63,006 bases of DNA, taken from contig NZ_AUMJ01000037.1 of NCBI RefSeq assembly GCF_000430625.1, forward strand, positions 1 to 63,006. Reading direction: 5' to 3'. The stretch comes from Aneurinibacillus terranovensis DSM 18919. Lineage in GTDB: Bacteria > Bacillota > Bacilli > Aneurinibacillales > Aneurinibacillaceae. Numbering within the stretch: the stretch's first letter is position 1; every line of letters starts with the position of its first letter. The notes below the pieces were generated by a model. The model was given only the letters and a program-made list of their open reading frames with translations, searched no databases and was not told the DNA's origin. The position numbers were made by a program, and so were the translations under genes. This document shows, in pieces, positions 1-63,006 of this stretch.

Positions 1-78
1 ACGCCTTGTCCGAAGCCGATTCATCTCATGACGGAAGTCACGAGTGTTCTCGGCTAATTCATAAAAGGAAGAAGGCAT
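1..78 (-). CDS. Partial N-terminus of an unknown protein
   Basis: An ATG at 78-76 opens a minus-strand frame that stays open to the left edge and gives 26 residues starting MPSSFYELAENTRDF. The peptide is rich in charged residues and looks helical. The start lies 29 bases after the stop of the upstream membrane-protein gene on the same strand, so the two could be one transcript. Upstream of the ATG there is only a weak purine stretch and no clear ribosome binding site. I do not recognise the family; with so few residues the frame could also be spurious. Confidence 0.4.
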   Translation of the reverse strand, partial: MPSSFYELAENTRDFRHEMNRLRTRR

Positions 79-106
79 TAAAACGCAATGTCTTTTTCTT
101 ATCTGC

Positions 107-667
107 TTATCCGGAAGTTGAAAAGAGCCCGATTCCCAGCCGCTCATGCTTAATAATGTAATGTTGCGGAGATTTTTTCCATTTCTGCACCCGAAAAATT
201 GTGATGATTCGGGGGATACTAAGTATCAAATGAAAGCTGAGCATAAAAAAACCGGTAATCAGGCCCCACCAGGCAGCCGCAAATAAACCGGAGGCAATCC
301 CTACAACAAAAAACATGCATTCCGCCTGTTGATAGTTCGAAATGGAGAGGAAGCTGCTGGTCCTCCATCCTCCCCACGGAGAGAGCAGTGCATCAATATG
401 CCAGCGAGGAGACAGGGAAGACGTGAAGCAAAAAGTGGAAAAAGAAGCTCCCTGAATCAACCAGAGCACGGGAATAAGGCCGAACGAATGAATGATCGAT
501 TCTTTGCTTATATGGAGATAGCGCTGGGCAAAAAGAAATGAAGAAGCAAACAAAATAAGTTGAAGTCCAATCATCGGAAGTTTCCACCGGTATCGGTAAT
601 ACAGTGTATACGTGTAAAAGGTATTATTTTTATCTAACTTTTCTTTAGGTGCCTTCTTTTGCTTCAC
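107..667 (-). CDS. Hypothetical membrane protein
   Basis: A 186-residue protein starting at GTG, preceded by a GAAAGG ribosome binding site (679-684) at 11 bases. The N-terminal 25 residues are basic and polar, followed by about four hydrophobic segments (roughly residues 30-48, 58-76, 115-133 and 135-155) and a basic C-terminal tail. This suggests a small integral membrane protein with both ends in the cytoplasm. It is divergent from the dehydrogenase-like gene to its right, and a perfect palindrome lies between them. I do not recognise the family and assign no function. Confidence 0.6.
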   Translation of the reverse strand: MKQKKAPKEKLDKNNTFYTYTLYYRYRWKLPMIGLQLILFASSFLFAQRYLHISKESIIHSFGLIPVLWLIQGASFSTFCFTSSLSPRWHIDALLSPWGGWRTSSFLSISNYQQAECMFFVVGIASGLFAAAWWGLITGFFMLSFHLILSIPRIITIFRVQKWKKSPQHYIIKHERLGIGLFSTSG

Positions 668-682
668 GGAATAACTAACCTT

Positions 683-721
683 TCATAATAAATTTTGATT
701 TCCTTTTCAAATTTATTATGA
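683..721. repeat. Perfect 13-base inverted repeat in a divergent intergenic region
   Basis: Arms TCATAATAAATTT (683-695) and AAATTTATTATGA (709-721) are perfect inverted copies around a 13-base loop. The palindrome sits between two divergent start codons, so a two-sided operator is more likely than a terminator; it has no GC-rich stem. Confidence 0.7.
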
Positions 722-770
722 CATGAATTAATATGGTTGAATATCCCTTATTGTGATAGGGAGTGATTTT

Positions 771-1961
771 TTGACTACCGAAAAAGAATTGTGGGGGGTT
801 ATCGGCTCTGGAAAAGCGGGAGAAACCGTTTGCCGTTTTTTATCAGCCAATGGGTGTGCCGTATTGTATTTGGATAACGCACAGAAGCAGCTATCTTCAG
901 CCAAAAGAAAGACAAACGGAGAAATTATCTATATTTCTTCCCTCGAAAATATTTTCGGGGTAGACTATCTTCTCTATATAGGTACGTATCCTTTTGTACG
1001 AGCTGATGATGAAGTAGCTGTGCGGGAACTTTACGATATGATTAAAAAATTGCAGGAGCATGTAAAGGTACGTTCTTCTCAACAAAGCCAGTTTCCGCTC
1101 CTCCTGCTTGGCCGCCCTTTCCCTCTCGGTACAGAACAGAAGATAACCCTTTTTTTAGTAGATAGAGGGATCAACATGTCTTTCGTTTCTTTTCCTGTTC
1201 TCATATCCGACAATGAAGTGGGGGGTGCCCGGGTTCCGCAGGGCGTTATCATTGGCTGCGCGGACTGCGCTGATAAAAGAGTTAAGCGGCTCAGGCTCGG
1301 ATTGCGAAATTTCTCCCTGCCGATTATGATTATGCCCCGCCGCGAGGCTGAATTGCTTGCCATCATCTGCTGTTATCAGATGTACGAGGCACATACGGTT
1401 GAAACCCTTATGGAATGGTGTGAAAATAATAGATGTGATGGTGCGACGATTCTTCGTGGGGCAGGGCTTATTTCTACAATGGGACAGAAGGCTCCTTCCT
1501 ATGAAATAACGCCTATCCGGTGGGTGATGAATCTTATTCGATCCGTTCTAATGGATAAGAACGAGGGCCCATTTACTATTGCCGTATGGAAAGCAGGTTT
1601 ACATGGAGAACGGGCTAAAGTTAAGGAAATCGCGGGGCTTATCGGCACTGGCTCTCTTCATGTATATGGAACCTCTTTGGATGCAAACGAAGACATCCCC
1701 AAACAAGGCCATGTTTCATTTATGTCTTATCGTGATAAATGGGAAACACTGAACAGGGCAGATGCCCTCGTCATTTTATCTCCGCATCCGGAATTCTCTT
1801 CCGTGCTTTTGAAAGATTGGCTTACATATAAATCCCGCTTAACAAACCCGTTTATTATTGACTGCTGCAATTTCTATGAGCCGGATGAGCTCAGGGCCAT
1901 CGGCTATACGTACATTAGTCTAGGGAGAAAAATGCACCTAAATACTGTCACTCAGGTATAA
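771..1961 (+). CDS. UDP-glucose/GDP-mannose dehydrogenase-like protein, probably not catalytic
   Basis: The fold is that of the UDP-glucose dehydrogenase family: an N-terminal Rossmann NAD motif (GVIGSGKAGE, about residue 9), a central helical domain, and a C-terminal UDP-binding domain starting IAVWKAGLHG and ending with IIDCCNFYEPDEL and YTYISLGR, close to the family's usual ending. The central motif GFGGSCFPKD with the catalytic cysteine is not present; the matching region reads LRGAGLISTMGQ. At 396 residues it is shorter than typical enzymes of about 440. I chose TTG at 771 because AGGGAG (758-763) is well spaced before it; GTG at 753 is in frame but has no binding site. It may bind a nucleotide sugar or be a degenerate paralogue. 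The stop overlaps the sigma-F promoter of gin. Confidence 0.75.
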   Translation: MTTEKELWGVIGSGKAGETVCRFLSANGCAVLYLDNAQKQLSSAKRKTNGEIIYISSLENIFGVDYLLYIGTYPFVRADDEVAVRELYDMIKKLQEHVKVRSSQQSQFPLLLLGRPFPLGTEQKITLFLVDRGINMSFVSFPVLISDNEVGGARVPQGVIIGCADCADKRVKRLRLGLRNFSLPIMIMPRREAELLAIICCYQMYEAHTVETLMEWCENNRCDGATILRGAGLISTMGQKAPSYEITPIRWVMNLIRSVLMDKNEGPFTIAVWKAGLHGERAKVKEIAGLIGTGSLHVYGTSLDANEDIPKQGHVSFMSYRDKWETLNRADALVILSPHPEFSSVLLKDWLTYKSRLTNPFIIDCCNFYEPDELRAIGYTYISLGRKMHLNTVTQV

Positions 1962-1984
1962 AACGGAATAGAATAGGGAAAAAT
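1956..1984 (+). promoter_or_regulatory. Sigma-F promoter of gin
   Basis: GTATA (1956-1960) and GGGAAAAAT (1976-1984), separated by 15 bases, fit the sigma-F pattern GTATA / GGnnAnAnT. The -35 overlaps the stop codon of the preceding gene. In B. subtilis csfB/gin is sigma-F dependent, which agrees. Confidence 0.7.
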
Positions 1985-2014
1985 GGCACTTAAAAAGCGA
2001 AGGATGATTTTTCC

Positions 2015-2194
2015 ATGGAGAAGGATGAGCACTGTATTGTTTGTGGCAAACAAGGAACAGAGGGTTTATTTATATTTAATTCTTTTGTTTGTAAAAACTG
2101 TGAGCAGGAAATGGTAGCAACTGATGCCTGCGATGATAAATATCTTTATTTTATTAAACAGATGCGTCAGATTTGGATGAAACAAAATGCATAG
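2015..2194 (+). CDS. gin: Anti-sigma-G factor Gin (CsfB)
   Basis: A 59-residue protein starting MEKDEHCIVCGKQG with two CxxC pairs (Cys7/Cys10 and Cys26/Cys29) that match the zinc-binding core of Gin (CsfB), which binds and inhibits sigma-G in the forespore until engulfment is complete. The motif VCKNCEQEMVATDA is the part most like the B. subtilis protein. AAGGAT (2000-2005) lies 9 bases before the ATG. The gene has its own sigma-F promoter and a terminator directly behind it, so it is monocistronic. Position agrees: in B. subtilis csfB lies close to yaaO and tmk. It is short enough to be missed by length-filtered gene finders. Confidence 0.88.
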   Translation: MEKDEHCIVCGKQGTEGLFIFNSFVCKNCEQEMVATDACDDKYLYFIKQMRQIWMKQNA

Positions 2195-2210
2195 GCCCGT
2201 AAAACAAATT

Positions 2211-2238
2211 CCTTCTTGAACCCTAAGAAGGTTTTTTT
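2211..2238 (+). terminator. Rho-independent terminator of gin
   Basis: CCTTCTT, a 7-base loop, AAGAAGG, then seven T residues. Confidence 0.85.
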
Positions 2239-2302
2239 CTTTTTCCCCAGGTATGGGAGAATGATAGAATAGAAAAAACAAAAGGGAAGGGGACCGCAAG
2301 AC

Positions 2303-3781
2303 TTGAACCAGAACAAGGCGCCGCTCTATGAAGCGCTTTTAACCTATGAAAGAAAAAAAAACGTATCTTTTCATGTTCCTGGTCATAAGGACGGGACTAT
2401 ATTTGATGGACAGGCAAAGGAGCGTTATGCAGCAGTTCTGGCGATGGACGGAACAGAAGTGGAAGGCTTAGACGACCTTCACCATCCTCGCGGGGCAATT
2501 GCTGATGCCCAGCAGCTTGCCGCCGAAGCCTTTGGCGCTGACCAAACGTTTTTCCTGGTTGGAGGTTCGACAGCGGGGAATTTGGCGGCTGCCTTAAGTC
2601 TCTGTGATGCAGGGGATTGCATTATTGTGCAGCGGAATGCGCACAAGTCGGTATTTAATGGACTCCTACTTGCAGAAGCCCATCCGGTCTTTGTTTTTCC
2701 AAATGTGGAGCCGGAGACCGGAGTCGCACTCGGTTTAACGGACGCGGATGTTTCCCCGGCATTACAGGCCTACCCGGATGCAAAGGCGGTTTGGATTACA
2801 AACCCTAATTATTACGGGATGGGTCAAGATATAAAAAAAATTGCCCACGTGTGCCATCGTGCAGGAGTTCCGCTCATCGTCGACGAGGCGCACGGAGCCC
2901 ATTTTGGACAGTCCGCTAATGTACCGGTATCTGCCTTAGCTTCAGGGGCGGATCTAGTGGTCCAATCTACACATAAGATGCTGACTTCCATGACGATGTC
3001 TTCTATGCTTCACGTTAAAGGAGACCTGATCCCACGGGAACGGCTGGCGGCGGTGCTTGCGATGATTCAGTCCAGCAGCCCATCCTATCCTTTGATGGCA
3101 TCCCTTGATGTCGCACGCAGGCATCTTGTAATAGAAGGCAGAAAGATACTTTATCGGACGGTAGAGAGGTTGGAGAATAAGAGAGAGCAAATTCAAAGCG
3201 AGCTTACCTGCCTTTCCATTTACGGAGGAGGCTCGCATGTGTTCAGCAGGGACCCGTTGAAGTGGGTCGTTACCTGCAAACACCCATCGGTGAGCGGGTA
3301 TCGGCTGCTTACGTGGTTACAGGAAATGGGCTGTATTGCCGAGATGGCCGATACGCGAAATGTTGTACTTGTATTTTCCATCGATATAAACGACATCTAC
3401 ATAGACAAACTGCACACCGCTCTCTTGCGAATCGATGAAACCATAAGGAATTCTTCTTCCCTAGAAGAACAGGACATACCCATAAGCGATACTGTTGCGG
3501 TTTTCGCCAAACCGGGTACGGTATCAGAAGTAACGATGTCTCTTCGAACGTCTTTTATGAGCACGAGAAAAATCGTGCCAATAGAGCAAGCCATTGGCTG
3601 TTATTGCGCGGAAATGGTGATTCCATATCCACCTGGTATCCCTCTTCTCCTTCCTGGAGAATCAATCATGCCGCATCACCTTGAGGCCATTCGCCACATT
3701 AGAGAAGCAGGAGGAGTATTCCAAGGTGCGGCTGATGATGAAATGAAGACGATAGCCGTGTTGTCCAAGAAGCAATTATAA
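2303..3781 (+). CDS. yaaO: Orn/Lys/Arg decarboxylase family protein YaaO
   Basis: A fold-type I PLP enzyme of 492 residues, similar in length to B. subtilis YaaO (about 480). DEAHGAH begins at Asp194 (contacts the PLP pyridine nitrogen) and STHKM contains the Schiff-base Lys225. The family ending with PYPPGIPLLLPGE is intact. It probably decarboxylates lysine, arginine or ornithine to a polyamine or precursor; the substrate cannot be read from the sequence. The start is TTG with GGAAGGGG upstream. It is followed by a terminator and then the arginine deiminase operon, so two arginine- or ornithine-related functions sit side by side, though transcribed separately. Confidence 0.88.
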   Translation: MNQNKAPLYEALLTYERKKNVSFHVPGHKDGTIFDGQAKERYAAVLAMDGTEVEGLDDLHHPRGAIADAQQLAAEAFGADQTFFLVGGSTAGNLAAALSLCDAGDCIIVQRNAHKSVFNGLLLAEAHPVFVFPNVEPETGVALGLTDADVSPALQAYPDAKAVWITNPNYYGMGQDIKKIAHVCHRAGVPLIVDEAHGAHFGQSANVPVSALASGADLVVQSTHKMLTSMTMSSMLHVKGDLIPRERLAAVLAMIQSSSPSYPLMASLDVARRHLVIEGRKILYRTVERLENKREQIQSELTCLSIYGGGSHVFSRDPLKWVVTCKHPSVSGYRLLTWLQEMGCIAEMADTRNVVLVFSIDINDIYIDKLHTALLRIDETIRNSSSLEEQDIPISDTVAVFAKPGTVSEVTMSLRTSFMSTRKIVPIEQAIGCYCAEMVIPYPPGIPLLLPGESIMPHHLEAIRHIREAGGVFQGAADDEMKTIAVLSKKQL

Positions 3782-3798
3782 AATAGAAAAAAACACGA

Positions 3799-3826
3799 GA
3801 GTGAGAAATTTTTCTTACTCTTTTTT
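3799..3826 (+). terminator. Terminator of yaaO
   Basis: GAGTGAGAAA pairs with TTTCTTACTC (one G-U pair) and is followed by a run of six T residues. Confidence 0.75.
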
Positions 3827-3925
3827 CATATCTACTTCTTAGTCCTAAATATTCAAAGTTAAGTTTCTTTATTCTATTATTTTGCCCTATATACAAACGG
3901 TATGCAGTATAAGAAAAAAAGGATT

Positions 3926-4138
3926 ATGGATGAAAAGGCTTACAGAAACCTGACTTTTTTAAAAAAAACAGGGGCTGCTCACTTCCCGGATGTTTATGAA
4001 TTAATGAATATTCATTCGTATAGTTGGATTGTCATAACAGGAAAAAGTGATTATTTTCACAAGCGGGCAGCGCAGTACGCCACAACGGTGCTAGAGCAAG
4101 TCTCCTATAATAAAAGCATCAAGAGGAATTCCTCATGA
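3926..4138 (+). CDS. Doubtful small ORF upstream of arcA
   Basis: An open frame of 70 residues (MDEKAYRNLTFLKKT...) ends 27 bases before arcA. An in-frame ATG at 3902 would add 8 residues. The best binding site, AAAGGA (3918-3923), is only 2 bases before the ATG, which is poor. The frame also covers an ArgR-like palindrome, a Crp/Fnr-like palindrome and a perfect TATAAT, which together suggest that this stretch is the arc control region. I recognise no family. It may be a chance open frame; if real, it would be a small leader gene of the operon. Confidence 0.3.
   Translation: MDEKAYRNLTFLKKTGAAHFPDVYELMNIHSYSWIVITGKSDYFHKRAAQYATTVLEQVSYNKSIKRNSS
4003..4016. promoter_or_regulatory. ArgR-like (ARG box) palindrome
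   Basis: AATGAATATTCATT is a perfect palindrome of TGAAT/ATTCA half-sites, with another ATGAATTA half-site just before it (3996-4003). TGAAT half-sites are typical of ARG boxes, but the spacing is not the usual one, so the assignment to ArgR is tentative. Confidence 0.4.
4046..4061. promoter_or_regulatory. Crp/Fnr-type operator, probable ArcR site
   Basis: AGTGATTATTTTCACA is an inverted repeat GTGA-N6-TCAC, the Crp/Fnr family pattern and similar to the ArcR site described upstream of arcA in B. licheniformis. Its centre is about 64 bases upstream of the start expected from the TATAAT at 4106. The likely binder is the regulator encoded at the other end of the operon. Confidence 0.5.
4083..4111 (+). 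promoter_or_regulatory. Candidate activator-dependent promoter of the arc operon
   Basis: A perfect -10 TATAAT (4106-4111) has no recognisable -35 at 17 bases (CACAAC-like sequence), as expected for a promoter that needs an activator. The leader to arcA would be about 48 bases. A second, weaker candidate is TTCAAA-N17-TATTAT at 3852-3880. Confidence 0.4.
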
Positions 4139-4165
4139 AAGGCTAGCAAAATGGAGGAGAACGAT

Positions 4166-5398
4166 ATGAGACATCCATTGCATGTAACATCAGAAATAGG
4201 TGAACTGAAGACGGTCCTTCTTCATCGGCCGGGTAAAGAGGTTGAAAACTTAACGCCGGAATATCTTGAGAGACTTCTATTTGATGATATCCCGTATTTA
4301 CCTGCTGTTCAAAAGGAGCACGATTATTTTGCGACAACACTCAGGAACCGGGGAATTGAAGTGGTATACCTGGAAAAGCTCGCAGCGGAAGCTCTGCATA
4401 CAAAAGAACTCCGTGAAATGTTTGTCGAGGATATCCTGAATGAAAGCAAAGCGAACATCAATGGTGCCTACCATACGCTGAAAGAGTTTCTTTTGTCGAT
4501 GGCCAATGAAGAGTTAGTTCTGAAGACGATGGCGGGAATTCGTAAAAACGAAATTAAGGAAGAAAAGAAAACGCATTTATATGAAATGATGGAAGACAAA
4601 TATCCTTTTTATCTCGATCCGATGCCGAACCTGTATTTTACGAGGGACCCGGCAGCAGTCATCGGGGAAGGAATATCAATCAACAGGATGAGCCGTGGGG
4701 CACGCCGCCGCGAGTCTCTATATATGCAGTACATTATGAAGTATCACCCGCGGTTTGCGCCTCACAAAATCCCCATCTGGTTTAACCGGGATTATCGGTT
4801 CTCCATGGAGGGTGGCGACCAACTGGTCTTAAGCAAACATGCGATTGCCATCGGCATTAGCGACAGGACAACCGCTCATGCGGTTGAACGGATGGCTCTG
4901 AGCCTGTTTGTCGGACAAAAAGATATCAAAAAAATTGTGGCGATAGAAATCCCAAAATCACGCGCATTTATGCACCTGGACACCGTATTTACCATGGTGG
5001 ATTATGATAAATTTACGATTCATCCAGCCATCCAGGGACCAAACGGTGAGATGAGAATTTATATTCTCGAACCGGGAGAGGAAGCGGATAAGGTCAAAAT
5101 AGACGAACGCAGCAATTTAATTGAAACGTTACAGGAAGTACTGGAACTGGACGAAGTGGTCCTTATTCCATGCGGTGGCGGAGACAGCATTGCGGCAGCC
5201 CGGGAACAGTGGAATGACGGTTCCAATACGCTGGCCATTGCTCCAGGTGTTGTCGTCACGTATGACCGAAACTATGTTTCCAATGAACTGCTCCGCGAGA
5301 GCGGCATTGAAGTCGTGGAAGTCATGAGTTCAGAATTGGCCCGCGGTCGCGGCGGCCCACGCTGCATGAGTATGCCGCTTGTCCGCGAAGATATCTGA
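4166..5398 (+). CDS. arcA: Arginine deiminase
   Basis: Hydrolyses L-arginine to citrulline and ammonia, the first step of the arginine deiminase pathway in the cytoplasm. At 410 residues it has the family's usual length. Visible signatures are [10 protein letters not shown], the GGDQL segment, the HLDTVFT histidine region and the C-terminal [15 protein letters not shown] with the nucleophile Cys400. I chose ATG at 4166 because GGAGGAGA (4153-4160) precedes it by 5 bases; the in-frame ATG at 4151 would put that binding site inside the gene. It is the first gene of arcA-argF-arcD-arcC. Confidence 0.96.
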
Positions 5399-5447
5399 CT
5401 ATAGCAAAATCTTAAATCTATCATGAAATAAAAGGGAGAGATTCATC

Positions 5448-6437
5448 ATGGCATTCAATTTAAAAGGCAGAAGCTTCCTCACATTAAGAGACTTTACGTC
5501 AAAAGAAATCGGGTATCTGCTTGATTTAGCAAAGGAACTGAAAGAGTTAAAATATGCCGGCATTCAGAAAAAGATGCTGGAAGGGAAGAACATCGCATTA
5601 ATTTTTGAAAAGCCGTCCACCCGTACCCGCTGTGCTTTTACTGTTGCCTGTATTGATGAAGGAGCCCATCCTGAATATTTGGGCAAGGGGGATATTCAGT
5701 TAGGGAAAAAAGAATCGACAGCAGATACCGCAAAAGTATTAGGCCGTATGTTTGATGGCATTGAGTTCAGGGGATTTAAACACGAAACCGTGGAGCAATT
5801 GGCAGCCAATGCGGGTGTCCCGGTTTGGAACGGGCTGACGGATAAATATCATCCGACCCAGATTCTCGCTGACTTCCTCACAATTAAAGAACATGTCGGC
5901 CGTTTAAAAGGAGTTAAACTCGCATACGTAGGAGACGGCCGGAATAACATGGCGAACAGTTTGCTTGTCGGTTCCGCAAAAATGGGGCTTGATTTCAGAA
6001 TCGCAGCACCGAAATCCTTATTCCCGGACCCCGAAATTGTTGCGTACGCTGAAAACGTGGCAAAAGAAACAAATGCCCATATTCTTATCACCGAAAATGT
6101 CGATGAGGCTGTGAAGGGAGCGGATGCTATCTATACGGATGTATGGGTTTCCATGGGTGAGGAGGATAAATTTGAAGAGCGCATTAAACTTCTCCAACCG
6201 TACCAGGTTAATATGGACATGCTTGACAAGACCGAAAATGAAGATGTTATTTTCCTCCACTGCCTGCCGGCATTCCATGATTTAGACACGAGTGTTGGTC
6301 GGGAAATCTTCGAAAAATACGGCTTAAAAGAGATGGAAGTCACGGACGAAGTCTTCCAGAGCCGTCACTCTGTTGTATTCGATGAAGCGGAAAACCGGAT
6401 GCATACGATTAAAGCTGTGATGGTGGCTACATTGTAA
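5448..6437 (+). CDS. arcB: Ornithine carbamoyltransferase (catabolic, ArcB)
   Basis: In the deiminase pathway this enzyme splits citrulline with phosphate into ornithine and carbamoyl phosphate. The 329-residue protein shows the carbamoyl-phosphate motif STRTR (residues 57-61), HPTQ, and the ornithine-side HCLPAFHD near residue 270. AAAGGGAGAG precedes the ATG. The family cannot be divided into anabolic ArgF and catabolic ArcB by motif alone; the catabolic role is inferred from its place between arcA and arcD. A long hairpin follows in the 152-base gap before arcD. Confidence 0.93.
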
Positions 6438-6481
6438 CATGTCATTCGCTAAATCAATCAACCCTTTTTTCCATAAGAGGA

Positions 6482-6540
6482 TGGCTTCCCTTCTTCTACT
6501 TCCCCTCCCCCTTTCTTTTTTACAGGAGGGAGGGAAGCCA
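6482..6540 (+). repeat. Long hairpin between arcB and arcD
   Basis: TGGCTTCCCT (6482-6491) and AGGGAAGCCA (6531-6540) are perfect inverted copies, and CCCTCC (6503-6508) pairs with GGAGGG (6525-6530) inside. There is no T-run, so it is more likely an mRNA processing or stability element than a terminator. TTACAGGAGGGA occurs twice here (6520-6531 and 6551-6562). Confidence 0.6.
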
Positions 6541-6589
6541 CTCCCTAATGTTACAGGAGGGAATTGAAATAAAACATGGGGTGAGAACC

Positions 6590-8011
6590 ATGAAAAATAA
6601 CCAACTTGGAATTTTACCGCTTATCGCGTTAGTTGTCGGGTCCATGATCGGTGGTGGAGCTTTTAACCTGCCAAGCGATATGGCTTCCGGCGCCAACAGC
6701 GGTGCTGTGATTATCGGCTGGGTGATTACCGGAATTGGCATGATTACACTGGCGCTGGCGTATCAAAATCTTGCAAACCGCAGGCCGGAACTTGACGGCG
6801 GGATTTACAGTTACGCGAGGGCCGGTTTCGGAGAGTTTATCGGTTTTAACAGCGCGTGGGGATACTGGATTTCCGCGTGGCTTGGCAACGTGGCTTACGC
6901 GACTCTATTATTCAGCGCATTGAGTTATTTCTTCCCTGTCTTTGGAAAAGGTAACAACCTGCCATCCATTATTGGGGCATCGATTATCATCTGGGTTGTC
7001 CAGACGTTAGTGCTGCGCGGCGTTAGAGAAGCTTCTCTCGTAAACGTCATTACAACGGTTGCGAAACTTGTGCCGATATTTCTTTTCTTAATCATCATGA
7101 TTTTTGCTTTCCACAGCGATGTATTCCTAAAAGACTTCTGGGGGAAAGGAACCGGGTTTAACTGGCTTACGGTGAAAGATCAGGTTAAAAACACGATGCT
7201 TGTTACACTGTGGGTATTCATCGGAGTAGAGGGTGCTGTTGTTCTCTCCGGTCGTGCGAAAAATCGCCGTGATGTGGGGCGGGCAACCGTCATCGGTTTA
7301 CTCGGGACGATGGTGATTTACATTCTTATCTCCGTGATGGCCCTCGGGGTATTAAACCAGCCGCAATTAGCAAAGCTTAGCACACCTTCTATGGCATTTG
7401 TTATGGAGCACGTAGTAGGTCGCTGGGGCGCCGTCATCATTAATCTTGGACTGGTTGTTTCACTGCTGGGTGCTTTGCTTGGCTGGACGTTACTGGCGGC
7501 AGAGATACCGTATGTGGCAGCCAAAGACGGTGTGTTTCCTAAAATACTGGCAAAAGAAAATAAAAACGGCAGTCCAAGCGCTTCACTGTGGCTGACGAAT
7601 GGGTTAATTCAACTGTTTATTCTCCTTGTTTTATTTGCTTCATCAACCTATCAGGCTCTGTATTCAATGGCCAGTGTGGCGATTCTTTTGCCTTATTTGT
7701 TCTCCGCTCTCTTCCAGGTGAAACTTTCTGTGACAGGAGAAAGCTATCAACCGGGTGAGGCGCGCGGAAAAGACAAATTTTACGGAATCATGGCCACTCT
7801 TTATTCAATCTGGCTGGTGTACGCGGCCGGAATGTCTTACCTGCTTATGACCGCTATTCTTTATACACCCGGAATTTTGGTATACATGAAAGCTCGAAAA
7901 GAAAGCGGTGCAAAAGCATTTAAAAGTTACGAGGCAGGACTTGCCGTTGTTATCGCTATGGCGGCGATAACAGCCGTTTACTTAATGGCCACCGGCAAAA
8001 TAGCCCCTTAA
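6590..8011 (+). CDS. arcD: Arginine/ornithine antiporter ArcD (APC family)
   Basis: A 473-residue integral membrane protein with about 12 hydrophobic segments and the amino acid-polyamine-organocation family N-terminus ([19 protein letters not shown]). It exchanges external arginine for internal ornithine across the cytoplasmic membrane, closing the deiminase cycle without energy cost. The start at 6590 is preceded by GGGGTG (6578-6583) at 6 bases; an in-frame ATG at 6548 would add 14 unlikely residues. Specificity for arginine/ornithine is inferred from the operon, since APC antiporters of this branch include other basic amino acid carriers. Confidence 0.92.
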
Positions 8012-8061
8012 CAATCGAAACGTTAGAACAGGTGAACGTATGCAACAGGAGGGATCACATT

Positions 8062-9015
8062 ATGAACGGAAAAAAAGTAGTAATTGCCCTGGGAGGAAAC
8101 GCGTTACAGAATGGAAATAATGCATCTTCGGCCGAGGCTCAGCAGAAAGTATGCCAAATGACAGCAGAACAGCTTGTCACGATTATTAAAGACGGTTATG
8201 AAGCGGTCATTGCCCACGGGAATGGCCCTCAGGTTGGAAATATCGTCCTTCAGCAGCAGGCGGCTGTATCCGATAAAACGCCGGCTATGCCGCTTGATAC
8301 GTGTGATGCAATGAGCCAGGGCATGATTGGATATTGGATGCAGCAGGCCATTGACTTTGCTTTAGCCAAAGCCGGGATTGATAAAGAATCAGCCAGCATT
8401 GTGACGCAGAGTGTAGTCGACGAGAATGACGCAGCGTTTAAAAACCCGGCGAAGCCAATCGGGCCCTTCTATACGAAGGAGGAGGCGGAAAAAATTTCGC
8501 AGGAAAAAGGCTTTATAATGAGAGAAGACGCCGGAAGAGGCTGGCGCAGAGTTGTGCCTTCCCCGCGTCCCGTCGACATTGTAGAGCGAAATGTGATTCG
8601 TGACTTAGTCGATAAAGGTTATATTACGATAGCGGTCGGTGGCGGAGGTATCCCCGTTGTCCGTAAAGAAAACGGAGCGCTGGAAGGGGTGGAAGCCGTT
8701 ATTGACAAAGACTTAGGTGCGGAGAAACTTGCGGAACTTGTTGACGCGGATATTCTGCTTATTTTAACAGCAGTAGACAGCGTTGCGATACATTTCAATA
8801 CTCCACGGCAGCAGCAGCTCCGTGAGACAACGACCGGGCAAATGAAGAACTACATGGAGGAAGGAGAATTTGCCCCCGGCAGCATGCTGCCCAAAGTGGA
8901 AGCGGCGGTTCAGTTTGCGGAAACGAAACCGGGCCGGATTGCCATTATAACATCGCTGGAAAAGGCGGCTGCGGCACTTCGCGGGGAAGCAGGGACCCGG
9001 ATTACAGCAAATTAA
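8062..9015 (+). CDS. arcC: Carbamate kinase
   Basis: Transfers phosphate from carbamoyl phosphate to ADP, the ATP-yielding last step of the pathway. The 317-residue protein begins KKVVIALGGNALQNG, typical of the amino acid kinase fold, with HGNGPQVGN, AVGGGGIPV and the C-terminal FAPGSMLPKVEAA. AGGAGGG (8046-8052) is 9 bases before the ATG at 8062; an upstream ATG at 8032 lacks a binding site. It is the last gene of the operon and faces the convergent regulator. Confidence 0.95.
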   Translation: MNGKKVVIALGGNALQNGNNASSAEAQQKVCQMTAEQLVTIIKDGYEAVIAHGNGPQVGNIVLQQQAAVSDKTPAMPLDTCDAMSQGMIGYWMQQAIDFALAKAGIDKESASIVTQSVVDENDAAFKNPAKPIGPFYTKEEAEKISQEKGFIMREDAGRGWRRVVPSPRPVDIVERNVIRDLVDKGYITIAVGGGGIPVVRKENGALEGVEAVIDKDLGAEKLAELVDADILLILTAVDSVAIHFNTPRQQQLRETTTGQMKNYMEEGEFAPGSMLPKVEAAVQFAETKPGRIAIITSLEKAAAALRGEAGTRITAN

Positions 9016-9070
9016 ATCGGTCACGTAACCAATCGTGTAATTCCTTTACATGCAAAGGTTGACCGACTAC

Positions 9071-9105
9071 ACAAACAAGAGAGCCGAGTTGGCCCTCATG
9101 TTTGT
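9071..9105. terminator. Bidirectional hairpin between arcC and arcR
   Basis: ACAAACA/TGTTTGT outer arms and GAGAGCC/GGCCCTC inner arms around GAGTT form a stem of about 15 pairs with two mismatches between convergent genes. There is no long T-run on either strand, so termination efficiency is uncertain. Confidence 0.55.
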
Positions 9106-9113
9106 ATCCAGGA

Positions 9114-9794
9114 TTACATTTTAAAGAAATCTGGATCATGTATCGTAATGATTTTCGATAAAAATTCAAGCTTCCCTTGATTCCGGTAGTCTTGAAGCAG
9201 ATGGCTGACTGTTTCTCTGCTCGTACCGGCCATATCCGCTAATTCCTGGGTCGTAAGCGGACAGGGAATCGTAATCGTATTCTCCGCAGTCTTCTCGCCA
9301 AGATCGTACATCAGAAAACTAAGCAATTGATGGACCCTTTGCGGTGCGTGAGTATGTGTCAGAATTTGCAGCCGGTATTCGTGGTCGAACAGCCGCTGGC
9401 TTATGATGCGCACCAGATGAGTCAATGCAGCGTTACTGCGCTGCAGAATGCGTTCCAGGGGCTCTGTGGTCATATACAAAATTTCTACATCGGTGACCGC
9501 CTCCGCCGAAAACTTATAATGGCTGTCTTCAAATAAGCCGACATAAGGGAACATGCTGTATGGCTTAACAAATATATAAAGGGTCGGTATTCCTTCGGTA
9601 TTGGTATTGGTCAGTTTAATGTAGCCGTTTAGTGAAAAGTAGATGCGGTCTCTCGGATCTCCTTCCATGAAAAGACACTGTCCTTTCCTGTATTTTCGGA
9701 AAAAGAGATAGTCTCTGACTTCGTGCAGGAGTTTATCAGGTAAGCGATTTAAAATTTCAAATTTATGTAGGTGCTCCATTTTACTTGCATCCAT
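9114..9794 (-). CDS. arcR: Crp/Fnr family regulator, probable ArcR
   Basis: A 226-residue protein with an N-terminal cyclic-nucleotide-binding-like beta-barrel (residues about 10-125), a dimerisation helix, and a C-terminal winged helix-turn-helix with LTTQELADMAGTSRETVSH (about 174-192). There are no cysteines for an Fnr-type iron-sulfur cluster, so it senses something else. Convergent with the arc operon, it is most likely the ArcR-type activator of arginine catabolism; the Crp-like palindrome at 4046 is a plausible target. The ATG is preceded by AAGGAA at a normal distance, and TTGAAA-N17-TAAATA lies upstream. Confidence 0.88.
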   Translation of the reverse strand: MDASKMEHLHKFEILNRLPDKLLHEVRDYLFFRKYRKGQCLFMEGDPRDRIYFSLNGYIKLTNTNTEGIPTLYIFVKPYSMFPYVGLFEDSHYKFSAEAVTDVEILYMTTEPLERILQRSNAALTHLVRIISQRLFDHEYRLQILTHTHAPQRVHQLLSFLMYDLGEKTAENTITIPCPLTTQELADMAGTSRETVSHLLQDYRNQGKLEFLSKIITIHDPDFFKM

Positions 9795-9843
9795 ACGAAG
9801 TTCCTTTCTTGTAAATGGTTGTTAAAACGATGCATCTATTTAT

Positions 9844-9872
9844 TATTTAACCATTGATGAAACGGCTTTCAA
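9844..9872 (-). promoter_or_regulatory. Sigma-A promoter of arcR
   Basis: On the minus strand TTGAAA (9872-9867), 17 bases, TAAATA (9849-9844), about 50 bases before the start codon. Confidence 0.5.
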
Positions 9873-9919
9873 AGTATTTCTTAAAAATCGTCGATAAAAA
9901 GACAATATAACAAAACAGG

Positions 9920-9952
9920 GCTTCCTTGCACTGGTCAGGAAAGCTTTTTTTT
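9920..9952 (+). terminator. Orphan terminator upstream of tmk
   Basis: GCTTCCT, a 10-base loop, AGGAAAGC (one bulge), then eight T residues. No + strand gene ends upstream for about 900 bases, so it either attenuates a tmk leader transcript or ends an unannotated small RNA. Confidence 0.75.
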
Positions 9953-9992
9953 ATTATGATAACTGCATGTACAATAAGGGAGGCTTTTTCCG

Positions 9993-10640
9993 TTGCAAGG
10001 GTGTTTTATAACGTTTGAAGGTATAGATGGATCCGGGAAGACAACCCAGATCAAAATGCTGTATGAATTTTTGCTGGAGCGGGGTCATGACGTGCTGTTA
10101 ACCCGTGAACCCGGAGGAACGAGTATTAGCGATAGTATTCGGGCTCTCCTGCTGGACCCGGTAAACCGTGAAATGAAGAGGGAAACGGAAGTGCTGCTAT
10201 ATGCGGCTTCCCGTGCCCAGCATGTCCGGGAAAAAATTAAGCCAGCGCTGGAAAGGGGGGCGATCGTTTTATGCGACCGGTTCGTCGATGCGAGCATCGC
10301 CTACCAGGGATACGGCCTGCAGCTGTCCAGGGAAGATGTTATTCAAATTAATCAGTTTGCGACAGGAGGAATTCAACCTGATCGCACATATTTTCTTGAC
10401 GTGCCGATAGAGATAAGCCAGAAAAGGCTTGCCCAACGGTTCGAATCTTTAGAAGGTCCCGATCGCATTGAGCAAAAACCGCTTTCGTATCATAAGCGGG
10501 TGAAAGAAGGATTTACCGAAATATGCCGGGATTACGCAGACCGTATTGTTATAATAGATGCTTCCAGAAGTCCTGAGACGGTACAGGGAGATATCCGTGA
10601 GAATGTTCTTCTATTTCTACAAGACCTGAGTGGCACGTAA
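9993..10640 (+). CDS. tmk: Thymidylate kinase
   Basis: Phosphorylates dTMP to dTDP for DNA synthesis. The 215-residue protein has the P-loop GIDGSGKTT (residues 10-18), TREPGGT, and CDRFVDASIAYQG. The start is TTG at 9993 with AAGGGAGG (9976-9983) nine bases upstream. It is first in the tmk-yaaR-holB-ricT-yabA block. In B. subtilis darA (yaaQ) follows tmk; here yaaR starts 30 bases downstream and darA is missing. Confidence 0.96.
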   Translation: MQGCFITFEGIDGSGKTTQIKMLYEFLLERGHDVLLTREPGGTSISDSIRALLLDPVNREMKRETEVLLYAASRAQHVREKIKPALERGAIVLCDRFVDASIAYQGYGLQLSREDVIQINQFATGGIQPDRTYFLDVPIEISQKRLAQRFESLEGPDRIEQKPLSYHKRVKEGFTEICRDYADRIVIIDASRSPETVQGDIRENVLLFLQDLSGT

Positions 10641-10670
10641 GATGATAAAACGTTAGGGGTAGGTGATTGT

Positions 10671-11111
10671 ATGCGGATTGGAGAAAACGCACCAATCGAT
10701 CAAACGCAGGGGGTAGAACAAAGGCAAAAGGTGCTTCCCCAGTATATCGCTTTTGAAGATGTCATGAATAACAAGAGCCAACAGCTGGATGTTGAGAAAT
10801 TAAACAAACTAATCCAACAAATTGATATTCAGGGAGAGCGCCTGAACCGTTCACGTACAATCAAAGATTTAAAACACTACAAATCGCTTGTAAAAAATTT
10901 TATGGAAGAAGCGGTAAAAAACGGTGTGGCTCTGGAAGAGCGGCATGGATTCAGCCGCCGGGGAAGAAGCAAGGTATACAAAATCATAACTGAAGTAGAT
11001 AAAAAATTAACCGAAGTAACGAATGCTGTCCTTGATAAGGAGAAAAAGGGAATTCACATCCTGGATGCCATTGGAGAAATCAGAGGGCTGCTCATTAATT
11101 TATACATGTAG
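10671..11111 (+). CDS. yaaR: YaaR family protein (DUF327)
   Basis: A 146-residue, mostly helical soluble protein. Its core NRSRTIKDLKHYKSLVKNF and GFSRRGRSKVYKIITEVD, and its place just before holB, match YaaR of B. subtilis. The function of the family is unknown. ATG with a weak GGGGTAGGTG site upstream. The long linked position with tmk and holB suggests a conserved transcription unit rather than a shared reaction. Confidence 0.88.
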   Translation: MRIGENAPIDQTQGVEQRQKVLPQYIAFEDVMNNKSQQLDVEKLNKLIQQIDIQGERLNRSRTIKDLKHYKSLVKNFMEEAVKNGVALEERHGFSRRGRSKVYKIITEVDKKLTEVTNAVLDKEKKGIHILDAIGEIRGLLINLYM

Positions 11112-11143
11112 TAAAATGCAGGAAAAATACAAGGGATGATGTT

Positions 11144-12121
11144 ATGTGGAAGGATTGTGTAGAACAGAAGCGAATTGCGGAGTATTTACACCGAAGCATC
11201 AGTAATGACCGACTGGCGCATGCGTATTTATTTTCCGGCACCGCCGGTTCAGGCAAGCGAAAGCTAGCCTTCCAGCTTGCAAAAGCGGTTTTTTGCTTGC
11301 GCCAGGACGGGGACAGCTGTGAACAATGTGACAACTGCAGGCGGATTAACACGGGCAATCATCCGGATGTGCATTATGTTTCTCCGGAAGGAACACGCAT
11401 TAAAATCAAACAAATTGAGGATTTACAGAGGGAATTTTCTTACCGGGCCATGGAGTCGCAACACAAAGTATATATAATGGACGCGGCGGATAAAATGACC
11501 GTGGATGCGGCGAATCGTCTGCTTAAGTTTCTGGAAGAACCGCCAAAAGGTGTGGTAGCGATTCTGCTAACGGAGCAGATCCACAGCCTGCTGCCCACGA
11601 TTCTTTCGCGCTGTCAGGTCGTTTCTTTCCCCTCCCTTTCTGACGAAGCGATTCTCGCGCGCCTTATCGAAGACGGGGTGAAACCCGGGCTTGCAAGAGT
11701 AACAGCGGCCCTCACCCTTAATATAGAAGAAGCTCGTGCGCTGGTGGAAGCAGATTGGTTTGCGCAGTTTAGAAATCTAGTGATACAATTAAGTGAGGAT
11801 ATTGTGGAACGGGGTGTGTACGCCCTTGTTACCATTCATGATAAACTTCTTAAAGCCGAGAAGGCTGCCGACGAAATAAACCTGTTTCTTGATCTCCTTG
11901 TCGTATGGTTGCGTGACTTGTTGCTTTATCTGTTGGGAAAGGAATCCCACATTACGAATATAGATCAGATGGAGACCATACAAAGACAGGCTGTGCGTTG
12001 GGGTCAACGTAGGCTCGTGGACGGAATGGGCACAGTCTTGAAAACGAAGAATAGGTTAAGCCACTATGCGAACCTTCAGTTAACTTTGGAAGATATGGTG
12101 CTTCGTCTGCAGGAGGGATAA
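11144..12121 (+). CDS. holB: DNA polymerase III delta-prime subunit
   Basis: Clamp-loader subunit of the replicative polymerase. The 325-residue protein has a P-loop-like GTAGSGKR (residues 32-39) and a four-cysteine zinc module (Cys51, Cys59, Cys62, Cys65), then NRLLKFLEEPP and the SRCQ sensor region. AAGGGATG precedes the ATG at 5 bases. ricT starts 5 bases after its stop, with its binding site inside the end of holB, so the two are probably translationally coupled. Confidence 0.94.
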   Translation: MWKDCVEQKRIAEYLHRSISNDRLAHAYLFSGTAGSGKRKLAFQLAKAVFCLRQDGDSCEQCDNCRRINTGNHPDVHYVSPEGTRIKIKQIEDLQREFSYRAMESQHKVYIMDAADKMTVDAANRLLKFLEEPPKGVVAILLTEQIHSLLPTILSRCQVVSFPSLSDEAILARLIEDGVKPGLARVTAALTLNIEEARALVEADWFAQFRNLVIQLSEDIVERGVYALVTIHDKLLKAEKAADEINLFLDLLVVWLRDLLLYLLGKESHITNIDQMETIQRQAVRWGQRRLVDGMGTVLKTKNRLSHYANLQLTLEDMVLRLQEG

Positions 12122-12126
12122 CAAAT

Positions 12127-12939
12127 TTGTATGATGTTGTAGGTGTCCGCTTTAAGAAAGCGGGTAAAATATATTATTTTGACCCGGGTGATTTTGCGGT
12201 TGAAAAAAATGATTATGTGATTGTTGAGACCGCGCGAGGGGTTGAATACGGTCATGTGGTCATCGGACGCAAGCAGGTGGGGGAAGAAGATGTGATTCTC
12301 CCGCTGAAGAAAGTGCTACGGATTGCGGATGAAAATGACTGTATCCAGGTTGCTGACAACAAGAAACTGGCAGGAGAAGCTTTTACAATTTGTCAGGAAA
12401 AAATTTCGACCCATGCGCTGGATATGAAATTGGTCGATGTAGAGTACACGTTTGACAAGAATAAAATCATTTTTTACTTTACGGCAGATGGACGCGTTGA
12501 TTTTCGTGAGCTAGTCAAGGATCTTGCAGCCATCTTCCGCACCCGCATTGAACTGCGCCAGATAGGGGTACGCGATGAAGCGAAAATGCTGGGAGGGATT
12601 GGTCCCTGTGGCCGCGTCCTCTGCTGCTCGACCTTCCTTGGTGATTTTGAGCCTGTATCCATCAAAATGGCAAAGGATCAGAATCTTTCACTCAATCCGG
12701 CAAAAATATCCGGCCTGTGTGGAAGGCTTATGTGTTGTCTGAAATATGAAAATGATAACTATGAGAGTGCCAGGGATGTACTCCCGGATATTGGACAGGA
12801 AGTTTTAACAGCGATGGGTACAGGCCGTGTAGTGAGCGTAAACATTCTCGAACGAAAAGTCCAGGTTGATTTATACGAAGCGGAACGCGTAATCGCGTTT
12901 AGCCTCGAAGAAATTGGCCCGCTTGAAAAGACGGTGTAG
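12127..12939 (+). CDS. ricT: Y-complex subunit RicT (YaaT, PSP1 domain)
   Basis: Subunit of the RicA-RicF-RicT complex, which in B. subtilis promotes RNase Y-dependent mRNA maturation and supports competence and sporulation. Cysteines 161, 166, 167, 198, 203 and 204 lie in the PSP1 region (GGIGPCGRVLCC and GLCGRLMCC) and correspond to the iron-sulfur ligands of the family. The start is TTG with GGAGG (12113-12117) upstream. It follows holB and precedes yabA, as in B. subtilis. Confidence 0.93.
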   Translation: MYDVVGVRFKKAGKIYYFDPGDFAVEKNDYVIVETARGVEYGHVVIGRKQVGEEDVILPLKKVLRIADENDCIQVADNKKLAGEAFTICQEKISTHALDMKLVDVEYTFDKNKIIFYFTADGRVDFRELVKDLAAIFRTRIELRQIGVRDEAKMLGGIGPCGRVLCCSTFLGDFEPVSIKMAKDQNLSLNPAKISGLCGRLMCCLKYENDNYESARDVLPDIGQEVLTAMGTGRVVSVNILERKVQVDLYEAERVIAFSLEEIGPLEKTV

Positions 12940-12956
12940 AGGGTTGAGGTGGAGCT

Positions 12957-13322
12957 GTGGACAAGCAAGGCATTTTTCAACAAGTTGCTTTGATTGAAGA
13001 ACAGGTTGGCAGACTGCACCAGGAAGTTGGACAGTTAAAAGCAACCGTTATCGGACTCCTGGAAGAGAATAAGAACCTGGTCATTGAAAATCAACACCTC
13101 CGAAATCGTCTGCAGGAAAAAGAAGTGGACAAGGACGAACCGAATAAACGTGAGGCGTCCCAACCTAAAAACAGCAAGGAAAAAAGGCAGCCGGTTGGGG
13201 AAGGTTACGACAATCTTGCCAGGCTGTATCAGGAAGGTTTCCATATTTGTAATTTACATTATGGGAGTTTGCGAACAGAAGGAGATTGCCTTTTCTGCCT
13301 GTCTTTTCTTAATAAAGAATGA
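12957..13322 (+). CDS. yabA: Replication initiation control protein YabA
   Basis: YabA links DnaA and the beta clamp and restrains re-initiation. The 121-residue protein has an N-terminal leucine-zipper-like coiled coil (residues about 5-55, which makes the tetramer), a charged linker, and a C-terminal zinc module [17 protein letters not shown]. It starts at GTG with GAGGTGGAG before it. A strong terminator follows directly. Confidence 0.93.
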
Positions 13323-13330
13323 ATCGGAAA

Positions 13331-13358
13331 GCGACCCGTTTACGCGGGTCGTTTTTTT
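13331..13358 (+). terminator. Terminator after yabA
   Basis: CGACCCG, a 6-base loop, CGGGTCG, then seven T residues. It lies only 16 bases before the trmN6 start, so trmN6 is probably read by partial read-through. Confidence 0.85.
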
Positions 13359-13374
13359 AGAAAGGAATCGTCTT

Positions 13375-14127
13375 GTGAAAAATGTACCCCTTTATCCGGA
13401 TGAACGAGTGGATGATTTGCTGACAAAAAATATGAAGATCATTCAAAGTGATGAAGTGTTTTGTTTTTCCATGGATGCAGTCCTGCTCGCCCAGTTTGTT
13501 TCCCTCCCCAATAAAGGGAGAATGGTTGATTTATGCACCGGAAACGGGGTTATTCCGCTGCTTCTCAGCAGCCGGACCGAGGGATTGATTGACGGGGTGG
13601 AAATCCAGGAAAGACTATATGATATGGCCAGCCGAAATGTCGAAATGAACGGGTTAGAAAATCGGATTTCCATTTACCATGGAGATGTAAAAGACGCGCT
13701 GTGTTATCTGGGAAATGGGACATATGATGTGCTCACCTGCAATCCCCCGTATATGCCGGTGGTCGGTGGGGAAAAGAATAAAAGCCCGCACGTGGCGATT
13801 GCACGACATGAGATTATGCTTACCCTGGAAGAAATGATCCGTGTTAGCGGACAGCTCGTGCGTTCCGGGGGGAAGGTCGCCTACGTACATCGTGCCGGAA
13901 GGGCGGCGGATATCTTTTTTTATATGAGAAAATACAAAATCGAACCGAAGCGCGTCCGCTTTGTTCACCCCAGAAGGAGTGCCGGAGCAAATATGATATT
14001 GGTGGAAGGAATACGGGACGGAAAGCCTGATTTGAAGGTGCTGCCGCCGCTGATTGTTTATAAGGATAACGGGAACTATTGCGATGAAATTTATGAAATT
14101 TATTATGGGGGAAAGGGAGGAGTTTAA
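13375..14127 (+). CDS. trmN6: tRNA1(Val) adenine-N6-methyltransferase-like protein (YabB)
   Basis: A 250-residue SAM-dependent methyltransferase with the SAM motif MVDLCTGNGVIPLL and the N6-adenine signature NPPY (in DVLTCNPPYM), as in the TrmN6/YabB family that modifies tRNA. GTG at 13375 is preceded by AAAGGA at 8 bases. A longer frame opens upstream inside yabA but overlaps it and has no support. In B. subtilis the small gene yazA (GIY-YIG nuclease domain) follows; here rsmI begins directly after the stop codon. Confidence 0.88.
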   Translation: MKNVPLYPDERVDDLLTKNMKIIQSDEVFCFSMDAVLLAQFVSLPNKGRMVDLCTGNGVIPLLLSSRTEGLIDGVEIQERLYDMASRNVEMNGLENRISIYHGDVKDALCYLGNGTYDVLTCNPPYMPVVGGEKNKSPHVAIARHEIMLTLEEMIRVSGQLVRSGGKVAYVHRAGRAADIFFYMRKYKIEPKRVRFVHPRRSAGANMILVEGIRDGKPDLKVLPPLIVYKDNGNYCDEIYEIYYGGKGGV

Positions 14128-15024
14128 TTGTTTGTCCAAAAAAGCTTTGCGGAGGGACACGAAAAAGGCACGCTCTATCTTGTGGCTACACCGATTGGCA
14201 ATCTCGAAGATATGACGATGCGCGCGATTCGGACGCTGCGGGAAGTGGACGTCATCGCCGCTGAAGATACGCGGCAAACGCGAAAGCTGCTGACACATTT
14301 TCAAATTGAGACGCGCCTGATTAGTTATCACGAGCATAATAAATTTGCGAGTGGGCAGGAGATCATCCGCTTATTAAATGAGGGCACTTCTCTTGCGCTC
14401 GTTAGCGACGCAGGGCTGCCAGCTATTTCTGACCCGGGAGAGGATTTGGTGAGAGAAGCCGCTGCGCACCGCATTCCGATCGTACCAGTTCCCGGAGCCA
14501 ATGCGGGGCTTTCTGCACTCATTGTTTCCGGTCTGTCAACGGAGTGCTTCGTATTCAGAGGATTTCTTCCCCGCGATAAGAAAGACAGGAAAGCAGAACT
14601 TGAGAGGCTGAACACGTATAGGGAAACGCTTATTTTCTATGAATCCCCTCACCGGATTACGAAAACGCTCAAGGAGATGGAGGAAACATTCGGGAATCGT
14701 TCTGTCGTCCTGGGCCGGGAATTGACCAAGCGATACGAAGAATTTGTACGGGGAACGATCCGGGAAACCCGGGAGTTTCTCGAGAATCAGGAGGAAATAC
14801 GCGGGGAATTTACCGTGATTGTAGAAGGAAATAACAAGGCAGAATCGGATGAAGAAAAATGGTGGGGAGAAATGGACATCATAACTCATGTGGATATGTA
14901 CATCGCACAGGGAAAGAGCAAAAAAGAGGCGCTAAAGCAAACCGCTGAAGACCGCAGCCTGCCCAAACGGGAAGTGTATAACCGTTATCATCAGGAAGAA
15001 AAACACCCGCCTTCTCGCAGCTGA
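14128..15024 (+). CDS. rsmI: 16S rRNA (cytidine-1402-2'-O)-methyltransferase
   Basis: Methylates the ribose of C1402 in 16S rRNA with SAM. The 298-residue protein begins after a short extension with GTLYLVATPIGNLEDMT, followed by AAEDTRQTRKLL, the family signature, and a C-terminal helical domain. It starts with TTG immediately after the trmN6 stop, with AAGGGAGGAG as its binding site inside trmN6, which implies translational coupling. The terminator overlaps its stop codon. Confidence 0.94.
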   Translation: MFVQKSFAEGHEKGTLYLVATPIGNLEDMTMRAIRTLREVDVIAAEDTRQTRKLLTHFQIETRLISYHEHNKFASGQEIIRLLNEGTSLALVSDAGLPAISDPGEDLVREAAAHRIPIVPVPGANAGLSALIVSGLSTECFVFRGFLPRDKKDRKAELERLNTYRETLIFYESPHRITKTLKEMEETFGNRSVVLGRELTKRYEEFVRGTIRETREFLENQEEIRGEFTVIVEGNNKAESDEEKWWGEMDIITHVDMYIAQGKSKKEALKQTAEDRSLPKREVYNRYHQEEKHPPSRS

Positions 15025-15045
15025 CAGAGAAAGCGGGTATTTTTG
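15005..15045 (+). terminator. Terminator of rsmI, overlapping the stop codon
   Basis: ACCCGC and TTCTC pair with GAGAA and GCGGGT around a 10-base loop with one mismatch; ATTTTT follows. Confidence 0.75.
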
Positions 15046-15059
15046 TTATCACCGTTAAA

Positions 15060-15103
15060 GAAAGTATATGTTGCTTTACAGTGTTAAAGCAACATATACT
15101 TTC
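15060..15103. repeat. Perfect 19-base hairpin between rsmI and abrB
   Basis: GAAAGTATATGTTGCTTTA (15060-15078) and its exact inverse (15085-15103) enclose a 6-base loop CAGTGT. The arms are AT-rich with no T-run, so it is not a normal terminator. Confidence 0.85.
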
Positions 15104-15118
15104 CTCCATGGGTCACCT

Positions 15119-15313
15119 GAGAAAAACTCGCGGGAGTGTGCCGAACGTTGCTTTTTCGATGTGGAGCGTGTGACCGGAAGGTCGATCAGACCGACAATTG
15201 TCTCCATCATTGAGGTACCCGGATGTTTTGTCGGTCCGACCTTCCGGTCACTAAGCGGCCGTTTCGCTTCCCTGCAGAAAAAGGACGAGCGGCAACGCCC
15301 GCGAGTTTTTCTC
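15119..15313. repeat. Nested 195-base inverted repeat between rsmI and abrB
   Basis: The outer arms GAGAAAAACTCGCGGG (15119-15134) and CCCGCGAGTTTTTCTC (15298-15313) pair over 16 bases. Inside, GTGACCGGAAGGTC (15170-15183) pairs with 15238-15251, and GACCGACAA (15189-15197) pairs with 15228-15236; GTTGC/GCAAC and TCG/CGA add short pairs. The whole lies between convergent rsmI and abrB. The outer arms carry A-tract and T-tract and could act as a bidirectional terminator. A folded RNA or a MITE-like relic are alternatives. Confidence 0.85.
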
Positions 15314-15348
15314 ATCTGCATAAGGGCAACCTTGGTTATCACCAGCGG

Positions 15349-15600
15349 TTATGCGCGGTTAGGAACAGGCATGTTCTCAAGGCATTCCCCACAGATGATT
15401 TTATTCTTATACGTAACCGTATTTTCTACACTGCCGCAGAAGATGCAGGCTGGCTCATATTTTTTTAACATAATTCGTTCACCGTCTACGTAAATTTCCA
15501 ATGCATCTTTTTCCCCAATACCGAGCGTGCGCCGGAGTTCAATTGGAATAACCACACGACCTAGCTCATCTACTTTTCTTACGATACCTGTTGATTTCAT
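15349..15600 (-). CDS. abrB: Transition-state regulator AbrB, zinc-ribbon-tailed form
   Basis: Repressor of post-exponential and sporulation genes. The N-terminal swapped-hairpin DNA-binding domain (MKSTGIVRKVDELGRVVIP) is nearly identical to B. subtilis AbrB. The C-terminal half differs: two CxxC pairs (Cys52/Cys55 and Cys70/Cys73) suggest a small zinc ribbon in place of the usual oligomerisation domain. The 83-residue start at 15600 has GAGGAGAC upstream; an in-frame ATG 18 codons further up has no such site. Position and opposite strand between rsmI and metS match B. subtilis. Confidence 0.94.
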   Translation of the reverse strand: MKSTGIVRKVDELGRVVIPIELRRTLGIGEKDALEIYVDGERIMLKKYEPACIFCGSVENTVTYKNKIICGECLENMPVPNRA

Positions 15601-15656
15601 AATATCGATGTCTCCTCTCAAATTCCCTATTGTATAATTGTGTTGTATCGGCAAAA

Positions 15657-15663
15657 TTCGACA
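15657..15663 (-). promoter_or_regulatory. Spo0A box downstream of the abrB promoter
   Basis: TGTCGAA on the minus strand is a perfect match to the 0A box TGnCGAA. It lies about 15 bases downstream of the abrB -10, where Spo0A~P represses abrB in B. subtilis. Confidence 0.7.
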
Positions 15664-15678
15664 AAATTATTTATCACT

Positions 15679-15707
15679 ATAATAGCAAGGCTTCCAATTG
15701 TAGTCAA
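15679..15707 (-). promoter_or_regulatory. Sigma-A promoter of abrB
   Basis: On the minus strand TTGACT (15707-15702), 17 bases, TATTAT (15684-15679); the leader to the start codon is about 70 bases. Confidence 0.8.
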
Positions 15708-15919
15708 CCCATTTCTTTACAATTACTTATAGTTGATAAACATGTTCACTGAAAACGACAATGATATTCAATAGAAAAAACGTTGGTAATACTAGCTTTT
15801 ATTCTATATTACTATTTTTTTGAAATTGAACCAGTGTAAAATTTGCAGTATGCACTATATCGAAATATTACATATGTTCCATTAGTTGGGGGACTGTGGA
15901 ATATTGTATCTCTATATAT

Positions 15920-15926
15920 TTCGACA
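15920..15926 (-). promoter_or_regulatory. Perfect Spo0A box in the abrB-metS region
   Basis: TGTCGAA on the minus strand (TTCGACA on the + strand), about 90 bases upstream of the metS -35. Confidence 0.45.
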
Positions 15927-15951
15927 TAATAGGTATTTTTTGTCGTGTTTT

Positions 15952-15958
15952 TTCGACA
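15952..15958 (-). promoter_or_regulatory. Second perfect Spo0A box in the abrB-metS region
   Basis: TGTCGAA on the minus strand, 32 bases from the previous one; a one-mismatch copy TGTCGTG lies between them (15941-15947). Confidence 0.45.
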
Positions 15959-16012
15959 AATGAATGGGGCTAATAGTTACTGCAATGATGATATGAAGGT
16001 CGGTGAAGGCTC

Positions 16013-16041
16013 TTGACGAACCAAGGGGGTTTTTGTATAGA
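16013..16041 (+). promoter_or_regulatory. Sigma-A promoter of metS, overlapped by a Spo0A box
   Basis: TTGACG (16013-16018), 17 bases, TATAGA (16036-16041). The -35 is part of TGACGAA (16014-16020), a perfect 0A box. Confidence 0.7.
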
Positions 16042-16047
16042 ATAAGA

Positions 16048-16350
16048 GTAGTGTGGAAAAGATAAGAAATAATTAAAGCGAGTACGCGATCATATAAGCA
16101 ATGATGGGAAGAGTATTCTGTTACGTTTCTTTAGCCAGAGAGCCGGATAAGGTGGGAACCGGTAAGAAAAAACAGGAGAAGATGGCCCCGGAGCTTTTTA
16201 CTTTCGAGCTGAAGTAGTAAGAGAGTAACGTTCCCCCTCGTTACGGGGTAAGAGCCTGCTTTTTCACAGGATACGGTGAAAAGACGGGGAATTTGGGTGG
16301 TACCACGGAGTCTTTCGTCCCAGTTGTTGGGGGAGAGGCTTTTTTTTATT
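16048..16350 (+). promoter_or_regulatory. Methionine T-box riboswitch of metS
   Basis: The leader contains the T-box core TGGGTGGTACCACGG (16294-16308), whose TGGT matches a tRNA ending ACCA. The upstream AGAGAGCCGG...GGTGGGAACCGG region (16136-16162) has the look of the distal part of stem I, and an ATG at 16182-16184 in GGAGAAGATGGCC is the candidate specifier for initiator or elongator tRNA-Met. A terminator (about 16311-16347, ending in eight T residues) competes with the antiterminator. Uncharged tRNA-Met should therefore raise metS expression. Confidence 0.92.
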
Positions 16351-16365
16351 CGTGTAATTTCATAG

Positions 16366-18375
<2,010 letters not shown>

Positions 18376-18405
18376 TCCCCACACCGTAAGGAGGAAATTA
18401 CTGAA

Positions 18406-19179
18406 GTGCTATTTGATACTCATGCTCACCTTAACGATGAAAAATTTAATGAAGATCGGCAGGATGTTATCGCCCGTGCAAGGGAGAATGGTGTTTCCCT
18501 TATCTGCAATATTGGTTACAATCGGGAAACGATTACTACTTCGCTTGAGCTTACCCGGCAGTATGATTTTATCTATACGGCTATCGGCTGGCATCCACAG
18601 GACGCAAAAACGATGACCGATGACGATTTGGCCTGGATTGAAAAATTGGCTTCAGAAGAGAAAAAAGTAGTCGCCATTGGCGAAATTGGCCTGGACTATT
18701 ACTGGGACACATCGCCGAAGGACGTGCAGCACGATGTTTTCCGCAAACAAATCCGGTTGGCAAAAAAATTAAAGCTGCCGATCATTATCCACGACCGGGA
18801 AGCGCATCAGGATATTATCAATATTTTGCGGGAAGAGGAAGCGGAAGAAGTAGGCGGCATCATGCATTGCTTTTCGGGAAGCCCGGAAATGGCCACCGAA
18901 TGCATAAATATGAATTTTTACATTTCACTTGGAGGCCCTGTTACCTTTAAAAATGCGAAGAAGCCGAAGGAGGTTGCGGAACACGTTCCACTTGACCGCT
19001 TATTAATTGAAACAGACTGCCCGTACCTAACTCCCGAACCATATCGTGGAAAAAGAAATGAGAGTGGGTATGTGCGTTATGTGGCCGAAAAAATAGCCGG
19101 GTTAAAAAATATTTCGTTCGAAAAAATAGCCGAAATCACGACAGAAAACGCAAAAAAACTGTTCCAAATACAGGTATAG
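18406..19179 (+). CDS. tatD: TatD family metal-dependent DNase
   Basis: A 257-residue TIM-barrel hydrolase (YabD in B. subtilis). Metal-ligand motifs are visible in order: DTHAHL at the N-terminus, GEIGLDYYWD, IIHDREAH, MHCFSG and ETDCPYLTP. The family shows 3'-5' exonuclease activity on DNA in other bacteria; the role here is not established. GTG start with AAGGAGGAAA upstream. It follows metS as in B. subtilis. Confidence 0.93.
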   Translation: MLFDTHAHLNDEKFNEDRQDVIARARENGVSLICNIGYNRETITTSLELTRQYDFIYTAIGWHPQDAKTMTDDDLAWIEKLASEEKKVVAIGEIGLDYYWDTSPKDVQHDVFRKQIRLAKKLKLPIIIHDREAHQDIINILREEEAEEVGGIMHCFSGSPEMATECINMNFYISLGGPVTFKNAKKPKEVAEHVPLDRLLIETDCPYLTPEPYRGKRNESGYVRYVAEKIAGLKNISFEKIAEITTENAKKLFQIQV

Positions 19180-19293
19180 AAACAAAAAATTGAATAATGA
19201 TTGTCTCCGTTAAAGCGCGGTATGAGAGTATTTTAGTTCTATATCCCTATTTATTTTTGTTGAAGTGCGTCGAATGGACTGTAAGAAACTGGT

Positions 19294-19323
19294 TTGACAA
19301 ACTTTTGGGATTTGGTCTACAAT
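19294..19323 (+). promoter_or_regulatory. Sigma-A promoter of yabE
   Basis: TTGACA (19294-19299), 18 bases, TACAAT (19318-19323), 27 bases before the start codon. Confidence 0.75.
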
Positions 19324-19349
19324 GGCTCTCGACCGTTAAGGAGGCAGAT

Positions 19350-20315
19350 ATGAGTTTTAAACAAAAGTTTATTCAGTTGCAAAATTTGAGATATCGAAAG
19401 ACGATTCTCTGTACAGCTGGAGCGATGATTGTTGCCGTTAGCCTAGGGTTATTATTACATTCAGCTCAGAAAAAAAGCATACAATTCATCCAAATTGAAG
19501 AGGAGACACAAAAGCAGCCGGTTACGCTAAACATTGCCGGGAAGAAGTATATCGTGTATACACAGGGGCGTACCGTCGGTGATGTTTTGCAGGAGCAAAA
19601 CATTCACGTAAACCCGTTAGATCAAGTGAATCCAGCGCTTAATCAGCCGGTAAGCGGCAACCAGACGATCACACTTACCCGCGTCACCAAACGAATGGAA
19701 AGTCAATTGAAAACAGTAGCCTTCAATACACAAAAAAAAGCAGAACACACTATGATGGAAGGACAGACCAAGGTTGTTCAGAAAGGACAGCCGGGCAAAG
19801 TTCTTGAAGGGTATGAAGTTGTTTATACGAATGGGAAACCTACTGGAAAGAAGCTGATAACTTCCAAAGTAATTCAGCCGGAGAAAGATCAGGTTGTGGC
19901 GATTGGAACTTCCCGTATGGTTGCGCTATCACGCGGTGAAGAATCCAGCCGACGCGCGATGATGACAGATGGCACAGGCAACGCCGATTTTACCCCGCGG
20001 AAAGTGCTGCACGTGACCATGACCGCCTATTCCTCTGACCCGGCTTCGAATGGAACAACAGCGAATGACCCGGCTCGTATGATTACGAAATCGGGAACTA
20101 CTCTGAAGGAAGGAAGAACCATTGCCGTAGATCCTGATGTCGTACCGTTAGGATGGTGGGTTTATATTGAAGGGTACGGTTTTCGCAGGGCTGAAGATAC
20201 CGGCGGTGCTATTAAAGGCAACCGCGTTGATTTATACTTTACGTCAGAAGAGGATGCCAGAAACTTTGGAATTCGAGAGAAAAAACTGTATGTGATCGGT
20301 CCGCATAAACCATAA
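19350..20315 (+). CDS. yabE: YabE: G5 and 3D domain cell-wall protein
   Basis: A 321-residue exported or membrane-anchored protein. A hydrophobic segment (residues about 17-38) follows a basic N-terminus; then come a DUF348-like repeat (about 55-95), a G5 domain (about 108-185) and a C-terminal 3D domain (about 225-318) with MTAYSSDP and the aspartates of EDTGGAIKGNRVDLYF. The 3D domain is shared with lytic transglycosylase-like cell-wall enzymes (Rpf/Sps type). The ATG at 19350 has AAGGAGG 5 bases upstream; the open frame further left crosses the promoter. A terminator follows. Confidence 0.93.
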   Translation: MSFKQKFIQLQNLRYRKTILCTAGAMIVAVSLGLLLHSAQKKSIQFIQIEEETQKQPVTLNIAGKKYIVYTQGRTVGDVLQEQNIHVNPLDQVNPALNQPVSGNQTITLTRVTKRMESQLKTVAFNTQKKAEHTMMEGQTKVVQKGQPGKVLEGYEVVYTNGKPTGKKLITSKVIQPEKDQVVAIGTSRMVALSRGEESSRRAMMTDGTGNADFTPRKVLHVTMTAYSSDPASNGTTANDPARMITKSGTTLKEGRTIAVDPDVVPLGWWVYIEGYGFRRAEDTGGAIKGNRVDLYFTSEEDARNFGIREKKLYVIGPHKP

Positions 20316-20330
20316 TAATGATATGATGAT

Positions 20331-20360
20331 GCAGGGGAGTCAAGCTTCCCTGTGTTTTTT
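20331..20360 (+). terminator. Terminator of yabE
   Basis: CAGGGGAG, loop TCAAG, CTTCCCTG (one G-U pair), then TGTTTTTT. Confidence 0.8.
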
Positions 20361-20380
20361 GTTTTAAAGGGAGAGGTCTT

Positions 20381-21797
<1,417 letters not shown>

Positions 21798-21807
21798 GGA
21801 TTTCAGA

Positions 21808-21834
21808 ACCCTTTTCACGGGCGGGCATATACTG
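21808..21834 (+). promoter_or_regulatory. Sigma-K-like promoter of yabG
   Basis: AC (21808-21809), 16 bases, CATATACTG (21826-21834) fits AC / CATAnnnTA with one mismatch in the last position. yabG is sigma-K dependent in B. subtilis. The leader would be only about 16 bases. Confidence 0.5.
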
Positions 21835-21856
21835 ACACCATGAGGAGGGGTTTTTC

Positions 21857-22750
21857 ATGGCGCTTTCGGATTTCCAGATTGGCGATATTGTTGCCCGTAA
21901 ATCGTACGGCCAGGATATTCTGTTTCAGATTATCGACTTTAATCGGGAGGATGGAACCGTATTTCTTCTCGGTCTCGAATATCGGTTGCTGGCTGATGCG
22001 CCTTATGACGATTTAGTCAAACTTAACCCCAAAGATGTGGAAGAACGCACGAAGGTAAACCAGCAGCGGGCGCAAGAGACCCTGCGTTTAATCGCCCAGG
22101 AGCGCCGTTTAATGCGGGAGAGTCACGAATGGCGGCTTGTTGTTCATACGGAGGATAACGAAGGGGGCACATTTGACTGGCCCGGTAAGGTTCTTCATAT
22201 TGACGGCGATGCTAACTACCTAAAGAAATGCCTGACCGTTTACCGGGAACTAAAGATTCCTGTAGACGGATATTATATAAGAGAAAAAGAAATGCCCGAG
22301 AAAATACAGGGTCTGCTCCAGCGGCACCGGCCCAATATTCTTGTGATTACGGGGCATGACTCCCTGCAGCCCAAACGAGGTCCCTGCGATGATTTAAGTG
22401 GCTACCGCAACTCGAAGCACTTTGTGCAGGCGGTGGAAAGAGCGAGGGATTATGAGCCCGGAAAAGACAATTTGGTGATATTTGCTGGTGCCTGCCAGTC
22501 TTATTTTGAGGCTTTAATTGATGCGGGTGCTAATTTTGCCAGTTCGCCTAAGCGAATCAATATTCATACCCTTGATCCAGTATACATAGCAGAGAAAGTA
22601 GCGTATACGTCCATACGCCAGTCGGTGAATATGTTTGAAATGATAAAAAATACAATTACAGGCTTGGATGGGGTTGGTGGCCTGGAAACAAAAGGTTCTT
22701 TTCGCTTCGGTGTTCCACGGCATATGGAACAAAAAACGAGCAGTTTATAG
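21857..22750 (+). CDS. yabG: Sporulation-specific protease YabG
   Basis: A coat-associated peptidase that trims spore coat proteins in the mother cell. The 297-residue protein has the family's SH3-like N-terminus (FQIGDIVARKSYGQDILF), then ITGHDSLQPK and ACQSYFEALIDAGANFASSPKR, which hold the probable catalytic His and Cys. GAGGAGGGG is 6 bases before the ATG. A terminator overlaps the stop codon, so the gene is monocistronic. Confidence 0.94.
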   Translation: MALSDFQIGDIVARKSYGQDILFQIIDFNREDGTVFLLGLEYRLLADAPYDDLVKLNPKDVEERTKVNQQRAQETLRLIAQERRLMRESHEWRLVVHTEDNEGGTFDWPGKVLHIDGDANYLKKCLTVYRELKIPVDGYYIREKEMPEKIQGLLQRHRPNILVITGHDSLQPKRGPCDDLSGYRNSKHFVQAVERARDYEPGKDNLVIFAGACQSYFEALIDAGANFASSPKRINIHTLDPVYIAEKVAYTSIRQSVNMFEMIKNTITGLDGVGGLETKGSFRFGVPRHMEQKTSSL

Positions 22751-22763
22751 CTGCTCGTTTTTT
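22736..22763 (+). terminator. Terminator of yabG
   Basis: ACGAGCAG, a 7-base loop holding the stop codon, CTGCTCGT, then TTTTT. Confidence 0.85.
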
Positions 22764-22788
22764 GTTGAATTTTGACCATAAAAATTCA

Positions 22789-22818
22789 TTGACAATTTAC
22801 TTATTCGATTGCTATAAT
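22789..22818 (+). promoter_or_regulatory. veg promoter P1 (sigma-A)
   Basis: TTGACA (22789-22794), 18 bases, TATAAT (22813-22818): both hexamers are consensus. Confidence 0.8.
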
Positions 22819-22829
22819 TTTTGTTTTGT

Positions 22830-22858
22830 TTGACATAATAACGTAGGAGTGTTATACT
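22830..22858 (+). promoter_or_regulatory. veg promoter P2 (sigma-A)
   Basis: TTGACA (22830-22835), 17 bases, TATACT (22853-22858). It overlaps the probable start region of P1 transcripts, so the two are tandem. Confidence 0.75.
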
Positions 22859-22879
22859 TTTTGTAGTGAGGTGGTCTGA

Positions 22880-23152
22880 TTGGCGAGAAGTACGTTATTG
22901 GAAATCAAACGTAGTTTGGATAGCCATCTTGGCGAACGAATTTTACTTCGTGCGAACGGTGGCCGTCGCAAGACCGTAGAAAGAGCGGGTGTTCTCGAAG
23001 AGACGTACCCGTCTGTGTTTATTGTTAAACTTGATGAGGACAAGCATTCTTTTGAGCGCGTGTCCTATAGCTATGCGGATATTTTAACGGAAACAGTGGA
23101 ACTCACCATTTGTCGCAATGATGAACAAATCCGCATTCCTATAGAACAGTAG
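22880..23152 (+). CDS. veg: Veg protein
   Basis: A 90-residue protein ([20 protein letters not shown]...) that matches Veg, an abundant small protein which in B. subtilis stimulates biofilm formation. It has an SH3-like small beta fold in the family. The start is TTG with GAGGTGG (22867-22873) upstream. Two near-consensus promoters and a strong terminator fit a highly expressed single gene. Confidence 0.93.
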
Positions 23153-23180
23153 GATATATTATCCTGCTGTTTTTATTTTT
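23146..23180 (+). terminator. Terminator of veg
   Basis: ACAGTAGGAT and ATCCTGCTGT pair with one G-U; TTTTATTTTTT follows. The stem begins at the stop codon. Confidence 0.85.
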
Positions 23181-23226
23181 TACAGTGAGATACTAAGTAA
23201 ACCGGGGAAAAAGGGAGGATGCATCC

Positions 23227-23409
23227 ATGGGTCGAAGAAGAAGCATCATGTCTGAACAGTTTAAAATGGAACTTGCGAAAGATTTGGGTTTCTACGATAC
23301 CGTCCAGCGGGAAGGATGGGGTGGCATCACCACGCGCGACGCCGGAAATCTGGTGAAGCGGGCCATTCAACTGGCGGAGGAAGCTTTGGCCAAGCAATAC
23401 TCAGAATAA
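23227..23409 (+). CDS. sspF: Small acid-soluble spore protein SspF
   Basis: A 60-residue alpha/beta-type SASP that coats spore [22 protein letters not shown] and [15 protein letters not shown] are the conserved parts of SspF. AAGGGAGGA precedes the ATG. The sigma-G promoter is not clear: GATACTAA (23189-23196) resembles a -10 but no good -35 is present. Confidence 0.94.
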
Positions 23410-23429
23410 ACGCATTTCCCCGGACAAAA

Positions 23430-23454
23430 GACCAGGAGATTCTCCTGGTCTTAT
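23430..23454. terminator. Terminator of sspF
   Basis: GACCAGG and CCTGGTC form a perfect stem around AGATTCT, with TTATT after it and AAAA before it; weak T-run. Confidence 0.65.
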
Positions 23455-23459
23455 TCGCG

Positions 23460-23488
23460 TTGTGTTGCTTTACAGTTAATGCTAAAAT
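23460..23488 (+). promoter_or_regulatory. Possible promoter of ispE
   Basis: TTGTGT (23460-23465), 17 bases, TAAAAT (23483-23488), 36 bases before the start codon. Confidence 0.45.
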
Positions 23489-23524
23489 GGTCAAAGCGAT
23501 GTTTAGTAAAGGAGTAAAAGGCAA

Positions 23525-24415
23525 GTGACTGAAAAGCGGATGACCGATGTGCGTTTGATGGTGAAGGCCCCGGCTAAAATCAATTTAACTCTTGATGTAC
23601 TGTACAAAAGGCCTGACGGCTACCATGAAATTGAAATGGTCATGACTACCATTGATTTGGCGGACAGATTAACGATTGAACCGCGTAGAGAAAATAAAAT
23701 AACCTTGGACTGTTCCGCTTGCTACCTGCCGCTGGATGAGCGAAACCATGTGTACCAGGCGGCGAAGCTCGTAAAGGAGCGGTTTCACGTTGACGAAGGT
23801 GTGCATATTTATATCGATAAACAAATTCCAATTGCCGCGGGGTTAGCCGGGGGCAGCAGTGATGCTGCCGCTGCGATTCGCGGCTTAAATAAGCTGTGGG
23901 ACTTGAACATGAGCGTGGAGGAAATGGCGGAGCTCGGTTCCCATATTGGCTCTGACGTTTCCTTCTGTGTATATGGGGGAACTGCGGTTGCCCGCGGGAG
24001 AGGGGAGAGAATTGAACGCCTTCCATCACCTCCTTCCTGCTGGGTAATTCTTGCTAAACCTCCGATTGGTGTCTCTACTGCTGAGGTATACGGAGCCCTG
24101 CGGATGGACCGGCTCACCGAGAGAGGGAAATCACAGCAAATGATCGAAGCGATTTGGCACCGGGACTTTCCCGGGATTTGCCGTTCGCTCGGCAACCATT
24201 TAGAGTCCGTTACTCTGGTGAAATATCCGGACGTGTGTGTAATAAAAGACAGAATGAGCCGTTTTGGCGCAGATGGTGTGCTCATGTCGGGAAGCGGTCC
24301 TACAGTGTTTGCCTTAACGGATAAGGAATCGAGAGTCAACCGAATCTATAACGGGTTACGGGGTTTCTGTAAAGAAGTGTATGTGGTTCGCCTGGCGGGG
24401 GAAAATCAATGGTGA
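23525..24415 (+). CDS. ispE: 4-diphosphocytidyl-2-C-methyl-D-erythritol kinase
   Basis: GHMP-family kinase of the methylerythritol phosphate pathway to isoprenoids. The 296-residue protein has [13 protein letters not shown], the ATP loop [15 protein letters not shown] (about residues 101-115), and [11 protein letters not shown]. The start is GTG with AAAGGAG at 10 bases; the ATG six codons on is an alternative. It is followed by purR with its own promoter. Confidence 0.94.
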
Positions 24416-24419
24416 GCTC

Positions 24420-24449
24420 TTGCACAAATCCGTACATAAATGGTATATT
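24420..24449 (+). promoter_or_regulatory. Sigma-A promoter of purR
   Basis: TTGCAC (24420-24425), 18 bases, TATATT (24444-24449). I could not see a clear PurBox next to it. Confidence 0.6.
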
Positions 24450-24485
24450 CACTTCATAATATTCGCCTTTTACGGAGGAACGTAC

Positions 24486-25307
24486 ATGAAAAAATTACGG
24501 AGGAGTGCTCGTCTGGTTGATATGACGCAGCACCTGCTAGCTCGACCACATAAGCTGATCCCTTTAACGTTTTTTGCCGAACAATACGGCTCTGCCAAAT
24601 CTTCAATCAGTGAAGATTTATCGATTATTAAAGAATTATTTGAAACCGAAGGAGTCGGTTTGCTGAAAACAGTAGCCGGGGCAGCGGGCGGGGTGAAATA
24701 CATTCCTAAGGTTAGCCGGGATGAAGCGGTTTTGATTATGAAAGAGCAGTGTCAGACATTAGAAAGCCCCGGCCGTCTGCTGCCCGGCGGCTACCTGTAC
24801 ATGGCCGACCTGCTCGGCAATCCGGAGGAATTAAGCCGAATCGGGAAAATTTTTGCTTCTATTTTTGCCGATTCGGGTGCGGAATTAGTGATGACAGTGG
24901 AGTCCAAAGGAATTCCGCTGGCATATGCTACCGCTCAATACCTTAACATTCCCGTTGTCATTGTTCGCAGGTACAGCAAGGTGACAGATGGTTCCGTGGT
25001 CAGCATCAATTATGTGTCCGGTTCGAGCAAGCGGATTCAGACAATGTCCCTCGCCCGGCGCAGTATGCCTGAGCTATCAAAGGTGCTTATTATTGATGAC
25101 TTTATGAAAGCGGGCGGCACTGTTCGCGGTATGATGGATTTGCTGGAGGAATTCAAAACAGAAGTTGTCGGCGTAGGTGTTCTCATGGAAACGGCGAATG
25201 TGGAAGAACGGCTTGTCGATGAATACATTTCTCTGCTAAGCATGACGGAAGTGGATATACGCGATAAAGAAATTCGGCTCGAATTAGGAAATTATTTTTT
25301 CAAATAA
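24486..25307 (+). CDS. purR: Purine operon repressor PurR
   Basis: PRPP-responsive repressor of purine genes. The 273-residue protein has an N-terminal winged helix (about 1-75) and a phosphoribosyltransferase-like domain with the PRPP loop [18 protein letters not shown] (24475-24479) precedes the ATG at 24486; the frame is open further left into ispE but without support. The pair purR-ridA is conserved in Bacillales. Confidence 0.95.
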
Positions 25308-25329
25308 GTTGATACGGAGGGATACATAT

Positions 25330-25701
25330 ATGAACGCTATTTCAACAAATCAGGCACCGGCTGCAATAGGCCCTTATTCACAAGCCATTAGGATGGGGAA
25401 TTTTCTTTTTACGTCCGGCCAGATTCCGTTGACTCCGGAGGGAGAATTAATTACCGGTGACATTCAGGCGGCTACCCACCAGGTGTTTGCCAATTTAAAG
25501 GCAGTTTTGGCAGCAGCGGGCGCAACGCTTGAAAATGTGGTGAAAACCACGGTGTTCGTCAAAGATATCAATGATTTTACAATTGTTAATGAAATATATG
25601 GAAGTTACTTTGGAGACCATCGTCCGGCTCGCTCCCTTGTCGAAGTTTCTCGCCTGCCAAAAGATGCGGATCTTGAGATTGAATTAATCGCATTTATATA
25701 G
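25330..25701 (+). CDS. ridA: RidA family 2-iminopropanoate deaminase
   Basis: A 123-residue YabJ/RidA protein that hydrolyses reactive enamine/imine intermediates of PLP enzymes; in B. subtilis it is linked to purine regulation. [26 protein letters not shown] and the arginine of [15 protein letters not shown] are visible. GGAGGGA precedes the ATG at 25330. It lies 22 bases after purR. Confidence 0.95.
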
Positions 25702-25768
25702 TGTAAAACTGGTCAGAAAAACACCCGAACCACGGTTATTATCATGTAGGTGATAAAAAGTATATAAA

Positions 25769-25812
25769 ATTCAAAAAAAGATCTAGTTTTTTTTTTGAAT
25801 TAGGAGGAATTC
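25769..25812 (+). repeat. AT-rich hairpins in the spoVG leader
   Basis: ATTCAAAAAAA (25769-25779) pairs with TTTTTTTGAAT (25790-25800); overlapping it, GAATT (25797-25801) pairs with AATTC (25808-25812) and encloses AGGAGG. A sigma-H promoter, expected for spoVG, is not clear; GAATTA here could be its -10 but no AGGA -35 lies at the right distance. Confidence 0.5.
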
Positions 25813-25874
25813 ACTAGCCTTTGGAGAAAACAGTTATCAAGCTTCAGATAATTGGTAAAAGGTGGTGAGCAGAC

Positions 25875-26165
25875 ATGGAAGTGACCGACGTGAGACTCCG
25901 CCGAGTGAACACGGATGGACGCATGAAAGCGATTTGTTCCATTACGATTGATAATGAGTTTGTCGTCCATGACATTCGAGTTATTGATGGAAATAACGGT
26001 ATGTTTGTCGCAATGCCAAGCAAACGTACACCTGAGGGAGAATTCCGCGATATCGCACATCCCATCTCTTCGTCTACTCGCGAAAAAATTCAGGCGGCTG
26101 TTCTTGCCGAATTTGAACGTGCGGGGGAGTCGTCAGAGGAAGAATTGGTGGAAGAAGGAGCTTAG
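25875..26165 (+). CDS. spoVG: SpoVG RNA-binding regulator
   Basis: A 96-residue site-specific RNA-binding protein required for spore cortex formation and affecting septation. The family signature [11 protein letters not shown], then [24 protein letters not shown], is complete, with an acidic C-terminal tail. GGTGGTGAG precedes the ATG. It has its own terminator before glmU. Confidence 0.96.
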
Positions 26166-26181
26166 AATCAGTTGTGTAAGG

Positions 26182-26210
26182 GGGGCCTGCTGTTAGGAGG
26201 CCTCTTTTTC
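26182..26210 (+). terminator. Terminator of spoVG
   Basis: GGGGCCT, a 9-base loop, AGGCCTC (one G-U), then TTTTTC. Confidence 0.8.
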
Positions 26211-26283
26211 TTTTTACGTGTCTTGAAATCAGGCATTAATTAAGATATAGTCAGTGTGGAACTTATCAAAAATGGAGGTTACC

Positions 26284-27648
26284 ATGTCTGAAAAATTTGC
26301 GGTTGTCCTGGCTGCCGGTCAGGGCACCCGAATGAAATCCAAATTATATAAAGTTTTACATCCGGTGTGTGGGAAACCGATGGTCCAGCATGTTGTGGAC
26401 AATCTGGCTGAACTGCAGATGGACCGCATCGTCGTTATCGTAGGCCATGGGGCCGATAAAATTAAACAACAGCTTGGGGATGCAATCGAATATGCAATGC
26501 AAGAACAGCAACGGGGAACGGCTCATGCTGTTATGCAAGCGGATTCGATACTGAGTGGAAAACCTGGAACGACGCTTGTTGTCTCCGGTGATGAGCCGCT
26601 CATTAGCTCTGGAACGCTTGCTGCCCTCATCCAAGCGCATACTGATAATAAAGCGGCCGCCACGATTTTAACCAGAGTGATGGATGATCCCACAGGCTAT
26701 GGGCGCATTATTCGCGAAGCAAACGGCAGGGTCGCCCGAATTGTGGAACAAAAGGACGCTTCAGAGCAAGAACGGCTTGTTCGTGAGATCAATACGGGCA
26801 CGTATTGTTTTGATAATGAAAAATTATTTGCTGTCCTGAAGCAAATTGATAACAACAATGCACAGGGAGAATATTATTTACCTGATGCCATTGAAATTCT
26901 CGCCAAACAGGGCGAACGGATTGAAACATCGGTTACAGACGAACAAACCGTAGGCGTGAATGATCGGGTTGCTCTGGCCAAAGCGGAAGCCCTGATGCGA
27001 AACCGTATTCTTGAATACCACATGCGTGAAGGGGTAACCGTCATCGACCCGTCAAATACGTATATCGAGACCGGCGTAACGATTGGCAGAGATACTGTTG
27101 TTTATCCGGGTACCATCATTGGGGCAGGTACGACGATAGGGGAAGATTGCATCATCGGACCGCATGCGCAGGTAACGAATTGTGTAATTGGAGACGGGGT
27201 GGAGATCAAGCACTCCGTCCTAATGGACAGCCGCGTCGATAATCGAACTACCGTAGGTCCCTTTGCTTATATACGTCCAAATTCACATCTTGGCGAAGGG
27301 GTAAAGATAGGGGATTTTGTAGAAATCAAAAATACCAAGCTGGGCAAAGGAACTAAAGTTTCCCATCTGACGTATCTTGGGGATGCCGAGATTGGGCAAG
27401 ATGTGAATGTGGGATGCGGCACCGTTACGGTTAACTATGACGGGGTTCATAAACATAAGACAATTGTTAAGGACCATTCCTTTATAGGATGCAATGCAAA
27501 TTTAGTCGCTCCGGTAACCGTTGGGGAAGGGGCGTACATTGCTGCCGGCTCTACGATTACCGAGAATGTGCCGGATAAGGCGCTTGCGATTGCGCGTGAA
27601 CGCCAGACAAATAAAGAAGACTATGCGGCAAAAATCATAAAGAAATAA
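26284..27648 (+). CDS. glmU: Bifunctional GlmU: UDP-GlcNAc synthesis
   Basis: Acetylates glucosamine-1-phosphate and uridylates it to UDP-GlcNAc, the precursor of peptidoglycan and teichoic acids. The 454-residue protein has the N-terminal pyrophosphorylase motif LAAGQGTRMKS and, from about residue 250, a left-handed beta-helix of hexapeptide repeats with the acetyltransferase site. TGGAGGT precedes ATG at 26284; an in-frame ATG at 26254 lacks a site. prs follows 24 bases on. Confidence 0.96.
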   Translation: MSEKFAVVLAAGQGTRMKSKLYKVLHPVCGKPMVQHVVDNLAELQMDRIVVIVGHGADKIKQQLGDAIEYAMQEQQRGTAHAVMQADSILSGKPGTTLVVSGDEPLISSGTLAALIQAHTDNKAAATILTRVMDDPTGYGRIIREANGRVARIVEQKDASEQERLVREINTGTYCFDNEKLFAVLKQIDNNNAQGEYYLPDAIEILAKQGERIETSVTDEQTVGVNDRVALAKAEALMRNRILEYHMREGVTVIDPSNTYIETGVTIGRDTVVYPGTIIGAGTTIGEDCIIGPHAQVTNCVIGDGVEIKHSVLMDSRVDNRTTVGPFAYIRPNSHLGEGVKIGDFVEIKNTKLGKGTKVSHLTYLGDAEIGQDVNVGCGTVTVNYDGVHKHKTIVKDHSFIGCNANLVAPVTVGEGAYIAAGSTITENVPDKALAIARERQTNKEDYAAKIIKK

Positions 27649-27672
27649 TAAGTGTGGAGGTCATAGAGTAGC

Positions 27673-28623
27673 ATGGCGAATTATCGCGATCCTAAATTAA
27701 AAGTCTTTACGTGTAATGCGAATCCGGCACTGGCTAAAGAAATTGTTGACCATATCGGAGTTCCGATGGGCAATGCCCAGGTTGTACATTTTAGTGATGG
27801 TGAAGTTCAAATTAAGTTAAACGAAAGTGTTCGCGGCGCAGATGTATTCGTGATCCAGTCGACAAGCGCTCCTGTTAACGAACACCTTATGGAATTGCTG
27901 GTTATGGTGGATGCGCTTAAACGTGCTTCCGCTAAAAGTATTAACGTGGTCATCCCGTATTACGGATATGCGCGCCAGGATCGGAAAGCGCGGGCGCGGG
28001 ATCCGATTACGGCTAAACTGGTTGCCAATTTGATAGATAAAGCGGGTGCCCACCGCGTTATTACCATGGATCTTCATGCTACTCAAATTCAAGGGTTCTT
28101 TGATATTCCGGTCGATCATTTACTCGGCGTTCCTATTCTCGCCAAGTATTTTGCGGAGAAGAAACTGGATGATATCGTTGTGGTATCTCCGGATCACGGG
28201 GGGGTTACCCGTGCCCGTAAATTAGCGGAACGCCTGGAAGCCCCGATCGCGATCATTGATAAACGGCGTCCGGAACCGAATGTAGCCGAGGTGATGAATA
28301 TCGTCGGCAATATTGAAGGGCGCACCGCTATTATTATTGATGACATTATCGACACAGCAGGGACGATTACACTGGCTGCGAGCGCCTTGATGGAGTCGGG
28401 GGCAAAAGCTGTATATGCCTGCTGTACCCATCCGGTGCTATCCGGCCCGGCCATTAAACGCATTGATGAGTCGAGCATTAAAGAATTAATTGTCACAAAT
28501 ACGATTCCGCTTGGTCCGGACAAGCAAATTGCAAAAATCAAAGCCCTATCCGTTGCACCGATAATAGGGGAAGCCATTATCCGCGTCCATGAAGAACTAT
28601 CCGTAAGCAAACTTTTTGATTAG
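27673..28623 (+). CDS. prs: Ribose-phosphate pyrophosphokinase
   Basis: Makes PRPP from ribose-5-phosphate and ATP. The 316-residue protein has [29 protein letters not shown] and the PRPP loop [20 protein letters not shown] is 11 bases before the ATG. Its product is the ligand of PurR encoded 3 kb upstream. Confidence 0.97.
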
Positions 28624-28701
28624 AAGACGATTGATTTTCCTATGTTTTGGGTACAGTAAATACTATTGAATGTACGAATGAGGCATAGGAGGTTGAGGAT
28701 A

Positions 28702-29334
28702 GTGACGATTGAATTACTGGCGGAAAAAAGAGATACATCGCATCGTTCAACCTTGCATGGATTGCGAAAAAACGGCAAAATTCCTGCGGTCATATATGGA
28801 AGCGGTTTGCAAAGCCAGCCGATTACCGTGGATGAAGGGCAATTCTTGCAAGTTATACGCAAGCAGGGCATAAACCATATTATTACGTTAAAAGTGGACG
28901 GCAGTCAGTATGATGTTTTAATTAAAGACGTTCAGCAAGAGCCGTTAAAGGGAAAAGTCATGCACCTTGATTTTAACAAGGTGAACATGAATGAAGAAAT
29001 TGAAACCATGGTTCATATTGTGCCTGAAGGGGAGGCGGCCGGTATGAAGGAGGGCGGCATTCTGCAGCAATCGCTTCGCGAGCTTACTATTCGCTGCCTC
29101 CCGAATGCTATACCGGATGCCGTTACCGTATCGATTGAGCATCTTGCTATTGGCGATTCTGTATCGGTAGGCGAACTGCGAATCCCGGCCGGGGTGACAC
29201 CTCAGCATGAAAAGGATGAAATCGTATTGAGCATTACAGCTCCACAACTCGATCCGATTCCTGATTCAGAAGAGCGGGCGGGTGAAGAGCAGCCGGCGAA
29301 TGCAGCGGGTGGTCCCTCCGATGAAGAGAAATAA
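28702..29334 (+). CDS. ctc: Ribosomal protein bL25, general stress form (Ctc)
   Basis: A 210-residue two-domain 5S rRNA-binding protein of the TL5/Ctc type: N-terminal L25 domain (about 1-95, RSTLHGLRKNGKIPAVIYG) and a C-terminal beta domain, ending in an acidic tail. It starts with GTG at 28702 after AGGAGG. A GGGTAC (28649-28654) upstream resembles a sigma-B -10, but the -35 is weak, so stress control is not shown. Confidence 0.93.
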   Translation: MTIELLAEKRDTSHRSTLHGLRKNGKIPAVIYGSGLQSQPITVDEGQFLQVIRKQGINHIITLKVDGSQYDVLIKDVQQEPLKGKVMHLDFNKVNMNEEIETMVHIVPEGEAAGMKEGGILQQSLRELTIRCLPNAIPDAVTVSIEHLAIGDSVSVGELRIPAGVTPQHEKDEIVLSITAPQLDPIPDSEERAGEEQPANAAGGPSDEEK

Positions 29335-29353
29335 CGTGAACTTGGCAGAAGAA

Positions 29354-29384
29354 AAGGTGTAACCAGGAAGGTTGCGCCTTTTTG
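29354..29384 (+). terminator. Terminator of ctc
   Basis: AAGGTGTAACC, loop AGGAA, GGTTGCGCCTT (two G-U pairs), then TTT. Confidence 0.75.
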
Positions 29385-29412
29385 CCGCGTTAAAAGGGGA
29401 GAATGTGGAACG

Positions 29413-29976
29413 ATGAAAGTCATTGTTGGATTGGGAAACCCGGGAAGAGAATATGAAAAGACAAAGCATAACGTAGGCTTCTGGGTAATTGACCGTTTGG
29501 CAGACCAGTGGGATATTGCGCTTAATCAGGGGAAATTTAAGGGATTAATCGGGGAAGGCCGCGTAGGCAATGAAAAAATTATCCTTGTAAAACCCCTCAC
29601 CTATATGAATTTATCCGGTGAGTGTGTAGCTCCGCTCCTTCATTTTTATAAGCTGGCACCCCAAGATGATTTACTCGTTGTCTATGATGATATGGATTTG
29701 CCCTGCGGGAAAATTCGCCTTCGCACGAAAGGAAGTTCAGGCGGGCATAATGGAATAAAATCCTTAATCGCCCATCTCGGATCCGAGGAATTTAAGCGGA
29801 TTAAAGTTGGCATTGACCGTCCGCAGCCAGGCCGGAAAGTTGTGGATTATGTCCTGACTCCCTTTTCCATGGAACAGCAGGCAGAGGTAGAGGATGCGGT
29901 AAAACGGGCTTCCGAAGCGGTTAAAGCATGGACGGAGATTTCATTTTTACGGGTGATGAATCAATTTAACGGATAG
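29413..29976 (+). CDS. pth: Peptidyl-tRNA hydrolase
   Basis: Releases tRNA from stalled peptidyl-tRNA (SpoVC in B. subtilis). The 187-residue protein has GLGNPGREYEKTKHNVGFW with Asn9 and catalytic His19, and YDDMDLPCGKIRLR. AGGGGAG precedes the ATG. Its last codons overlap the sigma-F promoter of fin. Confidence 0.96.
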   Translation: MKVIVGLGNPGREYEKTKHNVGFWVIDRLADQWDIALNQGKFKGLIGEGRVGNEKIILVKPLTYMNLSGECVAPLLHFYKLAPQDDLLVVYDDMDLPCGKIRLRTKGSSGGHNGIKSLIAHLGSEEFKRIKVGIDRPQPGRKVVDYVLTPFSMEQQAEVEDAVKRASEAVKAWTEISFLRVMNQFNG

Positions 29977-30004
29977 TATAAGTCGGGGGTTCCATGGGAA
30001 TACT
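29976..30004 (+). promoter_or_regulatory. Sigma-F promoter of fin
   Basis: GTATA (29976-29980), 15 bases, GGGAATACT (29996-30004). Element sequence and spacing equal those before gin. Confidence 0.7.
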
Positions 30005-30036
30005 GGTAGCATAACTTACGCTCAGGAGGCATAATG

Positions 30037-30258
30037 ATGGCAATAAAATATGTCTGCCCCTATTGTGGAAAGCAGTATGCCGTTCTCGATCATCCCAACG
30101 CGACAGAAACGAATCTTGGATTGTATTCCTTGACCGAAGAGGATCGGGCCCATATAATTAGCTATGAAGCAAATGGTGACATTACAGCCAGTATCACCTG
30201 TGAATATTGCAGTGAAGCGCTTCATCGCCACCCTGAATTAACGAATCCTTTACAATAA
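30037..30258 (+). CDS. fin: Anti-sigma-F factor Fin
   Basis: A 73-residue zinc protein (YabK) that binds sigma-F and helps the forespore switch to sigma-G. Two CxxC pairs are visible (Cys7/Cys10 in VCPYCG and Cys55/Cys58 in CEYC), and SLTEEDRAHIISYEANGD is the family core. ATG at 30037 lies 7 bases after AGGAGG and aligns with the B. subtilis start; the ATG one codon earlier is too close. The sigma-F promoter and a terminator frame it as a single gene. Confidence 0.92.
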   Translation: MAIKYVCPYCGKQYAVLDHPNATETNLGLYSLTEEDRAHIISYEANGDITASITCEYCSEALHRHPELTNPLQ

Positions 30259-30276
30259 ATTGATGACGATAGAAAT

Positions 30277-30305
30277 GCCTTGGCTTTCGCGCTAAGGCTT
30301 ATTTT
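30277..30305 (+). terminator. Terminator of fin
   Basis: GCCTT and GC pair with GC and AAGGC around TTTCGC with one mismatch, followed by TTATTTTT. Confidence 0.65.
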
Positions 30306-30338
30306 TGCATTTGAATCGTGTGTGAGAGGAGGATATGT

Positions 30339-33300
30339 GTGCGGGGATTAATAGATAAATTTTTTGAAGACAATGAATTCCAGGCTGTGATCACGGGTTA
30401 TAAAGAAGGGCTTCGTGAACAGCTTGTTTCCGGACTGAGCGGTTCAGCACGGCACCTTTTTCTTGCGGCGCTATACCGAAAAGTCCAGCGCTCCCTTGTT
30501 ATTGTTACGCACAATATGTTTCAGGCACAGAAAGTTTTCGAGGATATGAGCCAATTGGTTCCGCCTGATAGACTATGGTTTTATCCAGCGAATGAACTGA
30601 TGCTTTCCGAAGTCGCCATCTCCAGTCCTGAAACGTTAAGCCAGCGCATGGAAGTGATGAACGAACTTGCCAGCGGAAAACGAGGCATTCTTATCGTTCC
30701 GTATGCGGGAATACGACGCTCGGTCGTCCCGCTGGAACAATGGAAAGGCGCACAGTTCGCATGCAAGGTTGGCCAGGAAATGGATCTCGGACTTTTCCTG
30801 GATAAAATGATAACGCTCGGATATGAGCGGGTGGACATGGTAGAGGATCCGGGGGAAATGAGTGTTCGCGGAGGTATTATTGATATATTTCCGGTGTACA
30901 TGCAGCATCCTCTTCGCATAGAATTATTTGATGTTGAAATTACGTCCATTCGGACATTTGATATAGCCAACCAGCGTTCGGTAGAAAAGCTGGATGAGGT
31001 CACCATTGGCCCGACAAGAGAAGTGTTCGGAACGAGAGAAGTGTTTATACAAGCGGCCGAACGGCTTGAACAGGCGATGAACGATTCGCTAAAAAAAATA
31101 CGTGATGTCCAGGTAAAAGAGCAAATTGTTGAAAAAATAGGGTCGGAAATTGAGAAGTTACGAGGAGGAATAGGGTTCCCGGAAATCTATAAATATAGTA
31201 CTTTTTTGTACCCTGCCCAACAAAGTTTACTAGATTACATGGAAGCGCCGCTCCTCATTATGGATGAACCGTCGCGCATTGTAGAGTCAGCGGCACAGAT
31301 GGAAAAGGATGAAGAAGAATGGAAACTGGCGCTCATCAGTGAGGGGGAATTCCTGCCCGATGTTCCTGTTTCTTTTCAGCTTGATCAGATTCTCGCTCCG
31401 AAAAAGCGGCCGATTCTTCACCTATCACTTTTTTTGCGCCAGGTGCCAAAGGCGAATCCGCAAAATATTGTTAATTTTAATTGTAAAACCATGCAAAACT
31501 TTCACGGTCAGATGAATGTGTTAAAAACAGAAATGGAGCGCTGGAAGAAGTCGGCTTTTACCGTCGTGTTCTGTGCAGCCGATGAGGAACGGGCCCGCCG
31601 TCTTGAACGCGTTTTCCATGATTACCAAATTGAAGCGGATGTTGTTTTGCAGGCGGAGGAAGCGCTTAAAAGCAAGCGTCCGGTGATTACGCTCGGAAAT
31701 CTGCAGACAGGGTTTGAACTGCCGTTTCAGCACCTGGTCGTCGTAACCGAGAGTGAAGTATTTACGCAGAAGCAGCGGAAAGCGTCAAAAGTAAGGGCGA
31801 ATCTTAGCAATGCGGAGCGTATTAAAAGTTATACCGAATTGCAGGTAGGGGATTACGTGGTGCACGTAAACCACGGAATCGGTAAATACCTTGGAATTGA
31901 GACGCTTGAAATCAACGGAATACACAAAGACTACCTGCACATTAAGTATGCGGGTAACGATAAGCTGTACGTCCCGATCGAACAAATCGATCAGGTACAA
32001 AAATACGTCGGTAGCGAGGAAAAAGAACCGAAAATCTATAAGCTGGGCGGAAATGACTGGAAAAAGGTGAAAAGCCGTGTGCGTGCTTCTGTTCAGGACA
32101 TTGCACAGGATTTGATTAAATTATACGCGGAACGGCAGCAGACGAAGGGATATGCATTCAGTAAAGATACGGATGAAATGCATGAATTCGAAGCGATGTT
32201 TCCGTATGAAGAAACGGAAGACCAACTGCGGGCTATACGTGAAATTAAAGAAGACATGGAAACAGGCCGGCCTATGGATCGCCTGCTGTGCGGCGATGTA
32301 GGCTATGGTAAGACCGAGGTTGCTATCCGGGCCGCTTTTAAGTCGGTTATGGATGGGAAGCAGGTAGCGGTTTTAGTGCCAACAACAATCCTGGCTCAGC
32401 AGCATTATGAAACGTTTCGGGAGCGCTTTGCCGGTTATCCCGTAAATATTTCTGTAATCAGCCGCTTTCGCTCAAAAAAAGAACAAACTCAGACATTGAA
32501 AGGGGTCAAAGCCGGAACGGTTGATATCGTCATTGGCACCCACCGTTTGCTTTCAAAAGATGTTGTTTTTCGCGACCTTGGACTGTTAATTGTGGACGAG
32601 GAACAGCGGTTTGGCGTTTCTCATAAAGAAAAGCTGAAGCGGTTGAAGACAAACGTGGACGTTCTGACCTTAACAGCAACTCCTATTCCCCGTACACTGC
32701 ACATGTCGATGCTGGGAGTCCGGGATTTATCCGTAATTGAGACGCCACCGGAAAACCGTTTTCCTGTTCAGACCTATGTGATGGAATACAGCGGCGCGCT
32801 TGTGCGGGAAGCGATTGAGCGTGAACTTGCCCGGGATGGACAGGTGTACTTCCTCTACAATCAGGTGCAGGGTATAGAAAAAATAGCGGACCAGATACGC
32901 ATGCTTGTCCCGGAGGCGAAAGTGGTGATTGCCCACGGCCAGATGGCCGAGACGGAACTGGAAGCCGTGATGCTGAGCTTCCTGGAAGGGGAAGCCGATG
33001 TTCTTGTAAGCACCACCATTATTGAGACCGGGGTAGACATTCCAAACGTCAATACCCTTATCGTTACGAATGCCGACCGCATGGGCCTTTCCCAGCTTTA
33101 CCAGCTGCGCGGCCGGGTAGGACGTTCTAACCGAATTGCCTATGCGTATTTCACATACCAGCGTGACAAAGTGCTGACGGAAGTGGCGGAGAAAAGGCTT
33201 CAGGCGATTAAGGAGTTTACCGAATTAGGCTCCGGGTTTAAAATTGCCATGCGTGATTTGGCGATTCGCGGTGCGGGAAATCTGCTTGGCGCGGAGCAGC

Positions 33301-33893
33301 ACGGCTTTATTGCTTCCGTTGGATTTGACCTGTATAGTGAAATGCTCAGAGAAGCAATCGAGGAGTTAAAAGGGCAGCCCAAAAAGCAGGAAGAGATTCA
33401 ACCTGAAATTACGATTACAGTCGATGCTTTCATTCCTTCTGAGTATATACAGGACGGAAAGCAGAAAATTGAAATGTATAAAAAGTTTGCGGCCGTTTCC
33501 ACCGTTGAAGACATCAAAGAGCTTACCGAAGAAATGTTGGACCGGTTCGGGACGCCGCCACAAAGTGTTCAGAATTTGTTGTTTGTCGCCCGCCTTCGTG
33601 TCTATGCCATCCGCAACCGGGTGGTAGAGATCACCCAAAAAGCGCAGGAAATTAACATCCTTTTCCATGAAGACCAGACCGCTGCAGTGGATTGGAGCAA
33701 AATTTTTGAGCTGTCAGGGAAATTTCAACGAAGAATCGGGGTTTCGAAAACTGGACAACAGGTGTCAGTTGCTGTTAAAGTTAAGGGATTGACGCCCGAT
33801 GAATCAACTGCACTTCTGGAGGAATTCTTCGAAGAATTTGAGGCGCTCAAAAAGGACAAAGAAAGTGAGGAACCATCGAATGTGGCGAAGTAG
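30339..33893 (+). CDS. mfd: Transcription-repair coupling factor Mfd
   Basis: Removes RNA polymerase stalled at DNA lesions and recruits UvrA. The 1184-residue protein (B. subtilis 1177) has a UvrB-like N-terminal module (to about 350), the RNA polymerase-interacting domain (about 510-570, VGDYVVHVNHGIGKYLGIE), helicase motors with Walker A GDVGYGKTE and DEEQRFG, the translocation motif region after LYQLRGRVGRS, and the C-terminal D7 domain. GTG at 30339 has AGGAGG 6 bases upstream; a GTG at 30318 would include that site in the gene. Confidence 0.96.
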   Translation: MRGLIDKFFEDNEFQAVITGYKEGLREQLVSGLSGSARHLFLAALYRKVQRSLVIVTHNMFQAQKVFEDMSQLVPPDRLWFYPANELMLSEVAISSPETLSQRMEVMNELASGKRGILIVPYAGIRRSVVPLEQWKGAQFACKVGQEMDLGLFLDKMITLGYERVDMVEDPGEMSVRGGIIDIFPVYMQHPLRIELFDVEITSIRTFDIANQRSVEKLDEVTIGPTREVFGTREVFIQAAERLEQAMNDSLKKIRDVQVKEQIVEKIGSEIEKLRGGIGFPEIYKYSTFLYPAQQSLLDYMEAPLLIMDEPSRIVESAAQMEKDEEEWKLALISEGEFLPDVPVSFQLDQILAPKKRPILHLSLFLRQVPKANPQNIVNFNCKTMQNFHGQMNVLKTEMERWKKSAFTVVFCAADEERARRLERVFHDYQIEADVVLQAEEALKSKRPVITLGNLQTGFELPFQHLVVVTESEVFTQKQRKASKVRANLSNAERIKSYTELQVGDYVVHVNHGIGKYLGIETLEINGIHKDYLHIKYAGNDKLYVPIEQIDQVQKYVGSEEKEPKIYKLGGNDWKKVKSRVRASVQDIAQDLIKLYAERQQTKGYAFSKDTDEMHEFEAMFPYEETEDQLRAIREIKEDMETGRPMDRLLCGDVGYGKTEVAIRAAFKSVMDGKQVAVLVPTTILAQQHYETFRERFAGYPVNISVISRFRSKKEQTQTLKGVKAGTVDIVIGTHRLLSKDVVFRDLGLLIVDEEQRFGVSHKEKLKRLKTNVDVLTLTATPIPRTLHMSMLGVRDLSVIETPPENRFPVQTYVMEYSGALVREAIERELARDGQVYFLYNQVQGIEKIADQIRMLVPEAKVVIAHGQMAETELEAVMLSFLEGEADVLVSTTIIETGVDIPNVNTLIVTNADRMGLSQLYQLRGRVGRSNRIAYAYFTYQRDKVLTEVAEKRLQAIKEFTELGSGFKIAMRDLAIRGAGNLLGAEQHGFIASVGFDLYSEMLREAIEELKGQPKKQEEIQPEITITVDAFIPSEYIQDGKQKIEMYKKFAAVSTVEDIKELTEEMLDRFGTPPQSVQNLLFVARLRVYAIRNRVVEITQKAQEINILFHEDQTAAVDWSKIFELSGKFQRRIGVSKTGQQVSVAVKVKGLTPDESTALLEEFFEEFEALKKDKESEEPSNVAK

Positions 33894-34941
33894 GCGACTG
33901 TGGTCCATCTTTTTAATTATGGGCCTTTTGGCTGCTATCATGGTTGGTTGCGGAAAAAAAGAAAATATTGTAGCCAAGTATGACGGAGGCCAAATTACAG
34001 AAAATCAATATAAGGATTATATTAATGTGCTAAAAGCGGTGTTTCAAGATCCGAGCCTTGCCCAGGAAATTGATGCGGGTAAGAAAGAAACGCTGCAGTT
34101 CGTGTTAAATTATCAGGTGATGAGCGATTATGTGGCCGCTCAGGTTAAAGACACCGATGCGATTAACAAAACGGCCGAAAAGAATTTCAATCAATACAAA
34201 TCATTTGTTGAACAGCAGCTGGGACAAGCGAAGAATCTTAGCCAATTCTATGCCGATAAAAAAGTGACAGAGCAGCAGCTCAAAGATTTCTTTCTCCAGC
34301 AATCGAAAGTACAGGAGTACTTTTCTAAAGATATAACGGAAGTACAGAAGAAACAGAAGTATGATCAATTAAAGGCATCCGGAGATTTAACCCGTGCCGA
34401 TGTCCGCCATATTTTGATTATGACGGATAAACGGTCCAAAGCGGAGGCGAAGAAGAAAGCAGAGGACATTCTCAGGCAGCTTCGCAATGGAGCCGATTTT
34501 GCCAAGCTGGCTGCAGCCAACACGGAAGATCCGGGCAGTAAAGCAACCGGTGGCTTGTATAAAGACATGGACCTGTCGCAAACCGTTCCGGAATTCAAAA
34601 AGGCTGTGCTTACTCTTCCGCTTAATAAAATTAGCGACCCTGTCGAAACCCAATACGGCTATCACATTATCCGGGTAGAGAAGCGCACGGTAGAGACTTA
34701 TGACCAGATTAAGGATCGATTGACGCTTTCGATGGCGCAGGATAAACAATCGCAATTCCTTGATACGAAAGTGAAAGGCATTATAAAGGAGGAACAGGTG
34801 CCTCCTTCTATGATAAAAGCTCAACCGGCTCAATCAGCACCGGTACCGGGAGCACCACCAACCTCTTCCCAGGGACAGAATCCGAACCAACAGCCGCCAG
34901 CCAGCCAGGTACCGGCTGACCAGTCACCGGCCAAAAAGTAA
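33880..34941 (+). CDS. Parvulin-type peptidyl-prolyl isomerase lipoprotein
   Basis: A 353-residue secreted foldase anchored by lipid. A signal peptide ends in the lipobox MVGC (Cys24); then follow a SurA-like N-terminal helical region and a parvulin domain (about 170-265) from ADVRHILIMTDKRSKAEAK to YGYHIIRVEKR, as in PrsA. The C-terminal 45 residues are rich in Pro, Gln and Ser and look disordered. The ATG at 33880 overlaps the end of mfd by 14 bases, with GTGAGGA upstream. B. subtilis has no gene at this place. It probably assists folding of exported proteins; the clients are unknown. Confidence 0.9.
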   Translation: MWRSRRLWSIFLIMGLLAAIMVGCGKKENIVAKYDGGQITENQYKDYINVLKAVFQDPSLAQEIDAGKKETLQFVLNYQVMSDYVAAQVKDTDAINKTAEKNFNQYKSFVEQQLGQAKNLSQFYADKKVTEQQLKDFFLQQSKVQEYFSKDITEVQKKQKYDQLKASGDLTRADVRHILIMTDKRSKAEAKKKAEDILRQLRNGADFAKLAAANTEDPGSKATGGLYKDMDLSQTVPEFKKAVLTLPLNKISDPVETQYGYHIIRVEKRTVETYDQIKDRLTLSMAQDKQSQFLDTKVKGIIKEEQVPPSMIKAQPAQSAPVPGAPPTSSQGQNPNQQPPASQVPADQSPAKK

Positions 34942-34949
34942 TATGTCGG

Positions 34950-34982
34950 AGCCGTTTCCAGTTGAAGGAACGGCTTTTTTTT
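34950..34982 (+). terminator. Terminator of the parvulin gene
   Basis: AGCCGTTTCC and GGAACGGCT pair with one bulge; eight T residues follow. Confidence 0.85.
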
Positions 34983-35007
34983 GTGGTAATAATAATATAT
35001 GCCATGG

Positions 35008-35038
35008 TGAATATTCTCCGTGTTGGAGATTAATACTA
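35008..35038 (+). promoter_or_regulatory. Sigma-G promoter of spoVT
   Basis: TGAATA (35008-35013), 18 bases, AATACTA (35032-35038) fits TGAATA / CATACTA with one mismatch. spoVT is sigma-G dependent in B. subtilis. Confidence 0.7.
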
Positions 35039-35091
35039 CAAACAAGTTAGTTGCAGTCATGAGATTACTTCAAAGAAAGCGAGGCAACAAG

Positions 35092-35631
35092 ATGAAAGCA
35101 ACTGGAATTGTACGCCGCATAGACGATTTGGGGCGTGTGGTCATTCCAAAGGAAATTCGTCGTACTCTGAGAATTCGTGAAGGTGACCCGTTAGAAATCT
35201 TTGTGGATCGAGATGGAGAAGTCATTCTTAAAAAGTATTCCCCTATTGGCGAACTTGGTGATTTTGCGAAGGAATATGCAGATTCTTTATACGAAAGCTT
35301 AAACCATATTACATTAATTAGTGATCGAGACACCATTATTGCGGTGGCCGGCGTCTCCAAAAAAGACTACATGGATAAATCGATCGGTGAGATTGTGGAG
35401 AATTGTATGGAGGAAAGAAAGTCGAAACTTGAGACGAACGCGGGAGAATACGAAATCATCCGGGATAATAATGAATCTTTATCTTCCTATATGGTTGCCC
35501 CGATTGTAGCGGGCGGGGATCCAATCGGTGCCGTTATACTTCTAAACAAATCGAACCAAGGCATGAGCGAGCTGGAAATGAAGATGGCCGAAACGGCGGC
35601 CGGCTTCCTGGCAAAGCAAATGGAACAATAA
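35092..35631 (+). CDS. spoVT: Stage V sporulation regulator SpoVT
   Basis: Modulates sigma-G genes in the forespore and affects spore germination. The 179-residue protein has an N-terminal AbrB-like swapped-hairpin domain (MKATGIVRRIDDLGRVVIP) and a C-terminal GAF domain (from about residue 56). Length equals that of B. subtilis. The ATG at 35092 is the family start; open sequence further left covers the promoter. Confidence 0.96.
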   Translation: MKATGIVRRIDDLGRVVIPKEIRRTLRIREGDPLEIFVDRDGEVILKKYSPIGELGDFAKEYADSLYESLNHITLISDRDTIIAVAGVSKKDYMDKSIGEIVENCMEERKSKLETNAGEYEIIRDNNESLSSYMVAPIVAGGDPIGAVILLNKSNQGMSELEMKMAETAAGFLAKQMEQ

Positions 35632-35639
35632 GAAAACTT

Positions 35640-35672
35640 AGCTTTCCGAATCTTTGTCGGGAAGCTTTTTTT
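35640..35672 (+). terminator. Terminator of spoVT
   Basis: AGCTTTCCG, a 9-base loop, CGGGAAGCT (one G-U), then a T-run. Confidence 0.85.
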
Positions 35673-35730
35673 CTTGGAAGGAGTTCTTTTTGTGATATAA
35701 TTTCGATAGTTTATTGGGAGGGGGGATTGT

Positions 35731-37377
35731 ATGTCCAAAGAACAGGGTGCTTCATTTGTAAAAGGTGCGGCGATACTGGGTGCCGGTGCGCTTCTATCCA
35801 AGGTGTTGGGACTTGCTTATCGCATTCCCTATCAAAATATTACGGGTGATTTGGGGTATTATGTATATACGCAGGTTTATCCGTTATACAGTGCCCTGCT
35901 TATTCTGGCGACAGCCGGCTTCCCAATCGCGATTTCAAAAATGGTAGCTGAAAAGCTTGCTATTGGTGATACGCTCGGTGCCCGGCGGGTTTTTCGCGTT
36001 TCGGCGAGCCTGCTTGGGATAACCGGCCTTGTATTTTTTATTTTATTATGGGTTTGTGCTCCGCTTATCGCCCAACTGATGCATGACCGAAAGCTGGTGC
36101 TACCCATTCGCAGCGTATCGTTTGCTCTTTTACTCGTGCCGGTCATGGCGGCCATGCGCGGATACTTTCAGGGGCATCATAATATGATACCGACCGCCGT
36201 CTCGCAGATTATCGAACAACTTGTGAGGGTAATGACCATTATTATCCTGGCCTACTATTTCATGAAGACTACGGGCGACGTTTATCTTGCCGGGGCAGGT
36301 GCTGTATTTGGAGCGGTAACCGGCGCATTCGTTTCTTTTACCATCATGCTGATTTTTCTTCAACGCAACAAATATATTCGGCAGAAGCTTTCTAACTCTC
36401 AGGCCGTGACGAGAAAAGGATTCTATACATATGGACAGGAGAGTACGGGACAAATCGTTCGTCAGATTATGTACTATGCGATTCCTATCTGCCTGGGTTC
36501 ACTCGTGCTGCCGCTCATGCAGCTCGCCGATTCGTTTACCGTCGTCAACATGCTTTCATACGGTGGAATTGTGAGCAAGGAGGCGTATCGTTTGAAAGGC
36601 ATTCTTGACCGGGGGCAGCCGCTTGTCCAGTTTGGGGCCTTTTTTGCTACGGCGCTTTCGTTATCCGTCGTACCGGCTATTGCGGAAGCGAAGATACGCG
36701 GGATGAATCGTTTGATCGCTTCAAGAACCGAACTTGCGCTGCGGTTGACCTTCTTGATCGGTTTGCCCTGTTCAATAGGGCTTGCGGTCGTTGCCGGACC
36801 TGTCAACGTGATGCTTTATCAGAATGGCAGCGGAACCGACACGTTAATTGTTCTGGCGTTTACCACTATCTTTTCTACGCTCGGCATCACGTCGTCCGGC
36901 ATCCTGCAGGGAATGGGACATGTCGTATTGCCGGTGCGAAATTTGCTGATTGGGGCCGTCCTGAAAATTCTTCTAAATGTACTGCTGGTGCCGTCTTTCG
37001 GGATTATGGGTGCAGCTCTGGCTACGGTCTGTTCCTACATGGTGTCGACGATGATGAATCTGTATGCCATATCTTTATACACCGGAATGAAATTCGGATT
37101 TAAAACCTTTTTCTTCAAGCCGATGGTGGCGGTATTTATGATGGGGATGGCCGCTTTTGTCGCACGGCGCATGGCTGAGAGAGGATTATTCGAAGTTATT
37201 TTGTCTCACAGGCTTTATTATTCGGCTGTGAGCCTGGCAGCGGTAACAGCGGGTGTCGTGATGTATGGAATAGCGCTGTTTGCTTCCGGTACTGTAAGCC
37301 GAACAGACCTGGAAAATACACCTGCGGGAAAAAAATTAATACCTTTTTTAACACGGTTGCGATTGTTGCATGATTAA
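35731..37377 (+). CDS. yabM: SpoVB/MurJ-like lipid flippase YabM
   Basis: A 548-residue integral membrane protein of the MOP/polysaccharide transporter superfamily, with about 14 hydrophobic segments. FVKGAAILGAGALLSKVLGLAYRIPY at the start (residues about 9-34) is typical of the SpoVB group. Relatives move lipid-linked cell-wall precursors across the membrane; the substrate here is unknown. GGAGGGGGG is upstream of the ATG. The order spoVT-yabM-yabN is conserved. Confidence 0.9.
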   Translation: MSKEQGASFVKGAAILGAGALLSKVLGLAYRIPYQNITGDLGYYVYTQVYPLYSALLILATAGFPIAISKMVAEKLAIGDTLGARRVFRVSASLLGITGLVFFILLWVCAPLIAQLMHDRKLVLPIRSVSFALLLVPVMAAMRGYFQGHHNMIPTAVSQIIEQLVRVMTIIILAYYFMKTTGDVYLAGAGAVFGAVTGAFVSFTIMLIFLQRNKYIRQKLSNSQAVTRKGFYTYGQESTGQIVRQIMYYAIPICLGSLVLPLMQLADSFTVVNMLSYGGIVSKEAYRLKGILDRGQPLVQFGAFFATALSLSVVPAIAEAKIRGMNRLIASRTELALRLTFLIGLPCSIGLAVVAGPVNVMLYQNGSGTDTLIVLAFTTIFSTLGITSSGILQGMGHVVLPVRNLLIGAVLKILLNVLLVPSFGIMGAALATVCSYMVSTMMNLYAISLYTGMKFGFKTFFFKPMVAVFMMGMAAFVARRMAERGLFEVILSHRLYYSAVSLAAVTAGVVMYGIALFASGTVSRTDLENTPAGKKLIPFLTRLRLLHD

Positions 37378-37395
37378 CGGAAAGGGGATTTATCT

Positions 37396-38883
37396 TTGCA
37401 TAAAATAACTGTCATTGGACTTGGGGCGGGTTCGCTGGAAGGTCTGCCGCTCGGATTATACCGTCAACTTACAACGGCGAATCAGGTTTTTCTCCGGACC
37501 GTCAAGCATCCTGTTGTTGACGAACTGATTCGTGAAGGGGTTCGTTTGCAAAGCTTTGACAATGTTTATGAAGCCCACAGTCAGTTTCCAGATGTATATG
37601 ATGAAATTTGTGAACAATTACTAACGATGGCAAAAAACGATGGAGATATCCTGTATGCTGTGCCCGGGCATCCGATGGTCGCTGAACGAACGGTTCAGCT
37701 CTTGCTTGAGCGGGGGCCCGATGTCGGCATTGATATTGACATAAAGGGCGGGCAGAGCTTCCTTGATCCGGTTTTTACCTTGCTGGGGATTGATCCTGTT
37801 GAAGGGTTTTCTTTACTTGATGCGACAGATTTGCGCTCCGAGCAACTGCAGCCGGCTGTGCATCTGCTTATTTGCCAGGTGTATGACCGGTTCGTGGCAT
37901 CCGATGTGAAGCTAACGCTAATGGAAATGTATCCTGATGAATATCCGGTAACTGTGGTAACGGCTGCAGGCATAGCAGGGCAGGAGAAAATCACAACCGT
38001 TCCGCTTTACGATTTGGACCGATTAGAGGAATTTTCGAATTTGACCACTATTTTTGTTCCGCAAACTGCGCAGGATAACGTGCTGAATCGACAATTCTGG
38101 CGTGCAAAAGAAATCGTTCGTATCCTCAGAAGCCCTGAAGGATGCCCGTGGGACCGCGAACAAACGCATCAATCCATTCGAAAAAACCTGATTGAAGAAA
38201 CATACGAAGTGCTTGAAACCATCGATGATAACGACCCGGATGCCATGTGCGAGGAAATGGGCGATTTACTTTTGCAAATCCTGCTGCATTCCCAAATGGC
38301 CGAGGAAGATGGGTATTTCACAGTTCATGATGTGGTCGAAACGCTCAACCGAAAACTGATTCGCCGCCATCCCCATGTATTCGGTGAGAGGGAAGCCGGA
38401 AACGCGGACGAAGCCCTTCAGAACTGGCAGAAAGTAAAAGAGGAAGAAAAGAAGGCAAAAGGGATTGACCCGGCATCGCTCTCCGTTCTCGAAGGGGTGC
38501 CGCGGGACTTGCCTGCTATGCTGCGGGCGTACAAATACCAGAAGAAGGCAGCGGAATTTGGATTCGACTGGGACAAGCTTACTGACATGTTCGAGAAGGT
38601 AAAAGAAGAATGGGAAGAGTTTCGGGAAGCAGAAACATGGGAACATCAGAAGGAAGAACTGGGTGATGTGTTGTTCGTTATCGTCAATGTGGCACGTTTC
38701 CTCAAAATCGACCCGGAAGAGGCGCTCGCTTTAACTAACAAAAAGTTTAAGTATCGCTTTTCCTACATCGAGCAGAAGCTGCGGGAAGCGGGAAAGACGT
38801 TTGCGGACACTTCACTTGATGAGATGGAAGCATGGTGGCAGGAGGCCAAACAAAAGAAAAAACAGGAACAGGGGGAAAGCTGA
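37396..38883 (+). CDS. yabN: Bifunctional tetrapyrrole methylase-like/MazG protein YabN
   Basis: A 495-residue fusion. The N-terminal part (about 1-225, VIGLGAGSLEGLPLGLYR) resembles SAM-dependent tetrapyrrole methylases, and the C-terminal part is a MazG nucleoside triphosphate pyrophosphohydrolase with CPWDREQTHQSIRKNLIEE, EEMGDLLLQ and KEELGDVLFV carrying the metal-binding acidic residues. It probably clears non-standard NTPs. TTG start with AAAGGGG upstream. The stop overlaps the rqcP start by one base. Confidence 0.93.
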   Translation: MHKITVIGLGAGSLEGLPLGLYRQLTTANQVFLRTVKHPVVDELIREGVRLQSFDNVYEAHSQFPDVYDEICEQLLTMAKNDGDILYAVPGHPMVAERTVQLLLERGPDVGIDIDIKGGQSFLDPVFTLLGIDPVEGFSLLDATDLRSEQLQPAVHLLICQVYDRFVASDVKLTLMEMYPDEYPVTVVTAAGIAGQEKITTVPLYDLDRLEEFSNLTTIFVPQTAQDNVLNRQFWRAKEIVRILRSPEGCPWDREQTHQSIRKNLIEETYEVLETIDDNDPDAMCEEMGDLLLQILLHSQMAEEDGYFTVHDVVETLNRKLIRRHPHVFGEREAGNADEALQNWQKVKEEEKKAKGIDPASLSVLEGVPRDLPAMLRAYKYQKKAAEFGFDWDKLTDMFEKVKEEWEEFREAETWEHQKEELGDVLFVIVNVARFLKIDPEEALALTNKKFKYRFSYIEQKLREAGKTFADTSLDEMEAWWQEAKQKKKQEQGES

Positions 38884-39176
38884 TGCGGCTTGATAAATTT
38901 CTAAAGGTTTCCCGCTTAATCAAGCGGCGTACCCTTGCCAAAGAAGTATGCGATAAAGGGAGGATAAGTATTAATGGCCAAGTTGCGAAATCAAGCTCTG
39001 CGGTAAAGGTGGGGGATGAGATTACCGTCCGGTACGGAAATAAACTTGTCACGGCGCGCGTGGAAAAGCTGCTTGATACGACGAAGAAAGAAGAGGCGGT
39101 AACACTCTACACTATTCTTAAGGAAGAGTTGATTCCGCGGGAAAAGGAAAACGAATCGGAAGCAAATATCTGGTAA
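38883..39176 (+). CDS. rqcP: Ribosome quality control protein RqcP (YabO)
   Basis: A 97-residue S4-domain protein (MRLDKFLKVSRLIKRRTLAKE). RqcP works with RqcH on the split 50S subunit to add alanine tails to stalled chains. The ATG overlaps the yabN stop (TGATG), with GGGGGAAA as binding site. A strong terminator follows, separating it from the sporulation pair yabP-yabQ. Confidence 0.92.
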   Translation: MRLDKFLKVSRLIKRRTLAKEVCDKGRISINGQVAKSSSAVKVGDEITVRYGNKLVTARVEKLLDTTKKEEAVTLYTILKEELIPREKENESEANIW

Positions 39177-39208
39177 GGTGGACAGGCATACCCTGTCCGC
39201 CTTTTTTT
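39175..39208 (+). terminator. Terminator of rqcP
   Basis: AAGGTGGACAGG, loop CATAC, CCTGTCCGCCTT (one G-U), then five more T residues. Confidence 0.85.
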
Positions 39209-39263
39209 GTTCTAAACGGAAGTTGTCCGCCATAACATGGTACAAAAAGGAGGGTGTGCCCTG

Positions 39264-39551
39264 ATGGAGATGAGCCCGAAGAAGACCGTTCGGCATGATG
39301 TCGTCATGATTAACCGAAAAAAACTTGATATTACCGGTGTGCTGAAGGTAGAAAGTTTTGACCACGAGGAATTTCTGCTGCAGACAGAAGCCGGTTTCCT
39401 TACAATAAAAGGGAAAAATCTGCATATGAAAAATCTAAGTCTGGAGACGGGGCAGGTTTCCATAGAAGGCATTGTTTTCGCCATGGAATATATTGATGAA
39501 TCTTATCAAGGGGAAAAGGCCAAAGGATTGTTTGGCAGGATCTTTAAGTGA
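39264..39551 (+). CDS. yabP: Sporulation protein YabP
   Basis: A 95-residue soluble protein of the YabP/YqfC family (HDVVMINRKKLDITGVLKVESFDHEEFLL), made in the mother cell during sporulation. ATG at 39264 is preceded by AAGGAGGGTG at 6 bases. The stop overlaps the yabQ start in GTGA. A sigma-E promoter is expected upstream but I could not find a convincing one. Confidence 0.92.
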   Translation: MEMSPKKTVRHDVVMINRKKLDITGVLKVESFDHEEFLLQTEAGFLTIKGKNLHMKNLSLETGQVSIEGIVFAMEYIDESYQGEKAKGLFGRIFK

Positions 39552-40126
39552 CACTCACCGGGCAGGCGGCCACCTTATTATCCATGGTGCTGTGTGGAAT
39601 CGGAATAGGTATGCTCTATGATACGTACCGAACGCTTGAACGAAGGTGCGGCCTTTCCCTCTGGCTTGTCTGGGTATGTGATTTGTTATTCTGGATAAGC
39701 TGTACTTTCCTCGTGTTTGGGACCCTTCTTCGCATCAATGAAGGAATCGTCCGAATATATATTTTCCTCGGAATAGGGATAGGGGGAATTTCATACCTCT
39801 TATTCCTGCAGCGCACATACTTATATATTCTGGGGAGAATGATTTCTTTTATTTTGTGGGTGTACATGCTTCTAATGCGCCTGTTGTATTACCTGCTTAT
39901 CGTTCCCATCCGGTTCCTATATCGCGCCCTTTTATCCATCCTCCTTCTTTTGGCAACCGTTTTGCTGACAGTAGGAAAATGGATACTGCGTCCGTTTTGT
40001 TGGCTCGGGTTGTGGTTATGGAAGAGAGCGGGTAAGGTATGGGAAAGGCCGAACGGTAAATGGCGAGGATTATGGAGGAAAATAAGGAACATCTTGACGA
40101 ACTGGATAAAACATAAGAAAATGTGA
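39548..40126 (+). CDS. yabQ: Sporulation membrane protein YabQ
   Basis: A 192-residue protein with about five hydrophobic segments, of the YabQ family needed for spore cortex formation in B. subtilis. MLYDTYRTLERRCGLS near the N-terminus is the family's most conserved part. The GTG start overlaps the yabP stop (GTGA), which shows translational coupling. The C-terminal 30 residues are basic and probably cytoplasmic. Confidence 0.92.
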   Translation: MTLTGQAATLLSMVLCGIGIGMLYDTYRTLERRCGLSLWLVWVCDLLFWISCTFLVFGTLLRINEGIVRIYIFLGIGIGGISYLLFLQRTYLYILGRMISFILWVYMLLMRLLYYLLIVPIRFLYRALLSILLLLATVLLTVGKWILRPFCWLGLWLWKRAGKVWERPNGKWRGLWRKIRNILTNWIKHKKM

Positions 40127-40152
40127 ATAGTCTATAGAAGAGGTGTTCCTTT

Positions 40153-40464
40153 ATGCAACCATCTCCCTCAAGTAGCCAAGGTCGAAAACGTCGTATGCGC
40201 CTCCTGCTTATGGTTGTAACTCCCTTTATGATATGGGGGGGGGTTACGTATTACGCACAGAGTAAGCAGCTGACGGATAAAGAGAGTAAGCTGCACGAAT
40301 TGCAGGCGCAGAAAGCCGCTGTGCAAGCGGAAAAGACGCAACTGGAACAAAAGGTTAAACAATTAAATGATAACGAGTATATTAGTGAACTGGCCCGGCA
40401 AAACCTGTTTCTTTCAAAAAAAGGAGAGGTCATCTTTATTACACCGGACGGAACGAAGAAATAG
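40153..40464 (+). CDS. divIC: Septum formation initiator DivIC
   Basis: Bitopic divisome protein that partners FtsL and DivIB. The 103-residue protein has a short cytoplasmic basic tail, one membrane segment (about 16-34) and an extracellular coiled coil (about 38-75), ending with the FtsB/DivIC pattern NEYISELARQNLFLSKKGE. AGAGGTG precedes the ATG. In B. subtilis yabR follows; it is absent here. Confidence 0.94.
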   Translation: MQPSPSSSQGRKRRMRLLLMVVTPFMIWGGVTYYAQSKQLTDKESKLHELQAQKAAVQAEKTQLEQKVKQLNDNEYISELARQNLFLSKKGEVIFITPDGTKK

Positions 40465-40491
40465 GAGGTCAACCTTCTGTTTCTTTTTTTT
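40457..40491 (+). terminator. Terminator of divIC, overlapping the stop codon
   Basis: AGAAATAGGAGGT pairs with ACCTTCTGTTTCT (two G-U pairs) and runs into a string of T residues. Confidence 0.8.
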
Positions 40492-40577
40492 GCTCTTTTA
40501 AATCGTTATTCTCTGCGACAGATTTGTAAAGCCGTTTAAATATTTGTCGGAAACTTTTTTTGTGCCCTCCCGTTGTT

Positions 40578-40610
40578 TTGACAAATTTTCGAATCCACCT
40601 GTGTTTAAAT
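40578..40610 (+). promoter_or_regulatory. Spo0A-type sigma-A promoter of spoIIE
   Basis: TTGACA (40578-40583), 21 bases, TTAAAT (40605-40610). The 21-base spacing is the known unusual spacing of B. subtilis spoIIE, a Spo0A-activated promoter. One-mismatch 0A boxes TGACAAA (40579-40585) and TGTCGGA (40545-40551) lie at the -35 and upstream. Confidence 0.7.
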
Positions 40611-40646
40611 GGGAATCACAAAAAATGTGAGAGGCGGTGCGGCAAT

Positions 40647-43106
40647 ATGATTCGCGGTGAATCTTTTTCAGTGTCTAAACCAGTTCATACTATTCAACAG
40701 GTGGGTGCCAGGGGCAGGAACTGGCTTTGGGTCGTATCCCATCAGTGGAGCCTTTTCCACCTGTTCATGGGATTCTTATTGGGACGGGCTCTAATCTTAC
40801 AGGAACTTTCGCCTTTTGCCGTTCCATTCTTTGCGGTAATGTACTTCTTAAAGAAAAATCGGTTACTACTGATGACAGCAGCTTTACTGGCGGGGAGTGC
40901 TACACGATCAATCGGCATTGCGTCCGCAAATTTTTTCGGTATGGCTCTGGCGCTGCTCATGCTAACGTTTATGGACCGCAGAAGAAAGGGCGAGATGAAT
41001 TATGCTCCGTTTATTTCATTTCTCGCGGTCCTCCTCAGCCATACTGGCCTTGATTATGTTATGCACCGCATGACATGGTACGGTATGTTTATGAATGGCG
41101 TTGAAGCGCTTCTGGGCATGATTCTTACCCTCATATTTGTGCAGTCCATCCCGATTGTTTCATTGCGGCGCAGTCACCATCAGCTAAAGAGTGAAGAAAT
41201 CATTTGTTTAATTATACTTCTGGCTTCTGTCATGACAGGTACGGTTGGATGGAAAATTGAGGATGTGGACGTAGATAATATCCTTTCGCGCTACATTGTC
41301 TTATTATTTGCAGCGGTAGGGGGGGGCACCGTCGGAGCCGCGGTGGGGGTGGTAACCGGACTGGTTCTTAGTCTGGCAAACATTGACGCGGTATATCAGA
41401 TAAGCCTGCTCGCTTTCTCGGGCCTGCTCGCGGGTTTGCTGCGGGAAGGCAACAAGCTGACGGTGGCGTTTGGACTTTTAATCGGTTCCTCCATTTTAAC
41501 AGTCTACGTGGGGGAACAGCGGGAAATTATGCAATCAACGATTGAAACAGTAACAGCTATTCTCGTTTTTTTAATAACACCTCGCGGAGTTCTTGCTGAA
41601 ATTGCAAAGTTCATCCCCGGCACCCAGGAGAATGCCGCTTCCCAGCACCAGTACTTACGCAGGGTGCGTGATGTGACGGTCCATAAAATGGATAAGTTTG
41701 CCGGATTGTTTTCGCAGCTTTCCCAAACATTTATTCTGCCGAATACGGAGGTGGTGGATGAAGAAGGGCAGCACGACGTTTTCTTAAGCGAGGTCACCAA
41801 AAGCACCTGTCAGCGCTGCTGGAAAAAGGATATGTGTTGGGTTCGGAATTTTCAGGAAACATACAGTGAAATGACCGGTATGATTCAGAAACTAAAAGAG
41901 GAAGGGGAAATAACAGTCTACGATGCACCCAAGAACTGGATTAAAAAGTGTATCAAGCAGGAACTCGTTCTCCAGAACATGGAACAGGAGTATGCCCGCC
42001 TGCGGAATCAGGATCACATTAAAACGCAGATAGCGAGCAGCAGGCGCCTGGTTGCCGAACAGTTGGCGGGTGTAGCACGGGTGATGCAAAATTTTGCGAA
42101 GGAGATTCAGAAAGAAGGCATACATCTTCATATTCAGGAAGAACAGATTATGAAGGCGCTGGAAGGGATGGGATTGTCCATCAGAAATGTAGATATTCTC
42201 AGCCTTGATGAAGGGAAGGTGGATATAGAGATAAGCCAGCCATCGTGCAGCGGCCGGGATGAATGCTCCAAAATCATAGCCCCGTTATTGTCCGATGTTC
42301 TCGGCGAGAAAATTACAGTAAAAGGAAGGGATTGTGAAGCCATGGCGGATGGCTACTGTACGATGTGTTTGGGTTCCGCGCAGGAGTTTGAAATTGAAAC
42401 AGGCGTAGCCGGGGCTGCTAAAGGAGGACAGTTATTATCGGGTGATTGCTTTAAAATTATGGAGTTTGGATCGGGTAAGGTGGCCCTGGCTATGAGCGAT
42501 GGAATGGGAAACGGGGAACGGGCCTATATGGAAAGTTCATCCACACTGGATTTGCTTGGCCAGCTCCTTGAATCGGGCATGGAAGAAACGCTGAGTATTA
42601 AATCGGTGAATACGGTGCTGTCCCTTCGTTCACCGGATGAGGTATATGCTACGGTTGATCTGGCTCTGATTGATCTGCATACAGCCCAAACTAAATTTAT
42701 TAAAACAGGTTCAACGCCCAGTTTTATTAAGCGAGGCAATGAGGTCATTCCGATTTCAGCTAATAATTTGCCCATCGGTATTATTGACGATATCGAAGTC
42801 GATGTAGTGAGCTGCGGGCTTAAACCGGGCGATTTATTAATCATGATGACAGACGGAATTTATGAAGCGGCACGCGATGTAGAGAATAAGGATTTATGGA
42901 TGAAGCGAAAAATTGCGGAATTACAAACGAATGACCCGCAGGAGGTAGCTGACCTGCTGCTTGAACTGGTCATCCGTCACCACTACGGAGATATTGTGGA
43001 TGACATGACGGTCATGGTCTCTCGAATCGACCGGTACGTCCCGGCATGGGCCGCCATTTCTCTCCCCAATGCGCCCAAAATCGATAGGCCCCGTTATGTG
43101 AGTTAG
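40647..43106 (+). CDS. spoIIE: Stage II sporulation protein E (PP2C phosphatase)
   Basis: Dephosphorylates SpoIIAA to free sigma-F and acts at the polar septum. The 819-residue protein has about 10 N-terminal membrane segments (to about 330), a central cysteine-containing oligomerisation region, and a C-terminal PP2C domain (about 590-819) with AMSDGMGNGERA, LLIMMTDGIYEA and DDMTVMV for metal binding. ATG at 40647 follows GAGAGGCGG; longer frames to the left run through the promoter. Confidence 0.96.
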   Translation: MIRGESFSVSKPVHTIQQVGARGRNWLWVVSHQWSLFHLFMGFLLGRALILQELSPFAVPFFAVMYFLKKNRLLLMTAALLAGSATRSIGIASANFFGMALALLMLTFMDRRRKGEMNYAPFISFLAVLLSHTGLDYVMHRMTWYGMFMNGVEALLGMILTLIFVQSIPIVSLRRSHHQLKSEEIICLIILLASVMTGTVGWKIEDVDVDNILSRYIVLLFAAVGGGTVGAAVGVVTGLVLSLANIDAVYQISLLAFSGLLAGLLREGNKLTVAFGLLIGSSILTVYVGEQREIMQSTIETVTAILVFLITPRGVLAEIAKFIPGTQENAASQHQYLRRVRDVTVHKMDKFAGLFSQLSQTFILPNTEVVDEEGQHDVFLSEVTKSTCQRCWKKDMCWVRNFQETYSEMTGMIQKLKEEGEITVYDAPKNWIKKCIKQELVLQNMEQEYARLRNQDHIKTQIASSRRLVAEQLAGVARVMQNFAKEIQKEGIHLHIQEEQIMKALEGMGLSIRNVDILSLDEGKVDIEISQPSCSGRDECSKIIAPLLSDVLGEKITVKGRDCEAMADGYCTMCLGSAQEFEIETGVAGAAKGGQLLSGDCFKIMEFGSGKVALAMSDGMGNGERAYMESSSTLDLLGQLLESGMEETLSIKSVNTVLSLRSPDEVYATVDLALIDLHTAQTKFIKTGSTPSFIKRGNEVIPISANNLPIGIIDDIEVDVVSCGLKPGDLLIMMTDGIYEAARDVENKDLWMKRKIAELQTNDPQEVADLLLELVIRHHYGDIVDDMTVMVSRIDRYVPAWAAISLPNAPKIDRPRYVS

Positions 43107-43190
43107 GGCACGGGAGCAGTGACTGTCCGCGATTCTCCTCCATTTGGGGACCGGCCCGAAACATCTTTTTTGTACCGTCTTAATACACCT

Positions 43191-43315
43191 CTAGTAGTCT
43201 GTCCGACGAAGCATTTTTAGCGAATATTTATTCATGTATACCTTATAATCAATGCATAAAGCACTGTTGTTTGGATAAATATATAAAATTTTCATTCTGT
43301 TGGACAGACTCTTAG
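43191..43315. mobile_element. MITE-like segment bounded by 17-base inverted repeats
   Basis: CTAGTAGTCTGTCCGAC (43191-43207) and GTTGGACAGACTCTTAG (43299-43315) are inverted copies matching at 14 of 17 positions. The 91 bases between them are AT-rich and hold no frame. A possible TTAAT duplication lies at 43180-43184 and 43317-43321, but not flush with the repeats. 43107-43190 shows nothing else. Confidence 0.45.
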
Positions 43316-43350
43316 GTTAATTTTACCACAACCAGGCGGCTGCTTTTTGA

Positions 43351-43785
43351 TTAATCAGCTAAAACTCTACCGTCACTATCAAGAGAAGCAACCCTATTGC
43401 CTTTCTATTCCTTAAGTTTCTAAGCTCGTCCACCATGTCCAGCGGTATCTTTGTCAATAACCCACCCTGTTTTAGGGTTTTTGTACGATACACTTCTCCT
43501 GACTTTATCGGTGAATTTACCAAGAACCACAGTAGTTTTATCTTTTTTAAGTGAACTTTGTATTTTAGCAGCTGTTGACTCGATATATGCGTTATAAACT
43601 GTTATCAACAGTGCTGAAGCTTTAGGTACGTAAATTTGGGATGAAAAGTAAATACGCAAGTTAAAATCAGTCAGCACGGACGGTCTGTGCTTCCCCGCAA
43701 GGAAAAACCCTGCAAAAAATAAAATGGTCCATTCCATTGCCCACCAACCTACGTTTACTGTCAAACGGTTACGAATGAATATCAT
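43351..43785 (-). pseudogene. Decayed polymorphic-toxin-like C-terminal domain
   Basis: The frame gives SVSYKNPKTGWVIDKDTAGHGG, then a TAG (43422-43420), KLKE, another TAG (43407-43405), and KGNRVASLDSDGRVLAD before the true stop. HGG followed by KGNRVASLD is a pattern I associate with C-terminal nuclease-type toxin tips of secreted polymorphic toxins. Both stops could come from TGG (Trp) by one base change. The N-terminal part (to 43785) is hydrophobic, matches no delivery domain that I recognise, and may be unrelated or frameshifted. No immunity gene is seen next to it. Confidence 0.6.
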
Positions 43786-43868
43786 GCCTGAAGAAAGCCG
43801 ATAATAATGCGAAAAAAATTTTGTAACTTCTATGTTGATTAATCGTATACAATAGTACGGTAAGGAAA

Positions 43869-45263
43869 ATGAAGGTGAAAAAGTTGCTGCAGGTTTTAGA
43901 AAAGACCATTTTGGATTACGAACTGCTTGGCCGTGGCGATAAGATACTGGTTGCTGTGTCAGGTGGCCCGGATTCTATCGCTCTTTTGCATGCATTTGTG
44001 TCTTTGCGTGATAAATATGGCTGGCAGCTTGCCGCCGCACATGTAAACCATGAGTTTCGCGGGAAAAGCGCAGTCGAAGACAGCATGTATGTGGAGGAAA
44101 TGTGCCGGAAGTTTAAAGTTCCGTGTTATGTGACCTCAATTAATGTTCCTTGGGTGATTGAAGAGACGGGATTGAACCCTCAGGAGGCGGCACGCGAAGT
44201 CCGCTACAACTATTTAAAAAAGATTGCCGCTGATATCGGGGGAGCTACCATTGCAACGGCCCACCATGCCGATGACCAGGTGGAAACAGTTTTGATGCGC
44301 CTTGTGCGTGGTACAGGAATTGAAGGATTGGCTGGAATTCCTATTTGGCGGAAGGAAGGGGATATCAAAATCATCCGCCCGCTGCTTGAGGTGACACGCA
44401 GACAGATCGAAGCGTATTGCGAAGAAAATAACCTCAATCCCAGACACGATCCGAGTAATTTTAAAGGAAAGTATTTAAGAAACAGGATTCGTCTCCAGTT
44501 GGTTCCGCTTCTTAAAGAAGAAAATCCTGCTTTAACCGACGCGATCACACATTTAACAGCGGTTGCTAGTGCCGAAAATACATACATGGAACAAGAGAGC
44601 ATAGCGGCGGCTAAAGCAATCATAGAAGAAGAAAACCAGAATAAAATGGTTATAAACCAAAATGGGTTTTTAGCCTATCACGTTGCTTTACAAAGGAGGA
44701 TGATTAAACTAATATTAAGTTATCTATCGGGACAACTAGGTGAAATCGGTTTTGCCCATATAGAAAAAATCAGGGAACTAATCAAAGGTGATCATCCTTC
44801 GGCTCGTCTCATCTTACCCCACGGCCTGCAAGTTCAGCGGGAATATCACCGGATCATTTTTTCATCTATAACTGAATCCGTACTGACGTCCTCTTTTTGT
44901 TACCCTCTAAACATTCCGGGCCGAACGTATATACCGGAAATTAATCGGACATTTAACTGTTTTTATGGTGATGCAAAGGGAAATACAGGGAGCTCTGTCG
45001 CTGTGTTTGATCCGTCCGGCATTAAGGGTAAGCTATATGTAAGACCCAGACGAGCTGGCGACCGCATGACGATTCAAGGCATGAACGGAAGCAAAAAAGT
45101 AAAAGATATTTTTATTGATGAAAAAATTCCACGCACGATGCGAGACATACTTCCCATTGTAACGGATGAACAGAATATATTATGGATTCCCGGGGTGAAA
45201 CGTTCAAACGAGTGTTTATATACAGCAGGAACAGGACCTTTATTATATGTTGAAGTAGAATAG
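43869..45263 (+). CDS. tilS: tRNA(Ile)-lysidine synthase
   Basis: Converts C34 of tRNA-Ile(CAU) to lysidine so that it reads AUA. The 464-residue protein has the PP-loop [15 protein letters not shown], the [14 protein letters not shown] and [15 protein letters not shown] motifs, and the C-terminal domain [22 protein letters not shown]. The ATG at 43869 has its purine site only 2 bases away; TTG at 43884 with AAGGTG (43872-43877) is an alternative start. It precedes hpt and ftsH as in B. subtilis. Confidence 0.94.
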
Positions 45264-45288
45264 TCGCTTATGTCTTAGGAGGCCAGTT

Positions 45289-45825
45289 ATGGAAAATGAC
45301 ATTAAAGAAGTTTTGTTAACTGAAGAACAAATCGATGCAAAAGTTCGCGAGTTGGGTCGTCTTCTTTCCACTGAATATAAAGGAAAGAACCCGCTCGTTA
45401 TTTGCGTTTTACGCGGAGCGGCGCTGTTCATGACGGATCTGATCCGCCGCATTGATATTCCACTCGAAATTGATTTTATGGCTGTGTCCAGCTATGGTGA
45501 TTCCACCAAGTCCTCCGGGGTTGTCCGCATTATGAAGGACCTTGATACTTCTGTCGAAGGTCGTGATGTCCTCATTGTGGAGGATATCATTGACAGCGGA
45601 CTTACTTTGAGTTACCTTATCGACGTTATTGACCGACGGAATGCAGCGTCGGTTAAAGTTGTCACTCTGCTTGATAAACCGGCCCGCCGTACGGTTGATT
45701 TGTTGCCGGATTACTGTGGGTTTCAAATACCTGATGCATTTGTTGTTGGATATGGCCTTGACTATGCCGAGAAGTACCGGAATCTGCCCTATATCGGGAT
45801 TTTAAAGCCCGAAGTCTATAACTAG
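45289..45825 (+). CDS. hpt: Hypoxanthine phosphoribosyltransferase
   Basis: Salvages hypoxanthine and guanine with PRPP. The 178-residue protein has the PRPP loop [17 protein letters not shown], the dimer-interface region [15 protein letters not shown], and [23 protein letters not shown] precedes the ATG. In B. subtilis the same gene (hprT) forms an operon with tilS and ftsH. Confidence 0.96.
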
Positions 45826-45835
45826 GTAAAGCAAG

Positions 45836-45864
45836 TTGTGGGGTGTGTTCCACTGTGGTAAAAT
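45836..45864 (+). promoter_or_regulatory. Sigma-A promoter of ftsH
   Basis: TTGTGG (45836-45841), 17 bases, TAAAAT (45859-45864), 37 bases before the ATG. Confidence 0.5.
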
Positions 45865-45901
45865 AATGTAGGTGTTTTTAGCGCGCGAGAGGAGGTAAGG
45901 A

Positions 45902-47833
45902 ATGAATCGGTTCTTCCGCAACACAGGATTTTATCTACTAATCATTTTAGTAACGGTTGGAATTTTCAACTTTATTACCAATCAGGGTACAGATACAGCT
46001 AAAATACCCTATAATGACTTCAGACAGGACCTGGTCCAGGGCAAAATCGCCGAGCTGAAGATTCGCCCTGATCGAGGTACGTATTATATTGAAGGAAAGT
46101 TAAAGGATGGCAGTGTCTTCTATACGAATGGGCCGCTTTATGATAATGCTGAACTGCTTAGGCAGATTGAACAGGCTCATGTTGCAAAAGAAGAATATGT
46201 GGAGCAAAAAGGTGACTCCGTCTGGCTCACGTTTCTGACATCCATCATTCCGTTTGTTATTATTTTCATCCTGTTCTTCTTTCTCTTGAATCAAGCGCAG
46301 GGTGGCGGCAGCCGCGTCATGAATTTTGGGAAAAGCAAAGCCAAATTATACAATGACGAGAAGAAAAAGGTTACTTTTAATGATGTAGCCGGCGCTGATG
46401 AGGAAAAAGCGGAACTTGTTGAAGTTGTTGAATTTCTCAAAGATCCACGCAAATTCTCGGTACTTGGTGCCCGCATTCCTAAAGGGGTTCTGCTGGTGGG
46501 CCCTCCGGGTACAGGTAAAACGCTTTTGGCGCGTGCCGTTGCAGGTGAAGCGGGTGTACCGTTCTTTAGCATCAGCGGTTCCGATTTCGTTGAAATGTTT
46601 GTCGGTGTCGGTGCTTCCCGTGTTCGTGATCTATTTGAGAACGCAAAGAAAAATGCACCGTGTATTATCTTCATTGATGAAATTGACGCCGTGGGCCGAC
46701 AGCGCGGCGCCGGTCTTGGCGGGGGTCACGATGAACGTGAACAAACGCTCAACCAGTTGCTTGTAGAAATGGACGGCTTTGGCGCCAATGAAGGGATTAT
46801 CATTATTGCCGCGACAAACCGGCCTGATATTCTTGACCCGGCCCTGCTTCGTCCCGGCCGCTTTGACCGCCAGATTACGGTGGATCGTCCGGATGTTAAA
46901 GGAAGAGAAGCTGTACTGCATGTGCACGCCCGGAATAAGCCGTTGAGCCCGGAAATAAACCTTGATATCATTGCCCGCCGTACACCTGGATTTACGGGAG
47001 CGGATCTGGAGAATCTTCTTAACGAAGCAGCCCTGCTCGCAGCGCGCCGCAATAAGAAGAAAATAGAAATGACGGAAGTCGATGAAGCGATTGACCGCGT
47101 GATTGCGGGTCCGGAAAAACGTTCCCGTGTCATCAGTGAGGATGAGAAAAGACTCGTTGCCTACCATGAAGCGGGGCATACGATTTGCGGGTTCTTCCTG
47201 AAAAATGCGGATATGGTTCATAAAGTAACGATTATTCCGCGCGGCAGCGCCGGCGGATACACGGTTATGCTGCCTAAGGAAGACCGTTATTTCGCAACCA
47301 AATCCGATTTGCTGGATAAAATTGTCGGGCTGCTTGGCGGCCGCGTAGCTGAGGAACTTGTGCTTAAAGAAATAAGTACAGGGGCTCACAACGATTTCGA
47401 ACGTGCCACCGGTATTGCCCGCCGCATGGTTATGGAATTTGGCATGAGCGCCAACCTTGGCCCGCTGCAGTTTGGAAGTTCTCAGGGCCAGGTTTTCCTC
47501 GGCCGTGATTTTGGCCATGAGCAGAATTACAGCGATGAAACGGCCCGCCAAATTGACCAGGAAATTCAAACCATTATTCGTGATTGCCATGCACGTTGTA
47601 CAGAAATTCTTACCGAACATATGAAAGAACTGGAAGCTGTTGCCCAGAAATTGCTTGACGTTGAAACGCTCGATGCTGAACAGATTAAGAGCATCATTGA
47701 AACCGGGACAATCAATAGCAAGGTTGACGATGTTAAAGAAGTCACAACCGGTGATGTAAAAGTTCAGATCACAGGCAAAGCGGGTGACGCTGTTGAGTAT
47801 AATGGCATTGACACGGAGAAACGCGAAGAGTAG
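45902..47833 (+). CDS. ftsH: ATP-dependent zinc metalloprotease FtsH
   Basis: Membrane protease for quality control and regulatory turnover. The 643-residue protein has two membrane segments (about 10-26 and 108-129) around an external loop, the AAA+ Walker A GPPGTGKT (200-207), [13 protein letters not shown], the second region of homology [19 protein letters not shown], and the zinc site HEAGH near residue 420. GAGAGGAGG precedes the ATG. Confidence 0.97.
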
Positions 47834-47853
47834 TAATGCAGAATCAGGAAAAG

Positions 47854-47877
47854 CCTCCCCATTCCAGGGAGGTTTTT
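47854..47877 (+). terminator. Terminator of ftsH
   Basis: CCTCCC, a 7-base loop, GGGAGG, then TTTTTC. Confidence 0.75.
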
Positions 47878-47980
47878 CAGCTTTTTAAGGGTATACTTTT
47901 TGCCGGTTTAACGGTATCATACAGATTATTAGCCTTGTATGGCATGCGCCGGTGAGTATGGACAGGAGGGTTACTTTATA

Positions 47981-48928
47981 ATGGAAGCGTTGGCTTTGGT
48001 GAAGAAAGAGCAGCAGAATCAGGAATTGCGTGAGAAGATTGCGCGGTTAAAAAAAGAGCGGAATGCCATTATATTAGCGCATTATTATCAACGTCCGGAA
48101 ATCCAGGAAATAGCCGATTTTCTCGGCGATTCATTCGGGCTGGCACAGAAAGCAGCGACGACAAATGCGGATGTTATCGTATTCTGTGGTGTTCATTTTA
48201 TGGGTGAAAGCGCTAAAATTTTAAATATGGATAAAACGGTTTTGATTCCCGATGAACGTGCAGGTTGTCCAATGGCGGACATGGTAAACGTAGGAGGGCT
48301 TCGCAAGCTGAAATCTCAGCACCCGAATGCGAAGGTAGTTGCTTATATTAATACGTCCGCGGATGTCAAAGCGGAGACAGATATTTGTTGTACATCATCG
48401 AACGCGCGCAATGTGATTGAGTCCATCGATGCGGAAGAGATTATTTGGGTCCCGGATAAAAACCTTGGTCACTGGGTTTCTCAGTTCACAGATAAGAAAA
48501 TGACCATATGGGAAGGATACTGCAATACCCACGACCAGCTAACGGTAGCGGATGTATTGAAACTGAAGGAAGAACATCCGGATGCTCAGTTTGTCGTTCA
48601 CCCTGAGTGCCGTCCGGAAGTGGTAGAGCTTGGTGATTTTGTGGGAAGCACCACAGGAATTTTAAAATACTGCCGTGAATCGGCTCATAAAAAGTTTATT
48701 GTCGGAACAGAAGACGGTGTAGGATATAAACTTTCTCTCGATAGCCCGGAAAAAGAGTTTATTTTCGCCTCAAAGTACCTTGTGTGCCCGAATATGAAAG
48801 TAAATAACCTTAAAAAAGTCGCGGATTGCCTGGAGACCATGCAGCCGCAAATCTTTGTGCCGGAAGAAATTGCGGATAAGGCACGCGCTTCTCTGGAGCG
48901 TATGCTAGCCGTAGAAGCTGTTCAATAA
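47981..48928 (+). CDS. nadA: Quinolinate synthase NadA
   Basis: Condenses iminoaspartate and dihydroxyacetone phosphate to quinolinate using a [4Fe-4S] cluster. The 315-residue protein has ILAHYYQRPEIQEIADFLGDS, VFCGVHFMGESAKIL, TDICCTSSNA and a C-terminal CPNM cysteine. ATG at 47981 is 10 bases after AGGAGGG; an in-frame start at 47939 has none. First gene of nadA-nadB-nadC, which in B. subtilis lies elsewhere on the chromosome. Confidence 0.95.
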   Translation: MEALALVKKEQQNQELREKIARLKKERNAIILAHYYQRPEIQEIADFLGDSFGLAQKAATTNADVIVFCGVHFMGESAKILNMDKTVLIPDERAGCPMADMVNVGGLRKLKSQHPNAKVVAYINTSADVKAETDICCTSSNARNVIESIDAEEIIWVPDKNLGHWVSQFTDKKMTIWEGYCNTHDQLTVADVLKLKEEHPDAQFVVHPECRPEVVELGDFVGSTTGILKYCRESAHKKFIVGTEDGVGYKLSLDSPEKEFIFASKYLVCPNMKVNNLKKVADCLETMQPQIFVPEEIADKARASLERMLAVEAVQ

Positions 48929-48952
48929 CGCCTTTAGAAGGGATGGCTCATT

Positions 48953-50581
48953 ATGGTACCAAGATATGTCGTAGACTTTAAACTTGCAGAGATTGAAACG
49001 ATAAAAACGGATGTGCTAATCATTGGTTCAGGGGCGGCAGGGTTATACACCGCCCTCCAGTTATGTGATCAATGCAGCGTTACCCTGGTCAGTAAAACGT
49101 CGCTTACCCAGAGCAATACGCGGTACGCCCAGGGAGGGATTGCCGCTGTCACCGCTGAAAATGATTCTCCTGAACTGCATCGGCAGGATACCTTAATTGC
49201 CGGAGCGGGCATTTGTTCTCATGAGGCGGTTGAAGTCCTCGTTAACGAAGGGCCAAACTGCATTAACGATTTAATCAGGTACGGAACGAATTTTGATAAA
49301 AAAGACGGCGTGCTTGAGCTTACGAAGGAAGGGGCGCACAGCAAACGCCGTATCCTTCATGCGCATGGTGATGCGACAGGGGCGGAAATTGTACGCGCTC
49401 TTTCCGAACAGGCGCTAAAAAACGAACGTATTACGATTTTGGAAAATCATTTTACCATTGATCTAATTACCAACAAGGGAGAATGTATCGGTGCGCTTGT
49501 TTTAAAGCCGGATGGCAAGAAGGTTTATATTCGGGCGGATGCAACGGTTTTAGCTACCGGCGGGGCAGGCCAGCTTTACCGCTACACGACAAACCCGGAA
49601 ATTGCTACGGGTGACGGGATAGCTATGGCGTACCGGGCCGGAGCGTATATTAAAGATGTAGAGTTTATCCAGTTTCATCCAACGGCTCTTTTCTACCCGG
49701 GGGCTCCGCGGTTCCTCATCTCGGAAGCTGTGCGCGGAGAGGGTGCCGTTCTTCGAAATATTAAAGGGGAACGGTTTATGCAGCACTACCACCCGCAGAA
49801 AGAGCTGGCCCCGCGTGACATTGTTGCCCGCGCTATTGTAACAGAAATGGAAAAGACAGGGTCAACGTTTGTGTATTTAGACATTACCCATGAATCGGAA
49901 GAGTTAATCAAACACCGCTTTCCTACCATTTACCAGGAATGCCTTCGCTACGGCCTGGATATGGTAACCGATTGGATTCCGGTAGCCCCGGCCGCCCACT
50001 ATATTATGGGAGGAATCAAAACCGACTTAAAAGGTGAGACGGCAACCCCACGGTTATATGCTTGCGGAGAAGTATCCTGTACAGGTGTCCATGGGGCAAA
50101 CAGGCTGGCGAGTAATTCCCTTGCAGAAGCCCTCGTATTTGGGCTGCGGATTGCCAATCATATTCGGAGCGAAATAAGCCCGTTGGACAACGAAATTCCG
50201 GCTGTTTCATTCTCTATGCTGCGCCAGCAGACGATGAATAATGAGACAACGGTAGAAAAAAGGCTGCGCCTGCAAAAGCTGATGCTGCGCCATGTCGGAT
50301 TAAAACGGCATGAAAAGGGATTAACCAAGGCGATTAAGGAATTAGATCGGTTTATCAAAAGCTTTCGTTTTAAAATGGAGCGCCCTGATGAGTTTGAATA
50401 TGTAAATTTGCTAACCTGTGCAAGCCTCGTGGCAAATGCCGCCCTGCAAAGGGAAGAGAGCCGTGGCGCGCACTACCGGGAGGATTTCCCGGAACGTGAC
50501 GACCTTGTCTGGCGCAAACACATTGTACAATCCATTGAAGATGGTGTGTTAGAGGAGCGAAGTTTACATGATGATGAATAA
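48953..50581 (+). CDS. nadB: L-aspartate oxidase NadB
   Basis: FAD enzyme that oxidises aspartate to iminoaspartate. The 542-residue protein has the dinucleotide motif IIGSGAAGLYTALQL, TQSNTRYAQGGIAAV, the catalytic-region HPTALFYPGAPRFLISEAVRGEG pattern, and ACGEVSCTGVHGANRLASNS. The segment is of the usual length. AAGGGATGG precedes the ATG. It overlaps nadC by 14 bases, so the two are coupled. Confidence 0.95.
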   Translation: MVPRYVVDFKLAEIETIKTDVLIIGSGAAGLYTALQLCDQCSVTLVSKTSLTQSNTRYAQGGIAAVTAENDSPELHRQDTLIAGAGICSHEAVEVLVNEGPNCINDLIRYGTNFDKKDGVLELTKEGAHSKRRILHAHGDATGAEIVRALSEQALKNERITILENHFTIDLITNKGECIGALVLKPDGKKVYIRADATVLATGGAGQLYRYTTNPEIATGDGIAMAYRAGAYIKDVEFIQFHPTALFYPGAPRFLISEAVRGEGAVLRNIKGERFMQHYHPQKELAPRDIVARAIVTEMEKTGSTFVYLDITHESEELIKHRFPTIYQECLRYGLDMVTDWIPVAPAAHYIMGGIKTDLKGETATPRLYACGEVSCTGVHGANRLASNSLAEALVFGLRIANHIRSEISPLDNEIPAVSFSMLRQQTMNNETTVEKRLRLQKLMLRHVGLKRHEKGLTKAIKELDRFIKSFRFKMERPDEFEYVNLLTCASLVANAALQREESRGAHYREDFPERDDLVWRKHIVQSIEDGVLEERSLHDDE

Positions 50582-51422
50582 AAAATTACTGACTGAGCAG
50601 ATTGAGGCATGGCTTGCTGAGGACATTGGATTCGGGGATGTTACAAGCCTTACTACAGTACCTGCAGATTTGCATGGAAACGGGATTCTCTATACAAAGG
50701 AAGCCGGGGTAATTGCCGGTCTGGACGTTGCTGCCCGTGTATTTTCTGCACTTGATGCAAGCCTGGTTTTCAACGCGAAAGTACAGGACGGCGCTTACGT
50801 GGAAACAGGGACCGTCATTGCCGAAGTAGAGGGAAGTGTGCGCAGCATGCTCAGCGGTGAACGTGTGGCGTTAAATCTCCTGCAGCGCCTCTCCGGTATT
50901 GCGACCCTTACCCGGAAGTATGTGGATGAGGCACGCAAAGGAAACCCGAATGTGCGCATCGTGGATACGCGCAAAACGACCCCCGGCCTGCGGATGCTGG
51001 AGAAGTATGCTGTAGTCGCAGGCGGTGGGCATAATCACCGTCTCGGTCTGTTTGACGCGGTTATGATTAAAGACAATCATATTAAGGCCGCAGGAGGGAT
51101 TAGCGAGGCAGTCAGAAGCGCCAGAGACCAGATTCCCCATACCATGAAGATAGAAGTGGAAGTGGAAAGTCTTGCTGAACTCGCTGAAGCGCTGGAAGCT
51201 ACCCCGGATATTATTATGCTTGATAATATGGACAACGAAGCCATGGCTGAAGCGGTAAAGATTGTCGATGGACGAATTAAGCTTGAGGCATCGGGCGGGG
51301 TCAACCTTACAACTATACGTAATATTGCGGCAACCGGAGTAGATGTCATCTCCGTAGGAGGGTTAACCCATTCGGTATCCGCTCTTGATATCAGTCTGGA
51401 TTTAAATGAGAGAAAACGGTAG
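50568..51422 (+). CDS. nadC: Nicotinate-nucleotide pyrophosphorylase NadC
   Basis: Converts quinolinate and PRPP to nicotinate mononucleotide. The 284-residue protein has EDIGFGDVTSLTT, ERVALNLLQRLSGIAT, RKTTPGLR and KDNH. GAGGAG (50552-50557) lies 10 bases before the first of three successive ATG codons; the exact start among them is uncertain. coaX starts 13 bases downstream. Confidence 0.95.
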   Translation: MMMNKKLLTEQIEAWLAEDIGFGDVTSLTTVPADLHGNGILYTKEAGVIAGLDVAARVFSALDASLVFNAKVQDGAYVETGTVIAEVEGSVRSMLSGERVALNLLQRLSGIATLTRKYVDEARKGNPNVRIVDTRKTTPGLRMLEKYAVVAGGGHNHRLGLFDAVMIKDNHIKAAGGISEAVRSARDQIPHTMKIEVEVESLAELAEALEATPDIIMLDNMDNEAMAEAVKIVDGRIKLEASGGVNLTTIRNIAATGVDVISVGGLTHSVSALDISLDLNERKR

Positions 51423-51435
51423 GTGCGTATAGACC

Positions 51436-52203
51436 ATGTTGTTTGTAATCGATGTAGGGAACACGAATATTGTACTTGGTGTTTTTGAGGGAAGTGAATT
51501 AAAGGAACACTGGCGCATCGGAACCGACCGGAGTAAAACAGATGATGAATTCGGCATGCTGGTTAAAAGCTTACTTTTTGATAAAGGGCTTTCTTTTGAC
51601 CAGATAGAAGGGGCGATTATTTCTTCTGTCGTTCCACCGTTGATTTTTCCTTTGGAAAAAATGTGCCATAAGTATTTTAACCTCAAACCGATGATTATTG
51701 GGCCAGGGCTTAAAACAGGATTAAATATTAAAGCCGAAAATCCCCGGGAGATCGGGGCCGACCGTATTGTCAATGCGGTTGCGGCTATACATGAGTATGG
51801 TTCTCCGCTTATTGTCGTTGACTTTGGAACGGCCACTACCTTTTGCTTTATCGATGAAGAAGGCGGATACCATGGCGGAGCAATCGCGCCCGGTATCACA
51901 ATTTCTACTGAAGCGCTTTACAGCCGTGCGGCCAAGTTGCCCCGGATTGAATTGGTGAAGCCGCCTAATGTCATTGGCCGCAACACGATCCACGCGATGC
52001 AGTCAGGGATTATTTATGGTTTTGTAGGCCAGGTGGACGGAATCGTGCGACTCATGAAAAAAGAAAGTGCCGGAAATCCGCGTGTTATTGCTACAGGTGG
52101 ACTGGCTACTCTGGTCGGGAATGAATCAACGGAAATTGACATCGTGGATACGTGGCTCACCTTAAAGGGGCTACGCCTGATATACGACCGGAATAAAAAA
52201 TAA
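51436..52203 (+). CDS. coaX: Type III pantothenate kinase CoaX
   Basis: First step of coenzyme A synthesis. The 255-residue ASKHA-fold protein has [15 protein letters not shown] at the N-terminus, [11 protein letters not shown], and [13 protein letters not shown] with the catalytic aspartate. It lies between nadC and hslO; in B. subtilis coaX directly follows ftsH. Confidence 0.95.
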
Positions 52204-52212
52204 ACGTTGAAG

Positions 52213-52244
52213 CCTGCCAATAGGGACACCTCGCGGCAGGTTTT
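52213..52244 (+). terminator. Weak terminator of coaX
   Basis: CCTGCC, a 16-base loop, GGCAGG, then TTTT. Confidence 0.5.
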
Positions 52245-52291
52245 CTCGTATTTGTGGTAAACTAACTTTGATACGTTGGGAGGAATAACAT

Positions 52292-53170
52292 ATGAGCGAT
52301 TACTTGGTAAGAGGCACAGCCTACAACGGATTTCTTCGTGTTTTTGCTGTGTGTACGACAGATACATTGAATGAAATACAGCGACGAATTGATACATGGC
52401 CTGTAGTAAGCGCTGCTCTGGGAAGAACACTTTCCATAGGAGCCATGATCGGCGCGATGCATAAAGGTGAGGATCGCTTAACGATCATTATTAAGGGCGG
52501 CGGTCCTGTTGGTCAAATTATCGTGGATGCAAATGCCAAAGGCGAAGTTCGAGGATATGTGACCAATCCGCATGTGCATTTTGAGTTAAACGGAAAAGGA
52601 AAGCTGGATGTGCGGCGTGCCGTTGGAACGGAGGGCTTCATAACGGTAACGAAGGACCTGGGCTTAAAGGAACCTTATCATGGGAGCAGTCCTATCGTAT
52701 CCGGAGAAATCGGAGAAGACTTCGCATACTATTTTACCGCTTCGGAGCAAGTTCCGTCCGCTGTCGGAGTAGGAGTGCTGGTCAACCCGGACAATACAAT
52801 TAAGGCGTCCGGTGGATTTATTATCCAGCTGATGCCTGATACACCTGAAGAAATTGTGGAACGCCTTGAAAATTCAATCGCTCGCACGCGTCCGGTATCC
52901 ACCCTTGTAGATGAAGGGATGACCCCCGAGCAAATCCTGGCGGAGGTGCTGGGAGAAGAGGCGGTGATTCTGGGGAAACATGCTGTCGTGTTTAACTGCC
53001 ACTGTTCGCTTGACCGGGTAAAGCGGGCGCTTATCACTCTTGGAGAAGAAGAGCTTACCTCGATGATTGAAGAGCAGGGAAAGGCGGAAATCACTTGTCA
53101 TTTCTGCAACGAACATTACCGCCTGGAAAAGCCGGATTTGGAGAACCTGCGCTCTCTAATCCAAAAGTAA
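52292..53170 (+). CDS. hslO: Redox-regulated chaperone Hsp33
   Basis: Holdase chaperone activated by oxidation. The 292-residue protein has the N-terminal Hsp33 fold (LGRTLSIGAMIGAMHKGEDRL) and the C-terminal zinc redox switch CHC ... CHFC. GGGAGGAA precedes the ATG. Cysteine synthase follows under a separate promoter. Confidence 0.95.
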   Translation: MSDYLVRGTAYNGFLRVFAVCTTDTLNEIQRRIDTWPVVSAALGRTLSIGAMIGAMHKGEDRLTIIIKGGGPVGQIIVDANAKGEVRGYVTNPHVHFELNGKGKLDVRRAVGTEGFITVTKDLGLKEPYHGSSPIVSGEIGEDFAYYFTASEQVPSAVGVGVLVNPDNTIKASGGFIIQLMPDTPEEIVERLENSIARTRPVSTLVDEGMTPEQILAEVLGEEAVILGKHAVVFNCHCSLDRVKRALITLGEEELTSMIEEQGKAEITCHFCNEHYRLEKPDLENLRSLIQK

Positions 53171-53173
53171 TAA

Positions 53174-53203
53174 TTGACGCAGGATAAATAGGATTGATAT
53201 AAT
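53174..53203 (+). promoter_or_regulatory. Sigma-A promoter of cysK
   Basis: TTGACG (53174-53179), 18 bases, TATAAT (53198-53203). Confidence 0.75.
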
Positions 53204-53217
53204 TTATGTAATCCTAT
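53188..53217. promoter_or_regulatory. Palindromic operator over the cysK promoter
   Basis: ATAGGATT (53188-53195) and AATCCTAT (53210-53217) are perfect inverted arms flanking the -10 and the expected transcription start. In B. subtilis cysK is repressed by the Rrf2-type regulator CymR; this may be its site. Confidence 0.5.
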
Positions 53218-53247
53218 AAATATAGTATGAATTCAGGAGGGACTCTA

Positions 53248-54183
53248 ATGAGGGTAGCTCAATCGATCACCGATTTAATCGGGTATACACCACTTGTCAA
53301 ATTAAATCGTTATACTGCTGAAGATGAAGCAAACATTTATTTGAAATTGGAGTATTTTAACCCCGGCAGCAGTGTGAAGGACCGGATTGCTCTTTCAATG
53401 ATTGAAGCCGCGGAAAAAGCGGGAGATCTGAAGGAAGGGATGACCATTGTAGAGCCGACCAGTGGAAATACCGGAATTGGTTTAGCGATGGTTGCTGCCG
53501 CAAAAGGATACCATGCCATTCTGATTATGCCCGATACGATGAGCATCGAACGCCGTAATCTGCTGCGTGCCTACGGAGCGGAACTTATTCTGACTCCTGG
53601 CGCTGAAGGGATGGGAGGCGCTATTCGTAAGGGGGAAGAACTGGTTCGGGAACACAAGGATTATTATATGCCGCAGCAGTTTGAAAATCCCGCTAACCCG
53701 CGAATTCACCGGGAAACAACAGGGAAAGAATTAGTTGACCAAGGTCAGGAAATCGGCGGGATCGACGCGTTTGTCTCCGGTATTGGCACAGGAGGAACCA
53801 TCTCGGGAGCCGGGGAGGTTCTTAAGGAGAAATATCCTGCTGTACGTATTGTTGCGGTAGAGCCGGCTGCTTCTCCCGTACTTTCAGGCGGAAAGCCGGG
53901 ACCGCATAAAATTCAGGGACTGGGTGCCGGGTTTATCCCGAAAACATTAAACACCGACGTATATGATGAAATCATTAAGATTGAAAATGATGATGCTTTT
54001 GAAACGGCCAGAATCGTGGCCAGAGAAGAAGGGATTCTGTGCGGAATTTCTTCGGGGGCTGCCATCCATGCGGCGCGCCAAGTGGCGAAAGACTTAGGTC
54101 CGGGAAAAAATATTGTCGTGATTATCCCCAGCAATGGTGAGCGCTATTTAAGCACACCCCTCTATCAGTTTGACGAAGAATAA
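53248..54183 (+). CDS. cysK: Cysteine synthase A
   Basis: PLP enzyme making cysteine from O-acetylserine and sulfide. The 311-residue protein has NPGSSVKDR with PLP-lysine Lys44, [13 protein letters not shown], the [10 protein letters not shown] phosphate loop and [11 protein letters not shown] at 53248 follows AGGAGGG. A terminator separates it from the folate genes. Confidence 0.96.
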
Positions 54184-54201
54184 GTATAATATAGAAAGAC
54201 G

Positions 54202-54232
54202 AACCCTTGTCGGATTGGCAGGGGTTTTCTTT
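54202..54232 (+). terminator. Terminator of cysK
   Basis: AACCCTTG, a 9-base loop, CAGGGGTT (one G-U), then TTCTTT. Confidence 0.65.
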
Positions 54233-54262
54233 ATGAAAAAAGAACATCGGGGTGAGACAAAG

Positions 54263-55753
54263 GTGGCATTCAGCCGGGTACATTCAATAAAACAGTTATC
54301 GGGGTATGAAAGAGCGCCGTTATGGAAAACGGTTCCCTGGGTTTCGTTCGATCCATGGTCCCTTTATTTATCCATACAAGATCAAAATTCATACGCGTTT
54401 ATTGTAGAAAGCGGACGAAGCGGGCGTTATACGTACGTCGGCTGTTCACCCGTTAAAACCATTAAGATAAAGAATAATACGGTCATTGAAAATAATGGGG
54501 TTCCGGTAAAAATGGACACGGACCCGCTGAATGTGGTGCGGCGGTGGATGGAACATGAGATAAGCCCGTATGTGGAGGAATTGGAAGGAAATGGGCTTCC
54601 CGACTGGATCGGTGGTTCAATCGGGTATCTTGGGTATGATATGGCCCGGCAATACGAAACGATTCCCTGCAGCGCGGTTGATGATCTGGATTTGCCGGAT
54701 GTTTATTTAATGATGATGGAACAGATTTATGCATTTGATCATGTGGAGCGCAAGGTTTTTCTCATTGTTCACGTCGGTAAGCAAGCACAGCTCCCAACGA
54801 TCGAAGCCGGCGAAGAAAAAATAGCGGAAATGGAAGGACAACTGGGCGCGTCCCTTCAAATGAGACATGCCATCCAAACACTGGAAGACAACGACTTCCC
54901 GGAAACGTCAGCGGTGAACGCTCCCGAGAAATCCTTTGACCAGGAGGCGTTTGAAGACGCCGTGAGAAAAGTCCAGGAATATATCGCTGCCGGTGACGTT
55001 TTTCAGGTGAATCTCTCCGTTCGCCAGTCGAAACCTATGGATGCTCCTGCCGAGGCTGTCTATCATATGCTTCGCCGAATTAACCCTTCCCCATATATGG
55101 GGCTTCTCCGTTTTCCTGAGTTTCAACTCGTCTCCGCTTCACCTGAACTGCTGCTTCAGGTCAAAGGGCGAAAATTAAGCACGCGGCCGATTGCCGGTAC
55201 GCGACGCCGGGGGAAGGATGACACGGAAGACGCAATGCTAATGAAAGAACTGCTGGATAATGAAAAGGAAATAGCCGAACATATCATGCTTGTTGATTTA
55301 GAACGTAATGACCTGGGGCGGGTTAGCCAGTACGGGACGGTCCACGTGGATGAACTAATGGTTGTGGAAAAATACTCCCATGTGATGCATATCGTTTCAA
55401 ATGTAGTGGGCGAACTCGCCGAAAATAAAGATATGTATGATGCGGTTATTGCGGCTTTTCCAGGCGGTACCATTACCGGTGCGCCGAAAGTTCGTACCAT
55501 GGAAATCATCGAAGAACTGGAACCGGTTACCAGAGGACCTTATACGGGTTCCATGTGTTTATTCGGTTTCACCGGGGATGCGGTGTGCAATATAATTATT
55601 CGTACGCTTATCGCCAAAGATGGAAAAGCCCACGTTCAAGCCGGCGCAGGAATCGTGATTGACTCCCGGCCAAAAGCAGAGTATTATGAATCATTGAAGA
55701 AAGCGGAAGCGGTTTGGCGCGCCCTTTCTTTAGCCGAAGCTGAGTATAGCTAA
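54263..55753 (+). CDS. pabB: Aminodeoxychorismate synthase component I
   Basis: Makes 4-amino-4-deoxychorismate from chorismate with ammonia from the amidotransferase subunit. The 496-residue protein has [40 protein letters not shown] and [12 protein letters not shown], the chorismate-binding family. It also resembles TrpE; the pabA-pabC-folP context favours the folate role. GTG at 54263 follows GGGGTGAG at 6 bases; ATG at 54233 is in frame but directly after the cysK terminator. Confidence 0.92.
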
Positions 55754-55778
55754 GTTTAGGAAGAGGAGAGATGAGTGT

Positions 55779-56372
55779 ATGATTTTGATGATTGATAACT
55801 ATGATTCCTTCACCTACAATCTGGTTCAGTACCTTGGTGAGTTAGGGGAAGAACTGAATGTGGTCCGCAATGACAAAATTACGTGTGAAGAAATTGCGTC
55901 TTTGTCGCCATCGTATTTGATGATTTCACCCGGACCCTGTACACCGAATGAGGCGGGGATTAGCCTCGAAGCGATTGAAACGTTTGCGGGGAAAATTCCA
56001 ATCCTTGGCGTATGCCTTGGTCATCAATCGATCGCCCAGGTATTCGGTGGACGTGTCATCCGGGCGGACCGGCTCATGCATGGGAAGACATCTGACATTC
56101 AACATGATGGACAAACGATATTTGCCGGGGTGCCATCCCCTTTTCGGGCGACTCGCTACCATTCGCTCATTGTAGAACGGGAAAGCCTGCCTGATTGTTT
56201 AGAGATATCGGCAGAGACCGCAGAGGGTGAAATTATGGGGCTGCGTCACCGCACGCTAATGGTCGAAGGTGTTCAATTCCATCCGGAGTCCATTATGACG
56301 GAGCATGGCAAACAAATGCTGCAGAATTTCCTTTCGTATTATCGGAAGCAAAGGGTTCCTCAGGGAGTTTGA
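55779..56372 (+). CDS. pabA: Aminodeoxychorismate/anthranilate synthase component II
   Basis: Class I glutamine amidotransferase of 197 residues delivering ammonia to Pab[11 protein letters not shown] holds the nucleophile cysteine, and [13 protein letters not shown] the catalytic His and Glu. In B. subtilis the equivalent protein serves both folate and tryptophan synthesis; no trp genes are near here. AAGAGGAG precedes the ATG. Confidence 0.95.
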
Positions 56373-56379
56373 TACAAAC

Positions 56380-57252
56380 GTGAAGATTTATTTAGATGGA
56401 CGCATACTAAATGCGGCAGAAGCTGTGATTTCTCCTTTTGATCACGGCTTTCTTTATGGCTTGGGATTATTTGAAACGATGCGGAGTTACGGTGGAAAGC
56501 CTGCCCTTTTTACCGAACATTATAAAAGGCTTACCGCCGCCGCGGAAGAGATAGGAATCGCGGTTACGATGTCAGAGGCAGAACTCACGTCCGCAGTTCT
56601 TCGGACGCTTGCGGCCAATGATTTAACGGATGCGTATATTCGGCTGAATCTAACGGCCGGCCAGGCGGACCTTGGACCGACATCAGACATTTACGAAACA
56701 CCCGGCTGGCTTATTTTTGCCAGGCCTCTCCCTGCCTTTTCTGTGCAGCTTTATCAAACGGGGAAAATCCTGCAGGTGCTGAACACCCGGCGCAATTCCC
56801 CGGAGGGATCCTGGCGGTTTAAATCTCATCATTATATGAACAACCGGCTGGCCAAACGGGAAATTGGTTCCAATCCACTCGTGGAAGGACTCTTTTTAAC
56901 GAATGAGGACTTCATTGCAGAAGGAATTGTGTCAAACGTCTTCTTTGTGAATGATGGTGTATTGTATACGCCGTCTCTTGCGGCGGGTATCCTGCCCGGT
57001 ACCCGCCGGGCTTTCGTGATGGAACTGGCGTATAAACAGGGATGGAAAGTGGAAGAAGGTTTATATAGGATAGAAGATATAATACGGGCGGATGAAGTCT
57101 TTATTACGAATGCGATCCAGGAAATCGTTCCGATCCATACGATAAGAGATGTCACCGACGGCCATCCGGTGAATGACTATGTCGTTGGAAAGGGAACAAT
57201 AGGACCGGTAACGGCACGCCTCCTGGCGCTCTACCGTGAAAGGCTGCGGTAA
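56380..57252 (+). CDS. pabC: Aminodeoxychorismate lyase
   Basis: Fold-type IV PLP enzyme that releases p-aminobenzoate. The 290-residue protein begins VKIYLDGRILNAAEAVISPFD and has WRFKSHHYMNNRLAKRE with the PLP lysine, and EGIVSNVFFV. GTG at 56380 is 7 bases after pabA; AGGGAG is 12 bases upstream, slightly far. D-amino acid or branched-chain aminotransferases are related, but context decides. Confidence 0.92.
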   Translation: MKIYLDGRILNAAEAVISPFDHGFLYGLGLFETMRSYGGKPALFTEHYKRLTAAAEEIGIAVTMSEAELTSAVLRTLAANDLTDAYIRLNLTAGQADLGPTSDIYETPGWLIFARPLPAFSVQLYQTGKILQVLNTRRNSPEGSWRFKSHHYMNNRLAKREIGSNPLVEGLFLTNEDFIAEGIVSNVFFVNDGVLYTPSLAAGILPGTRRAFVMELAYKQGWKVEEGLYRIEDIIRADEVFITNAIQEIVPIHTIRDVTDGHPVNDYVVGKGTIGPVTARLLALYRERLR

Positions 57253-57283
57253 GCCCGATAGATTAACAGAAGGAGTGGTAGCT

Positions 57284-58126
57284 ATGCATGTTCAAGCAGG
57301 TACCTATTCACTGCCCCTCGATAAACGGACGATTGTAATGGGCATTTTAAATGTAACCCCCGACTCTTTTTCCGATGGTGGGAAGCACAACACAATAGAG
57401 CGCGCGGTTGAACACGCGTGGAAAATGGTTGAAGACGGGGCGGAAATTATTGATATTGGCGGAGAGTCTACCCGGCCCGGACATGAAGCTGTAGAAGCTG
57501 ATGAAGAAATCGAACGGGTGATTCCTGTCATTGAAAGATTATCCCGGGAAATTGATGTTCCTCTCTCGATTGACACGTATAAAGCGAAGGTTGCCCGGGA
57601 AGCCATTCGCGCCGGAGCACACATTGTTAATGATGTGTGGGGAGCCAAAGCCGACCCCTTGATGGCTGAGACGATGGCCAAACTGGATGTTCCCGTTATT
57701 CTTATGCATAATCGAACAAATATGGACTATCGTGATTTCATGGCGGATGTCTTGCGAGACGTTCAGGAAAGCATAAATATTGTCCGGCAGGCGGGTGTCA
57801 GTGAAAAGAATATTATCCTTGATCCTGGTATAGGGTTTGCCAAAACGTATCATCATAATCTCGAAATGATGTACAAACTCGATCAGCTTGTTGCCCTCGG
57901 TTATCCTGTACTGCTCGGCACCTCACGCAAATCGTTTATCGGAAAGGCACTTGATTTGCCCGTAGATGACCGGGTAGAGGGTACGGCGGCAACGGTTGCG
58001 CTTGGCATAGAAAGAGGCTGTCGTATTGTGCGGGTCCACGATGTGAAGCCAATCGTTCAGATTTGCCGGATGATGGATGCGATGCTGTATGCCTGGCAGG
58101 AGGAAAAGGAGCGCGTATATGGATAG
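57284..58126 (+). CDS. folP: Dihydropteroate synthase
   Basis: Joins p-aminobenzoate to the pterin; target of sulfonamides. The 280-residue TIM barrel has MGILNVTPDSFSDGG, IDIGGESTRPG and LLGTSRKSFIG. ATG at 57284 follows AAGGAGTGG; the frame open further left overlaps pabC. The end overlaps folB by 8 bases. Confidence 0.96.
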   Translation: MHVQAGTYSLPLDKRTIVMGILNVTPDSFSDGGKHNTIERAVEHAWKMVEDGAEIIDIGGESTRPGHEAVEADEEIERVIPVIERLSREIDVPLSIDTYKAKVAREAIRAGAHIVNDVWGAKADPLMAETMAKLDVPVILMHNRTNMDYRDFMADVLRDVQESINIVRQAGVSEKNIILDPGIGFAKTYHHNLEMMYKLDQLVALGYPVLLGTSRKSFIGKALDLPVDDRVEGTAATVALGIERGCRIVRVHDVKPIVQICRMMDAMLYAWQEEKERVYG

Positions 58127-58493
58127 AATCATCCTGAGTAAGATGCAGTTTTATGGGTACCACGGTGTGTTTGAGGAAGAAAATAAGCTTGGCCAGCGTT
58201 TTTATGTTGATTTGGAAGCTTATTTTGACCTTTCTAAACCAGGCCATAGCGATAATCTGGAAGATACGATTAATTATGCAGATATTTACTCCACTATACG
58301 CCAAATCGTTGAGGGGGAGCGTTATCAATTGGTAGAGGCTGTTGCAGAACGTATTGCCGCTAAAATATTGACGAAGTATCCTGTTATCCAGGAAACGCTG
58401 GTGCGGGTAACGAAGCCGGACCCGCCCATTCCCGGCCATTATCAGTCCGTCGCGGTTGAAATTATACGAAGCCGTTCCGGAGAAAGGGACTAA
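58119..58493 (+). CDS. folB: Dihydroneopterin aldolase
   Basis: Cleaves dihydroneopterin to 6-hydroxymethyl-dihydropterin. The 124-residue protein has MQFYGYHGVFEEE, LEDTINYADIY and RVTKPDPPIPGHY. AAAGGAG lies inside folP, and the ATG overlaps the folP stop, so the genes are coupled. Confidence 0.95.
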   Translation: MDRIILSKMQFYGYHGVFEEENKLGQRFYVDLEAYFDLSKPGHSDNLEDTINYADIYSTIRQIVEGERYQLVEAVAERIAAKILTKYPVIQETLVRVTKPDPPIPGHYQSVAVEIIRSRSGERD

Positions 58494-58496
58494 CCG

Positions 58497-59000
58497 ATGC
58501 AAACCGTCTTTCTCGGCCTCGGTTCCAATATCGGTGACCGCGAATTTCATTTGGTAGAAGCGGTACGGAAGTTGCAGGAAACAGGCATTGTCGTGAAGCG
58601 CAGTTCAACCATTTATGAAACCGAACCTGTCGGTTACGTAGAACAGGCGCCTTTTTTAAACGTAGCGATAGAGGTCGAAACGGTTTTGTCACCCATGCAG
58701 CTTCTTGAGCAAACGCAGCGAATCGAAAAGGAGCTGGGGCGGACACGTGACATCCGGTGGGGTCCCCGTACGCTTGACATTGATATTCTTCTTTACGGTC
58801 AGGAAAAAGTGAAGGAAAGTTGCCTGCAGATCCCTCATCCCCGTATGGGCGAGCGTGCCTTTGTGATCGTGCCTTTAGCTGAAATTGCACCTGATTTTCC
58901 TATCCCGCTGTCTACACAAACAACAGCGGCAGAGATGCTTTTTGAAATAGAGGGAGTCAGCGGCGTGAAACCATGGAAAGAGTTGGTCTGGGCAAAATAG
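58497..59000 (+). CDS. folK: Hydroxymethyldihydropterin pyrophosphokinase
   Basis: Activates the pterin with ATP for FolP. The 167-residue protein has FLGLGSNIGDREFHL, STIYETEPVGY, and the signature RDIRWGPRTLDIDILLYG. It starts 3 bases after folB. In B. subtilis the small HTH gene yazB follows; here there is only a short gap before dusB. Confidence 0.95.
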   Translation: MQTVFLGLGSNIGDREFHLVEAVRKLQETGIVVKRSSTIYETEPVGYVEQAPFLNVAIEVETVLSPMQLLEQTQRIEKELGRTRDIRWGPRTLDIDILLYGQEKVKESCLQIPHPRMGERAFVIVPLAEIAPDFPIPLSTQTTAAEMLFEIEGVSGVKPWKELVWAK

Positions 59001-59028
59001 TTGAAAAAGAGTCGACCTATGATAAAAT
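59001..59028 (+). promoter_or_regulatory. Possible promoter of dusB
   Basis: TTGAAA (59001-59006), 16 bases, TAAAAT (59023-59028). Confidence 0.45.
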
Positions 59029-59102
59029 AGGGGAATAATTGTGCCTGGAAATGGACTTGAGAAATATGCCTGTGACAACAAGGCTGTTTGGAAGGTGAAA
59101 AC

Positions 59103-60137
59103 ATGGCTACCCTTAAAATAGGTGACATCGAATTAAAAAATAATGTTGTGCTTGCCCCCATGGCTGGTGTATGCAACCCGGCATTTCGCCTGATTGCCAA
59201 AGAGTTCGGCACAGGGCTTGTTTGTGCGGAAATGGTTAGCGATAAGGGAATTGTCCATGGCAATAAGAAAACAATCGACATGCTGTATGTCGATGATAGA
59301 GAAAAGCCGTTAAGCCTTCAGATTTTTGGCGGCGATAAAGAGACGCTTGTCAAAGCGGCTGAATATGTAGATAATTATACAAATGCTGATATAATCGATA
59401 TTAATATGGGCTGTCCCGTCCCTAAAATTGTGAGCTGCGACGCAGGTGCCCGCTGGCTGCTCGACCCGAATAAGATTGAAGAAATGGTTTCGGCCGTTGT
59501 AGAAAAGGTGTCAAAACCAGTCACGGTAAAAATGAGAATAGGCTGGGATGATGAGCATGTTTACGCGGTTGAGAATGCAAAAGCGGTAGAACGTGCCGGT
59601 GGAAAGGCTGTGGCTGTGCATGGAAGAACGCGCGTTCAAATGTACACCGGTACGGCGGATTGGAACGTTATTCGGCAGGTAAAAGACGCCGTAACGATCC
59701 CGGTTATTGGCAATGGGGATGTGTTTACTCCTGAAGACGCCAGACGGATGCTTGATGAAACGGGCTGTGATGGCGTGATGATTGGCCGGGCTGCTCTTGG
59801 GAACCCATGGATGCTCTACCGGACGGTTCAATATCTGACGAACGGTACACTTCCGTCCGACCCGACTGCGAGGGAGAAAATTAATGTAGCCATCCTTCAT
59901 CTTGATCGCTTAATTAAGCTGAAAGGCGAGAAGATTGCCGTGAAGGAAATGCGGAAACACGCTGCCTGGTATCTAAAGGGGCTTCCTGCTTCCGCGCAAA
60001 TTCGTGACCAGGTCAACGAACAGGAGACACGCGAGGGACTTGTAGCGCTGCTTCTGGCTTATGTGGACCGGGTTGAAGCGAAAGCAGCCGAAAAAACGGA
60101 GAAGTTGGAAAATCGAGAAGTTGAAGCGGTACATTAA
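59103..60137 (+). CDS. dusB: tRNA-dihydrouridine synthase (DusB type)
   Basis: FMN enzyme reducing uridine to dihydrouridine in tRNA. The 344-residue protein has [36 protein letters not shown] and [11 protein letters not shown]. The GCPVPK cysteine of the active-site loop, usual in this family, is visible. ATG at 59103 follows AAGGTGAA. Confidence 0.94.
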
Positions 60138-60143
60138 TACAAT

Positions 60144-60172
60144 TTGACAACCACTTTGGCCTACCATATAAT
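60144..60172 (+). promoter_or_regulatory. Consensus sigma-A promoter upstream of greA
   Basis: TTGACA (60144-60149), exactly 17 bases, TATAAT (60167-60172): both hexamers and the spacing are ideal. Confidence 0.85.
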
Positions 60173-60194
60173 ACCTTCATACTGTAAACGAGGG

Positions 60195-60219
60195 CTGCCA
60201 GTGGAAAATACACTGGCAG
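60195..60219 (+). repeat. Perfect hairpin in the greA leader
   Basis: CTGCCAGTG and CACTGGCAG pair perfectly around GAAAATA, starting about 15 bases after the expected transcription start and followed by TTTCATATATG. It may be an attenuator or pause site. Confidence 0.7.
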
Positions 60220-60319
60220 TTTCATATATGTTTGCATAAAAATGTATCTACTTACATACACTCTACGAAGATATTTTGGAGCGTACGCATAAGAATGAGA
60301 GTTAACGGGGGAATGGATA

Positions 60320-60796
60320 ATGTCTGAAAAAGAAGTAATTTTGACGGCTGCAGGTCTACAGAAGCTGGAAGATGAATTGGAACAACTGAAAACGGTTAAA
60401 CGACGTGAAGTTGCCCAACGAATTAAGGAAGCAATTAGCTACGGAGACCTTTCCGAGAACTCTGAATACGAAGAAGCCAAAAATGAACAGGCTTTTATTG
60501 AGGGGCGCATTATTACGCTTGAAAAAATGCTGCGAAATGCCCGCGTAATCTCCGGAGATGAAGTGGATACCGGTGTGGTAAGCGTAGGCTCAACGGTTCG
60601 CGTGAAAGACCTTGAATTCGGTGATGTGGTAGAATATACAATTGTAGGTTCGGCAGAGTCAGACCCGATGCAAAACAAGATTTCGAATGAGTCTCCTGTA
60701 GGGATAGCTTTACTTGGAAAAACAAAAGGTTCTGTCGTAGATGTAAATGTTCCTGCAGGCGTTATTCGTTATGAAATCCTTGAGATCAATGTTTAA
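60320..60796 (+). CDS. greA: Transcription elongation factor GreA
   Basis: Rescues backtracked RNA polymerase by stimulating transcript cleavage. The 158-residue protein has an N-terminal coiled coil (about 1-75) with the tip acidic residues in [13 protein letters not shown], and a C-terminal FKBP-like domain with [17 protein letters not shown] precedes the ATG. The leader of about 140 bases contains a hairpin. Confidence 0.96.
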
Positions 60797-60813
60797 TAAA
60801 TAATAGGGATGAG

Positions 60814-60839
60814 GCTCCTTCGATATCGTGGGAGCTTTT
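60814..60839 (+). terminator. Weak terminator of greA
   Basis: GCTCC, a 12-base loop containing CGATATCG, GGAGC, then TTTTC. Confidence 0.5.
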
Positions 60840-60844
60840 CCTGA

Positions 60845-62395
<1,551 letters not shown>

Positions 62396-62408
62396 GAACA
62401 CCAGCCGT

Positions 62409-62445
62409 AAACGGACTGTAAGTACAGATTACAGTCCGTTTTTTA
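62409..62445 (+). terminator. Terminator of lysS
   Basis: AAACGGACTGTAA, loop GTACAGA, TTACAGTCCGTTT perfectly paired, then further T residues. Confidence 0.9.
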
Positions 62446-62459
62446 TCGATATTTTTTCG

Positions 62460-62489
62460 TTGATTTATCAATAAAGTTTATGATAAGAT
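62460..62489 (+). promoter_or_regulatory. rRNA operon promoter P1
   Basis: TTGATT (62460-62465), 18 bases, TAAGAT (62484-62489). Confidence 0.65.
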
Positions 62490-62561
62490 GTTGTTTGTCG
62501 TTGTTCATGGTGATATTGTTGTTTTCTGGTTGACAGATAAAAAACAAACGCAAAAAAGTTG

Positions 62562-62590
62562 TTGACATAACGTTTTTCGTTTGATAAGAT
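62562..62590 (+). promoter_or_regulatory. rRNA operon promoter P2
   Basis: TTGACA (62562-62567), 17 bases, TAAGAT (62585-62590), about 100 bases after P1 with the same -10. Tandem promoters are usual for Bacillus rRNA operons. The leader contains CTTGAAAACTGAACAG (62631-62646), similar to antitermination leaders. Confidence 0.85.
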
Positions 62591-62734
62591 GTATAAGTCG
62601 CCGCTGAGAGCGATGACGAAAATAAAGTTCCTTGAAAACTGAACAGTGAAATGCCAAATGTGCGATATAACCCGGATACAATTCTGGATTTTAAGTAAGA
62701 CCAGCTTTTTCATGAGCTGACAAGATTGAACTTA

Positions 62735-63006
62735 TCTTTTTTGGAGAGTTTGATCCTGGCTCAGGACGAACGCTGGCGGCGTGCCTAATACATGCAAGTC
62801 GAGCGGACTTTTAAAAGCTTGCTTTTAAAAGTTAGCGGCGGACGGGGGAGTAACACGTGGGCAACCTGCCTGTAAGCTCGGGATAACTCCGGGAAACCGG
62901 AGCTAATACCGAATACGATTCGCAACCGCATGGTTGCGAATGGAAAGTTTTCGAACACTTACAGATGGGCCCGCGGCGCATTAGCTGGTTGGTGGGGTAA
63001 CGGCCT
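62735..63006 (+). rRNA. rrs: 16S ribosomal RNA, 5' part
   Basis: GGAGAGTTTGATCCTGGCTC, then GCAAGTCGAGCGGA and the GGGATAACTCCGGGAAACC region, are the conserved 5' end of bacterial 16S rRNA. The gene runs off the right edge after about 271 bases. The mature 5' end is estimated from homology. The variable helix around 62811-62832 (CTTTTAAAAGCTTGCTTTTAAAAG-like, V1) is AT-rich. The conserved GACGGGTGAG reads GACGGGGGAG here (62841-62850). Confidence 0.97.

What the first reader, a model, noticed from the sequence alone, without database searches (positions are those of the whole stretch)
43351..43785. Toxin-domain relic broken by two amber codons
Seen: the minus-strand frame continues through two TAG codons into KGNRVASLDSDGRVLAD and then stops. 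Both TAG could be former TGG. The pattern resembles C-terminal tips of polymorphic toxins. A recent inactivation is suggested because the frame is otherwise intact. No partner immunity gene or delivery domain is visible, so it may be an orphan tip that was left behind.
Basis: partly seen in the sequence, partly recalled or inferred. Interest (0 to 1): 0.5.

Follow-up and report, generated by a model that had tools for sequence, protein, structure and literature searches.

The report
Dead orphan tip of interbacterial toxin
Between two housekeeping genes lies the broken leftover of a toxin tip of the kind bacteria use against each other; it can hardly work any more, but its intact relatives look like a little-described branch of a known family of RNA-cutting toxins.

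Summary
In detail: on the minus strand the frame from 43785 runs through two in-frame TAG codons (43420-43422, 43405-43407) and ends at 43351. The toxin reading holds, although the relic itself hits no toxin model. Its last ~72 codons (profile match 43357-43572, E 2.6e-31) are homologous to C-terminal tips of intact Rhs and small, mostly secreted proteins; in 12 of 13 intact loci a gene in immunity position follows. One intact tip (AlphaFold2, pLDDT 88) has CdiA-CT of Enterobacter cloacae (4NTQ, Ntox21, an RNase) as best PDB match, with moderate scores. Three of four active-site residues are shared, but none of 12 relatives tested reaches the Ntox21 Pfam cut-off: a divergent Ntox21-like branch.

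The relic is a pseudogene. Besides the stops it lacks a delivery region and an immunity gene; the genome shows no second copy and no Rhs core. The spoIIE-tilS spacer is 762 bp here, 98-380 bp in 13 relatives; a MITE-like element and repeat pieces flank the tip. Codon-position differences resemble those between intact genes, so it was lost late. The first half of the reported ORF is repeat and unrelated DNA. Ordinary as an object; the unmodelled branch is the interesting part.

The parts
43351..43572 (-). Relic of an Ntox21-like toxin tip (homologous stretch of about 72 codons), including the final stop
   Evidence: profile match 43357-43572, E 2.6e-31; tblastn to L012-L017; alignment A1
43420..43422 (-). 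first in-frame TAG, on an alignment column invariant in 8 intact rows; lies after the conserved D and H and before the conserved K
43405..43407 (-). second in-frame TAG, on a variable alignment column
43573..43785 (-). 5' part of the mechanical ORF; no toxin or delivery homology found, partly repeat DNA; not the original N-terminus
   Evidence: shuffle test against 12 relatives; repeat hits
43673..43765 (+). piece of a dispersed repeat with a CTTCCC-GGGAAG palindrome, 42 further matches in the genome
43108..43165 (-). second piece of the same repeat system, opposite orientation, directly after spoIIE
   Evidence: blastn to L056, L057, L071 beside their repeat copies; orientation read from those rows
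43191..43317 (.). MITE-like element with imperfect terminal inverted repeats, 33 bp beyond the end of the relic, where an immunity gene would be expected
   Evidence: inverted arms 43191-43207 and 43299-43315, 82% complementary; 97.6% identical copy at C15:76952-77077
40560..43106 (+). spoIIE, left flank
   Evidence: ORF; found before tilS in 13 of 15 relatives' stretches; gene name recalled from the sequence
43869..45263 (+). tilS, right flank
   Evidence: ORF, found in 17 of 17 genomes; gene name recalled from the sequence

Best explanation
The feature is a pseudogene: the detached C-terminal tip of a polymorphic interbacterial toxin, of a branch related to Ntox21 / CdiA-CT of E. cloacae. 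Shown: homology of the last ~72 codons to tips of intact proteins; two stops inside the tip; no delivery part and no immunity gene beside it; an enlarged spoIIE-tilS spacer with a MITE-like element and repeat pieces. Inferred: a tip cassette arrived horizontally in the spacer, lost or never had its partner parts, and decayed. An intact member would be exported by its own signal peptide or displayed on an Rhs protein, enter a rival cell and cut RNA, most likely 16S rRNA as CdiA-CT(ECL) is reported to do, while the neighbouring gene protects the producer. Here any product would stop before the conserved K and the C-terminal strands, so it should be inert.
For: Homology. Context of relatives: Rhs proteins ending in the tip (L013 with Rhs core by NCBIfam; L022, near-identical by eye), small 191-247 aa proteins with a shared hydrophobic stretch. 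A gene follows directly in 12 of 13 intact loci read (not L029), DUF3885 in two, as also behind a close Ntox21 homologue in Priestia. Fold: model of the L014 tip, pLDDT 88; 4ntq_A ranks first by VIA (Z 5.5, next 2.8) and by Foldseek (prob 0.82, E 0.2). Profile-profile against five Ntox21 rows: E 4.3e-5, probability 69%, 35 columns, aligning D203, H207 and K214 of ECL (residues from PMC9086364, passages; numbering) with columns invariant in A1. L010 gives a sub-threshold Ntox21 hit on that motif (15.3 bits, cut-off 25). Insertion: gap 762 bp versus 98-380 in 13 relatives. GC3 0.26 in the tip, 0.51 in spoIIE. Late decay: differences to L012 at codon positions 1/2/3 are 12/9/34 over 55 codons, as among intact pairs. 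Orphan tips lacking start signals are known (PMC3150448, passages).
Against: The relic has no hit above cut-off in Pfam or NCBIfam, and none of 12 relatives tested has a Pfam hit above cut-off in the tip. The fold match is moderate (Z under 8, which the tool warns may mean only a common arrangement; TM 0.47). ECL's D205 aligns with A, S or D in the branch, so one catalytic residue is not kept. The literature on Ntox21 differs: the table of PMC3482391 calls it a tRNase, PMC9086364 gives 16S rRNA. The nuclease step is therefore inferred. I cannot tell whether the stops are fixed or assembly errors; the missing parts do not depend on them. The open frame of 148 codons upstream is unexplained.
Confidence: 0.85

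Rival explanations
1. The 121-aa ORF up to the first TAG is a real small gene (for instance a domesticated, harmless tip used as decoy or antitoxin).
For: The frame is open for 148 codons, rare in simulation (8 of 2000).
Against: Half of it is dispersed repeat and unrelated DNA; no family hit above cut-off; no other copy in the genome; matches in 2 of 60 relatives, one of them weak (E 0.07), none in the 1 genome of the same genus and the 9 of the same family searched; no clear ribosome-binding site before ATG 43785 by eye.
Confidence: 0.07
2. TAG is read as an amino acid (pyrrolysine) and the tip is functional.
For: Both interruptions are TAG, and the frame downstream stays homologous.
Against: No PylS above cut-off in the genome; the best match is 30.8 bits where 178 are needed, and 13 of 14 control genomes ring in the same search, only one of them above the cut-off. 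One TAG is at a column otherwise invariant in A1. Delivery and immunity parts are still missing.
Confidence: 0.02
3. The stops are sequencing or assembly errors in an otherwise intact orphan tip cassette.
For: The rest of the tip is intact and the codon pattern is that of a selected gene.
Against: Two separate errors 15 bases apart in an assembly rated 100% complete seem unlikely (no reads were seen); even then start, delivery part and immunity gene would be missing.
Confidence: 0.06

Closest known systems
Ntox21 (PF15526) / CdiA-CT of Enterobacter cloacae ATCC 13047 (PDB 4NTQ)
   Same: best fold match; similar motif order K, [DS]xDxxxH, K, R (PMC3482391 table); D203, H207, K214 kept; DUF3885 neighbour in some members of both
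   Different: below the Pfam cut-off; D205 mostly replaced; the listed end motif RxxD not seen by eye; carriers in the loci read are Rhs and small, mostly secreted proteins
orphan cdiA-CT / rhs-CT tip modules (PMC3150448, passages read)
   Same: detached toxin tip without start signal; some known ones lack an immunity gene or are disrupted by IS elements
   Different: those described lie in cdi or rhs loci; here no Rhs core was found in the genome (CDI not searched) and the tip itself is broken by stops
Colicin E3 cytotoxic domain
   Same: the 4NTQ fold is reported close to ColE3 (2.5 A rmsd; PMC9086364 passage)
   Different: not compared directly here; not in the rows shown, which excludes nothing

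Membership tests
Ntox21 (PF15526) | scores above the Pfam gathering cut-off | tested here: not met
   no hit for the relic; 12 relatives scanned, best is L010 with 15.3 bits against a cut-off of 25; own genome 0 matches, 2 of 398 genomes of the phylum match (0 of 14 controls)
Ntox21 (PF15526) | fold of CdiA-CT(ECL) | tested here: inconclusive
   4ntq_A is the top match with a clear gap to the next, but Z 5.5 and TM 0.47 are moderate
Ntox21 (PF15526) | four active-site residues D203, D205, H207, K214 | tested here: not met
   three of four conserved by profile alignment; D205 replaced by A or S in most rows, D in L010
Ntox21 (PF15526) | RNase activity (16S rRNA in PMC9086364, tRNA in PMC3482391) | not testable with these tools
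   needs an assay
polymorphic toxin tip | same tip on several unrelated N-terminal carriers | tested here: met
   Rhs proteins (L013 by NCBIfam; L022; L028 Rhs-like by eye only, Pfam shows no RHS hit) and proteins with a signal peptide by eye (L015, L017, L024-L026, L029)
polymorphic toxin tip | gene in immunity position directly downstream of intact members | tested here: met
   12 of 13 intact loci read; protective function not tested
functional orphan toxin/immunity module | intact tip frame and adjacent immunity gene in the window | tested here: not met
   two stops; only 244 bp to the spoIIE stop, 126 of them MITE-like; no DUF3885 and no match to profile A3 in the genome

The most novel reading that the evidence does not exclude
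The relic points to an undescribed branch of Ntox21-like RNase toxins, mostly in Gram-positive bacteria, whose main carriers are miniature self-contained polymorphic toxins: about 190-250 residues with their own signal peptide, one conserved hydrophobic segment (YFIPGIGxVAIAATGAIVV) that may carry the tip across the target membrane, and the tip, with a modified active site and an own immunity family, found on chromosomes and prophages.
Probability: 0.4. Interest if true: 0.5.

Novelty: new variant of a known kind. Interest (0 to 1): 0.32.

Why it matters
As a single object it is one more decayed toxin tip. It matters as a pointer: none of 12 relatives has a Pfam label above cut-off in the tip, nor any of 6 in NCBIfam, and 4 scanned in PHROGs and 3 in PADLOC gave nothing convincing there, so annotation calls such proteins hypothetical. 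A nine-row profile found 3 further genomes besides the window's own in a sample of 398 of the phylum. If the branch were given a tested activity and an immunity family, many orphan genes could be annotated at once.

Tried and rejected
Direct family searches of the relic: only chance-level hits (DUF4380, MvaT, DUF973, HU). Phage records: no match for the relic or for an Ntox21 piece. PDB by sequence with the branch profile: chance hits only. Rfam (43000-44000) and tRNAs (window): nothing. PylS and TAG recoding: rejected. Upstream part as a remnant of the delivery region: no score above shuffles against 12 relatives; the best, L024, was reached by 38 of 300 shuffles. Colicin E3 did not appear in the rows shown, which excludes nothing. 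A denser sample of one class (82 genomes) gave no new member. CDI or other delivery systems besides Rhs were not searched in the genome. The repeat's stem shows no compensatory changes.

Rows dropped: L011 (E 0.07) was not used; L016, L018 and L021 were left out of A1 because they are tip-only or frame-broken. Of plasmid hits H1-H7, H3, H5 (Rhizobium, E 6e-3) and H7 were not fetched; L023 was not read. L013 and L022 are near-identical proteins and count as two of the 13. A4 uses 4 of 12 plasmid records (H8, H9, H12, H16) plus L072; H15 was fetched but not used; L073 was left out. In one search, 16 loci were given (the window's own and 15 relatives); 2 relatives had no spoIIE match and 13 were measured; L048 was not given to the call.

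Full report
What is in the sequence. It lies between spoIIE (40560-43106) and tilS (43869-45263), both on the plus strand (gene names recalled from the sequences). A stop-free run of 148 codons within the spacer precedes the first TAG; 8 of 2000 simulated spacers reach that.

What the frame encodes. The frame itself has no toxin hit in Pfam or NCBIfam. With X at the stops, the last 67 residues find six loci in named genomes: Ureibacillus thermosphaericus (71% over 55 residues), Bacillus sp. ISL-51, [Clostridium] symbiosum, Bifidobacterium callitrichos, Brachybacterium massiliense and Acidipropionibacterium timonense. Seven plasmid records match at E up to 0.1, six of Bacillota and one weak match in Rhizobium, and no phage record. 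A nine-row profile (A1, relic included) finds 4 of 398 genomes of the phylum, the window's own among them, and four viral contigs.

Relatives. I read 17 loci. In 13 the tip ends an intact longer ORF: Rhs proteins in L013 (Rhs core by NCBIfam) and the near-identical L022, a fragment that looks Rhs-like by eye in L028 (no RHS hit in Pfam), and smaller proteins otherwise. A signal peptide is visible by eye in L015, L017, L024-L026 and L029; the listed ORFs of L012 and L014 show none clearly. Six short carriers share a segment around YFIPGIGxVAIAATGAIVV, and L012 faintly. In 12 of the 13 a gene follows directly; in L029 no ORF of 80 aa or more does. Two of the followers are DUF3885 proteins. Seven downstream genes, L010's included, share a GL[YF]L end (A3; low identity, 15-28% to the first row). 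In the other 4 loci (L010, L016, L018, L021) the tip is detached or frame-broken: L010 looks like a broken version of the gene intact in L026, and L016 lies behind a transposase-like ORF (by eye). So the window's relic is one of several detached tips of this branch.

Activity. AlphaFold2 on the L014 tip with seven relatives gave pLDDT 88. The best PDB match is CdiA-CT of Enterobacter cloacae (4ntq_A): Z 5.5, rmsd 2.4 over 56 residues, next row Z 2.8; Foldseek also ranks it first, with a weak E of 0.2 and probability 0.82. A Z under 8 alone would not settle the fold. That toxin is an Ntox21 domain: an Ntox21 piece from L072 finds 4ntq at 8e-7, and PMC3482391 (passages) equates the two and lists the motif K, [DS]xDxxxH, K, RxG[ST], RxxD. 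PMC9086364 (passages) gives 16S rRNA as its target and D203, D205, H207, K214 as its active site, whereas the 2012 table calls it a tRNase. Profile-profile alignment (E 4.3e-5, probability 69%, 35 columns) puts D203, H207 and K214 on columns invariant in A1 and D205 on an A/S/D column. L010, which has D there, gives a sub-threshold Ntox21 hit. I conclude a divergent Ntox21-like branch, probably RNases, not formal members.

State of the relic. It keeps the conserved D and H before the first stop; the conserved K and the final strands lie behind it. Upstream no delivery region was recognised; downstream there are 244 bp to the spoIIE stop, 126 of them MITE-like. The genome has no second tip, no Rhs core (2 of 14 controls ring), no DUF3885 (1 of 14 controls rings) and no match to the A3 profile (without positive control). 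PylS is absent by cut-off. The product should not be a working toxin.

How it got there. In 13 relatives the spoIIE-tilS gap is 98-380 bp, 204 in the one other genome of the genus; here it is 762. The extra DNA includes the tip, a MITE-like element and pieces of a dispersed repeat in both orientations. Low GC3 (0.26 against 0.51) fits a foreign origin. Codon-position differences to L012 (12/9/34) resemble those among intact pairs, so most of the divergence arose under selection and the decay is late. The order of events is inference.

Novelty. Orphan and disrupted tips are known (PMC3150448, passages). For the branch itself, text searches for Ntox21, DUF3885, polymorphic toxins and orphan tips listed nothing that I recognised as describing it; for all but three of those papers only listings were seen, so absence from print is not shown.

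Noticed in passing
window 43673-43765 and 43108-43165: Dispersed repeat with a CTTCCC-GGGAAG palindrome; 43 places in this genome, none in the 12 relatives searched, one of them of the same genus; no Rfam match. In 19 aligned copies stem changes are one-sided (C-G to U-G, or to unpaired C-A in 8 of 19 at two pairs), so no compensatory changes were seen.
   Followed up: partly
window 43191-43317; L052; L053:149-288: MITE-like family with ends around GAGTCTGTCCGACG, TA beside the ends by eye; L053 has 23-nt inverted ends, 96% complementary. The autonomous element was not sought.
   Followed up: partly
   Followed up: no
L022, L024, L025: Tips of this branch lie on viral contigs (IMG/VR); by eye L024 is beside a tape-measure-like ORF and L025 beside a DNA-methylase-like ORF, which suggests spread by prophages.
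   Followed up: no
L075:500-750: A close Ntox21 homologue in Priestia megaterium is followed by a DUF3885 gene, the same neighbour family as two members of the new branch: DUF3885 may be an immunity family for both.
   Followed up: no
L072 (around 1504-1656): The Ntox21 match in G040 is itself interrupted by a stop or frameshift, another decayed tip.
   Followed up: no
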